In this document: piece by piece, positions 1 to 64,000 of the stretch
How the letters are laid out: each line of letters opens with the position of its first letter
How positions within the stretch are numbered: position 1 is the stretch's first letter
Origin: Glycine soja
Lineage: Eukaryota; Streptophyta; Magnoliopsida; Fabales; Fabaceae
Length of the DNA stretch: 64,000 nucleotides
Reading direction: 5' to 3'
Assembly: GCF_004193775.1 (NCBI RefSeq)
Contig: NC_041002.1
Location: 40,524,038 to 40,588,037 of the forward strand
Notes under the pieces: generated by a model
Databases searched by the model: none
Told to the model about the DNA's origin: nothing
The model's input: the letters and a program-made list of their open reading frames with translations, nothing else
Made by a program: the position numbers and the translations under genes

Positions 1-39
1 TGTGCGTCAGTGCAGTATGTTCAGCTGGCTCAATAACTT

Positions 40-3909
<3,870 letters not shown>

Positions 3910-3977
3910 TGAGTCCTAAGCTTCACAATCAGACCTTACAACGGCCAAGCTGAAGACTAAGAAAACTGAAACCACAG

Positions 3978-3987
3978 TATATATATA
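3978..3987 (-). promoter_or_regulatory. TATA box candidate of the receptor kinase gene
   Basis: A run TATATATATA lies about 70 bases upstream of the start codon at 3909 on the minus strand, the right distance for a TATA box with a short 5' leader. Position and composition are the only evidence. Confidence 0.45.
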
Positions 3988-5640
3988 GAGGAGTAACAAA
4001 ATTTACTAAGCAAACCAAAGTATTGCATAAGCAGTAATGGAGTCAAATTGGGGTTATTTGCTAACTCTTTATAACCATTAAGACTTACAAACGCATAACC
4101 AATAAAATAGCATCATCAGTGCTGAGACTTGCAGAATTTTCATTGTAGATGATGATTATGTGTGATAATTGCGATTACAAGAAGCCAACACCAGGAGACT
4201 CAGACATTTGCACTCAGTATCAGCAGAAACGTCACAGTTTCACTGACAAATATCGTTTTCATTGATGCTGTTCCATCTTGACTTCAGCAATTTGAACTTT
4301 AAGACATAATATTAACTTGTAAACGCAAATCTCCTAAGTTGTTCAATAGATTTTTCAGTAGATTTTTATTTCGTGGTTTATGGGTTTGGTTTCAGTCTTT
4401 CTAGTCTGTGTGGCTAGAAGGACCACACTATTGAATATTGAGGCTCCTAGTCACTGTCCGGGTAAACTACCCTTTGAGACTTCTGAAAAAGACAATGTTA
4501 AAGTCAAAAAGTAGCATGGAAAGTTCGGGTGCTCATAGGGAGGACCATAGTTTCGTGTCAAGAATGGAGTTGACTTCACTGGCTATTAGAAGTTCCTTTC
4601 AGTTTTTAAAGATTATACTTCTACCTAAAAAAACATTATAACTTATAAGGTATAGTTATTCGGTAGCAACTTTTCATTTTAGTCTATCTAGGCTAAAACA
4701 TAATATTTTAGTTTCTATAGTTGCAATTTTTCAAGTTTCAACTAATGCTGCCGTTTGAAATGAATGTGTTCTAACTCATTTAATCCACATCAATCTCAAA
4801 TGGCATTAGACAACTTTAGCCAGTGAAGATAGAAAGGCAAAATAAATAGTAAGTTGTAACTATCTTGGTATGACAAGTTGTTAGTTGTAACTATCATGTT
4901 ATAAAGTAGGTTAAATGAATATTTCGGTTCCTAAATGTGTAAGTCAGTTATAATTTAGTATCACAAGAACAAAAATTCTAATTTATTTTTTGAATGTAAA
5001 AATATGAGATCATTTTATCACTAAGCTATAATGTTTGAACATTTAGGTTATAAAGTTAGAGACTAATTTTTCATTAAATTATACACAAAATAGTCATAAA
5101 ACAGTTGTTGACTTATAACATACACAAGCATCATTGAAGTGATCCCAATCCTCCATACTTTCTTGGATGCATAATCTTCTTCCATCCCACCATATGAAGA
5201 CCTTTCTCATTTGATCCCTTCCAAATGAACGATCTTATCGTTCTATCCATGAAGTCACACATATATCTCAGATAAAATAGTTTCGACTGATCTTTGTCGA
5301 AAAATTTCACAGAAAATGTTAGCCTAAAGATTATAGTTTTTCAGTCAATATTTTACTATTTCTTTTATCAATGTTGGTCGATAATTTTTTTATAAAAATT
5401 AATTATTTCTAATAATAAAAAAAGTATGAAAAAGAGAAGTGAGAAAGGTTCTCTCTTAACATTCCGCTTTAAACTATATAGGCGAAATTCGTAATTAAAT
5501 CAAATTATAATTACAAAAAGAGCATGTAATATTTATTTCTGAATAAAATAAACAGAAAAAAAAAGGTAAACTCGTCATGTGCATCCACGGTTAACGGTGG
5601 CGCAATCAAGCTGATGCTCATGGTGTATCAAGCCTGTTGT
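3988..5640. other. Intergenic, no gene recognised
   Basis: AT-rich sequence. The one open frame (4438-4641) has no recognisable domain or coding-like composition. No terminal repeats were found. Confidence 0.6.
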
Positions 5641-5650
5641 GCATAACTCC

Positions 5651-5658
5651 TATATAAG
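5651..5658 (+). promoter_or_regulatory. TATA box candidate
   Basis: TATATAAG lies 25 bases upstream of the open frame starting at 5676, after a locally less AT-rich stretch. It would suit a transcription start near 5680, in which case the first ATG at 5676 may be too close to be used. Confidence 0.35.
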
Positions 5659-5675
5659 CTCCACCAAACCATGGT

Positions 5676-5945
5676 GTGAAGAATTTTAACTCTCTCTCTT
5701 CTTCTCTTTCTCCCATCAGTGTTTCAAAATCCAAATACACTCTCAACGTTTCTTCGTCGCCAAGCTCGGGGACGACAACGGCGATGCCGACGAAGGTGAT
5801 GTTGTCGGCGGTGGTGCCAGAGCTTCTTCTGCCGGCGAAGTCTCCCTACACGGAGGAGCATCCGAGGCACCGCTGTAGACTGTTTGACCGCGACGGCAAT
5901 CGTTCATCACTTGCTTCACTGCAAGACTTTTTAATTATTTTTTAA
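5676..5945 (+). CDS. Small open frame of 89 codons, unrecognised; possible 5' fragment of a host gene
   Basis: I do not recognise this product. The frame is serine-rich at the start and then runs through a GC-rich island (about 5755-5925) that stands out from the AT-rich surroundings. A second open frame overlaps in the same island (encoding residues like KLGDDNGDADEG), so the coding frame is uncertain. It ends in AT-rich DNA just before a Copia relic, so it may be a first exon cut off by later insertions. A short FDRDGN string resembles part of an EF-hand loop but is too little to assign a family. Confidence 0.3.
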   Translation: MKNFNSLSSSLSPISVSKSKYTLNVSSSPSSGTTTAMPTKVMLSAVVPELLLPAKSPYTEEHPRHRCRLFDRDGNRSSLASLQDFLIIF

Positions 5946-6534
5946 CAAATCATTATTTTTTTCCCATGAAAATTACTATTTGGTAAAGTCTTTTTTTTTT
6001 AATTACACTTTTACTGCCTTAATTATCATAATGATGTGATTTTAGTTTTTTTTTATAATCATTAAGAATTTCAGTATATGTTGATTAAAAATTAGTTTGG
6101 AGAGAGATTAATTACTATTATATAAAAATTACCAATGGAAACTACATATAAATTACAACTCACATGTAATCTTTTATTTATTTCAAATAGAAATATAGTT
6201 AATTCTTTCTTTTTAAATAAATTCAGAATAATATATACCTTTACATCGTATATTCTATCATTAATTAGGAATAAAATATTAAAATGTGAATAAATAAAAA
6301 AACAAATAAAATGCATAAATATTTTTATTTTTTAAATATAATTTACCAAAAAGTATTATATAAATAGAGTTCATGTATATATTCTAAAAAAATCCAATTT
6401 GTTTGTGGTTAGCAATATTTGACCATTGAATTATTAAATTAATATATCAAGTGAAAGATGAAGAAAAATAAGAAGTATTCAAGAAATATGTGATGAAACT
6501 AAATTATAAATGATTTGTTTTGTCTTTTTGTTGA
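5946..6534. other. AT-rich spacer, nothing recognised
   Basis: Strongly AT-rich, with many stops in all frames and no repeats with clear ends. Confidence 0.6.
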
Positions 6535-7690
6535 CAGTACGCCTTTAATCATTGATGAAACTATGGAAGACAAAAGGTGTGGACAAGTCATAGAGAAAGA
6601 AATTAATATCATCAAGAAGAATGATACTTTGGAGTTTTCAAAACGTCCTAAGGGTCATGAAATAATTGGAATCAAGTAGATATTCAAGATTAATAAGAAT
6701 GTCAAGGGAGAGAGGTGGAAAGATATAAAGCAAAGGCTACAAGTAACAACATGGAGTTGTTTATGATGAAGTGTTTGGACTTGTTGCCCGTATGGAGATA
6801 ATTCGTCTTCTTGTCTCCAAGGACTCAAATGGGATGGAAAATTTTTCAACTTTATATCAAATTAGCCTTCCTAAACAACTATCTTGATGAAGTTGTCTAT
6901 GTTGAACAACCAATGGGTTTCGTATTCAAAGGAAAAGAAGAGAAGATATTGAAATTGAAGAAGACGTTGTATGACCTAAAGCAAGAACCAAGGGCATGGA
7001 ATAGTTGCATTGACAAATAGTTTCAAGATAATAGGTTTGCTCATTGACAACATGAAAATGCTCTTTATGTTAAAAAATTTGATAATGGAGATATTTTTCT
7101 TGTTTTCTTAATGTGGATGATCTTATCTCTATTGACGATAATCGAATTTGTTTGAAGATTTCAAGGTTATGTCTTGTTAATTTGAGATGACATAGATATA
7201 GGGCTTATGGACTACTACTTGGGACTAGAAATGAAGCAAATGGAGAATGACATTTTTGTTTCTCAAGAGAGCTATGGAAAGGTGTTAAAGAAATTTCAAA
7301 AGTTTGATTGCAACTTTCTGAACACACCGATGGAAGGTAACTTGATATTGTCAAGGCTTGATGGTGGAAATAAAGAAGATCCTAATTCGTTAAAGAGTCT
7401 TGCAGGTAACTTGAGGTACTTAATATGTACAAGGCTAGATATTATGTATGTGGTTGATGTTGTTTGCCGCTTTATGGAGTCTCTCATCCCTACTCATATG
7501 AAGGAAGAAAATAAATTTTTTTGTTACCTTAGGTACACTTGATTTTGGCTTGTTTTATTCTCCTTCAAATGAGTTCAAGCTTACAGGGCCTTCAAATGAG
7601 TTCAAGCATACAGGGTTTTGTGATAGTGATTTTGGCTTGTTTTACTCTCCTTCTATGATGAGTGGCCGAATCAACTTGGAGTCACTAGCA
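6535..7690 (+). pseudogene. Decayed Copia-type reverse transcriptase and RNase H relic
   Basis: Successive frames give recognisable pieces of a Copia (RVT_2) polyprotein: the opening block with an equivalent of 'IEKNDTWELV' (about 6600-6640), a block with YVEQPMGF and LYDLKQEPRAW (6811-7020), then YYLGLEM through NTPMEG and LRYL (7207-7542), and a faint RNase H start (about 7610-7680). The polymerase box expected near 7100 is degraded, and stops and frameshifts separate the blocks. A short direct duplication around TCAAATGAGTTCAAGC lies near 7565-7610. No LTRs were found, so this is a fragment, more decayed than the Copia element to its right. Confidence 0.75.
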
Positions 7691-8398
7691 TCTCCTATCA
7701 AGATTCAGATACAAAATACAACCTAACAAGGTAGACATGTTGAAGACCGGCCTTTTCAAACCACAGAAAAAGAAAAGAAAAAGAAAAAGAATAAGCAACA
7801 AGGCTAAAGACCCCAATTTCGTTTGAAAGTTATTACATTGATTGGATATGCACATACTTGCACCCAAGGGAAGATATCTGGAAATAGACCTAGGAGTTAA
7901 AATGTTGTACTGTTCTATTTTTTACTTCAAAGAAAGTTAAATTTGATGCACGTCATTCATACATGATCATTGTTGTATGTGCAAGAAAAAAGTCTATTAG
8001 CATGTCCTATGGCATACCACTAATAAAGATATTTCATTATTGTAATGTCCCTCTAGATAGAGATCAAGTAACTCTTAAAAAAAGAAGTTATGGAGAAAGG
8101 AACATTTAGTGCTTGAAGTTTGAAGGCTACATTCCCAAAGCGAGAAAGATTTAGCAGAGTTTTAAAGAAGATGAAGAAGAAGAAAGTTACATCTAAGACA
8201 ATTAACCCAAAGAAAAGTACTTTGCCACTGTACGTAGTAGCAAGGTAAAAGGAAAAAAACCATAAAAATAAAATAAAAGAAAAACAAGAGGTGTGCATTT
8301 TAAGAAGGTGCAAAGAGGTTGAGGTAGGAAGTTATTTATCAATCTTGCTGATAGCTTGAGCTTTGTTTATGCAATTAAGTAAACATAGCCAAAAGTTA
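7691..8398. other. Unassigned sequence between two retroelements
   Basis: Purine-rich on the plus strand with lysine-rich short frames (about 8160-8330). It may be the rest of the element that carried the relic at 6535-7690. No motif was recognised. The last five bases (8394-8398, AGTTA) are one copy of the next element's target duplication. Confidence 0.5.
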
Positions 8399-8679
8399 TG
8401 TTGGTTTTTAGAGAATAAATGCAGTAGAAAAACAGAGAAATAAAATATTGAACAATATATAATTTGAAGGAAAACAAATTGGGGGAATATATTATTCAGC
8501 TGCCAATGTAATACATTTATAATAGCTGCAGAAAACAGAAAAAAACTAACTTAGATAAATCATAATTACTTTCTCCTAAATTTTAGGAACAACTCTCTAG
8601 TAGTTGCAATAGACTTATTCAAAAACAGAAAAAGTGAAAAATAATGATCCACGTGCAGTCCAAAAGCAGTTTCTTAACA
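8399..8679 (-). repeat. 3' LTR of the Copia element
   Basis: 281 bp, from TGTTGG to TTAACA on the plus strand. It differs from the 5' LTR by about a dozen substitutions and one short A-run insertion by hand alignment, roughly 4 percent. Confidence 0.93.
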
Positions 8680-8691
8680 CTTCTCCTTGCT

Positions 8692-11600
8692 TTAAGATTT
8701 GCAAAGTCCTAACTTCTGTCTGAGAAACTCAAACTTGCTAACTGGCAATGGCTTGGTAAACAAATCTGCAACCTGGTTCTCTGTTTTGCAGTAGACAAGA
8801 CTAACAACTCCACTTTTCTGTACTTCTCTTACAAAGAACAACTTGATATTAAAATGCTTAGTTTTCCCATGAAAGACAGGATTATGGGAAATAGCTATGG
8901 AAGCTTTGTTGTCAACAAACATATTTGGGCTATCATTCTGCTCCATGTTAAAATCAATCAAAAAAAATTTCAGCCACAAAGCTTGATTGACAGCTGTTGC
9001 AGCAGCAACAAATTCAGCTTCTGTTGTACATTGAGCAACATTCTATTGTTTTTCGAGCTCCATGAGAAGACACCTGATCCAAAGCTGAAACTTACCCTGA
9101 AGTACTTCTCATATCATCAATTGAACCACCCCATTCACTGCCAGAGAAGCCTATCAGCTTGAACTTTTCAGTTTTCTTGTACTTGATGCCAAAATTACAA
9201 GTTCCTTTAACATATCTAATCACCCTTTTTGCAGCCTTGAGATGCATTTCACTTGCACAATGCATAAACCGAGACAAAATGCTTACAACATTTAGGATGT
9301 CAGGCCGAGTCACTGAAAGGTACAACAAACATCCAATCATGCTTCTGAAGTATGCTTGATCTATCTTCTCAGTTCCATCTTCCTTGTAAAGCCTTTCCTT
9401 TTGATTCATTGGAGTGTTCATTTCTTTGCATTCTTCAAGTTTAAACTTCTTTAAAATCTCTTTGGCATACTTCTTTTGGCAAACAAAGACTCCTCCTTGT
9501 TTAATTTCCATTCCAAGAAAGAACATCATTAAACCAAGATCTGTCATCTCAAACACCACCATCATCTCTTTCTTGAACTTCTCCACAAGACTTAAGTTGT
9601 TACCTGTCACAAAAAGATCATCCACATACAGTGAAATGATAAGAATATCAGCTCCATCTATTTTGACATATAATGTTGACTCTAACAGACTTTTAGAGAA
9701 CCCCAAGTTCAGCAAAATGCTCATTTATTCTGTTGTTCCATGCTCTTGGAGCTTGTTTAAGCCCATAAAGAGCTTTCTTGAGAAGATAAACTTTATTTTC
9801 TTCTCCATCCTTTATAAAACCTTGAGGTTGCTCAACATAAATTTCTTCTTGTAGGAAGCCATTTAAAAATGTTGATTTAATGTCAAGTTGATAAATTCTC
9901 CAATTCTTTTAAGCAGCCACAGCAAGCAACAACCTGATGGTGTCTAACCGAGCAACTAGAACAAATGTTTCTGAGTAATCTACTCCAAAAACTTGAGCGT
10001 AGCCCTTCACAACGAGTCTTGCCTTATGTTTATTGATAGAACCATCGACATTAAGCTTTGTTTTGTATACCCATTTGACTCCAATCACATTTCTATCTTG
10101 AGGTCTTTCTACAAGATGCCAAGTTTGGTTTTTCTCTATCATTGATAGGTCGTCCTTCATTGTAACAACCCAAACTTGATTTTTCTTGGCTTCTTCATAA
10201 TTTTTAGGCTCACATACAACAATTTTACATCTGTCATAGTTATCAGAAAGCAGTCTAGTACCTCTAATAGGAATATCATCAACTAACTCATTCTACCAGC
10301 CTTCAATTTCGGAACTTGGTGCAGGAAATTTCAAGTTTAGATGTTCAGAAGCATGATTTATCATCTTTGGATCATCCCAACTCCATTCTTCATCTTCTGC
10401 AAAGTGCACATCCCTACTAACAACAAATTTTCCAGTTTGTGGTTGGAAGATTTTATGGGCTTTGCTTGTTGTATTGTAGCCTATAAAGATGTTTGGTGAT
10501 GCTCTTTTATCCAGCTTATCTCTCTTGCTGGCTAGAACATGAGTAAAACACAAACAACCAAATATTTTAAGAAATTTCAATGATGGTTTGTAACCATACC
10601 AGGCCTCAAATGGTGTTTGATTCATCAATGCCTTTGTGGGAAGTCTATTTTGAAGAAAAACATATGTATTTGCTGCCTCCGCCTAGAACTTCTTTGGCAA
10701 ATTCTTCTCATATAGCATGCATCTTGTCATCTCTAGTATATATCAATTTCTTCTCTCACTAACTCCATTTTTTTGTGGAGTATAGGGATTCGTGAGTTGA
10801 TGTTCAATGCCTGAATCTTCACAAATTAGATTGGATTTTTAAGACGTGTACTATGCTCCATTGTCTGACCTCAGAATTTGAATTTTTAGACCACTTTCAT
10901 TACCAACCTTGACTTTAAACTTCCAAAAAATTTCAGCCACCTCTGATTTGTACTTGAAGAAAAAAATCCAACACATTCTGGTGAAGTCATCAACAAATAT
11001 AATGTAGTAAATATTACCTTTTAATGAAGGAGTCCTTTGTGGCCCTACAACATCTGTGTGAATCAATTGCAACTTTCTTGACGCTCTCCATGTTTCCTTT
11101 GGAAAAGGTTTTTTGTTTTGCTTTCCAAATTGACAAGCCTTGCAAATTGAAATTCGATCATTAAGCTCAGGAACATCAAGTGCCAACCCTTTTTTAGTTA
11201 ATTGCTGCAACCCTTGTCGATGATAATGCCCAAGCCTCTTGTGCCAGATTTCTAAGAGATATTCCTTGAGCGAGAAAACATCTTGCTCCTCCTCCAATGG
11301 ATTTAGAGTAAAACTTTTCCCTTTCATTTTCACCTTGAAAATATCTTGACCAACTGCATCTTTTATCAAGCAATATTTGTCTTCAAAAATAACTTTAAAT
11401 CCTTTATCAATCAATTGACCAACACTTAGCAAACTTTGGTCAATTTCAGGAACGAAGAGAACGTCAAGAATAAGCTTTGTGCCAACATAGCTTATGATTG
11501 CAACTGTCCCCTTTCCTTTGACTGAGATAGAATCGCCATTTCCAATTCTGACTTTGGTGATATTGGTTGGTCTCAAATCTCTGAAGAGTGCTTTGTCAAA

Positions 11601-12617
11601 AGTCATATGGTTGGTACAACCACTATCAATCAACCAACTTTCACTAGATTCATTACTCAAGTAACAAGTGGCCACAAACAGTTGATCTTCCTCCTCTTGA
11701 TTAGCAGTCTGAGCTCCTTCACCTTGATGATTTTTATTGTGGCAAATCACAGCTTCATGCCCCATTTGGTTGCACTTATTGCATTTTGCATCTTGTCTCT
11801 TCCAACATCTGAATGGAGGGTGACCTATTTTGCCGCAATGCTGACAAGGTGGGTAACTTTTCTTTTTACCATTTCCTTTGTTGTAATTATTTGCATTGCT
11901 TTCATTTTTGGTTGGATGATTCTTCTTGTAGTTTTTCCTTTTCCAAGTTCCAGCTTGTTAGCTCTTCGCTGGTAGAGCACCTTCAATAGAATGTTCTTGC
12001 CTCATCAATCTTCGTTGCTCTTGGGCTTGTAAGGCATGTATCACTTCTGCCAAAGTGATCTTGGACAGATCCTTTGTGTTCTCCAATGAAGCAATAAATG
12101 CTTCGTACTTTTCCGGCACTGTTACCAGAATTTTCTCGACAATTCTGGAATCAGCAAAATCACTTCCCAACAACTTTATCTTGTTGGCAATACTCAACAA
12201 TTTGTTTTAGTATTCTTTGATTGTCTCAGATTCTTTCATTCTTTGCAGCTCAAATTCCCTCCTTAAATTAAGTACCTACATACCTCATATTTTTTCGTCC
12301 CCTGCATATTCTTCCTTCAAAAATTCCCAAATTTTTTTGGGTGATTTGAGAGTCATGATTCTGGTCTGGATCATTTTTGAAACACCAACAAACAAGCATG
12401 ACTTCACCTTTGCCTTCCTCGTTTTTCCTTCTTTGTGATTTTTTGTTTGGGCCATGGTGGGATTTTCAGGCAGCGATTGAACAACGTAATTCTCTTCCAC
12501 AGCATCCCATAAATCTAGTCCCTCTAGATAAGACTACATTCTCACTAACCATAGGTCATAACCTTCGCCATCAAAGAGTGGAAGAGCGACTTGAGAGTAA
12601 TTTCCTTCACCTTCCAT
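8692..12617 (-). pseudogene. Copia gag-pol polyprotein, broken
   Basis: The start codon is at 12617-12615. Pieces in order: Gag (UBN2-type) at 12285-12617 and 11958-12200; two CCHC zinc knuckles (CQHCGKIGHPPFRC and CNKCNQMGHEAVIC) near 11740-11870; aspartic protease WLIDSGCTNH near 11640; integrase with HKRLGHY and LRSDNGA (10851-11300); RT opening block (9909-10160); YVDD polymerase box (in 9092-9724); and RNase H ending at 8692 with VADLFTKPLP. Breaks seen: a stop after Gag near 11957, a stop directly after the integrase RSDNGA, and several frame changes between 10293 and 9725. Non-functional as it stands. Confidence 0.88.
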
Positions 12618-12640
12618 TTCACAGGTCTCGTAAGAAGATA

Positions 12641-12652
12641 GCTCTGATACCA
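12641..12652 (-). other. Primer-binding site for initiator tRNA-Met
   Basis: On the minus strand the sequence is TGGTATCAGAGC, the standard complement of the 3' end of plant initiator tRNA-Met. It starts two bases inside the 5' LTR boundary, as usual for Copia elements. Confidence 0.92.
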
Positions 12653-12654
12653 AT

Positions 12655-12941
12655 TGTTGGTTTTTAGAGAATAAATGCAGTAGAAAAACAGAGAAATAAA
12701 ATATTGAAGAATATATAATTTGAAGGGAAACAAATTGGGGGAATATATTATTCAGTTGCCAATGTAATACATTTATAATAGCAGCAAAAAACAGAAGAAA
12801 AAAAAAACTAACTTAGATAAATCATAATTACTTTCTCCTAAAGTTTAGGAACAACTCTCTAACAGTTGCAAGAGACTTATTCAAAAACAGAAAAAGTGAA
12901 AAATATAGATCCACGTGCAATCCAAAAGCAGTTTCTTAACA
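12655..12941 (-). repeat. 5' LTR of the Copia element
   Basis: 287 bp with the same ends as the left copy, next to the primer-binding site. That placement fixes the element's orientation as minus. Confidence 0.93.
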
Positions 12942-12946
12942 AGTTA

Positions 12947-15289
12947 AAATTGTAAAAAAATTGTTCAAACAATACAAGGTGCCACCAGGATTGTTCTCAA
13001 AAGATCTATCTTAGTGGTCAATTATAAGAAGAGTATTGCTGAAGAAATAATAAAAATAGATTGATTGAATGTGTAAAGTAATAATGAAATTAACATTCAG
13101 CTGTAGTGATTGTCCCAGACTACAAAATACTATCATTTAATTCATGTTACTACTAAATGCTCAATAAAGATCCAAATGAACAAGCAACAATTGAAATTCA
13201 GATTCTCCATTGAGACAGCAAGCATCCATATTATGATTTAGTCAAGACAAGGAAATAACAGAAGCGATTCTTCCAAGGTTCAAGACCAATCTAATTCACA
13301 AAATCTCAAACGTTGCCTGAGACATGTAGGTTGCCTTGTTGGGTATTAAATGATATACATGTCTAATTGTTAACGGTTTGACAAGTGTACCAAATGTCCA
13401 AATAATAACGACTCAGAAGTCTGAGTGTCAATTTCCACGGGGACTTTGTTTTGTACTTGTGTTGAATAATTTCCAATTTATAGGAGAAAAGATGAGATAA
13501 GGTAAAAGAAAAGATGAGTTTAAAAGAAACAATAACTGAAATAATAGATAAAAAGAGACGAAAGATATAAAAGAGAATTCAATGGGATGAGAATGTTAGG
13601 ACCTAGCATGCCTTATTTACCTAAGATGTATTATTTATGATTTTTCTCTATCAATCAGGTGAATTTATCTTACCCACATCTATTAGAATACTTGCCCCTG
13701 ATGTCTCACGATGATAAGCCTATTTTACCTATCTATCTCTCAATGTCTTTGCAAATAGTCAATAGATAAAATGCATGAAGTTCTAATTCTAGATGTTTGC
13801 TTTGATGCATGAGCATAATACACTCACTCTATGCCTAACAATGATTTTATTAAGATACCTCTTCCTTTTAGTTCTATTAGAAATTACCCTTTGTTGAACG
13901 ACTAATTTCTAAAACAGATGCATGCAAGACCTTCCTTGTATTTCTATTAAGGATTATCCTTTGTCGAGCACCTAACCCCCAAAGATGATGCAAGGATAAA
14001 TAATGCATGAAATTAAAAGTAAGAAAGGATAATAGGAAAAAAAAATACCTGTTTGTATTGATAGATATGAAGTATACAATACATCTTTTGGCTTTTTAGA
14101 CCTGTTAAACCCTAACTATGGGTTTAGCCTCTCATAACCATAAGGGGTCTTACACTTGAAAAGGAGTTTAGAAACTGATGGAAGAGAAAGAATGGAAAAA
14201 GGAAATAGAAAATGATGAGAGAGAAGAAAGAATTCCCTAAGGGAGAGTTCTCAGACTTTAGGTGTGTATTAGAGTACTCTGAGACTTGGTATGTTTTTTC
14301 TCTTGGGCCTGACTTCCTTTTTATTATTGTTGGAGTGGACTTGGACTTGACTCCCTTTTTATAGTTGTTGGAGTGGATTTGGACTTGATGCCAAAAATAT
14401 TTATCAATTCCTAACATTTAAGGCAAAAATAACTGATAAATAAATATTTTTAAAGATATTTCAATATATTTTTATTATAAAAAATAACTCATATTTAAAA
14501 GTTATCATTAATTGCTAGGTGAAATATGCCAAGTATGCATATACATTAGATGAGGATGTTTGTGTTATGTACTATCCAAAGGAGGGTAAGTGAGGGTTAT
14601 ATCCGATACAAAGGTTATGTGAGCCCCAGTTCGGCAAGTATGAAAGTTTAAAGAAAAAAGGTATGGCATGTTATCCAATGTGATAGGTAAGTAATTTCCA
14701 AATGAAGGGTCAAGGTTTGTGTTTGAGGTTCTAAATACTTAAGGTACTAGTGAACTTTGGCATTACCATAACTCTAAGAAAGAAAAGAATAAAGAACATT
14801 ACAGTGAAATAGAGATAACATTATATTTGGGTAATAGATGTTAGAATGAACATACGAAGGTATGAGTTAGAGAAGAGTGAGACATAAGTTAGACAACATG
14901 GACTAGTGATAATTAAGTAAAACTAGTTCCTAGAAGCTTACTAATAAGTGAGACTGGGAGAGTTAATAAAAGGATCATTCAAATAATAGTCAATAACGTT
15001 CTTTTAAGTTTACATATTTTCGGGTTAAGTTAGTGGACATCTTTGACGAAAATCTTGGAGTCGCTTGTAGAAGAGATGTTTAAGTTAGTTACCTTCGACT
15101 ATACAAAGCTAGTGTTTAGTTTTATTTATCTTTCTTATTTGGTGTACGAAACCTATTGCTAAGAGTTTGTAATGTGTTCTATTATATATTTATGCTTTAT
15201 TTTTGCTTAATTTTATTTATTTAAATTCAAAGTTTCCATGTCCTTCAAATCTGCATACAAGTTAAGATAGCATCCTATCGGATGTTACA
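12947..15289. other. Repeat-rich spacer, probably old LTR-element relics
   Basis: No gene. The stretch near 13370-13460 (a GACAAGTGTACC block followed by a CACGGGGAC block) resembles a pattern I associate with untranslated regions of legume LTR elements. The stretch ending at 15289 in GGATGTTACA resembles the 3' end of a Gypsy-type LTR. I found neither the matching partner ends nor coding remnants, so this is a weak inference from local similarity. Confidence 0.3.
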
Positions 15290-15298
15290 CTTATTGAC

Positions 15299-15560
15299 GG
15301 CAAAAACACCAAAAGGGGGCAGTTTTACAAATTATTTACCAAAAAGGGGCTTTTTGCAATTATTTCTGGGGGGGGGGGGGTATGTTTTTTTTATTGCAAA
15401 GCGCCCCCAGACAGGCGCCTCCACTGTGCACGTGACGCGTGGCACAGGCGCGGCACACGAGGGAACAACAGGGTAGCGCCCCTGACGCAGGCGCGTCTGA
15501 TAGCGCCCTGCCACTGGACGCGACTGGTGGTGCCCCTGCACCAGGCGCCTAGGGTCCAAG
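15299..15560 (+). repeat. Left terminal inverted repeat of the PMD Mutator-type element
   Basis: Matches the right end in inverse orientation, with differences mainly in a G run at about 15367-15380 and in small indels. The outer 80 bp contain repeated AAAAGGGG-like blocks separated by T-rich sequence. The inner part is GC-rich, with many GCGCC/GGCGC motifs and a CACGTGACGCGTGG block. Confidence 0.9.
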
Positions 15561-15743
15561 CGCGACCCCCCCACCCCCTCCTCCATCCCGATAAAGGGTC
15601 CCCCCCCCACCCCACCCCACCCCCTCTTGGTCCCCCCCTCACCCTACTCCCTCCTTCTCCCCCAAGCTCTCCTTTGTCCCAGGCTTGTTCCCCCCCCCCC
15701 CCCCTCCCAACAGTCCATTTTTGTTTCCCTTCTCCCCAGCAAG
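15561..15743 (+). promoter_or_regulatory. C-rich tract, possible 5' leader exon of the PMD gene
   Basis: A pyrimidine tract with runs of seven or more C, ending at CAGCAAG followed by GTATGTT, a good donor at 15744. A matching acceptor, TACAG, ends at 16801, ten bases before the PMD start codon. A 5' leader intron of about 1.06 kb from 15744 to 16801 is therefore plausible, with transcription starting in or near the inverted repeat. This is inference from splice-site quality only. Confidence 0.35.
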
Positions 15744-16049
15744 GTATGTTATTTTTTTAATTGTTTCAAATTTATTTATTTTTTATAAATTGTTATATTT
15801 TATTATTTGTATGTTTTTTTTTGCAGGTTGTCATCTTGTGTACAAGAAAATTATATTAACTCACAACACAACAAGTTTATTTTTTTATCTTTATATATTT
15901 TTGCTGTTAGTTTAATTTTTTTTATTATTTTAGTTATTTTTTATTAATTATATAACAAATTGTTTATTTGTGTTACGGTTGTTTAATTTTTAGAATATAA
16001 ATTTAATTAAGATTCATAATAAATATTACTGTAATATTGTTATTAGGCG

Positions 16050-16307
16050 TATTTAAAAAAAAGGCATATTATTATTATATATAAAAAATATATATATACG
16101 TGTTCTTATATTATTTTCTGAAATTGGTGAAATTGAGGAAAAAAATATATATATTTTCTGAAAGTTGAGAAAAAAAATCCTCAATGTGAAGAAATTATTT
16201 TTTATTATATATATATATATATTGAAATTGCTGAAATTGACCAAAAATATATATATATTTTCTGAAAATGAAGAAAAAAATTTTCTCAATGTGTAGAAAT
16301 TATTTTT

Positions 16308-16384
<77 letters not shown>

Positions 16385-16473
16385 TTTTGAAATTGTTGAA
16401 ATGGAGAAACAAAAATATATATATTTTCTGAAAATGAAGAAAAAAAATTTCTCAATGTGTAGAAATTATTTTT

Positions 16474-16536
<63 letters not shown>

Positions 16537-16610
16537 TTTTGAAATTGTTGAAATGGAGAAAAAAAATATATATTTTTTCTGAAAATTAAGTAAAAAAATT
16601 CCTCAATGTG
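16050..16610 (+). repeat. Imperfect tandem repeats with expanded AT microsatellites
   Basis: A unit of roughly 110-160 bp (a TTGAAATTGTTGAAATGGAG-like block, a TTTTCTGAAAATGAAG block, a CTCAATGTG-AGAAATTATT block, then (AT)n) recurs about four times. The (AT)n parts, at about 16310-16381 and 16478-16532, vary most in length. Confidence 0.8.
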
Positions 16611-16614
16611 AAGA

Positions 16615-16738
16615 AAATTTAAATTACGAGTTTGTTTCTAAAATTTAAATTACGTGTTCGTTTCTAAAATTTAAATTACGTGCTCGTTTCTAAAATTTAA
16701 ATTATGTGCTCGTTTCTAAAATTTAAATTACGCGTACG
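16615..16738 (+). repeat. 26-bp tandem repeat, about 4.5 copies
   Basis: TTTCTAAAATTTAAATTACG recurs at 16635, 16661, 16687 and 16713, exactly 26 bases apart, with small changes in the variable TGCTCG part. Confidence 0.9.
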
Positions 16739-16811
16739 TACTTGACTTTATTTATTATTTATGATATGTGTGACTATTAATTTTTTTTTCTTTCTATACA
16801 GGAGTTTTAAT

Positions 16812-19078
16812 ATGGCTAGTTCGTCATCTTCTCATCATTATGACATGGCATCTGGACCATTAGAGGATGATTTATTGTGGATGCAAAAAAATCATGTATC
16901 CCAACATATTTGGAATGGTGCTAATGATAGGACGTTAAAAATTCGACGAGCCACACCACTGTACAATCATAGAGAAGCACCGCCCGAAGAAATTATTCCT
17001 CTATTACAAATTTCGGGTTTGTACCCGATAATGAAATTGGCACAGTTGAAAGTGAATAGAGCATTGGTGAATGCTTTTATTGAAAGGTGGAGGCCAGAAA
17101 CGCATACATTTCATTTGAAGTGTGGAGAGGCAACTATTACACTTCAAGATGTTTCTGTGCTACTTGGTATTCCTGTGGATGGAAGACCATTAATTGGAAA
17201 TACAAATATTGACTGGTTTGAGTTGTTTCATGAATTATTGGGTGTCATGCCTGACGATGCTGCAATTGATGGGAACTCAATTAAATTGAGTTGGTTGCCT
17301 TCTCATTTTGCAAATATTCATGATTTTACAGGCAACCAAGAAGGCCTTGAAAGATTTGCTCGTGCTTGGATCTTACGATTCATAGGAGGGATAATGTTTG
17401 TTGACAAAAGCAGCAAACGGGTGCATTTGAAATATTTGCAGTTTCTGAGAGACCTTAGAGAGTGCAACAGTTATGCATGGGGAGCTGCTGTTTTGGATAA
17501 CCTTTATAGAGAGATGTGCATCGCAACAGACTATAATGCAAAATCAATAGGCGGTTTCACTCTCTTGATTCAATTATGGGCATCGGAACGATGCCCAACA
17601 TTAGCCCCCTCAGTTATTCCTCCACAACAACAAAACGCGCCACTTGGTTACAGGTATACTTCCCTTTACTATTTTGAATTCATTATTAATAAACATGTTT
17701 GGTTGATGTTAATCATTATTCTATGTAACATTTTATTTTGTTATTTAATTTTTTGTGAAGATGGTTGGGAGGTGAATTGCATCACATAGGCAATGATAAT
17801 TTAATTGAGATTCGTTGTAAATTAGATGTCATGAAACGCGACGAGGTAACAATTTTGATGTTTGTTTATTAAATGATGTTGTATTTCTTAATTAATTTAT
17901 TAAATTTAACTTTTATATGCAGTTTGTATGGGTCCCTTATGCTGGACATGTGGAAATGAATTTGAGTCAAGTTTGTTTTTTTGGGTCTGTATTATGGACA
18001 TGTATCATATCACTTATTTGTTTTCAAAAAGTGGAATGGCACCAGCCGGATAGAGTCATGAGACAATTTGGAATGCAACAACCTATTCCGGGACCAGTAA
18101 TGCAACCCAACAACATACATGACTTGACATTAAAGGGAAAGGAAGGAAAAAATTGGATGCGACTAATGCAACCCGCGCTTAATGAATGGAATAGTCGCTA
18201 TGAAAGGAGAGTAGAGCAGACGCCGCCACAAACAGGGACCCTCAGTCTGAACTCTGAATATATGAGGTGGTACAGGCGTAAAACAAAAGTTTATGTTGAC
18301 CCAAAACATGCAAGAAGAGGACTATTGGTATACATTGTCCATTATAATTTAGAAAAGAATGTTGCGCTTATTTAAGATTATTTTAATAACTATTCATTTA
18401 TTTTCTATGCAGGGTGAAATCGCCGAAACACTACATTTTATGGTGTCTCCTATTGGGAGAAGGGTTTGTACTTTTGACGATTTACTGCCATGTATCGAGA
18501 AGATCACTCTTTTGTCTAAGGAAGAGGATAGGATACTTGAGGCACATGAAGATGCTCCCCCTTCTCAGCCACAATTTGAACATCAACAGTTTAATATACT
18601 ACGGCAAAGTGTGGAGACTCGAGGCTTAGCGCGACGTCAGGAAACTGTTGATGCAACAACATATAGTTTGCCTCCGATGCCAAAACGACAACATGGAATG
18701 TATTACACACCGCCGACATTCACCCAAGAACCGTCTCAGATGTCGCCGATGTATTCATACCCACATGATTTTCAACCATGGTATAGTTTTGCAGGCATAT
18801 TTGGGTCCTCTCCTTCTTCAACAGAAACTCCTTCATTTACCCAAAGTGGTCAAGTATCGACCCCAAATGCCCCACTTGCTGGTCCGTGGAATGTACCTGG
18901 AGATATACCCGACATGGACGACTTATTAGGGGTCGATTTACGTCATGATTTCTCTGCCGAGGCTGACCAAGTGGATGAAAGGGCGAATCCTAGAAGAAGA
19001 AATCCTGATAGGGCAGCTAGAAATTGGGACCGGCCATGTGGGACTTCGTCGCGGCATCACAGACATAGTGATGATTGA
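16812..19078 (+). CDS. Plant mobile domain (PMD, MAIN/MAIL-like) protein, four exons, intact
   Basis: Exons 16812-17653, 17761-17845, 17923-18327 and 18413-19078 join with correct phase and GT/AG borders into 1998 bases (665 aa) without an internal stop. The start is the ATG in AATATGGCT. Residues about 55-390 match the PMD fold: HREAPPEEIIPLLQISGLYP near the start, then the CGEATITLQDVSVLLGIPVDG block, a WLP motif, and FVWVPYAG after the exon 2/3 border. The C-terminal third is low-complexity and proline/serine-rich, with an acidic DMDDLL patch and an arginine-rich RRRNPDRAARNWDR tail. Host PMD proteins MAIN and MAIL1 of Arabidopsis are nuclear and act in silencing and genome integrity with the phosphatase-like PP7L. 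Here the gene is the only cargo of a Mutator-type element; whether it serves the element or is a passenger is not shown. Confidence 0.88.
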
Positions 19079-19445
19079 TTAATAATGAGTTTACATTTTT
19101 TTCGCATGGTTTAACATTTTCATGTACTTTGTATTATTTTTTTTCATGTGTTTCATATTGTCATGTACTTTGTATGATTTTTTTTCATGTTAATTTTATA
19201 TTATTGTCACTTCAACGTTTCAATCTTATTGTGCAATGCTTTTAAAATAAATAAAAATAAATAACCATAATGTTAATGACACATAAACCAAAAGTGATCT
19301 CTAACGTAATTTAATGGCCAAATAAAAAAAGATTTGACCAAATCAAAAAGCATTTTAAAACATTTTAGGATTTCAAAATGTATTTTAGGTGAAAATGTAT
19401 TTTATTGAAAATGTACTTATATATACTTCAAAAAGAGAGAATAAT
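19079..19445. other. 3' flank of the PMD gene
   Basis: AT-rich with repeated TTTTTTTCATGT stretches (19100-19200) that may include the polyadenylation region. No coding sequence. Confidence 0.5.
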
Positions 19446-19690
19446 AAAATATAAAAAAATAACAAATAATACTAATAATTAAAATGAAAAAAATTTAAAT
19501 TTTTTATAAACAAATTAAAAAATATACAATTTAGAGTATATAAAAAATAATCTTATTGAAATTTTGGGGTGGGGGGTGTGGGAATATAAAAAAATAACAA
19601 ATAATACTAATAACAAAGATGAAACAAAATTTAAATTTTTGATAAACAATATAAAAAATATAAAATTTTGGGGTGGGGGGTGGGGGGTGT
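19446..19690 (+). repeat. Direct duplication of about 115-130 bp ending in a TGGGGTGGGGGG block
   Basis: Sequence starting AATATAAAAAAATAACAAAT at about 19448 is repeated from about 19584. Both copies run through AATACTAATAA and end in a TTTTGGGGTGGGGGG tract (about 19562 and 19668). Confidence 0.8.
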
Positions 19691-19809
19691 GGGAAGAGAC
19701 TGGGGGTGTGAGAAGAAGAGGCTGGGGGGGGTGTGGGAAGGGGCTGGGGGTGTGGGAAGAAGAGACTGGGGGGGTGTGGGAAGGAGGGGGGGGGGGGGGG
19801 GGGGGGGGG
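19667..19809 (+). repeat. G-rich tandem array, G-quadruplex candidate
   Basis: Short units of the type CTGGGGGTGTGGGAAGAAGAG repeat four times and end in 24 consecutive G. Many runs of three or more G with short loops satisfy simple quadruplex patterns. A matching C-rich tract lies at the other end of the element (15561-15715). Confidence 0.8.
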
Positions 19810-20051
19810 CTGCCCTGTGCTAGCCGTAGCGCCTGCAGCAGGGGCGCCACCAGTAGTGCCTGACCCCTGGGCGCTATCAAAGGCGCCCGCGTCAAGGGCG
19901 CTACCTGCTGTGCCACGCGTCACGTGGACAGTGGAGGCGCCTGTCTGGGGGGCGCTTTGCAATAAAAAAACAGACCCCTTTGGAAATAATTGTAAAAGAG
20001 ACCCTTTTTGGTAAATAATTTGTAAAACTGTCCCCTTTTGATGTTTTTGCC
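19798..20051 (-). repeat. Right terminal inverted repeat of the PMD Mutator-type element
   Basis: Inverse copy of 15299-15560, including the AGACAGGCGCC and CACGTGACGCGTGG blocks. It is preceded by a G-rich tract that ends in a run of 24 G (19786-19809). Confidence 0.9.
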
Positions 20052-20060
20052 CTTATTGAC

Positions 20061-20226
20061 ACAAAAAGTGAAATATAAATAAGTTACTCTTCAAATCTCA
20101 CATGTTAGAAAGTATTTTTTACTATAAAAGTAGCATAACATTTGTTGATTTTTCTATTTGAGAGAAATATTTTCAAGATATGTGTCTATATATAATAATA
20201 AATAAATAAATAAATAAGAGACAAAA

Positions 20227-20288
<62 letters not shown>

Positions 20289-21271
20289 CAAATGTAATAT
20301 CAACTATTTAATGTTTAAATAGTAATATTGCATATTATTTTACTAAACAAGTCGAATTAATTTTTATAGCAAGTTTAATTTCTCTTACTTTTCGCCCACA
20401 GACAACCAAAACTAATACCAGATTACCAGCTACTGCCCATTCATTTTTTCCTCCGCAAATAGAGTATTGTATCCTTACCCGATATATAGAAATCCATTCT
20501 GTCAAAAAGAAATTCATCTTTATGTACGGCTACGAGTTACAAACAAACAACCAATGTTTCTTTATTTTATTAATTTGGTTGGTCTAAGATGTGAAACATC
20601 TGTTAATGTCAGTGCTCACAAATGTTGCAGACCCTCGTATCAATATTTATTTAAAAGCCATTTGACCAGCATCTTGCAATAAAATATGATCCTTTTTCAA
20701 CTTAGTAGTCCAACCATGTTATGTCCGGGGGGTGGAATTACAATTTTAAGGAATAGAAGTATAATTATTAGAATTAAATAAATAAGGATCATAAAGTTCA
20801 CAATTTTAAATGAATAGTTTATTATGTTACTTATTATTTGAAACATAAAATTGCTAAAAAAAATAATATTAAAATTAATTCAAATAAAATTATATTATAT
20901 AAGAAAAAAATGTATAATATATCACAATAATCATAAAATTAATCATTATGAAAACACAAATTTAGTTATAAAAAATAACTAAGACATGTACAGTTACTCT
21001 TACTGTATTTTTTTTATTTATTTACACAATTATATTTCTTTAAATTTTAATATTATTTAAAATTAATCACCGTATGTGAAAGCTAATTAAAAAACTCAAT
21101 TTTATTTAAAAATAAATATAAGTAAATCTCATGGTAGTTATTGTCTCTGTTAAATAAAACATGAAATTAAATTGTTCTATTTTCTTTTTTCTATAAGCAA
21201 GAGTAAGTGTTTGAAATATGGAGAAACTCCAGCAAATTTGTAATGGCATGGCTCAATTAAGTGTTTGAAAT
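20061..21271. other. Intergenic, 3' of pyruvate decarboxylase
   Basis: AT-rich, with an AT microsatellite at about 20231-20282. No gene. The decarboxylase 3' UTR and polyadenylation site should lie just left of 21271; AATAAA-like sequence is too frequent to choose one. Confidence 0.6.
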
Positions 21272-24200
21272 TCACTGAGGATTGGGAGGACGACCGTTAG
21301 CAGCACAAACCCTTGAGCCCCATTCAAGCAATTCTTTGCTTGTGTCATCCTTGTGAACAATCACTTCAATGAAGCACAAGCAATCTTTCTTGTCACCTGT
21401 TGCTGTCTGAATTGCCTCAACAAGCTCCTCTTCACATGTAACCTGAAATAAAGCATGCATAAAATAATTATATTAATTAACAGCTATGAATTTTTCAGAA
21501 TAATGTGTAAGTACTATGTTAAGAATCTCACCTTAGTGGTCCAGCATTTTCCTTCACCATTGTGGATTGCATCAACCAAGCCAGTGTAGTTCCAGTTCTT
21601 AATCACATTGTATGGCCCATCATGAATTTCAACTTCAATGGTGTATCCACCATTGTTTATCAGGAAGATGATGGTCTTCTGCTCATTTCGCAGCATTGTG
21701 GACACATCCTGAGCTGTCACCTACACAGAATTTAAAAAGCAAGATAAAAACACCATAACAGTTCAAAAACTGTTGGGTAAAGGAAAAAAAAATGCATCAA
21801 CTAGAATTTAACATTAAATTTCCTTTTTTATTTATATTTCCTATAGATATTCTTCTTAGGCAATCCTATTCAAAGTATAATGAAGATACTAAATGTAGAC
21901 CCTTCTTCCAATAGGAATTCAAATCATAGTCACATTGTGGGGACTAGTCTCTTCTATTAGACTCGGGTTGGTTAAAATTTGGAAAATTATTTGAGTATAT
22001 CTAAATAAAAAAAATTTTCTTTATGATTGAAATCATGCTTAAGTAGTTATATATGCAAGACAAACCTGAAAGCTTCCATCACCAATGCAAGAAATCACTC
22101 GCTTCTCAGGAACCGCCTGAGCATAACCAAGTGTAGCACCAACAGACCAACCAATTGAACCATATTGCATTTGGAACTCATACCTGTCAACATATCTTTT
22201 CTTCAAAACTGAAAAAAAAAATACTACATAAAGTAAAGTGACACACCAAAAAACACACTCTCTATTGTACTTACCCACACCCCTTTGGCAACTTCAGCTT
22301 CTGGCAGTTAAACCAAGAGTCCCCTGTCTCAGCAATCACCGCGGTTTCGCCAGACAGCATATCTTGTATATGCTTAAACAGAACATTAACCCTCAAAGGC
22401 TCTCTGGGTTCAGCTTTCACAGGCTTTCCCTCAGGGACAAAAATCCTTGAGTAATTTTCATAAGCAGTGTTGTTGTGCTTGAGACGCTTTGCGAGTTCCC
22501 TGAGGAAGTCCTTCATGAGGACACACCCGAATGCGGGTCCATTGGAGATCACAACGCGCTCCGGCTGCACGATGATGGCCTTCTCCTTCTTGAGGAGGAG
22601 TGAGTACCCAACAGAGCTGTAGTCATTGAAAATGGGGCCAGCAAACAAGTATGCATCAGCAGATTCGACGATTTCAGCACAGAATGCGGTGCTCACAGCA
22701 CCCCAGAATGTGCCAATGAAGTGGGGTTTGTGCTCCGGGACTAGTCCCTTGGCTGATGGCATCACAGCAAATGGATAGCCACATGCATCAGCAAGCTCAA
22801 CAAATGCATCACATGCATTAGCCACCCTTAGTTTAGGACCTCCAACCATTACAGGCTTCACTGCCTTGTTTAGGAACTCTGCTGCTGCTTCCACTGCAGC
22901 CTCCAACCCCATCTTGTTACTCAATCTGCATAAAACACCAATAAATAGAATCAATGTGACAAAAATAAAACCAATCATTAAAGTTTCACATGATTGGATT
23001 GTTCACAAAGTCATCCCAGAGAGAGACCACTTTGTGTTTATGGTTTCAATCAATCTTTGTATGACACATATACTAAATTTTCAATTCATGACAAATAATT
23101 GATAATATTTGATTATGTGTCACGTAGAGATCACATAAAAATTAAATAGAAAAACTATATACAAAATCTTACCTTGGAGACAGAGAAAATGGAACCGGCT
23201 CGCGACTGAATGTGGGGTGAGGAATGCCAGGCAAGTTACAACTTATGCTTATGTACACAGGCTTGCTTTCTTTCAGGCAGGTTGAGATTGCAGTATCAAT
23301 CAATTCATGAGCATCTTCTATGTTATTCACCACAGCCTATCAAACCATATGCACAAAAATTAAAAAGAAAATTGCATTGTCTTTATTTCAGTGTTCATGG
23401 AAACAAACAGACACTAGTAAACCAAAACATACTACTATAAACTGGCAAACCATTCATATTGAGGGCACGCATTCCACGTACAATAGTAAACCAAAACATA
23501 CAATTATTTTTATAGAGAATACTATTCTAATAGAATAGGATTAGAAAACAGATTTAGAAACACCCTTAAACACTAAAATAATCCTTCTAACACTCATTGA
23601 TGTGACATAAAATTAAGATTACTGGTTAAAAAGCTGATTGGTTAAAAAAAGGAAAATTAATAAAAACAATTAAAAAAAGATAAACATAGATTTGAGATAT
23701 TGACCTGATAGCATGTAACTGTTTGGAAGCACCTGAGCTCCTGGCTGAAATCGGACAATCCAATGGTGTGATGCAAGATTCTGTTGGTACCAAAATCGTT
23801 CGTATTGGGCCCACCCACAATACAGATCAGCGGAAGATTCTCGCTGTACGCGCCCGCAATCGCGTTGATTACACTCAGTCCTCCAACAGTAAACGTGACG
23901 ACACACGCGCCCACGCCCCTGCACCGCGCGTAGCCGTCAGCAGCGTACCCGGCATTGAGTTCGTTACAACATCCTATGTTTTTCAACTGCGGCTCCGCGA
24001 TGAGGTGGTCGAGGAGGGTGAGGTTAAAGTCACCCGGCACGGAGAAGACGTCTGTCACCCCCACCTGCATTGCATGACCAGTTATAAGATTAGATTAGTG
24101 ATTGATGACTGAGTTATAATTAAGATTCATTTAGTAAATTTAAATTTTTTTTATTAACAAAAACTAATAAACTAACAATTAATTAATATTGATGAATAAG

Positions 24201-24377
24201 ATTAACCTGCACGAGTCTCCGTGCTAGGTGGCGTCCTAGCGTGGCATCCGAGGACGTCATCGTGGTTGCGGGGACGGAGGGTTTGATTGCTGAAACGGCT
24301 CCGTTCGGGGGACAACCGACGTCGTTGTTAGCAGGCTTGCACGCGTCGAGGGATAGAGATCCAATGTTAGTGTCCAT
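21272..24377 (-). CDS. PDC: Pyruvate decarboxylase, seven exons, intact
   Basis: Cytosolic thiamine-diphosphate enzyme that converts pyruvate to acetaldehyde and CO2, the first step of ethanol fermentation, typically induced by flooding or hypoxia in plants. Exons on the minus strand: 24377-24207, 24064-23705, 23336-23173, 22925-22275, 22183-22066, 21720-21532 and 21442-21272. All borders are GT/AG and phases agree, giving 607 residues, the usual plant length. Residues seen: N-terminal PYR domain with the cofactor-activating glutamate in [15 protein letters not shown] (Glu 92); the [15 protein letters not shown] segment with the paired histidines; the central domain in exon 4; and the ThDP/metal motif GDG at 483-485 with NN at 510-511. 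The C terminus is GRPPNPQ. No defect was seen. The gene sits between the PMD Mutator-type element (1.2 kb past its stop) and the pararetrovirus (1 kb upstream). Confidence 0.97.
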
Positions 24378-24490
24378 GAGGAAACAGTAGAAACGAGATG
24401 ATAGAGAAAAATGTGAATGAGTTAGATGATGATGAGGTTTTGTTTTCAGAGAGTTTGGTGTTAGTGTGAGAGAGAAAAGAGGGAGAGTGA

Positions 24491-24500
24491 GAATTTATAG
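24491..24500 (-). promoter_or_regulatory. TATA box candidate of pyruvate decarboxylase
   Basis: CTATAAATTC on the minus strand, about 115 bases upstream of the start codon, consistent with a leader of about 80 bases. No anaerobic-response element was scored. Confidence 0.55.
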
Positions 24501-24539
24501 GGTTTATTTGTGTGGAGTGGAATAGTGGCACGAACTAGA

Positions 24540-25310
24540 CAAGGGGGAGAGAAGATGGTGTATGGCATTACAAGGGGCGGTTTTCGGGTTTTGCATGTTG
24601 GAGCCATTTGGAATGGGCAATGGTCTTTGGGGTTGTTGTGTTGTGATGTTCTCCTATTTTTCCTTTACAGCATGTGAAAGGTGACAAAATCAAATTCAAT
24701 TCAAACACATAATTATGGGGGCTTTTCGGGTGTTAAGGATTCGGTGGGATTTTCATTTTTAGTTTAGTTTCTCTGAGTGTGTTCACTGTTTAGGGTAAAG
24801 TTTTTAATTAATAAAAAAAAATTCTTGTATATGTTATTTTTAAGGTATTATAAAAGTGAATAATTTTTATACATGCATGATCGTTTATGGTGAGATGATA
24901 TAATATTAGGGTCTTTTAATTATTATTTTTTTTTTTTGTTTTAAGGGAGGGTCAAGCACTAAGTCTTGAGAAAAGCAGGAAAGGATCTAATGGGAGGGTT
25001 AAACTTGTGTACTCTTATCGTAATTGAGTTGTTTTCGAAATTTTATTCCGATCGATATAGATGATGAAAAGTAAAATTAAATTAAATTAAATCGGATAAA
25101 ATAAAATATTATTATCATATAATATATATTCAGATACTTTTGGTAGAATGAAAAATTAAAGTTATGGTTTCATTATTTAAAAACAAACAAAATATTAAGG
25201 GAATATAAGTAAATAATGAGTTTATTTTATTTCTCAATTTAGAAGAGAGAAAAAAAAACCAAAACTGTTAGAAAATGGTAGTATCATTTAAAGTGAGTTT
25301 ATTTTTAAGT

Positions 25311-25312
<2 letters not shown>
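24540..25312. other. Upstream region of pyruvate decarboxylase
   Basis: AT-rich intergenic DNA holding the distal promoter of the decarboxylase. No gene or element ends were found. Confidence 0.5.

Positions 25313-25313
<1 letters not shown>

Positions 25314-25390
<77 letters not shown>
25314..25390. repeat. AT dinucleotide microsatellite, about 38 units
   Basis: Uninterrupted alternating AT of about 77 bp that directly abuts the left boundary of the pararetroviral insertion. Confidence 0.95.
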
Positions 25391-25392
<2 letters not shown>

Positions 25393-25607
25393 ATAGATCA
25401 GTGGAAAAGGGATCAAACGGACAAATAGGAAGTAAGAATGCAGTATGACAAAACAGAAATCGAAATATAAACTTTTAAAAACAAGTATCAAGGGCACACC
25501 GGAGACCGGCTTACAAATCCCAGGTTTTCACAAACAAAGAAACCGAAGCGGCGGCAGAGCCACACAGGATCGGTAAAGAGAGAAGACATGTGAAAAGAAA
25601 CTTTAAG

Positions 25608-25613
25608 TTTATT
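25608..25613 (-). terminator. Pararetroviral polyadenylation signal candidate
   Basis: AATAAA on the minus strand about 110 bases past the TATA box. In caulimovirids the signal lies a short distance downstream of the promoter and creates the terminal redundancy of the pregenomic RNA. Confidence 0.45.
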
Positions 25614-25720
25614 CAAATTGAAAGAAGAGCTTACAAAGATTTTTTCCTATGCAGAACGCCTCTCTCTAAAACCTGAAAATAAGGCTATCTAAAGGGTGAC
25701 TCACAAAGGAAACGAGGACT

Positions 25721-25730
25721 CCTTTAAATA
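25721..25730 (-). promoter_or_regulatory. Pararetroviral promoter TATA box candidate
   Basis: TATTTAAAGG on the minus strand lies downstream of the last viral frame, where caulimovirids keep the pregenomic promoter. Confidence 0.5.
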
Positions 25731-25851
25731 GACCAATTGATTATTGTTTCTACAGTGCCGGTAATGTCTACCGGAACTATTACAAAGTTGGCAAAAAATT
25801 GATCTTTTACCGGATTAATTAGTTACAATAACTCTTGATTATTACAACTAA

Positions 25852-27101
25852 TTAATCATCTTCTAGTGAGATGCCAAAACAATCATCCTCATTCTGATAG
25901 AAAGGATCATCATGTTGGTCATCAATGTCCTCTGACGATTCGGCCTCCTTCTTTGAAGGTTCTTTGAAGGTTCTTCTTATTCTTCTTGTTGAAGCAGCTA
26001 GAGAACTTCCTTGAGGTTCTGGGCAAGACTTTCTTTGGATTTTGAGCTTGCCAAGAATGCCGCGAGTTGAGATTTCTGATTCAGAAATAATGATGTCTCT
26101 GGATCAACAGGTTTGAGGAATTCAGGGTGGCTCTGGAACTAGATCTTGACTTGGTCTGGAGCAGCCTTTGAGGTATCAAATTGTGACCACCATTTTACAA
26201 AAGCATGTCTTTGTAACGACAGATATTGCTTGTTGTTTTCGGTTTTCCCATACCTGTATTGAAATGAAAAGATCCATGACAAAGCAAAGCTGAAAAAGTA
26301 CTTTAAATCGGCTGGAATTCTTGATTCCTTGTTGTTGAATAATTTGTTGAACTGATGAAATCCCTATTGGACTTCTTCTGGGAATATTTGTGGTATTGGT
26401 CCAAAATAATTCCACCATTGGAGAAACCAGTTTGGAAAATTGTAAACAATATTGTTTTTGAAGTAAATCAACCACGAATACTTGAATTTATTATTTTGGT
26501 GCCAAAACACATTGGTCCAGGCGTCAATGTAATCCCAATAAGTGTATCTTGTTGGGTCAAAAAGTGCAGAAAACTTCTTGGGTTGGTTTAGATTGGTTCC
26601 GTAATGCCGTGGCTGCATTACTTTCAGGATTTGGATTGTGGAGTGGGTGTTTAGGCTCGGGTCTTTTGAGTCCTTGAAATGTTTGATGGATACTAAATTT
26701 GTATCCACTAGAATGAATTCATAGAATTTTCTAGTTTTATTGAGGGTTGTTGGCCTATAATGAAACCCTTGGGGGAAGACTTTGGCAGTTGCTTTGAAAG
26801 GATTCTTATCCCAATATTCTGGCTCCATTTGTAGGACATTAAAGAATTTGTTTTTTGAAATATAGTTGTTGGTGGGTTGTGGTGTTGGGTCTTGTTGAGC
26901 CAACGTTCGTTTTTCTTTCTGGTTACAAACTGTCTTAGTTTGTTTGGTCTTTTGGATTTGTTTTTGGAGGTCTATTTCAGAATCATCGTCTGATTCTGAG
27001 GCCATTTTTGCACAGGTTTTCTTGGCTAATTTTGGGATTTTGGTAAGGCCTATGTCTTCTAAGGCCTGAAGAGTTTGAATTGACCAGGCATAGTCAGCCA
27101 C
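25852..27101 (-). pseudogene. Last pararetroviral frame, unknown function, broken
   Basis: Reads from ATG at 27101 to a stop near 25854 with at least one in-frame stop (26364-26366) and a likely frame change near the acidic C terminus. The first part is lysine/serine-rich and acidic. The middle is rich in tryptophan and aromatic residues (for example YTYWDYIDAW and FPNWFLQWWNYFGP), followed by an HAFVKWW segment and an acidic tail near 25855-25935. No known domain was recognised. Its place after RNase H and before the promoter matches an additional downstream gene of some endogenous caulimovirids. Confidence 0.6.
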
Positions 27102-27336
27102 AGTCTATTTTGCTGTTACTGGTTTGGGGGATTCCTGAGTGGATGACTCAGGTTTGACAATAGCTATTTGGGTTAATGACCCTTCAAATTTTGGTTTCTA
27201 GGTTGATGACCCAGTCTGGGTAGGTGAACCAGAGGATGATGAGGTTGTTTTCTTGATTACTGACTCTGGTAGAGCCAAGAGAACTTCTTTTCCTTTACTA
27301 CTTGTTCTACCTCCTCTCCCGGAGGAGCTGGACACC

Positions 27337-27720
27337 TTAGGAGGCATTAGTATTTTTCTGTAAAAATTCATGTGTGAGGTAGTCAGGTAGAGAATTTGAG
27401 GTGCCCTTTATATATTCTATGTCAAAATCAAAGACACTTAAAATTGTTTGCCATCTTGCAAAAATTTGTTTTGAGACAAGGTTTTTAACATCTTTTTGTA
27501 AAATATATTTGGCTGATTTACAATCAACTCTGATTAAAAAGTTTTGGTTTAATAAATCCGATTGAAATTTGGAAATGCACAAAACAATTGCTAAAGCTTC
27601 TTTTTTAGCAGTTGAATATTTTAATTGTGCAGGATTCTAATGTTTTAATGTATATGCAATGACATGATCTTGACCATGTACTCTTTGTTTGAGGATGCCA
27701 CCATAACCTATGTCTGATGC
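27337..27720 (-). pseudogene. Pararetroviral RNase H region, broken
   Basis: Weak start with TDASDIGYGG near 27715, an in-frame stop near 27640, then an open block to 27337 with the VDCKSAKYIL segment and SLPDYLTHEFL end that close the caulimovirid polymerase. Confidence 0.75.
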
Positions 27721-27917
27721 ATCGGTTTTGACAATTTTAAATGCTTGTGGAATAGGAAGATACAAACATTTTATGGATTGGACCTTAAGTTTGATTTCTT
27801 TAACTATTTTTGTATGGAGGTCAGACCAAGGAGACGGATTTTTCTTCAGCCTGTCATGTGACGGCTTGACAATATTGTTTAAATAGGGGACAAATTCTCC
27901 TACACAATTTAAACAAC

Positions 27918-28610
27918 CTAGGAATCTTTGTAACTGGTTTTGTCTAAGATTTGGTTGGGAAATCTGCTAGCAAACTCTATTGACCTTTCTATTGGAATGA
28001 TTGTACCTTGATATATATGGTGACCAAGGAATCGAATTTGAGTTTGGAAGAGATTTATTTTTGATTTGGAGACTTCCAAACCATTTTGTTTGATAATATG
28101 GATGAAAGTCTGGAGATGTTTGAAATGTTGGTCAATGTTTTGGGAAAAGATTAAAACATCATCTATGTAGACAATGACAAATTTTGAATAAGGATTAAAA
28201 ATATCATTCATAATTTTTTGAAACTCTGAAGGGGCATTCTTCAGTCCGAATGGCATTACATTCCATTCATATTGCCCGAAAGATACAATAAACGTTGTTT
28301 TGTACCTATCTGACTCTTGGATTTGGATTTGCCAAAATCCAGATTTCATATCAAATTTTGAAAATATTGTTGCAGAATTTAATCTGTTAAGTAAATATTT
28401 TTTGTTAGGAATAGGGTACCTAATCCATTGTAATGCTTGATTTAGTGGTTTGTAATTTATGACTAAGCGGGGTGTTTCATGCTCAAGCTCTGATTGTTTG
28501 TTGACATAAAAAGCCGCACAGGACCATGGACTTTTGCTTTTTCGGATTAAACCTTTATCAAGCAAATCCTGAATTTCCTTTTGACAGTATTGAAGAAGTT
28601 CTTCATTCAT
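27918..28610 (-). pseudogene. Pararetroviral reverse transcriptase
   Basis: A 230-codon block with the caulimovirid order: PWSCAAFYVNK, RLVINYKPLNQ, YPIPNK, SKFDMKSGFWQI, WNVMPFGLKNAPSEFQ and the catalytic YIDDVLIFS box. A stop and frame change at 27918 separate it from the connection and RNase H regions. Confidence 0.9.
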
Positions 28611-28885
28611 TTGAATTGGCCTGGCTTTTGTGGGAATTTGTTTTTCCCTAAAGTTTTTCTCATAAGGGAGTAAGGGAGATCAACAATATGATTCTTTCTA
28701 TCCCAAAATGCATGTGGCAAATCAGAACAGACATTAGATTCGATATGACTTAATAAAGATTGAATTTTTTCTTTTACTTGGGGTTTTCCCAGTTGTATTT
28801 GAATATTATTAAAAGATACTTCTTCCTTTAAGAAGTTAATTTGGTTAATTTTATTCTCTATAAGATTTATATTCCTGGAGATTGG

Positions 28886-29290
28886 TTAATTAGAAAAATT
28901 AAATATAACTTTTCTTCCTAAATAATTTGTAGTTATTCCTTCATTAGATATTTGAATGGGAAACAAGGCTCTAATGAAGGGAGTTCCTAAGATTACTTTG
29001 TTTTTAAGGTTTTTTACCAGAAGAAAGTTTGTGTTAATCCCAAGACCTTGATTTTCGATGATTGCATTTGATAATTTAAAACTAATCTTTAATTTTGAGC
29101 CATTTGTTGTGCTTAATTTTTCTGAGGTTTTCTCAAAGAATTTTGTAGGAATTAACCTTTCTAAGATACAGTTTGAATCAGCCCCTGTGTCAAATAGGGC
29201 CATCGTTTCTAAAACGAAATCATTAATAATTATTTTTATGTTTATGTAAAATTTTTGAATTTTAATCTTGTTGAATAATCCCATAAACAT
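28886..29290 (-). pseudogene. Pararetroviral aspartic protease region
   Basis: Contains the active-site block ALFDTGADSNCI and, about 70 residues on, VILGTPFIRALFP, the normal pairing in caulimovirid proteases. It is joined in frame upstream to an acidic, glutamine-rich linker. Confidence 0.8.
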
Positions 29291-29507
29291 ATCATCTTCT
29301 AAATTTTCTGGTTGGTTTTCTTCATTGTTGTTGACGCTTTCAGTATCACTATCTTCCTCAAGTTGAGAAAGAATGATCTGATGAATTTCTTGTTGTTGGT
29401 GAAGTTCTTTTACTTCTCTTTTTAGATTGTTTATCTCTGTTTAGAGATCTTGGATTGTCGTTGGTTTGGTTGAAGAATTTTCTAATCTTTTGAATATGTT
29501 ACTCACA

Positions 29508-30977
29508 TCAAAATTTATTATTTGTAATAAAATCCTTTTGCCTGGGTTTTACCTCTAATGTCTTTTTGAGTTTTTCCAGAAAAACCTTCTTTTCTTGGGG
29601 GTTAGGTGTAGAATTGATTGCTTCAAACAAGAGATCTTGTTCTCTTGTTAGAGTATTGATTTGTCCATCATCATCTGTTGACGATAGTTGGTCATCTTGT
29701 TGAATTAAGTTTAGGTTTTCATCGGAAAGTACGGAGGATGAAGTTTCTGTTTCTTCTTCCTCCGAGGTTTCGATAAGCAAATTGTTTATTTGCTCTTCAA
29801 TTGATGGTTCTAAGTTAAGGTTTCTTAACTTCTTTTTAGTCTACAATATTTACTAATGTGGCCTTGTTTTCCACAATTGTAACATGTTATCTTTGATTTT
29901 GCCTTTTGTCTAGGATTTTCCATTTCTCTACTGGTTGAGGGTTTGTGTGAGTATCTCCTTCTTGGAAATCTCTTTTTATTGACTGGTTTATTCTCATGGA
30001 TTTCTTTTCTAGAATTTTGTTTTTTCTTTTGTTTTGGACAGGCCGGTAGACCAAATTGTTCGTAGAAGGAACCTAAATCTTTCTTTGTTTGAGCCTTTTC
30101 TTTGGCTAATTGCCTCTGAATTTTTTCATCCTAACAAATCTTTAAGGCTACCTTTTAGACATAAGAAATTAATTGACCATAGCTTAAGCTCTCATATGGA
30201 ATATCTCCATTGGCAGATTGACTACGGATTTTATCTCTAACCTTGTCTCCTAATGATCTGGGAAGACCGGCTATAAATTTTTCTTTCCAAAAAGGTTGTT
30301 GACTATCTTCTCTGGTGTAAACCCTAGTTAGAAAAGTATCTTTGTACCACCTAAAGTCTGCTAAGGTTCTACACTTAAGGTTTGACAACAACTCTGCAGA
30401 CCTATCTTTCCACAGAGATGGGTCTCTAATGAAGTGTTGCGCTATTGTAAAAATTAATGTATTAACAGCGTCAGGAATCTCCTTATCTTTGTCATTATTA
30501 ATGACTTTTCCATTGAGATCCGTCTTGATCGCGCTGTAAATTTTTTATTTTTCCTCGTTCGTGAGATAATTATCCCACCAACCTTTTAGAAAATCCTGCC
30601 ACTAAGATATCTATAATGGTTTCTTCTTAACATTCATGGGAGGTTTGGTAAGTTGTAGCTACCATGGTCATATGTTGGAGTGTATTCATGATGTTATACT
30701 CCATTTGTGTATCTATGTTCCATTCATAGATGTTGTTTGCACTAAAACTTTTAAAATTGTTTTCACCTCTTTCTTCTAATAGAAGGTCAGGGGCAGTTGG
30801 ACGTTGATAATATAATTTAGAGGTTGTTTTCCAGTGCTTGGAATTAATTGGATTTATATTCTTTTCCGATACTGATCCTATCTCGGTTGCATTATCTGAG
30901 TTTTGGTCACTATCTTCATTAATAACATTAATTAATTTGGAGGTACTTCTTGTTACCATTTTGGAAGTATTTTCCAA
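29508..30977 (-). pseudogene. Pararetroviral coat-protein-like region with CCHC zinc knuckle
   Basis: Starts at 30977. Open blocks (30627-30977, 30155-30391, 29508-29780) are separated by a few stops. The region carries the CP-like core with GLPRSLGDKVRDKI, a basic stretch, and the knuckle CYNCGKQGHISKYC near 29840-29882, followed by an acidic coiled region. In caulimovirids the knuckle marks the C-terminal part of the coat protein. Confidence 0.75.
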
Positions 30978-30980
30978 GGT

Positions 30981-31691
30981 TTAGGGAGTTTCTGGAATGA
31001 CCTTAAGTAAACTACCAATTTTGTTTAGTAATTCACTATGATTATCACCTACCCCTTCAATTAAGGATTTAGTTTTTCTAAGTTCCCTAATTTTTCGTTT
31101 AGCCTTCTCACTAACTTTGAAAGGTTTGAATAATGGTTTTTCAATGGGAATGCTTGGCGAAGCTTCCTCAACTGATTTTTGTTTAGGAACTACCTTAGTT
31201 TTAATGGTTTCTCCTAAAGCTTCTAAATATTTATTGGTGTAATTTGCCTGTTCCATTAGGCTCTTAATATCTTTGGAGGTTACTTCCTCATTGACATATT
31301 TTGTCTTGAATGGAATTGCCATGACAGGTTTATTGTTACTGTCTTTGACATTTGGTAGTTGATATTGTGTTGCGGGAAGTAATTCCGATTGGATTAACTC
31401 ACCATCTTTCATTTGCCAGTTTGTTATGACATTTGTTGTTGGATCACCTATGATGTCCTGCTTCCATGGGTAATCTATATCCTTTCTGATGGTATAAGCA
31501 TGGAACCAATCAAAGAAAAGGACATTAATTTTTACTCTTTCGACAAATTCATAGAACTTGTCTTGGATTTGTTTTCTGTTTGCACCCTTGTAATGTTGGA
31601 AAAACCATCTCCTTTGAAGTTCATTCTCCGGAGAATAGAAGTCTTTCTTAAGGGTTTCCTTATCAATGCTAAAGTTGTCAGATAACATCAT
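30981..31691 (-). pseudogene. Pararetroviral frame between movement and coat proteins
   Basis: A 236-codon open block with no internal stop. It has an aromatic N-terminal half (WFFQHYKGANRKQ, FFDWFHAYTIRKD) and a lysine-rich C-terminal half. It follows the movement-protein block after a frame change near 31695-31740. I cannot assign a domain; it may be the C-terminal part of the movement protein or a separate virion-associated protein. Confidence 0.6.
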
Positions 31692-31743
31692 AAGGTTCCA
31701 TAGAAGAATAAGTTGGGGATTGGATCGACTTCTGGTCGTCCTC

Positions 31744-32650
31744 CTATTCTTGGTTGTACGTAGTTCTAGGTATACTAGAAGTAGTATCTAATCCTTGGAG
31801 GTTTACAGTAGGGAACTGGTTATGTGACTCAGATCTGGTTAATCCTATTGGAATTGAATGAGTTCTAACCGAAAAAGACCTTTTGGATGACTCATATTCA
31901 GACATAGAGGCTTCTATTCTTGATGAAAAAGAATTTCTCCTATTGAAGGTTATTTCTACCTTACCGAAGTTATCTTGCTTAATTTGCTCTATGGTTGGAG
32001 CGGGTCGGGGAACAGACGGTGTGGCCTTATCCATAACCCATTTTTCGGGAAGAGTTACCTCATCCCATTTTATTGTTCTTGGGAGAGAAACGTTAGCCTG
32101 TCATATCAGTGATAAACAAAGTTGTATCTCCTCTTTGAGGTTTTAACAGGACTCTAGAAGCACAAGTATTCAAGACCTTGTACTAAATCCTGTAAATCAA
32201 TGTTGTTGGAATTGATCCTTCTTTCATGTCGAGGCCATGAAAGTGGGTATTTAGAAACAGAGAGTCAAGAATGTTTCTGTCCATCAGACTCACGGTTTTG
32301 TTTGGGTAACAATTGAAGTATATTGGACCTTGTCTTAGGCTTGTTTCTATTGTTCCAATTAAGGAATCTTCAAACTTGTTATGCCTAATATCTCTAAGGC
32401 ACATTAAGACTGCAACATCGATGCCCATATCAATTAAAGGCTTGATGGCTACTTGGACACAACCTATGTGTAAATATTTGTATTTACGGCTATGTTCATA
32501 AATTGAATTTTTTTAGAGCAGATGAAATTCTTCCCCTATGTCTTGTCCTAGAGGAATATTATTTTCTACCATTTTGATTATATAATCAAAATTATGTTTG
32601 TCTTTAATTGTCTCAGGAACATACAAGGTATCCTTAGGGATTTCTGGGAT
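31744..32650 (-). pseudogene. Pararetroviral movement protein (30K superfamily), broken
   Basis: The core block 32183-32428 contains MCLRDIRHNKFEDSLIGTIE, then GPIYFNCYPNKTVSL and a C-terminal YRI, the typical caulimovirid movement-protein signature. The frame continues upstream to about 32650 and downstream through 31744-32034 with intervening stops. The role in virus is cell-to-cell transport through plasmodesmata; this copy is interrupted. Confidence 0.75.
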
Positions 32651-33210
32651 GTTCCAGTCATCCATGTTTTGGTTTATGTCTTTGAATCTGACTTCTTCAT
32701 CAAAGAGATTTGTTTTGGGGCGACCTCGTGGGTCTGGTTATCTTGTTCATTGAGTAAATTTTTGGGTGAATTCATTGAGGATGAGGATGAAGACGAGTTT
32801 GATCTAAAAGAAATTCAAGAAAATGATCGTAGAAGGCGAGACATATTAGATATATCCTCAAATATCATTGTCATCATATGGTTCCATAGAAATGCTTCCG
32901 TAGGTATATATGTAACTAAATTTCTTGGATCTGGAAAAATTTCTTAAAAACTCTTTTTTTTTTATGACGAACAATATAGTTTGAACATATCCCTATAGTC
33001 ACCAGTATATTATGTCTCAATATTTTATTTGAACAATACACATTAGCCTTACTGCCTTTTCCATCTACGGGACTTACTGCTACAGTATCATTCAATTAAA
33101 ACATCGGACTGATGTACTTCCAGAAGATGTTGTTCAACATATACTGTTTAAATTAAAATAATTGTACATCGTCCAGATCCATGAACTTAGTTAACATATT
33201 TCCTTACGGA

Positions 33211-33225
33211 ATATATATATATATA
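33211..33225. repeat. Short AT microsatellite at the right pararetrovirus boundary
   Basis: Alternating AT of 15 bp. With 25314-25390 it brackets the viral sequence. Confidence 0.85.
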
Positions 33226-35308
33226 AAAGTAATTTTCTTTGTTATTAAGTCAAATTGACCTTTCTTGTATTGAGTGTTTAATTTTATTTTTATTTAAAAA
33301 CTTTATTCAATTAAAATGATGTTACTCAATTTTAATTTCAATTTAATATTAATTTCTAGTTTAGTTAAAATTAAAATTTTGAATTTTAATATAGTTTATG
33401 AATTAAATATACATTTCCATTTTTAGATTCCCTAAGTTTTAGTATTATTATAATATTAATTAGTATATTTTAATTTTAATTTATTAAAATTTTATTATTA
33501 ACAAAAACATGATGTTTCTATTCAAATAATTTATTTTTATAAGTTATTCTTCAATTCTAATAATTTAATATCTTTAATTTGTTTATATAAAATAAAATAG
33601 AATTAAAAAATTCCTAATCTAATGTAAAATAAAAATGACTATTTTACATTAATTTATATAGAAGCCTCTTTTCTTACAGAATTATATAGAAGCCTTTATC
33701 TCTAATAGAATGAGATATATATAATAAATATTATGATATTCATTTTACTCGATATGAAACAATCAAAGCTAGCCTACTAAAATAAAATAAAAAAACAATT
33801 CAAGCTAAGGTAAATAACTACTAGCTGTCATTTATTTTATTTAATTTGATTATATTTTTTCATTGATTTGAATACGGAACATTATTATAATTTTATTTTT
33901 GTGTTGTTTTGTTTAATTAGGACAGTGAGCTATTGGAAAGGAGCTGTGCGTGTTGAGTAAGTCATGGCTTTCCTCAATAAACGGCAAAACTGAAGAAGCT
34001 GAACCTAAACTTTGCCTCGTATTCATAGGATCCTCTGAAATCTGAATACATTTTATTTTATTAATTTCCGTTTGTTTTATTTGAACCAAAAAGTTTGGCA
34101 ACAGAAGCTAATACATTTTATTTTATTAATTTAAAGTTAAACTGTTGTTTCAGCTATAACTTCTTCTTTTTTACATAAAAATTGAGATAAGTTGAGTGTC
34201 GGGGACTTGCCATGTTAAACATACTTTATTATTACTTTAAAGCTAAAAAACACTTACATAATGTCAACAAAACAAAATACTCACATAGACTTAATGCCGT
34301 TTAAAATGTGGCAGTCTTTTTTTTTTTTTTTTCATTTTTAAGCACATTCTTTCACTTTTAGACAAGAGGCTGCTCTTTGAAATGCTGACAACACTAAAAT
34401 AGTTATACTTCCTGATTGTACGTACTTTTTCGTATACAACAACACACAATTTTGAAATTCAGCTTAAAATTAAGAGTATATTTAAATAGACATTTCCATT
34501 ATTAAGAAAAGAAAATAAGAAAAAATAATTTTTTTAATAAATTAAAATTAATTTATGCATAAGTTAAAAATAAGTTTTTAAAGAAACTATATGAGTGAGC
34601 TTTCATAAATTAGCTTATGAATAAACTAATTTTGATTTAAGGAAAAAAATTATTTCATTTTTTCTTTCTTGTTTTGTCTTTTTTATTTTTAGCTCATTTT
34701 TTTACAAGTGCTTAGTTATGAAGAAACTTACATATTTTAAACAATCAATTATAAATTATCTTAAATAGGAATGTGAATAAGTATCAATTAATTTTTAAAT
34801 TGTATAAAAATTTATAAATGTAATATATTTTTGTGGAATCTTTTTGGATTATAATAAAATTTAATTTATATAATTATATATATTATATATAATAATAATA
34901 ATAATAAAGGAGATGATCAGATTAGGTTTCCAGTATTTTGCTTCAAGACAAATTCACCCTTTAACTGCTATAAACAACCCGGCTATTATTGTGTTTTAAT
35001 TCAATTTTCATATGTTTTAGAGAAAAAATCTTAGAAATTCATTTATTGTAAATTTCAGTCATTCATTAGTTTCTCTTACTATAATTCAATTTTTCAAACA
35101 TTAAAAGATAATAAAGATTTTAAATTCAAGAGAAAGTATTAAAAAAAAAAAGAAAAAGAAAGAAGGAATATATACACTACATAACTACAAAAAGACTTTA
35201 TGTAACTTCTTCAATTCTACATTTTATTATGTTTAAATATATGAAAAATGTGATTTATGAAAATAAAATTAATGAATTTTATTTTTTAAATAAATTAAAT
35301 GATTGAGA
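33226..35308. other. AT-rich intergenic, nothing recognised
   Basis: Very AT-rich, with many stops and small ATA/ATT microsatellites (about 34880-34910). The open frame at 33913-34101 has no recognisable similarity. Confidence 0.6.
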
Positions 35309-36261
35309 TTTCACCACTAGAAAACCGTGTTTTAACGACAGTTATTTAGTACTTTCAACGACAGTTTCTAAATCGTCTTTAAAGATATCATCGTGGAAAG
35401 TATTTAATTTTCACGACGATCCTTGAGCCGTCATAAAATGTATGTATATGATATTTTCATCCAAAAACTGTCTTAAAATCATAATATTCTAAGATGATTT
35501 TATCTCAAAACCGTCATCCCAAAACTAGCTTAGAATCATGATATTCTAAGACGGTTTATTCCTAAATCGTCTTAGAATGTCATAATTCTAAGATGGTTTT
35601 AATTGATAACCGATGTTGATTTTTTTTAAAATATTTATTTTGTTTTTATATCAAACCAAATTAAACTTGTAATTTCAATCATTCAAACCCAAATAGATCA
35701 ATTGTTATAAAATATTACAAAAATAATTTTGGTAATGAATTTCAACATACGTGAGTTACATTGACAAATAGTGTAGGCGTACATGAAGCATATATATGAT
35801 AATCCATATTCCAATAACATGAGGATTCTGGTTCACACAAATGAATAATAGATAAAAGTAGTTACTGGATCAATACATACATATAAGTAATAAACAACTC
35901 ATGCACAATATGACATTCATAATGGGCAAATGAAAAAGTAGCAACCTAGTCTCATTACTTGGATCAATTAGCAATCCAAATGGTAGCATGTCCAAATTGG
36001 GCTAGGAATTTCCCTTTAAACCTTTTCCTTCTATCATGTTAGTTGGTAAAAAATCCATGGTTCAGAATTAAATGAACAAAAGTTATGTAATTTGGTGATA
36101 GCATAATGTATACAAAGAAGTAGCATGATTGCAAAATACTGCAAGGCTGGAAAAAAAACTTAAACAGAAATATAGACAACTTAATCACCTCGTTACATCA
36201 AAATGAGCCTTGATGTCCTCCCGTAAATCTCATTCATCTCCTGTTATTCTATACATGCTGA

Positions 36262-36629
36262 CTAGTCCACTAATGTCCTTGGCAATGGCTGGTGTGACAC
36301 TGGTTCTGGGAGACATAGAATACACAATAGGGTGATTAAGTTCGCCGAGAACCTGTCATGACATGCCATATGATAAATTAGCCAATAAATCATTGGAAAA
36401 ATATTACCAATATTAGTGTTTATGTGAGAATGAGAGGTAGTGAAAAGGGTAAGATGGAGAGGAAACTGCAAAATACCTTAGACACATAGCTTATTTCATT
36501 TAAATCCAAGTCATCACCAAACACATAGTCATGTTTCACTGCAAGGACAACAACAAATCTATCAACATAGCTGCCAAAGCATAACCAAAATGATATATGT
36601 GTGTGTGTGTGTGTGTTCTCATAGATCAT
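36262..36629 (-). other. Exon-like sequence inside the CACTA element, unidentified
   Basis: The minus strand reads DRFVVVLAVKHDYVFGDDL (about 36575-36520) and goes on to SYVSK, followed by a good donor. A possible next exon after CAG near 36355 reads VLGELNHPIVYSMSPR and continues to a stop near 36240. The composition looks like conserved coding sequence, but I cannot name the family. Probably a host gene fragment captured by the element. Confidence 0.35.
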
Positions 36630-37279
36630 AATGAAAATTCAATTAAGAGTCCACTAACTAATTTTTATTGCAATTTTTTATGTAAATCTTGAATTAGCAC
36701 ATGAGTGAATATTCCATCAATGCCTAAAAGGCTGACAAAATTTTAGAGGTTTAGAATGGATGAAAAAGGAAATTGTAGTAAACTAACTTTTGTAAGTGTC
36801 ACCCAATGAAGTAGGCTGTGTTGTTTTTATCTTTAGTGAAAATAGAAGTTCCTTAATATGATAACATTACTTGAATACCTATGAAACATATCATAGATGC
36901 CCATTGACAAACCAATAGGTTGTCAAGCAACCATTACACATGAAACAACAAGTACCTGTCTTGAGTTAGCTAAAACAAATAAGCAACATGTAAGTTAATA
37001 GACAAAATACAAAAATCATAACCCTAAGAATCAGTCAAAGCTAGGTTAGAACTCCTTTTGCAGTGTCTTACACCTAACTAACACTCTATGAAGTAATGTA
37101 TGTATCCATCACCTTAAATAATATTTCATTGTTCAGTAATATTTCACAACTCTGGAGACAAACTCTAAAGCATGCAATCTTTCAAGAAGTTACGTTTAAT
37201 CTTCCTTTAATAAATATCCATCATCTTAAATCCCCAATTTTCATTAGAATTCTAAGAAGCACATTAATTGTATAATTCA

Positions 37280-40066
37280 TGTAACATCCCGTTTTTCGTA
37301 AAATAAATTAAAAAGGATTTTATTTAAAAATAAATAGAGTTTTAGAAAAATAATGAAGTTTTTTTGTAATTAAATAAATAAGGAGAAATAGTTTTATTAA
37401 TTAAAATAATGGTTTTAAGGTAAATAAAATAAATGTGTGTTTTTAGAAAATACAAAAGGATGTTTTATTTATTTATTTAATAGGGAGTAAATTAGAGCTT
37501 TCTTTTTATAAAATAATAAAATAAAGAAAATAGAGTAAATAATAGGCTCAGAATAACTTAGCTATAAATAGAGACATATTAGGTTAGTTTTTACATTTAT
37601 GATATGTTTCTATGTTCTCTCTTCCTCCCAAATTTGTTTTCCCTTCTTCCTTTCTCCAAACTCTCTCTTTTTCCAGCATACACCCAAACATATCTCATTA
37701 AAACTACCATCTTGGATTCGTTAACTGCTGGATCATCCTAAAATTTGGATACCACATTTGAAACTCATTTTCTCACCTTTTCACCATAGGGATTTGTGAA
37801 ATAATGTTTTTAGAGAGAGAAATATCTCTCGCATGGAGATAGTGAAATTGAGACTCTAATCTATTCTTCTTCTCTCTAACGCTTGGAAATCCTAGCAAAA
37901 CGACTAAAAGAAAAGCTTGAGGAATCTTAGAAAACCGTTAGAGACATCGTTATCGCTGTCAGACTACACATGCGAATCCTCTTAGAGGTAAGGGGTGAAT
38001 TATTCATAGTTGGGGAGTAGTAAGAACATGTGTAGGGGTCCTTAGAGGATCAATTAGGATGGGTTTTGGGGTGTTTATGCAATTTTGATTCTATCTTTAC
38101 AATTATAATTGTGAATTATATATGTTTGATGAGTCAATTGATGTCCCAATGCGAAATTATTATGTTCTTGTGTTGAGTGTGAACCTTGGAAATTATTTTT
38201 TTTCTTCTAATTAGCTAGAATTGATGAAACTGAATTATTAGTATGATGTCTTTACTATTTAATTTGCGATATGAGTTTATATTTGGATCTAGCATACTGT
38301 GCTAAAGAATAAATTTTCAAAAGAAATCTCTTTGTTTTTGTTTTACATATTGCGGTAGATTGAAAAGGGTATTGTAATGTTATATTAAAATAAAATTTCA
38401 AATCATAACAAAATTGTACGTGAATTTTTATGTCCTATACCACTGCACTTTTGATATTTGACACCACGCACATCAATTGCACTTTATTAAAGAATGTGAA
38501 TTGTACTCTAAATAATATTTTCTTTAGTTGCTTATTTTATACATATTATTGTCTTTGTCTTGTATCTTCCCACGATGATGATCAACATGTTATATATACA
38601 TTGCAATAATAAAAGTAATAAAATAAAAAATTAAATAAAGTTGTAAAGTTAATGCTTAGTAGTAATTTCTTTTGATATAATTTTAATATAATTGTTTTAG
38701 AAACTATTTTTAATTGAAAATAATATAGTTCGATTTAATATATATATATATATATATATATGTGTTTTGTGCAATGTAAATATTACTATTGTGTGGTATG
38801 TATATGATTCATGAGGCGTAATGACATGACATTTTGGGATTATGAAATTTTGATTGAGATTGAGTATAAGTGGCAAGTTGAGCACGTCTTAATTTTTGAG
38901 ATACACGTGAACATGTGATGGTGGATTGTGACGTTCTAAGATGTTAAAATATGGACATGGAATATAGATGTGAACAAGTGTTTGGTTAATACTTTATGTG
39001 ATATTACTTGTGTTGTGAATTGTGAATTATACAATAATTAGACTAGTGTTTACCTTGAGAAAAGTGTTTGTGCACGAGGTGTTAAAAAAAAAGTGTAAGA
39101 TTCCAAGTTAGGAACCTGAGGTGTTAAAAAGAAAAGTGTAGGATTTCTAGTTAGGAACATGAGGTGTTAAAAGGAAAGCATAGGGTTCCTAGGCACCTTA
39201 TGATTTTTCACTTAATGAGAGTGACCTAACATACCTATTGTGTAGTGTGTCTTGTTATGTACTCCTAGGCACCTTGGTGTTGTTCTTCACTGACATGGTA
39301 TCACATTGCATATAGGATTGAGTCTTAGAGTATCTGTTGCATAGCGCTTGTGTAATGATTATTGTGACTTGTTATGTGATGATGTATAATGAATTGTGTA
39401 AGTGTGAGATGCGGTGTTATATTTGAGATGTGTTGTCTTAAATATATGATTAATCGTGAAGGCGTGTAATGTGATTTGTGATTAAATTCTAGGACAAGTG
39501 ATGCTTCGTGTTAAGTGTTGAAATGATGCAAACTATGCCAAAGTTGAGCCTTATTATATTTATATTGTTGTTATATTTATATCGTACATGTATGCTTATG
39601 TTTATCTCTATTCGTTGAAGAATGTGATAATTCACTCCCCGTGTGTTGTTTGTGTTTAGATCCTATGATTATCTCAAACATTGAGTTCATGGGAGCAAAT
39701 GATTAGATGGATAGTTTTAAAGAACCTCATGCTAGAGGATACTGAGACACAATGTTTTGATAGGATGTGACATTGGGGCATGAGTTTTTGTATTGATTGC
39801 ATGAAGTTTTGGACATGTAGTTTTTATCATTTTTTTCACATGTTGAGTATTTAGTTCATTCTCTAGAGTTTTGGACGGCCTTGTTTTGAGTTGGAAATGT
39901 TTCCATACCCTTAATTGATAAGTTTTTAATTTGGTGATTAACGCAAATATGAAACTTTTACTCACAAGAGCTCTTTTATGTTTATTGAATAAAATCATTT
40001 TACGTAATTCTGCATTTCCATGTATTTTATTATATAAATATATATATCGGGGCAGGGGGTGTCACA
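37280..40066. mobile_element. Solo LTR, probably Gypsy type, nested in the CACTA element
   Basis: 2787 bp running from TGTAACATCCCG to GGGTGTCACA. The flanking five bases are ATTCA (37275-37279) and ACTCA (40067-40071), one mismatch. No internal coding region was found, so it is either a solo LTR or a large LTR left by recombination. Its first 1.4 kb resembles 46190-47553. Confidence 0.65.
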
Positions 40067-40447
40067 ACTCATATATTACTTACAACCTCAAGGAGAACAA
40101 GCTGGCCATACCTTGAGGATTTCCCTCTCAATTTTATATAAAAGATCTTAAGGCGCATCAATAGGTGGCTTTGTCACATTGTAGCTTCCATAATCACTTT
40201 GTGTACATCTAATGTACTACATATTTGATAAAAAAAAAAGATAGCGTCCATTAAATACTATAGAGTTTGTAATAATGAATTACTTGTCTAAATGAAGTGA
40301 AATTTACCTTCTGCGGCATTGGAGCGAGAACCTTGGGAATTGAATAAACATTTGTATCTAGAGGAGTAACATACATTTACAAACGAACAACAATTCAAAA
40401 CTCAACGGTGAAAAGTTGAACAAAGAAAAGAAGAGGTATGCATGGAT

Positions 40448-40753
40448 TCAAAGCGTGGTATTATTAGGGTTAGGAACCTCTCTAAAATCATAGACATCAT
40501 TGTCGGGGTCGGGGGGCTTGCGAATTAAGAAGTCGCAATCGACTAGGCAGAAAATTGTGTCAAAGTCCCAGCCCTGCATGGACACGAAGCTCTTGCTCTT
40601 AGCAACGACAATGTTATCATCGCCGGTGCCGATAGTGGCGACAACAGGGATAAAGAGGTTGTACTTGATGTCGAAGTCCTTCTTGTTGTCGAGCTCTCTC
40701 CTCCATTTCGTCCTCATCCATCTCGTAGTGGTCAGGGCCATCACCAATGTCAT
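40448..40753 (-). other. Possible captured gene fragment in the CACTA element
   Basis: A 101-codon frame in a locally GC-rich island (40490-40860). It reads SFVSMQGWDFDTIFCLVDCD, then LIRKPPDPDNDVYDFREVPN, which looks like real protein, but I cannot place it. It is oriented like the exon-like pieces at 36262-36629, so the two may come from one captured gene interrupted by the solo LTR. Confidence 0.35.
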
Positions 40754-41172
40754 TGTTGACGCAGGTTAAGTGTCGAGGAGACCTCGAAGGAGGGCGCATG
40801 AGAAGAGAGCGAGGTGGGTGGGGATTGAGAGAAGAGAGGAGGAAGAAGAAAGATAGTCGGAGTGAGATGGCTAGGGCCGATGCAAATAAAAATTGCCAAC
40901 ATTCAAAGACGGTTTTTGCGAAACCGCCTTTGAAATATTGGCAGTATTTACAAAATTGTCACCACTACTCGGACAACCACGGTTCTTCAATAAGTGTCGA
41001 TGAACGTGCGCCTTAAAATGTAGCTTTTTAGTAATTTATGGTGGTTTTACATAAACTCGTCGTTAAGGCGTCTAATAATTACAAAATTGCCACCACCCTA
41101 TGGAACAATGACGATTTTGGTACAAAGGTCATTGTTCAAGCATCGTAAAATGCTTTGTTTCTAGTAGTGTTT

Positions 41173-42953
41173 CTTCTTTACTACTAGTTTAATTCCCATC
41201 TTAGAAAAATATACTATTATTAAAAAGGAGATAAAGTGTAAGAATCAATTGAAATGAAATTAAAATTGAAAATGCTTATTTATGAAAATTATAAAGTCTA
41301 AGAATGAAATAATAAAGGAGAATCACACACACATAATATTTAAACAAAGTTAATTACAATGATCACCCATGTGGTTTACTTTTATTACACTTGCCATCCT
41401 TTTTTTGACATTACTTTTAATCTCATCTATTAACTCCATAAAATTTTATTAGTAAATTAAATAAAAGAAAAAAAATAATTACAATAAGTTGTTAATCTAA
41501 ACTTTCCCATTTCACTTACTCATATCAACAACTTTTTTTTTCTCTTTTCATCTGTTATTTCTACCTTTTCTCTCTTTACAAGAAGGTTTAGGGTTTGGTT
41601 GAGATATATGGCCAAAATTGGGGCTTCCATATGAAAACATTCGTGTTGTAGTTATTGGACGATTGTGCAGTGGTAGAAATTAAAGTTGCTCATTTGGAAG
41701 GAGAAGGGAGTCAAAGTCAATTTTGCATTACTGTTCTGCATTGTTGTTTCACACAGCTTAGGGTTTTGAAGAAGGGAGACAAAGAGTGTTAGGGTATTGG
41801 AACTACTAAAAGGTTCATTAGTTTTTTGAATTTGTAGTTTAGGGTTTATTTTATTTTCTCTGTTATATAGGGGGCACTCAATTTTATTTATTTGTTGTGA
41901 TGGTGGACCACTAGTTTAGTTACTTTTTTTTGTGTGTTGGTGGAGCATAGAGAACACGATTGATGATGGATGATCCTGTTGTTGATCCTAATATTGTGCA
42001 TCCTTCAAATGAGCATTTTGTTCATGAAGAACAGCAACCCATCAATGAAGAACCTGACATTGTAAATCTCAGTCCATGTCTTGATGAAGTTCATGTGAGT
42101 GAGGAAGAGACATTCTTGCTAGTTTTTTAAATGGTTCATCTGGGATTGAATATGAGACAACCAATGAGGAGGTAGATCTTGATGAAGAATCTAAAGCTCC
42201 TATGTGACTTTGAGGAGACAATTGATGTCATTATCTCTTACATGTTGACAAGCTAAAGCATAAATGGGTCGGACACACATTTATCTTATTTTTCAATCAT
42301 TCACAATTTGCTTAGAGCAATTGCAAATTACTCCACTACCATTGACACTTGAAGAAGAAGCAATTCTTAATTGAGACATTTCAACAAACACCCAACAAGA
42401 AACAAAAAAAAAATACAAAGTTAAAAGAAAGGAATAGACACATTTTAGGCAAAGAAAATTCAACAAAAATCACATGTTCCTCATGTGACACTTTTAAACT
42501 AACGTTTTCATGCCTAAAACATCCGAGAGTGATCATTGAAACAGAAAGCCAAAAATAAGTTTTCTTTAAGGTTCAAAAAAGTAGGAGTACCCAATGTAAT
42601 AAAAACAACCCACATGGGATGGTTATTGTTATTCACTATAAAACAATACAATAATATTTTATTTTTTATGATTAATATTTTAATATTCTAAGGCCATCTT
42701 ATAAAATCCTTAATTAAGCCACTTAATTTTACTTATCTTAGGTCTCTTTTGGTCCATCATATGTATTACGACTCTTATTGTGGATGCGTCAGCTACATTT
42801 TTTCATTTTTTTAATATAAAAATTCACAACAAAATTGCAATTGTGACTATAACCACAATATAAAATCATGCATTTTACAAGAAATGTAAATGGAGTTCAA
42901 AGAAAAGTTGCCTGAAGTAGGTTTGATTTTTCAGTGATCCGAGTTTAGTCAAT
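41173..42953. other. Unassigned intergenic sequence
   Basis: Contains a short acidic frame from ATG at about 41964 (MMDDPVVDPNIVHPSNEHF) that is open for about 55 codons and then broken. Its composition resembles the start of some transposase-derived genes, but no domain is visible. Confidence 0.35.
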
Positions 42954-42962
42954 ATAATATGA

Positions 42963-44311
42963 GGCTTTTTTTACCCAAAAGGGGTATTTTTTTTTTTTTT
43001 TGTATTTTCTATATGTGGTTGGTTTTGAATTAATTATCGAAAGGGGATAAGTCGTAATAGATGTTATGACTTCTGAGTTAGAAGTCATAACACCCATTAA
43101 GTCTTTAATTATTTTTGTAACTAAAGTCGTAAATAATTTATGACTTCAGTATAAATTTTTTTTTACGACTTTAAAGTCGTAATTTTTTTGTTTTGCTTTT
43201 ACGACTTAAAAGTTGTAAATTTTTTTTTCTTTTTTGGTATTACGACTTCAAAGTCGTAATACTTTTTTAAATAAAAGTTTTAAATTATTTTTACCATAAT
43301 TTTTTTATTTTATTTTGTTTTGGTTTCAAATTTTTTAAAATTGAAAAAATTTGTTTATTTAATTATTAAATAAATAATTTTAATTTTACTTGTTATTATT
43401 TTTATTTAATATGTTATATATTTTTATGGTTTTATTTAATATGTTATATATTTTTTTAATGTTTTATTATTTAAAATATATTATATCTTTTTAATATTTT
43501 TTATTTAAATATTTTTGGTTTATTTGAAATTTATATAATTTATTAATAAAGATAGATACTAAAATAAAAAGAGATACTAAAATTTTAAGTGAAGGACAAA
43601 CCAATTTCAAATAGGTGTAAAAAATGATCATAGTGTAAAAATGAAGGACATAGTTGCACTAACTATCTATCCAAATAAGTAGATGACTAAAATAGTTTCT
43701 ACTTTTTATGTTTTTCTTTAATTTTTATTGTTCATTTTATATTAATGTATTATGTTTTTTTAATTTAACAATTACTTTTATTATTAAAAGATTATCTAAA
43801 TTTTGAATAAACAAAAATATTTAAATAAAACAATATTAAAAAGATATTTTAAATAATAAAACATTAAAAATATATAACATATTAAATAAAACTAATAGCA
43901 AGTAAAATTAAAATTATTTATTTAATAATTAAATAAATATTTTTTAACAATTTTAAAAAATTTGAAAACAAAACAAAATAAAATAAAATAATTACCATAA
44001 AATAATTTAAAACCTTTATTAAAAAAAGGTATTAAGACTTTGAAGTCGTACTACCAAAAAAGAAAAAAAATCACAGCTTTGAAGTTGTAGTAAAAAAAAA
44101 TATTATGACTTCGAAGTCGTAAAAAAAATTATACTGAAATCGTAAAATTGTTTACGACTTTAGTGAAAAAAATTAAATAGGTATTACAACTTCTAACTCA
44201 GAACAAGTAATACTTGTTACAACTTATCTCTTTTGGTAATTAATTAAAGACCGTCCCCCATATGGAAAATACGAAAAAATAAAATACACCTTTTGAGTGA
44301 AAAAAAAAACC
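42963..44311. mobile_element. Non-autonomous Mutator-type element with very long inverted repeats
   Basis: 1349 bp. It begins GGCTTTTTTTACCCAAAAGG, and its right end is the inverse of GGTTTTTTTTTTCACTCAAA. The nine bases ATAATATGA lie on both outer sides (42954-42962 and 44312-44320). The arms are about 520-580 bp each, so nearly the whole element is an imperfect palindrome. They contain repeated TTACGACTTTAAAGTCGTAA-like small palindromes (43180-43260, 44035-44130). No coding sequence. Confidence 0.88.
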
Positions 44312-44320
44312 ATAATATGA

Positions 44321-46189
44321 AGCATGTACGGGGCTTTCACTAAAAAAAACTGGGATTTAGCGTCCATTAAACATGTGATTTACTGGTGGTTAAAACCGCC
44401 GCTAATTCGAATTTCTTGTAATGTTTATTTTTACCCATTGTTATAATTTGTTTTCAAACATAACATTTTTAGTTATTTTTGCGTATCCCACTAGTAAGTT
44501 ATCCGTACATTAATGTCGTGTGGCTTTCAAAAGTAGGGAAAAAAAAAAAGAACAAGAAAGAGTAATTATGGGAATTCCTTGCCTGAAATGTGTGGTTCTG
44601 ATGTATTATCTCCTTTCCCGTGTTTATGATCAAGACAAGATGCTGATCAACTGTAAGGAAATCAGATACGGATACCCTATAATAACTGAAGAGGTGCGGT
44701 TTCATTTTTTTACCATTCATTCTTTTTTTAATTATATTTTTGTTAATATTTTATTTAAAAAAATATATTAATGGTTGAGATTTATGAAGTTAAAAATAGA
44801 ACTGCTAAAGATCTTGATCGAAGGGAATCACAGTACGTCGACCCCAGTTAAGGCGAAATTAAAACCGTGCAAATTCCATAATCCCTAGTACCTATGCAAG
44901 TAGTATTACCAATACCACCCTGCCTTATCAATTCATAATCCCATTCAATTATTCATTACTAACCGTACGTAGATTCGTTTTTCAACACTATTATCATCGA
45001 TTAAAATAAAAAGTAACTATTCACCAATTTCACTCTGTAGCATGTTGCAATTAATTAGTTCTGAAACAAATGTTGTTCAACACAAATTTATAGTTGTTTT
45101 AGGTTTAACATAATATTTCCTCTCAACTCATATATAAAAAAATTAATTTTTATATTAATTAAAAAATTAATTGACATCATTTAATTTTTCTAATCTCAAG
45201 TAAAAATTAAAGTTATTTATAAAATATCTTTCATTGAAACATACTATTATGAATAAAAAAGAGTAATTGAAAATAAAATTAGAATTAGATGAAAGACGTT
45301 TTAGAAATTATAGCATTAAATATGACAAAATTAATTAAATTTTATTATATTTAAGTCTAACATACAAGATCACTTTTTTACTTACATATGAGTTCAGGAG
45401 ATACAACTGGGTAGGGGTGTGCTTGCTTGTTGCCTACAAGGTGAGTTCAGGAATGTTTTTTGTTTTCATTTTTAAAGAAAACAAAAAATAAAAATGAAAA
45501 TACATTAGCTTAAAATTTATAAAATATTTTCTTTGGAAATATTTTTATAAACAAGCTCAAAACTGAAAATAACAAGTGATGCTTGGTTTGAGTGTTTTCT
45601 ATTTTCATTTTCAAAGAAAACAAAAAAAATAAGAGTGAAAATATGTTTGTTTAAAATGTTGAAAACATTTTCTCCAACAATATTTTAAACAACAAATCCA
45701 AAACTGAAAATAACAAATTAAAGTTTTCATTCTTTTTTAAAGAAGTAAAAACACAATGACACTTTAGAGTACTTTCTTCTTGATGTATGTTTTCTAAATC
45801 TTCAAAATTTGAAAATGAAAATTATTTTGAGAAAATGAAAACAGAAAATAAACACTCAAATTAAGTACCATCACGTTTCGAGCCTTTTCTAAAAAAAGTT
45901 AAAACATAATGAGAATTTAGAGTATTTTCTATTCCATACAAGTTTTCTAAATCTTAAAAAATTTGAAAATGAAAAAAAATAATAAATATTTCCATACAAA
46001 TGTCCTAACTCAAATATTTTCATATTTTCAACACTCTTTAACCTTCGGTTTTATTTTATATCCCAAAATCATTTTTATTTTCAAATTTCAAAGTTTAATT
46101 GTACATGTATTTTCTTCTTCTATGTAATATACCTTTATTTAATATTTTGTTACTAGTTATTGGAGCATATGACAAATGCTAACAAGTTA
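44321..46189. other. Unassigned, repeat-like
   Basis: A CACTAAAAAAAACTGGG end-like motif starts near 44339, but no partner end was found. From about 45440 to 46010 a motif of the type TTTTCATTTTCAAAGAAAAC recurs about three times with TTTTCTAAATCTT blocks, suggesting a degenerate internal repeat. No gene. Confidence 0.45.
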
Positions 46190-47553
46190 TGTAACATCCA
46201 TTTTTTAAAAAAATAAATTAAAAAGGTTTTTTAGTTAAAAATAAATATAGTTTTAGAAAAAATGTGAGTTTTTTATAATTAAATAAATAAGAAAAAATAA
46301 TTTTATTAAAATAATGGTTTGAAGGAAAATAAAAAGGATATTTGATTTATTCATTTGATAGGAAATAAAATAGTATTTATTTATAAAATAATAAATAAAA
46401 AATAGAGTAAATAATAGGCTAAGAGTACCCTAGCTATAAATAGAGACATGTTGGGTCAGTTTTCAGACCATAGTCTCTACACTTCCTCTTTCTCTCAATT
46501 TTATTTTCCCTTCTCCTCCTCCTCCCAAAACCCTTTCTTTTTCTCGCATACACTCAAACCTGTCTAAGTAAAATGACGATCTCGGATTTGTTAATCGTTG
46601 GATCATCGTGAAATTTGGACACCACCTTTGGAATCTCTTTTCCACATCTTCATCATTGGGATTCATGAAATAACGTCCATAGAGAGAGAAATGTCCCTCA
46701 CACGTTACAGTAAAATGGAGGTTACAATCTCTTCTCTTTTTCTCTAACGCTTGGAAACCCTAACAGAGCAAACAGAGGAAAAATTTGAGGAATCTTAGGG
46801 AGCTACTAGAAACGTAGCTATCATTATTGGACTACACACGTGAGCCTCCTTAGATGTAAGGGATGAGTTTATCACAATTGGGATTAGAATGAACATGTGT
46901 AGGGATCCTTAGAGGATTAAATTGGGTTTATTTTAGGATGTTTATTGAATTATATTTTTTCCTTTATGATTATAAATATGATATTGTTGTGTTTGACGAA
47001 CCAATTGATGTCCTGATGTAAATTGGTTGATAAATTGAGTGCTCTTGGTGTTTTTGTGTTTTTTTTTACATATGATTTTGATGATTATGTGAAATTGTTT
47101 AAGGGGTTTTACTCCTCATGTTGTGAGAAACATTCTTGTATAAATTATTTGTATTTTGGATAAGATTTACTAGGTGAGCATGATAAATTGTAATATTGAG
47201 ATCATGAAATTGTGATTAAAATTGTGTGTAAATGATAAATTGAATATGCGATGAATTGTGGGATAACATGTTGCTTTGAAATTATAATATTTTTATTGAG
47301 ATTGAGTATAAGTGTAAAGTTGAACATGTGTTAATTTGTGAGATACATGTAAAAATGTGATAGTGGATTGTGACATTATGAGATGTTAAATTGTGGACAT
47401 GAGATTTGATTGTGAATAAGTATGTGGTTAACACTTGATGTGATAATACTTGTGTTATGAGCTGTGAGTTATACAATAATTCGACTGGTGTTTGTCTTGA
47501 GAAAAGTGTTTATGCGTAGTATTAAAGGAAAAGTGTAGGTTTCCTAGTTAGGA
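46190..47553. repeat. Truncated LTR related to the solo LTR at 37280
   Basis: Starts TGTAACATCCA and follows the 37280 copy in order: AT-rich block, AATAGGCT-A-GAGTA block, leader-like TCTCTCT tract, GATCATC block and AAAAGTGT-GG blocks. Similarity stops near 47553 after TTAGGAACC, leaving about half of the LTR. Confidence 0.75.
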
Positions 47554-49507
47554 ACCAATGTTAAATTATAGCACAATGTGTTAAACGTGTTTGAAACACG
47601 AGTGTAAGGTTGTGGGTATTCTATAATTAAAAGACACGGTTATATATAGTCAACCATGCCACAACATGTTAGGATAAAATAAAATAAAATTTATATTTTA
47701 CACTTTATTTTAATTTAAAATTTTCATCTCAATTTATTTTTATTTGGTTTCTTTTTATTCTACCGAAGAACCCAAAGTAGCTTAACGTTGAACACTACCA
47801 TACCCAATAATACTGACTACCTAGCACCTAACACGGCTTCTGTACGGCTGTAATGTGGTTTGATGCCAACCTTTTACACAACCAAAAATTGGGAGGCAGA
47901 ATCAAAGAAAATTTGCTATGCTATTAGTCACAAGAGCATCAATGGTGGTGGGCCCATTTCGTGGGCGCAAAGAAAAGCGACTCAATTGGTCAAATTAAAC
48001 AAAGTGTCATTCATTTTGGTGCAGTGTGGTCGCACTCGCAAGGCGTTGGAAGTTAAAATCTAGGGGCGTAAGAACATAGCAAAATCAAAATGAGCAGAGA
48101 AATTAAAAGGAGGGCTTAGCTAGCTAATCCAAAAAGCAATAAAAGAAAAAATCGATTTTATTAAATTAAATGCAGTCCATTGGTTACGAAACCAGGAACA
48201 AAAAGTTGCTGGTAATTGAATTAATTGATTAATAATAATGCAACAACGTAAACTTGGCAGGTTTTTTTATCAATGGGGACGCTAGTTAGAATTGAAGGCA
48301 TGTGACTGTGAGTGAGGCGTGATGCATCATGTTCATGCATGAAGGTGCAAATGCAACGCATTGTGTTGTGCAAACTTAACGTGATGAGAGAAGATTCCAA
48401 GAAAAACAAAGAAAAGGCTCTGGCATGATTGCTGCCGCTGCCGACGAAGCTGTTTGGTGTATGCAAGTGACCAAATTTGACATGTCCCAATGACACTGCA
48501 TGTGACACGCACACATCACAATATGGAAAAGAGAGGAATAACGTAACTACGTATAATTTTTGTTTTGGTCTGTGGCCACTTTAGCCAGCTCCTAAATTTA
48601 TACTGTGAGGCGTTATGATCATATTCACATCACTTACTGCAGGTTCTTGATGAAAAAAAAATCTAAAAATATAAATATTTATTTGTATACTTATTTGATA
48701 TTTTAAGGACTTATATAGTATTTTTTTATTTTAAAGGCTAATGTGATAATGTCTACCATTTTTAAGGAAAAAAGTCACCGTTTCCTTCTTTTTTTTACTC
48801 TCACTTCGCTTTGTGCTATCTTTTGTTTTTTTTTTTATATTTCACATTCCTCTTTTTTTAACTCTTCTTTTATTTAATTTTTATAAAAAAAATGTTAAAA
48901 TTATTTTAGCTTGTTTATTTATTGTTACCAGCTGGTCTCTCTTTTATTTAATTCATTCAATTAAGTATTTTATTATTAAATTTTTTAATTTAGTCTCTTA
49001 ATTTTTAAAATTAAGTCAATATTATTCTTTTTATCTAACAGACAATTAAAAATTAATCCGACAAAAATAATGAAATTGACACATGTCCCTAATAGTTAAC
49101 ATCATTAATTATAATATTAACTTTATTTTAAAAATTAACGAATCAAATTGAATAAATTAAATAAAAAAAGAGACCAAAAAAATAATTTAGTCTAATTAAA
49201 ATTCACAATAAATATTTTTAATATATAAATTATATTATAATAAAAATTATAATAAATAAATATATTTAATTATATAAATTCTATTTTAGATTTATAATTA
49301 ACAATTTTAATTGTTCTATGAGATTATTTTTAACTATTGATAATTTCTTTGAAAATATATTAAAATTTAATTTAAAAATATAGATAGAATAAGATAGATT
49401 GAAGGAGATAAATGATTATAATCTAGAGAAAAAAATAAAACGAGGTATTTTAAGATTATTGAGAGAGAAATTTTATGAGAATAGTGTGTGAAACATATAT
49501 CTAAAAG
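47554..49507. other. Intergenic, nothing recognised
   Basis: Slightly higher GC around 47760-48510 without a convincing coding frame; AT-rich after 48650. Confidence 0.5.
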
Positions 49508-49510
49508 ATA

Positions 49511-50248
49511 CACTATTATAAAAAAGGCTTTGTACATCGGTTATTCGAGCCATTTTACATCAATTTTCAACCGTGGTTATAGGCGATGTTGGAAAAACCT
49601 TTTCTATGACGGTTGTAAATGATCGTCTTAGAATGTTGAACAATCTATATTGATTCTGAGAGAACCGGTGTAGAATGATAATCATTCTAAGACGGCCTTC
49701 GACATGTGACCGTTTTAGAATCGTTAGCATTCTACATCGGTCGTCTCAGAACTGATGTAGAATGCGTTTTTTTTAAATAGAATTACAGATGCACAAATTG
49801 ATAATACAAGAGAAACCAACAAACAATACTTTCTTAAATAGAATATTACATTAGGAAAATATGAAACTTGCACACACAAATAGGTTAGATAATTAGATAC
49901 AGGTTACTGGGCAAATAAATTTAACATAATAATAGCTTAATATTAACAATTCATTTATTTCCAAGAAAATTTAAAAGGTTAAACAAGATACATTATTGAT
50001 GCCTTCCATCCATAATTTTCCAGTTTTCCCCCAAAGGAAGCCAACTTTAGAATTCAAATCATCTGGTAGTTAAGGTTATCATGCAAAATGAACTGAATAA
50101 AATATAGAGAAATATTTGAATTTTCATGTTTCTGTCAAACTATAATGTAAGAATTGAGTCAATGATGAACGCAAAATAGATAACAAGGCCAAGTAAACAA
50201 AAATTTGATATATGCAACTAGATTCCTAAGAGCTAAGTATGTCTGGTC
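49511..50248 (+). mobile_element. Left end of an outer CACTA element
   Basis: Starts CACTATTATAAAAAAGGC, preceded by ATA. The next 250 bases hold repeated TTCTAAGACGG and TTCTACATCGG motifs in both orientations, typical subterminal repeats. The right end was not found; the element seems to be interrupted by the complete CACTA element at 52636 and may be truncated or extend beyond the window. Confidence 0.65.
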
Positions 50249-50382
50249 TTGCCTTTAGTTTAGCCGTGGTGCTATTTGAGATATCCTTTCATCTTCTAGG
50301 AGTGCGTAAGGGTCCACATATTGTGGAGGTGATATAGCCATCTTGCTTGCATCATGGACAAATGTTGGTCCATAATACTGCA
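50249..50382 (-). other. Exon-like C-terminal gene fragment
   Basis: After a CAG-like acceptor the minus strand reads YYGPTFVHDASKMAISPPQY, then VDPYALLEDERISQIAPRLN and a stop. It looks like a genuine C-terminal exon but the family is not recognised. It may belong with the fragment at 51950-52490. Confidence 0.4.
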
Positions 50383-51949
50383 ACAGTAAACTAAGGATCA
50401 AATTCAAAGCCATCTCTCAAACATTAAAGGCATCATTCACTACAAAGAGACTCAATTCAAAAGTGAGGCTTTAATGAATGAAAATTTACACTGCTTGCTT
50501 TGGAGACTAGCTCAAATCATAATTGCAAAAAAAAAAATCATATTTATTTAAAAGAAAATTCATTGTATCCTATATTAACTTAGAAGAAAACAATCACATT
50601 TTTTAAGAAATAAATATGATAAAAATAGAATTTAAGAAAACAAATAGAAGCAATGTTCATCAAGTAAAAGACTAGTATTTTTTGCTAAACTTAGAGTGAG
50701 AGAAAACTTCAGACCATGTCCAAATCGTATAAAAAATAAGAAGACACTCCCAATAATTATGCATATTAAGGAACACGTGCAAATATCTTAAATTGATTTT
50801 GACACATTAATCATTAAAATAATTAAAATTATTTTTTCCAAGTAATCAACACTCTACAAATAATTAGACCTTTAATGTATCAATTATTATATTCTTTAGT
50901 ACTAAAATGAATACGTCATGTGTTTCTCCAAACTGCTACCACTAATTAATCCTATACTAATGTGTCAAAAAGTGAGATTTTTGAATCTGTACGTAAAAAA
51001 AATTGAGATATTATTTAAGATCAATTTTTGTTGTTGTCAAAATCTTAGATCGATCATTTTAACACTGGAAACAAAATGTCATTCATGGGAAATACAAAAT
51101 ATAATTATTTAAATAAATATTTTATTTAATAAATATAATACATTATTTATTATTTATATAAATAATTATTAATTTTGAATTGAGAACAAGGAGCACTTGC
51201 GTCAGCTACTAGTAGTAATATTTTGAAAACAAATAATAATTGTTAAAAAATAGAGTGGAGTGAATTTATAAGCAGCTATATAACGTTGTAGTAATATTTT
51301 AAAAACAAATAATAATTATAACTAACCTCCCCTGTGTTTAGTTACTAGTAGCATCCATGATATCACTCTAATTGGTATATTGGACATAGTTAGCAAAATA
51401 CATAAACAGTAAAATAGTCTTGTTAAAAAAGTTTGGACACACCAGTAGAATAGTCTTGTTAAAAAAATAGTTCTGGAATGCAACAAGTTTAAAAAGACTG
51501 CGAAACTCAACCTAGAGCAAGTTCACATTCTTTATGAAAGATTCATTTATTAGAAAGAAAAGAAGAAGAATAAAAGTAAAAAAAGAACTCTCCAACAGAT
51601 TCCTTCATTGCAAACCAACATTCTTCAGAAAGATATCTTAATGTTGTGTGGATTTTTGAGTATTTTTTCTTGGTTAGTAAGTATGTCCTTGGTTAATAAA
51701 AATATGATCAATTTCAAAAGCACTATTCCTATAGCTGCATTTCACAGGTAGGTAGGGTCATACAAATCCAACATATCATTGAGATGTTGACGGAGCAGAG
51801 TTCAACTTGATTTAGTTAGAAAGTCTAATATTTACGGTGCACAGACAAAAAATGGAAATGCTAAGTATATAGTTTAACTATAGAGACTAAGTATATAGTT
51901 TAACTAAAAATGGAAATGCTAATAAGGAATTAATTACCTTAGAATTCCA
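50383..51949. other. Interior of the outer CACTA element, no gene recognised
   Basis: AT-rich; contains no further exon that I could identify. Confidence 0.5.
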
Positions 51950-52490
51950 AGAGCGGAGTAATATGCGCTGTCCACAAGCGAGATGGCATTCATGCTGATG
52001 ACAAAGAGTGATAACAAAGCACAGTGAGAGCATACAACCTACAAATAAGAAGGATTATATGTCATTCATGCTGAAGATATGGAGATGATAATTTAGTACC
52101 TTTTCTAAGTTCTAATTACAAAGAAGGTATATAAGATTACCCATTGCCGAGTCCAGTGTCAATTGCTGCTAGTCCACAAGCAAACCGGGTAACCACACTG
52201 AAGATAAACATTACAGCAACATAGTTGTGGAAAGATGGCCTTGCTGCAAAGATGAAAGAAAATTTAAAAGTTAGAATATGAATCCATTTAGAACACAACT
52301 GCCAACAGAATTAGAAGTGACACACACGAGGCAGCTTCTCTCTCCATTTGGAGAAATTTGCAAATAAAATGAAGCCATATGTTGCTGCAAGCAATAATTT
52401 ATGTATTATCCACAAACTCCACTTGATCGTATGAGTGCTTCCAACATTGTGATTGAACAATGGGACCCCAACTCCAAAAACATATATTGC
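51950..52490 (-). pseudogene. Fragment of a seven-transmembrane TPRA1/CAND2-like gene
   Basis: Three exon pieces on the minus strand: 52490-52328 (AIYVFGVGVPLFNHN through FILFANFSKWREKLP), 52243-52141 (PRPSFHNYVAVMFIFSVVTR, then GLAAIDTGLGN) and 52038 to about 51950 (LYALTVLCYHSL, then a stop). GT/AG borders and phases agree between the first two and into the third. The hydrophobic segments and SFHNY and YHSL motifs resemble plant TPRA1 (adipocyte-associated membrane protein homologue, a candidate GPCR). The 5' part is missing and the end is disrupted. Likely captured by the outer CACTA element. The family call is from memory of such proteins and is moderate. Confidence 0.45.
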
Positions 52491-52979
52491 CTGATAAGGA
52501 AATGCTTAATTAGCAAAAGGCGAGCCAAACAATCATGCATAAAAGGTGATGCCAGTTAAAAGCAATTTAAAAGAGTAATTAACATCTAAAGAACATAAAC
52601 ATTGTGGCACTGTGCCTTATATGCAATGAAAAATACACTACTAAAAATAAGGCTTTTTACGACACCTAATCTACGACGGTTGTAGAAGGAACCACTTTAG
52701 AAAGTTGTACGGTGACATTTTTGTAATTATTCTGCTGAAAAATTCATTTTACGACACACTTTCTAAGGCGGTTATTGAAAACCGCCTTAGAATGTTATAT
52801 GCAACAATATTTCCGGCGGGTATTAGTAAAAAAACGTCGTAATTGAAAAAAAAGTAATTAAAAAAAAACCTGTGCGTAGCTTGCTCACACTTCTGATTTC
52901 ACATTGAAGCCCTAGCCGTTCGTTGTTCAAGCCCTACCCTATTCAAGCAACACACTTCTGATTTCACGTAAACGACGAA

Positions 52980-53598
52980 AACAACGACTTCTGCGCCAAA
53001 GAAGGATGAGAATAAAGAGCTAAAGATTTGTTTGAGATTTTGATGGATGAGAATAGGTGGAAGGGTTTTACACATAGCAATGTGAGGATTAGTAAGGAGG
53101 TTGAGGGTGAGTTTAGCATTTTTGATGGGTCGGTTACTGGAACTAATTTGGAGTTGCAGGAGGCTAAGTTGATTGTTCAGAGATGGAGGTTTGGAAGCTA
53201 GAATGATGGAGTTCAATCCACAATAAGTGTTTTTGGGTTTTGTACTAAATGGTTAGAAAAAAATAATGATTTTAATCATAAATGACAATAATGTGATTAT
53301 CTGTGTTTATTTGCAGGTGAGGCTTGTGTATGAGGAGCCTGAATCGGGTGTTACGGTTGTTAAGCTAACACATACTGATGTGCCTGAAGAGGATAGGTGA
53401 GTGTTTGATTGAGAATTTGGGAATGGTTTGGGAAAGTTTTGTTTTTGTTTTATTTTGTTTGGTTTGTTAAAGTGGTGTGATTTGTTGTTGAATCTTTATT
53501 ACAAGTATGGGAATGCTACTATGGTGGAGAACACGGAAAGGGGGTGGCGGCATCTTATTTTCCAGAGGATACATGCTATTTTTGGTTTTGGAATTTAG
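52980..53598 (+). pseudogene. AHA1-like (Hsp90 ATPase activator) gene fragment captured by CACTA
   Basis: The AHSA1/SRPBCC C-terminal half is recognisable: linker ASAPKKDENKELK, DLFEILMDENRWKGFTHSN, then RISKEVEGEFSIFDGSVTG, next exon VRLVYEEPESGVTVVKLTHT (53317-53396), and last exon YGNATMVENTERGWR to GFGI and a stop at 53598. AHA1 binds the middle domain of Hsp90 and stimulates its ATPase. Decay seen: a stop replaces the tryptophan after WRFGS, the donor after the first block reads AT-AAGT where GT-AAGT is expected (53223), and the last exon's acceptor seems shifted by a base (ACAAG for ACAGG). Linker and domain are joined with a small frame break near 53020. The N-terminal half is absent. 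Confidence 0.78.
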
Positions 53599-54841
53599 AG
53601 ATTTTTCTGATTGTATTTCCTGCGTTGTAGAATTCGCTGATTTTGACATTTATTAGTAAGGAACGATCAATGGATGATTGAGATTATTGGATATTATGGA
53701 CTGCAATGCTTTCTGCTTCTGCGTCTTCTTTAATACTTTGTGCATCTATGGTTGTGTTATTTGGCATGCTTGGTGTGAATGTTGTTTGTGATTAGTGACT
53801 GTTGACATACAATGATAAGAATAAGTTGATAATTGACAAGTCACCTTGCTTTAAATTTGCATCTCACGCACTGTTAGAGAGGATTATTTTATTATGGATA
53901 GCAAATTTTCTTTCCCGCCTACATGTTTTTAATTTATATTCATAAATCATTGTAATGGCTAAGGTTCATGAACTATCCTGGTATGAGACAAAGGGATTGT
54001 TAACCCGCTTGTGACTTTGCTACTCACCTTGAACTTGGAATGAAGTAAAATTGTTTCAAGTCTGCTGAAAATGATTGTCTGGGTCATTTTAAGAATATGA
54101 TGCAGTGCCTTTTTTGGCGGATTATTGGCAGCTAGATAGTCGTGATACTAAATACTTTGTAGGTCAAGGAGATTTGAATATTTATAGCTATGCTTTCGAT
54201 TCAATATGGTGGTTGTTTTGTTTCGCGTAAAATTATATTTGTAGTTTCAATTCAAGGAGATACACCTTGCACAAAGGTGCAATAAGAGCAGCACCATTCC
54301 ATGCAACAGCTTGGTACATCTTGATACTTCTTTTGTTCTGTCATTCAAAAAGCTCTAGAGTTATTCACACATAACTCAAACAGTGAAAATTGCAAGGCAA
54401 AGCACAATTTTGTCTGGCAGATGACCTGATGATTCTTGTTAATTTTCTGTTTCTTTGTTTCCTCCAGAATTAAGTGAAGAGGAAGCAGAAGATGTTCTTT
54501 TGAAAGAGGTCAATTGGTTTTTATTTGAAGATTCTGAAATTTCGCACTATTCCTGGTAATTTATTCCTGCTCTCTCATTTCTACTATTATTTGTCTCATG
54601 TTTATAACATCTGTCTAAATGTCTTCTCAAATCAGCAATCAGTTATCTTGGCAAAGATTTGTTTTCTTTGTTGCACTTTTATTTCTAAGGAAAATCAGTT
54701 CTATTGATTTATTGCACTTTTATTTGATAGCCATAATCCTTTTTAGATGAAATCTTGCACTGGGGGCACCCAAGTAGCTGTGGCTATTGATGAACAGTTT
54801 GTGTCAAAGTTTGAATTTAAAAGTATAACAATTCTGAAAAT
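53599..54841. other. CACTA interior, possible captured non-coding flank
   Basis: Moderately AT-rich; could be the 3' region of the AHA1 donor gene. A short open stretch LSEEEAEDVLLKE near 54472-54512 follows an AG and may be another exon fragment; unidentified. Confidence 0.35.
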
Positions 54842-55078
54842 AGTTTGTGCCGTAATTGTTGCTCATGGGATGACATTCAATGTGATAATGACACATCTCA
54901 TGTCATTGCCATTGATCTAAGTAGCAGTCAAATCCATGGTACAATGGATGCTAATAGCACCCTTTTTTGCCTTAAACACCTTCAAAAACCTTTGATTCAA
55001 GTTAATCACTTTAATTACTCTCAAATCCCATCAGAGATTAGTAAGCTTTCACAGTTAAGGTATCTTAACCTTTTCTGA
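54842..55078 (+). pseudogene. LRR receptor-like protein, N-terminal fragment
   Basis: The frame reads CRNCCSWDDIQCDNDTSHVI, then AIDLSSSQIHGTMDANSTLF and NYSQIPSEISKLSQLRYLNL. The CCSWD-IQCD block is the N-terminal LRR cap, and the rest gives the first repeats of an RLP of the Cf/Verticillium-resistance type. The signal peptide, almost all repeats, and the membrane part are missing, and it stops after LRYLNLF. Only a fragment within the CACTA element. Confidence 0.7.
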
Positions 55079-56013
55079 AACCAATTCTTTTTTTTTTTTA
55101 AATCCCTGAACCAGTTTCACATTTGTCCAAGTTAATGTCTCAATTACTCCCACAATTTTTTTTATAAGAGTATATATAATCATTTTTATTTTGTTCCCAT
55201 AAACAATTTACTGTTATTCCTATAAGATAATTATTTTATAAATGAATGAAAAAATTTATAAAAAATAAAAGAGAGAATAAATTGGTATTAATTTTATAAT
55301 TTTTTCTTTTTAACTTTTTATAATTTGACAATGAAAAAATCATATAATATTTTTTATAATATTAAAATATGTAAAAATAATTATAATCTATAAAAGTATA
55401 GATATTTTGAATTTTTTTTGTTATGATATATGTATTTTGTAAAAAAATAATAATTTTTTCTATAAAATTATTGCAAACATTTTTTGTCTTCACTAAATAA
55501 AATTTTTGCATCTGTCTATATATGAATTATTATAATTTTTTATATTAGCTTTAGTTCTTATAGATAAAAAATATAAATTAATTAAATTATTAGTCTTTTC
55601 TTAATTTTCATTGGTATTTTTAATACCTCAATTTTTTTTATCAATTTTTAATTTTTTTATTTATTTTTATTACTTAAGATTAATTCTTATTTGATTCATT
55701 TTTAGTTTCTAATTAATTGAATTAATAAAATCGTCCAACAAACATTCACTCTTCCAAGTGTCAACACCTCATTCATTTGCCACGTGTTGTTGTTTCATGG
55801 CCCCACTTATTTTTACTTTTCTGTACTCTCTTCTTCTCTCTTTTGTTTTTATCACCGTGCAAATACTACAGTAAAACTTGTGCTGTAATTTTGTTGGGTC
55901 ACTTCCAACATGCTTTGGTACAGCCTTAAAAAAAGGAAACTCACCAATTAACCAACATTTTTTTTTACTTCTCTCTATTACTCTCTCACTTTCAGTTTTG
56001 TATTTTTAAAAAA
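55079..56013. other. AT-rich interior, nothing coding
   Basis: Very AT-rich to about 55730, then moderately so. Probably part of the Helitron-like segment that ends at 56041. Confidence 0.45.
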
Positions 56014-56041
56014 CCCTGCAATGCAGGGGGTTCCCCTCTAG
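56014..56041 (+). mobile_element. Helitron-like 3' terminus
   Basis: A perfect small hairpin CCCTGCAATGCAGGG (56014-56028) is followed nine bases later by CTAG (56038-56041) and then T. A short hairpin 9-12 bases before CTRR with a T after it is the Helitron 3' signature. The 5' end was not located. Confidence 0.45.
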
Positions 56042-56498
56042 TTTTTATATATTTTAAATTAATTTAAACAATAAAAATAAATAAATAAAACTAAAAATAC
56101 GCAAGAAATTTTTTAAGAACTGAAAATGCTGACAAAAAGTTTATAAAAGACTCAAAATTGTTAAATAAGTTTTAAAGAACTAAAAATTAAAATAAAAAAA
56201 CATAGAAGAATTAAAAACTTCATTAACTAAAAAAATATTCTTAAGGCGTTACTACGTTAGCACTTACCGTCTATCAGACTATCACCACATTGTTGAAATC
56301 CAAGCTAGGCATAGGGAATCACAAAAAGTGTCCAATAGTTTGCTAGGAATAGTCATCACAGCTGACAAAAGGACACTATCCATATCGCACAAGCAAGGGA
56401 CGTTGTAGATTATTGAATTCTAATTATTAGTATATGGCTTTTGTTTAGTGATATATTCATATTAAATTATTTAAATTATAAATGAATTTCATGGAGTA

Positions 56499-58065
56499 GG
56501 CAAATTTACGCAAAGGGGTCACATTTAAAAACTATTTACGCAAAGGGGTCTATTTTGTAAATATTTACGCAGGGGGTCACTTTTTGGATGGAACCCGCTA
56601 ACGGTAATGGCGAGAAAGCATGAGCCGACATTGCCAACAGCGATACAGTGCACTGGCTGGAGGGTGCCGCCAGTGGCACTAGCGATACTGGCTGACGTGG
56701 AGGGAGTCGCTTTCTCCATTGGCGAGACAGCCACACATAGGGTCTCGCCTCTCCCATTGGCGAGACACCTTCACGGAGTTGTTGAAGTGGTTACGAAATT
56801 TCTGCGAGCGTGTTCGGCGGCGACGACGGAGAGGTGTTTGAGAATGCTGGTGGTGTTGGCCACGTGCGTGGAGGGTCGGGCGGTGATGGCGTAGGAGCCG
56901 TGGTGTGTTGCGGCGATGGTGGAGAGGATTACGAAGGCGTCAAAGGCTGCGGCGGCGGACGCGGTGGCAGTACTGTGGAGCTTGTGCTGTTTATGCAAGA
57001 ACGTGAAGGTGAGAGATGACGTGGCAAAGCGAAATGGCGTCGTGGTGGTTTTGTTGGTTATGCAGAGGGGGTGGGAGGAGCACGTGAGAAGCATGTGCAT
57101 GGATTTGATTAAGGTTTTGAAGGGTGTGCGTAAGAACGGGTTGCGGTTGGAACTAGGATGCTATGACACAAAAACCACTCATATAAAACCTTGCTAATGT
57201 TGTAACATTGATTAAGTTGAACCAACTTTTTGATTTTTAGTGAATAGTTGAACCATCTTTTTAGCATGCAACAAAAGAATGTTTTATGTTGGTTAACTTT
57301 GCTCTTATCGATCTTTTCTTTTTAGTATTAGAAGGAAAGAAAGAAATGGAGAAAAAATGTATATGGTAGAGAGAATAATATTTGAACATAACAAAGTAGA
57401 AGGAAAACAAATTTCATTTGATATCAGTATTTTTTTTTTCAGTTTTTTAATTTGGGTATACAGTTTTTGTTTGGATATAGATTAAAGATAAGTTCTAGCA
57501 AATCAAGGTCACGATGATAAGTTTTTATGACCTAAGTACTTTTCTGTTTTTTGGTCTTTAGGATTTAATTAAATGCTTTGATGCAGAAATTTTTAGAGTA
57601 AGAAGTGGTTTTGAACTTTTGGGTTTTTGAGAAAAAGGTTTTTCATATTCGTTCAACCAGAAATAGGTTCTATAGTTTTCAGAACTTCATTATAAGACTG
57701 GAGAAGAAACCGTGTTTGTTAACTTGGAGTGGCCCTCTGAAACAATGCATTGTGCGCAATTATCCTTGTATTTTCTCATATAAGAAATTGGAGACCCGTG
57801 AAGGTGTCTCGCCAATGGGAGAGGCGAGACCCTATGTGTGGCTGTCTCGCCAATGGAGAAAGCGGCTCCCTCCACGTATCGCTAGTGCCATTGGCGGCAC
57901 CCTCTAGCCAGTGCACTGTATCGCTGTTGGCAATGGCGGCTCATGCTTTCTCGCCATTACCGTCGGCGGGTTCCATGCAAAAAGTGACCCCCTGTGTAAA
58001 TATTTATAAAATAGACCCCTTTGCGTAAATAGTTTTTAAATGTAACCCCTTTGCATAAATTTGCC
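56499..58065 (+). mobile_element. Pack-MULE with captured U-box ligase fragment
   Basis: 1567 bp with inverted repeats of about 275 bp (56499-56775 and 57793-58065) that begin GGCAAATTTACGCAAAGGGG and end in the inverse. Ten bases TCATGGAGTA flank both ends (56489-56498 and 58066-58075). The interior is a piece of a host U-box E3 ligase gene; there is no transposase. It is inserted in the CACTA element at 52636-61682. Confidence 0.92.
56775..57197 (+). pseudogene. C-terminal part of a PUB22/PUB23-like U-box E3 ubiquitin ligase (captured)
   Basis: One reading frame with a single internal stop (56892) gives VVEVVTKFLRACSAATTERC, RMLVVLATCVEGRAVMA, then AAMVERITKASKAAA, AVLWSLCCLCKNVKV, and the family-typical end CYDTKTTHIKPC followed by a stop at 57197. 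This corresponds to the last armadillo-like repeats of plant U-box ligases of the PUB21/22/23 type, which ubiquitinate targets in stress and immune signalling. The U-box and N-terminal repeats are absent, so no ligase activity is expected. The coding strand is GC-rich, unlike the AT-rich surroundings, and it starts exactly where the left inverted repeat ends. Confidence 0.82.
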
Positions 58066-58075
58066 TCATGGAGTA

Positions 58076-61000
58076 CATTGTAGACTCATGCTCGTTATTC
58101 GTTACTTGCACTAAAAACTATTCTATTCTCACCTGCATATGAGCTAGTTGAGGTGATCTCCCTCAAAATGTTCTATATTTTCGTGTAATTTATTTTTCAC
58201 TATTTGTAAGATGGCCCTTTTATGTTGATTTTTTTAACCTAGTTTAGCTTTGTCATTGACTAATAGCATTGGATCAGACATCAGAGTGTAAAGTGACCAG
58301 AATTAATTTTTAAATGTATATACTGTAATAAAATTGTGCATGTAGTATGTAAATATGAGTGCAAATTAATCATGTGTACCAATCATTGCTCAAAATACTA
58401 TACTGGCATTGATTTATATATTCAGTACCTACAAACTTAATTTTGGCGAGAGAAAAAAAAAACATTGATTATTTTTGTTTTCTATCAATAAGAAGGTTCG
58501 GTATATGTCTTGAAAATATTCCATGTTTAATTTTCCCAAAAATAAAGTACCCAAATAATGGCGAGCATGGGATGAGTGAATGGCCATAGACAAAATAAAG
58601 GTTGAATATACTAGCTAGAGAAGATGAGTTAATAATGTTTCTAACATGATTGGAATTGTACAATATATTTGAACTTACAAATTATTCTAGGTGTCTATAC
58701 AGTTAGAGAACTGTATAGACACCTGGAATAATTTTTTTCTTTAGTGTGGTTTAAATCTCTTGATAATTCACTGTTGACAAGCATAATGTAAATCCTACTT
58801 TTAAATTTTTGGTCCTATTGTCATAAGAAAATCAATAGCACAGGAATATAAGTTGTGGCATTGACCAGAACTTTAATTTGACAAGCTTGCTAAAAAAATT
58901 AGTAGGTTGGTTGGTCTTTTCAACTTAAGGGACTTCATTGTCAGCTTAAAAATAGAAAGTAACTCCTTGCCTCCCTCTTTGTTCTGATCTGTGACTACTT
59001 CATACCTGTATATGGTTTTGTTTATTGTATTGAGTTGTCCTTTATCCAGACTGTTGTTGCCCGTAGTTTTTGCAAAACCATTGATATTTATGATCAAGAC
59101 ATCCACATTCGCACATTACGACCATAAGTGGTTTTATTTTCTGTTTTCATGTTTAATTCTGTGGAAGTAAAATATGTATCTATCTATATTTTCTCCATCA
59201 TTCATTCTAATTCTAATTCCTTCCATGTGATTGATGTAATGTTGAGGACATGCACCTCTAAAACATTTGATACAGACTAGAGAAGAGACCATGAAAAGAT
59301 CTAGGAAAGGTTTCTGTGAATTGCTTGAGTTTGTTTACTCAGCAAGCATCCTTGCCATGTATATGCTTAAAATAATAAATGTATTTTACATTAAGAACAA
59401 TAATAAAAAAGTTTGGTTATGTTAAATTACCATTAAATTTTAAAATAATAATATAACTTTTATTATGTTACCCCTTTGTCTGCTCTGCCTGAATTCTCTA
59501 CTTGATTCACTACTTGAATTTTAAAATAATATGTTATTGTTGTTTAGTGTTTGTGCTTTATGTGCCTGTTTGACTGTTTGATTCACTACTTGATTTGATC
59601 ATTTGACTGACAACTATACATAGAAGTTTTTAACACCATTCACAAATTATAATTAAGGTTGAAAGAGACTCCTCTTTAGTCGTAGTAGGTTTTGGGGGAC
59701 TCCTTTCCCTTTATGGATCAGTGAGGATGAGGAGGAAGTAGTTGTCATAGATTCTGTTGCAAAACTTGAAGAGCTTTTAGTTTAGATTGTCTATTACTTT
59801 TCTTTCATTACATTTTCTTGATTTGTTATTGATTGTCAGTGCTTGTATGCTTCAGAATTCTACTGTTTGAGCCATATACTACTTGTATAAAATAAATCTA
59901 ATTTTGCATGTTGTGACTGGGAAATTAATAGAATAACTTAATGTCAATTTTGTCATATTTTTCCCTAGGAAATTAATAGAATAACTATAATGTGAAAGAT
60001 AATCTTACATCATGTATTGGACTATGGGGCGGCTTATGTATAAGTTTGTTGTAGCTTGGAAGTTTCACTTAGCGTTATTTGTTACGTTAATCCCTCCGTC
60101 ATGCATTGCGAAAGTGGACATATTATATTATACTTACTATTGTCTATCTTCCGGACATAATGTACTAATTTACCATAGTGTCTCTTCATATTAAAGTATG
60201 TTTAAACTATTATAGGTTATGTTTCCAAAATGAATGTTCTATTTGTTTTCTTAGGATACTTTTGCTAAATGATAAGTATTACTAATCTCATCCTTATGTT
60301 TTCTACAGGATCATTAGCTTCATATGTGACCGGCATATCTCGTGCTCTTCACCACCTGGTATTGCCAAAGTAATTACAAAATTTATGTCCTTTTATTTTC
60401 TTTGCCTCTTTGTTATTCTTTCAATTAATTAACAACCAAAATGAGCATGATCTTCATTGTGTGCCCTGTATCTAAGCATTTGATCTCTATTTTCTATATT
60501 AGTCTAATAGTTGCTTGATATTTATAATTCCTTAATTTGGATGTATCTAATTTTCATGTAGGTATGCAACTTTAAACCTAGATGAGGTGCAAGGGTTGCA
60601 TCAAGTTAATGTAGAGGTTACCTCGTATTTTAATGGTCAATTACACGGAAATAGAATTTGGATTGGGTTAGTTTGGCTTTCTTTGACGGTTTAATTACTG
60701 GAAATCTACATATTAAATGGATGTCAAATAATTTGTAATGGCGAACAAAAGAGTTAATGAAAGAAGTCATGTTCCTTATTTAAAATCTACTAATTTTCAT
60801 TTATTCTATACTTACTCTTGGTGTGTACGTGACAGTGTTGTTTTTGCCATTGGAGTCACTCTCATTTTCAGCCATGAGATGATATATGATACCCAAATGG
60901 TTTTGAAAGGTGAGTGAATTGATATATGTAATGATTGATTTATTTTTCTATATGCTAAGGTTGATTGCTTTGACCTAGCCTGTTTTGAACTTCACTTTGT

Positions 61001-61109
61001 CCACTTTCTTGTATTATTTCATGCATGGAGTTTTTAAATTATGACTTGTCATCAAACCCATAATTGTATTTTAATGTCTTATGATTTTAATATGTACTAA
61101 GTTGGATAT
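58076..61109. other. CACTA interior right of the Pack-MULE, no gene identified
   Basis: Moderately AT-rich. Exon-like short blocks after AG near 60309 (GSLASYVTGISRALHHLVLP) and near 60562 (YATLNLDEVQGLHQVNVEVT) may be further captured exons; I could not identify them. Apart from the hairpin at 58681 nothing else stands out. Confidence 0.35.
58681..58732. repeat. Near-perfect 24-bp inverted repeat with 4-base loop
   Basis: The arms ATTATTC(T/C)AGGTGTC-TATACAGTT match at 23 of 24 positions (the mismatch would be a G-U pair in RNA), separated by AGAG. Could be a foldback remnant or the hairpin of a small RNA. Confidence 0.8.
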
Positions 61110-61682
61110 CAATTTTTCAAAGTCCATTCTAAGACGGTTATTATGAAATAATTGTCTTTGAAAGTTTATACTTTTGACATTCAAAGACAGTTATTATGAA
61201 ATAACAGTCTTTGAAAGTTTTTTCTTTTTGACAATTAAAGACGGTTATTACGAAATAATTGTCTTTGAAAGGTTTCGTTGTTTAACATTCAAAGACAGTT
61301 ATTTAATCAAAATCGTCTTTGAAAAGTTTTTGGTTTTCACATTTAAAAATGGTTATTACAAAATAACCGTCTTTGAAAGGTTTCTTCGTTTGACATTCAA
61401 AGACGGTTATTTCATAATAACCGTCTTTGAAAGGTTTTTTATTTTCACATTCAAAGATAGTTTTTACGAAATAATCGTCTTTCAATGTAAACGCTGACAC
61501 AACATACAAAAACGGTTATTAGCTAATAATCATCTTTGAAAGGTTCATACATTCAAAGACGATTATTATAATAATCGTCGTAAAAATCGATTTCATTTTA
61601 ACGATGTTTTAAACAACAACGGTTGATAACCGTTATTAAATGCACTTATTAACCGTCGTTAAAAGCCATTTTTTTAGTAGTG
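61110..61682 (+). repeat. Right subterminal repeat array of the CACTA element
   Basis: At least seven units, each a small palindrome of the type CAAAGACGGTTATT-x-AATAACCGTCTTTG, spaced about 60 bases apart, followed by the terminal repeat. Confidence 0.85.
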
Positions 61683-61685
61683 ATA

Positions 61686-62126
61686 GCCATGAAAAGAAAA
61701 CCATTTCAAGTTGAACAGAAAAGGAAAAATTACAAATCAAGGATAAGTTGTCCTCAAAAGAAATGAGAGAAAATCAAATTTTCACCATTTTCAAATATCC
61801 TAAATTAAATGACCAAGTCAAATTAACACAGAAACATTTTGAAGTAAGCTTACAAAAAGGAGGTAGCGATAACTCTACATGGCCTTTGAAATTTTAGATC
61901 ATGGACATTCACTACAGAAAGAGACTACATAGAAGTAATCGCCATAAACTTGTGAACACATACTAGAAACATACAATCACTACCAAAACAAAATCATTCA
62001 TCATTTCACAGGCAAAGTTTGTTTAACATCATGTTTGATACTGCATAACTTTCTTAAAAAAAGGAAAGAAAAAAAAAACCTTGGCGGGTGTATCAGAAAC
62101 TCTATAATCATCTGCAGTTATCCCTA
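61686..62126. other. Outer CACTA interior or flank, nothing recognised
   Basis: No frame or repeat of note. Confidence 0.4.
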
Positions 62127-62507
62127 CTAACCATAAGCCAGGGAACACACTCTAGAATAAAAAAAATAAAATAAATTAGAAAAAAATGATGAAGGAAGAT
62201 GGAAGAGAGGTAGCCGCTTCCTGGGCCGGCGAGCAGGCCTGGAGCCTGTCATGACAAAGATGTCTTCTTCGATCTCTTCACGGGAGAGAGCGATCCAGAA
62301 TTTCCTCTTCTCTTTCTTCACACTACACGGTGCGCCCAAGAACCCGCGAAGCCACAACAACTTCGGTGTGGGGTTGTTGTTGTCGTCGCCGCTGCCGTCG
62401 TGGAATTCTCTGTTGTTGGTGGCGTGGTGGTGGTTTCGGGAAGGTCCGGTGCCGATCTCAAGTGGGCCTTGGGGAGAAGTGTGGACTTGCAAGGGTGCAG
62501 GTTCCAT
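62127..62507 (-). pseudogene. DUF1639-type gene fragment
   Basis: From ATG at 62507 the frame runs 126 codons. A variable N-terminal part is followed by KFWIALSREEIEEDIFVMTG and SRPARRPRKR, the signature of plant DUF1639 proteins (unknown function). The normal continuation after the RPRKR block is missing, and the frame runs into unrelated sequence. It lies right of the inner CACTA element, on the same strand as the TPRA1-like fragment, so it is probably another capture by the outer CACTA element. Confidence 0.6.
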
Positions 62508-62579
62508 GGCTTCTGCACGGCATCGTCGTGTGCGGCTTTGAAACGGTGTCGTAGAGAATGAGAGAGAGAGTGAAGAAGC

Positions 62580-62830
62580 TGCTTAAAAACCGACTTAGAA
62601 AGAAACACGGTGACATTTTTGTAAAAAAATGCAACATCTTTACGACAGTTTTACAAAAACTGTCTTAGAAGGACTCCTTCATTTCTTCCTCCACTTTCTC
62701 ACGCTCTCACTCAACACTACACACACGAACGCACCTGTTCGCATTCAAATTGGAATCAAACCACCGGCAGCGAAGGACTCCTTCATTTCCCTGTTGCTCA
62801 CTCCGATGAACTACCACTTTTGGACCTTGT
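62580..62830. other. CACTA-type subterminal motifs
   Basis: Contains CGGTGACATTTTTGTAA, also present at the left end of the inner CACTA element (near 52710), and a TTACGACAGTTTTAC block with an inverse-like ACTGTCTTAGAA. Suggests more CACTA sequence, but no end was found. Confidence 0.4.
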
Positions 62831-63780
62831 GGCCTCAATAATCTTAAGAGGGATAGGCTTAGAATGCAGAAGAAGTAACAACAATCAATTTAACAATGTT
62901 CTTTAAATATGCAAGACATAATTCATTGCAACAAAATAAATAAGATAAGGGAAGAGAGAATGCAAACACAATTTTATACTGGTTCGGCCACTTCCCGTGC
63001 CTACGTTCAGTACTCAAGCAACCCACTTGAGTTTTCCACTATCTTTGTAAATTCCTTTACAAAGTCTGAACCACACAGGGACAACCCATCCCTTGTGTTC
63101 AGATGTTTTACAACAAGAGACTTACAGTCTCTTAACCAATCTCATTGAATAAGAAGAATGGAAGAAGAATTCTCTCTTCAAGAGAAGAATATTACAATGA
63201 AGATCATGTAAGAATCCTTATAGATTTTCCAAGTGTTTGGCCAAGGATTTCTTTTGAGAGAGCATTTGACAATGAAGTTCTTTTGGAATCTCTCTCATTG
63301 TCTTTTGAAAGGATAAGACATTTTTGCCAAGCAAAACTCTCTCTTCAATTTCGTCCCAAGTCACACATATATATAGGCCTTTGATGGCCATTCAAAATCC
63401 AAATGATAAGATGTGACTGTTGGCGATATTCCTTGAAAATCCTCCCTGGTAATCGATTACAGAATTAGTGTAATCGATTACACAGTTGTTTTTCTTGAAC
63501 AGTTGTGACCCTTCATTTAAAATTTGAATTCCCAACGTTCAGTGTCTCTGGTAATCGATTACATATGATGTGTAATCGATTACACACTTTGAAACCATTG
63601 GTAATCGATTACATGTGCCTTGAATGACTTGAAACCTTTCATTGTGAGGCAAGGCTTGATTTTGAAGAAATCTTGAAGCAAGACTTTGTTTGTTGAAACA
63701 ATCTTGTATTAATCTTGAAGCAAAATGAGCCTTGCTTGATTCTTCTTTTGACATCATCAAAATCATGTATACATACATTC
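62831..63780. repeat. LTR-like repetitive sequence with five GTAATCGATTAC palindromes
   Basis: The 12-bp palindrome GTAATCGATTAC occurs at 63449, 63470, 63551, 63572 and 63601. Upstream, a TACTGGTTCGGCCAC block (about 62976) and a CAAGCAACCCACTTGAG block (about 63016) resemble LTR sequences I associate with soybean retroelements. Element ends were not resolved. Confidence 0.45.
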
Positions 63781-64000
63781 ACAACCACCACCGGCAGAAC
63801 TCCTCCTGCGACTCCGACATGAGCAGTCGCCTGTCCTTTGTTGGCATCGGTTGATGCCCAACCCTAGAACTCTACAAGGGCCCTCCCTTCCTTCAAGCAA
63901 ACGACAATTTTCACCATCAACACGTTCCTCTCCTCCCACAAGTTCCATGTGACCTTCAAAACACCAAAGACATCCACGAAACCGTAAAATTCCTCCTCAC
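63781..64000. other. Unassigned end of window
   Basis: Less AT-rich than the surroundings, with proline/threonine-rich short frames on the plus strand. May be an exon cut by the window edge; not recognised. Confidence 0.3.

Follow-up and report, generated by a model that had tools for sequence, protein, structure and literature searches.

Mutator-like elements of Glycine soja that carry a plant mobile domain gene and no detected transposase

Glycine soja contains a multicopy family of Mutator-like elements (MULEs) whose full-size members carry a plant mobile domain (PMD) gene, with no transposase detected in the element from which we started. We give an even chance to the reading that this PMD-only, non-autonomous family derives from MULEs encoding both a transposase (MURA) and PMD, that it borrows its transposase, and that it keeps PMD as a VANC-type protein. 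If this is true, the common view of non-autonomous elements, in which the ends are kept and the genes are lost, is reversed: a gene is retained, and it is not the transposase. PMD has been described as a domain of unknown function that is present in transposons as well as in silencing proteins of the host (PMC7156037, PMC5418596, PMC8616336).

The window element and its gene

The window is the whole stretch of G. soja DNA that was analysed, 64 kb in length. Its relevant features are these:

15290–15298, no strand: left target-site duplication CTTATTGAC
15299–20051, no strand: the entire PMD-only Mutator-like element, 4753 bp, with counterparts L030–L037
15299–15548, plus strand: left terminal inverted repeat, about 250 bp
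16614–16735, plus strand: a 26-bp tandem repeat (AAAATTTAAATTACGTGCTCGTTTCT-like), present in about four copies 5' of the PMD gene, read by eye
16812–17653, plus strand: PMD exon 1, with the start ATG
17761–17845, plus strand: PMD exon 2
17923–18327, plus strand: PMD exon 3, 95–99% identical at 39 other scored places
18413–19078, plus strand: PMD exon 4 with the stop, encoding the last part of the folded core, then a tail modelled with low confidence
19216–20051, no strand: right arm, 3' of the gene; each of the short members L038 and L040 consists of two inverted copies of this arm
19829–20051, minus strand: right terminal inverted repeat
20052–20060, no strand: right target-site duplication CTTATTGAC

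The perfect 9-bp direct duplication on both flanks is accompanied by ends whose outer 57 bp are 93% complementary; over the whole of the approximately 250 bp, 201 of 230 aligned bases are identical. These are the inverted repeats and the target duplication of the original prediction, and together they fit a MULE, which is expected to have long inverted ends and a target duplication of 8–11 bp. Does it encode a transposase? Nucleotide BLAST with the complete two-gene relative described below matched PMD only and found nothing for the transposase part, a comparison that a very diverged remnant would escape. Inspected by eye, none of the 22 open reading frames of at least 60 aa in the element is transposase-like. 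The gene therefore stands without a detected transposase on both counts, as had been claimed. No second copy of PMD was found in the 64-kb window.

Splicing of the exons from 16812 to 19078 across three GT...AG introns (107, 77 and 85 bp) yields a coding sequence of 1998 nt and a protein of 665 aa with no internal stops, in agreement with the four in-frame exons originally predicted. Pfam PF10536, the plant mobile domain, spans residues 69–427 (E=1.8e-79; 267.9 bits against a cut-off of 34.9), placing the protein in that family. At E≤0.001 there are 825 homologues, the best 120 of which are all from Glycine; the closest, 96% identical, is annotated in Glycine max as ‘serine/threonine-protein phosphatase 7 long form’. 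Homologue names such as PP7 long form and MAIN-LIKE point, as names only, to the PMD-C clade. Eudicots are described as having mostly the genic form of PMD-C (Nicolau 2020, PMC7156037).

Is this gene intact, as first described? Its reading frame is open. Compared with the family majority, the window copy has 10 synonymous and 18 non-synonymous changes and no stop, and the replacements include W258S, P339S and R520Q at sites conserved in 32/38, 35/36 and 38/38 homologues. Stops interrupt PMD in seven of the eight other copies that we fetched; L035, like the window copy, has none. The description thus stands for the frame of the window copy, with the caveat of these changed residues and of the stops in most of the other fetched copies. 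Methylation-type (deamination) changes in the window copy number 5 synonymous, 14 non-synonymous and 0 stops, against a neutral expectation of 5.0, 12.6 and 1.4; the nine that remain (5 synonymous, 4 non-synonymous) lean synonymous (p=0.049). Because the methylation-type changes fit neutrality, and only 1.4 stops were expected, the open frame is no sign of present function and may be luck.

The PMD-only family and its two-gene relatives

PMD exon 3 is found in at least 40 places including the window, all at least 95% identical (the best 40 of 561 candidates were scored). With no more than two mismatches allowed, the genome contains 182 occurrences of the 20-base terminal end, against 2 of a reversed control; the ends are thus not a product of chance. 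All eight of the 40 scored copies that we fetched (L030–L037) have the PMD-only layout and are colinear with the window element across the gene and on in the direction of the right end, so that there is no space for a transposase in that part. A script recognised both ends and a perfect 9-bp duplication, of a different sequence each time, in five of the eight (L030, L032, L033, L036 and L037); the two flanks of each of these five have 10 identical bases, those of the window copy 9. The left ends of L034 and L035 lie beyond the fetched DNA, and the right end of L031 was not recognised. L032 contains about 2 kb of additional DNA upstream of the PMD gene. Other copies with these ends do carry PMD, as the original prediction anticipated, and the contrary outcome, a PMD confined to this one copy, did not arise.

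Pairing of the listed end matches gave 35 elements. Fourteen contain a scored PMD exon 3 (4,556–6,395 bp), a fifteenth PMD carrier, L039, measures 4,494 bp, 19 are short and lack PMD (386–1,518 bp), and one measures 3,440 bp. In this paired sample the short copies without PMD outnumber the 15 carriers, and no element attains the 10.8 kb of the two-gene relative. According to the end lists used, 20 of the 40 scored exon-3 copies have a right end, 18 a left end and 14 both.

If these elements lack a transposase, which elements encode one? L018 and the adjoining L029 together contain one that is complete and measures 10,830 bp; its ends are related to those of the window element, and its duplication is GAGAGAATA. 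PMD lies on its plus strand and the transposase on its minus strand, tail to tail. The maize element MuDR, in which mudrA and mudrB are convergent, has a similar layout; the second gene here is PMD. Joining the four open exon pieces of the transposase gives matches above the Pfam cut-offs to MULE, DBD_Tnp_Mut and SWIM, and weaker ones to zinc-knuckle and PB1. L019 and L016 are 97–98% identical to this element and have lost the entire transposase; at the 3' end of PMD, L019 also lacks the last 9 codons and L016 most of exon 4. Since the deletions in these two elements differ, and the window family's old lineage probably lost its transposase too, we conclude that the gene was lost more than once.

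A census scored 117 PMD places (of 5040 candidates) and 150 transposase places (of 2414 candidates), the latter 95–100% identical to the query, so that more diverged transposases would escape it. At 57 of the 117 PMD places a transposase lies within 12 kb, where 0.42 would be expected by chance; none is listed for the other 60. In all 57 pairs the transposase is downstream of PMD on the opposite strand, hence convergent, at a distance of 863–6,337 bp. Related elements with both MURA and PMD, which the original prediction had suggested seeking, are therefore present, one of them complete. Beside window-type PMD, no scored transposase (95–100% identical to the query) appears at any of the 40 places. 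A helper in the form of a MURA element with the window end type GGCAAAAACACCAAAAGGGG was not found, nor was a transposase-bearing member with the exact ends of the window family; relatives whose ends are similar, not identical, to those of the window element encode the MULE transposase, and comparison with the two-gene relative detected none in the window element itself. In the tree the window-type PMDs form a clade (support 1.0), apart from but next to the PMDs of two-gene MULEs, which have four exons as well. In the two-gene MULE lineage, with its convergent transposase, PMD has long been the second gene.

That a MULE can carry PMD in antisense was already known from Dupeyron 2019 (PMC6446971): the group listing has ‘PMD in antisense for most of them’ under MUDR, a group that includes a named soybean element, and, under VANDAL, ‘PMD and/or DUF in half the members’. 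MUDR-group MULEs as described there resemble the two-gene relatives (SWIM-domain MURA with antisense PMD, 9–10-bp duplications, ends of 30–320 bp). The window family differs in having no detected MURA and in spreading PMD-only, and the group listing gives no copy census, selection analysis or PMD fold. Ikeda 2017 (PMC5418596) describes PMD-C in MULEs of grasses and Amborella as fusions to the transposase, and speculates on an anti-silencing role. PMD in a MULE and the anti-silencing idea are common to both cases, but here PMD is a separate convergent gene, the host is a legume, and it is the transposase-less derivatives that amplify.

Selection and decay of PMD

Between subfamilies the dN/dS of PMD is 0.127–0.169 at a dS of 0.49–0.66. 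Closely related two-gene copies, with few changes, give mixed values from 0 to 0.41, and several comparisons of young pairs are higher, at 0.22–0.41. Within the PMD-only family we compared nine copies, picked partly for their visible ends, with their own majority sequence. C:G>T:A changes account for 163 of the 258 differences counted per copy: 33 at 128 CG sites, 70 at 129 CHG sites and 60 at 606 CHH sites. As far as the sequences can tell, this distribution fits the pattern expected from CG/CHG methylation; copies that bear such a mark were evidently not kept unmethylated by PMD.

The selection test counts each change once, giving 189 events, 42 of them common to more than one copy. Deamination changes (29 synonymous, 76 non-synonymous, 17 stops) fit neutrality, with a ratio of 0.92 (p=0.74). 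At 29 synonymous and 36 non-synonymous against an expected 16.4 and 48.6, the non-deamination changes have a ratio of 0.42 (p=8e-4); in wrong-frame controls these same changes gave ratios of 1.97 and 1.82, which are not significant. With the one class constrained and the other neutral, PMD seems to have been selected while the lineage moved as a transposase-less element, and its copies decay once silenced. L041, a more distant open copy whose subfamily may or may not have a transposase, shows 76 synonymous and 63 non-synonymous changes against 36.1 and 102.9 expected, a ratio of 0.29. Comparison of PMD between copies, another of the checks initially suggested, thus makes selection visible both between subfamilies and within the family.

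A predicted VANC-like fold and the competing explanations

What might PMD do for such an element? Its predicted structure resembles the anti-silencing protein VANC21, with modest TM-scores of 0.26 and 0.45 and 8–11% identity in the structure alignments, and the model matches the VANC fold. By sequence the window PMD falls outside the VANC family, the DUF1985 match scoring 17.6 bits against a Pfam cut-off of 35.1; a DUF1985 match at E≤0.001 is present in 10 of 42 PMD homologues. A shared fold by itself shows no function. For VANC21 the tested role is loss of methylation (PMC5735166). The VANDAL MULEs that carry VANC (PMC5735166, PMC6419827) are alike in having a second gene beside a MULE transposase and non-coding repeats, and VANC and PMD share the predicted fold and the trace of DUF1985. 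The window element differs in its long inverted ends and in having no transposase, and the anti-silencing activity of PMD is putative. By analogy, the 26-bp tandem repeats at 16614–16735 are a possible counterpart of the repeated regions that VANC binds. Our search of open-access papers, the paper on structure 9lnj not among them, turned up neither an amplified PMD-only family nor a mention of the PMD–VANC fold match; where PMC6419827 and PMC8616336 mention both VANC21 and the plant mobile domain, the latter is treated without a link to VANC.

Why should a transposase be lost and PMD kept? We propose that the ancestor was a two-gene MULE with MURA and a convergent PMD, and that the window family lost MURA. 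Its members would then move by means of a transposase made elsewhere, probably by the relatives with similar ends; a transposase acts in trans on ends that are similar across the group, and so can be borrowed. PMD would be kept as a VANC-type DNA-binding protein that relieves the silencing of its own family. If, like VANC, it acts only on the non-coding DNA of that family, each family would need its own PMD. Such a family-specific factor could not be borrowed, so that elements which keep PMD and lose MURA would still spread, and the loss of one gene and retention of the other would be explained. After insertion a copy would become methylated and its PMD would decay. The predicted fold supplies a concrete idea for PMD, that it binds specific DNA and alters its silencing, and one that is directly testable, since a single genome offers copies with open and with broken frames alongside two-gene relatives and short relatives devoid of genes. 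More tentatively, and on the strength of the model, PMD and VANC might together form a single fold family of anti-silencing factors that bind DNA and are carried by transposons, with PMD-only MULEs outsourcing their transposase and MAIN and MAIL1 being such factors turned to host use.

Two other explanations give PMD a different part to play. It might be an accessory of transposition like mudrB, active in end binding, complex assembly or integration, so that PMD-only elements supply PMD and borrow MURA. The convergent arrangement of all 57 pairs recalls mudrA and mudrB of MuDR, and mudrB is apparently needed for integration (PMC6446971); the fold match, however, links PMD to VANC21, which acts in loss of methylation as far as its role has been tested, and not to a recombination accessory, and we regard this account as possible though rather unlikely. 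Alternatively, PMD might be a passenger from the two-gene ancestor, spread by borrowed transposase and not yet decayed. The stops in seven of the eight other fetched copies, the neutral deamination changes of the window copy, the existence of L016 and L019 as elements despite their truncated PMDs, and the 19 of 35 paired elements that are short and lack PMD are all what a passenger would lead one to expect. Against it stand the purifying selection on non-deamination changes within the PMD-only family, with its wrong-frame controls, and the ratio obtained with L041; we think it unlikely, though deserving of serious weight.

The remaining explanations place the origin or the fate of the gene in the host. 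Host PMD genes (the MAIN and MAIL family) exist and MULEs do capture genes (PMC5418596), so a recent chance capture would make this a Pack-MULE, likewise a non-autonomous MULE with a non-transposase gene. This we consider very improbable: PMD is whole, occupies 40 scored places and all eight fetched full-size copies, falls in a clade next to the PMDs of two-gene MULEs with the same four exons, and lies between ends related to those of the two-gene elements. The recent capture that the original prediction offered as one option is therefore unsupported, and the family does not belong with Pack-MULEs in the sense of a recently captured host gene. Domestication of this locus as a host gene, with transposon ends left over, would suit its open frame and the close Glycine homologues annotated as phosphatase 7 long form; it is scarcely credible for a member of a multicopy family with a perfect target duplication, replacements at conserved residues and a neutral deamination pattern. 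The other option of the original prediction, a function that benefits the element by countering silencing or partnering a helper transposase, is favoured by the two-gene relatives, the selection and the VANC21-like model, although the open frame of the window copy adds nothing to it.

Against that function, the host PMD proteins MAIN and MAIL1 promote silencing (PMC5418596), a role opposite in sign to that proposed for the PMD of these elements.

Two-gene elements and further PMD types

How are the two-gene relatives of the PMD element, which carry both PMD (PF10536) and a convergent MULE transposase (MURA), distributed in the Glycine soja genome? Seven near-identical PMD copies (loci L009–L015) are spread over six chromosomes and are 97–99% identical in the pairs compared. 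Long tandem repeats adjoin the PMD gene of these copies and, as judged from the coordinates of the PMD and transposase matches, a convergent transposase accompanies each. We take these seven loci to be two-gene elements that multiplied in a recent burst.

Another PMD type that occurs in several copies (L020–L023) has an open span of 643 aa, and L020 is 97% identical to L021. No MULE ends were found for this type; large tandem repeats, observed in L020, go with it. A PMD protein of another type, beginning MESSEDPIIQV, is common to locus L002, where it is apparently genic, and to L012 (7909–8805), where it adjoins a MULE PMD. Its presence at both loci may reflect duplication or capture.

Annotation of PMD proteins in Glycine

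Many PMD proteins of the kind encoded by the window element bear the Glycine annotation ‘serine/threonine-protein phosphatase 7 long form’. Pfam detected no phosphatase domain in the 42 PMD homologues scanned. In some Glycine gene models PMD is fused to cyclin or COBRA genes.

Elements with related ends or arms

Two fold-back members of the family (L038 and L040, approximately 1.47–1.48 kb) each consist of two inverted copies of the right arm of the PMD element, the part lying 3′ of its gene (window 19216–20051). The window itself contains another element, of 1,567 bp (56499–58065), whose ends (GGCAAATTTACGCAAAGGGG...) are related to those of the PMD element. The ORF list of the window includes none of at least 150 aa within it; its target duplication is a perfect 10 bp, TCATGGAGTA.

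Other genes and retroelements in the window

Domain matches identified the following additional pieces.

Gene and retroelement pieces in the window
2593–3915, minus strand: receptor-kinase-like gene, S-domain (B-lectin, S-locus glycoprotein, PAN), one exon
9092–11957: Copia-type retrotransposon pieces (RVT_2, Pol_BBD, gag_pre-integrs)
22271–23002: thiamine-pyrophosphate enzyme piece, central-domain match
26364–31787, minus strand: pieces including reverse transcriptase, aspartic protease and DUF7588

By eye, we take the thiamine-pyrophosphate enzyme piece to be pyruvate decarboxylase-like. The pieces at 26364–31787, described here by their domains, resemble an endogenous pararetrovirus.
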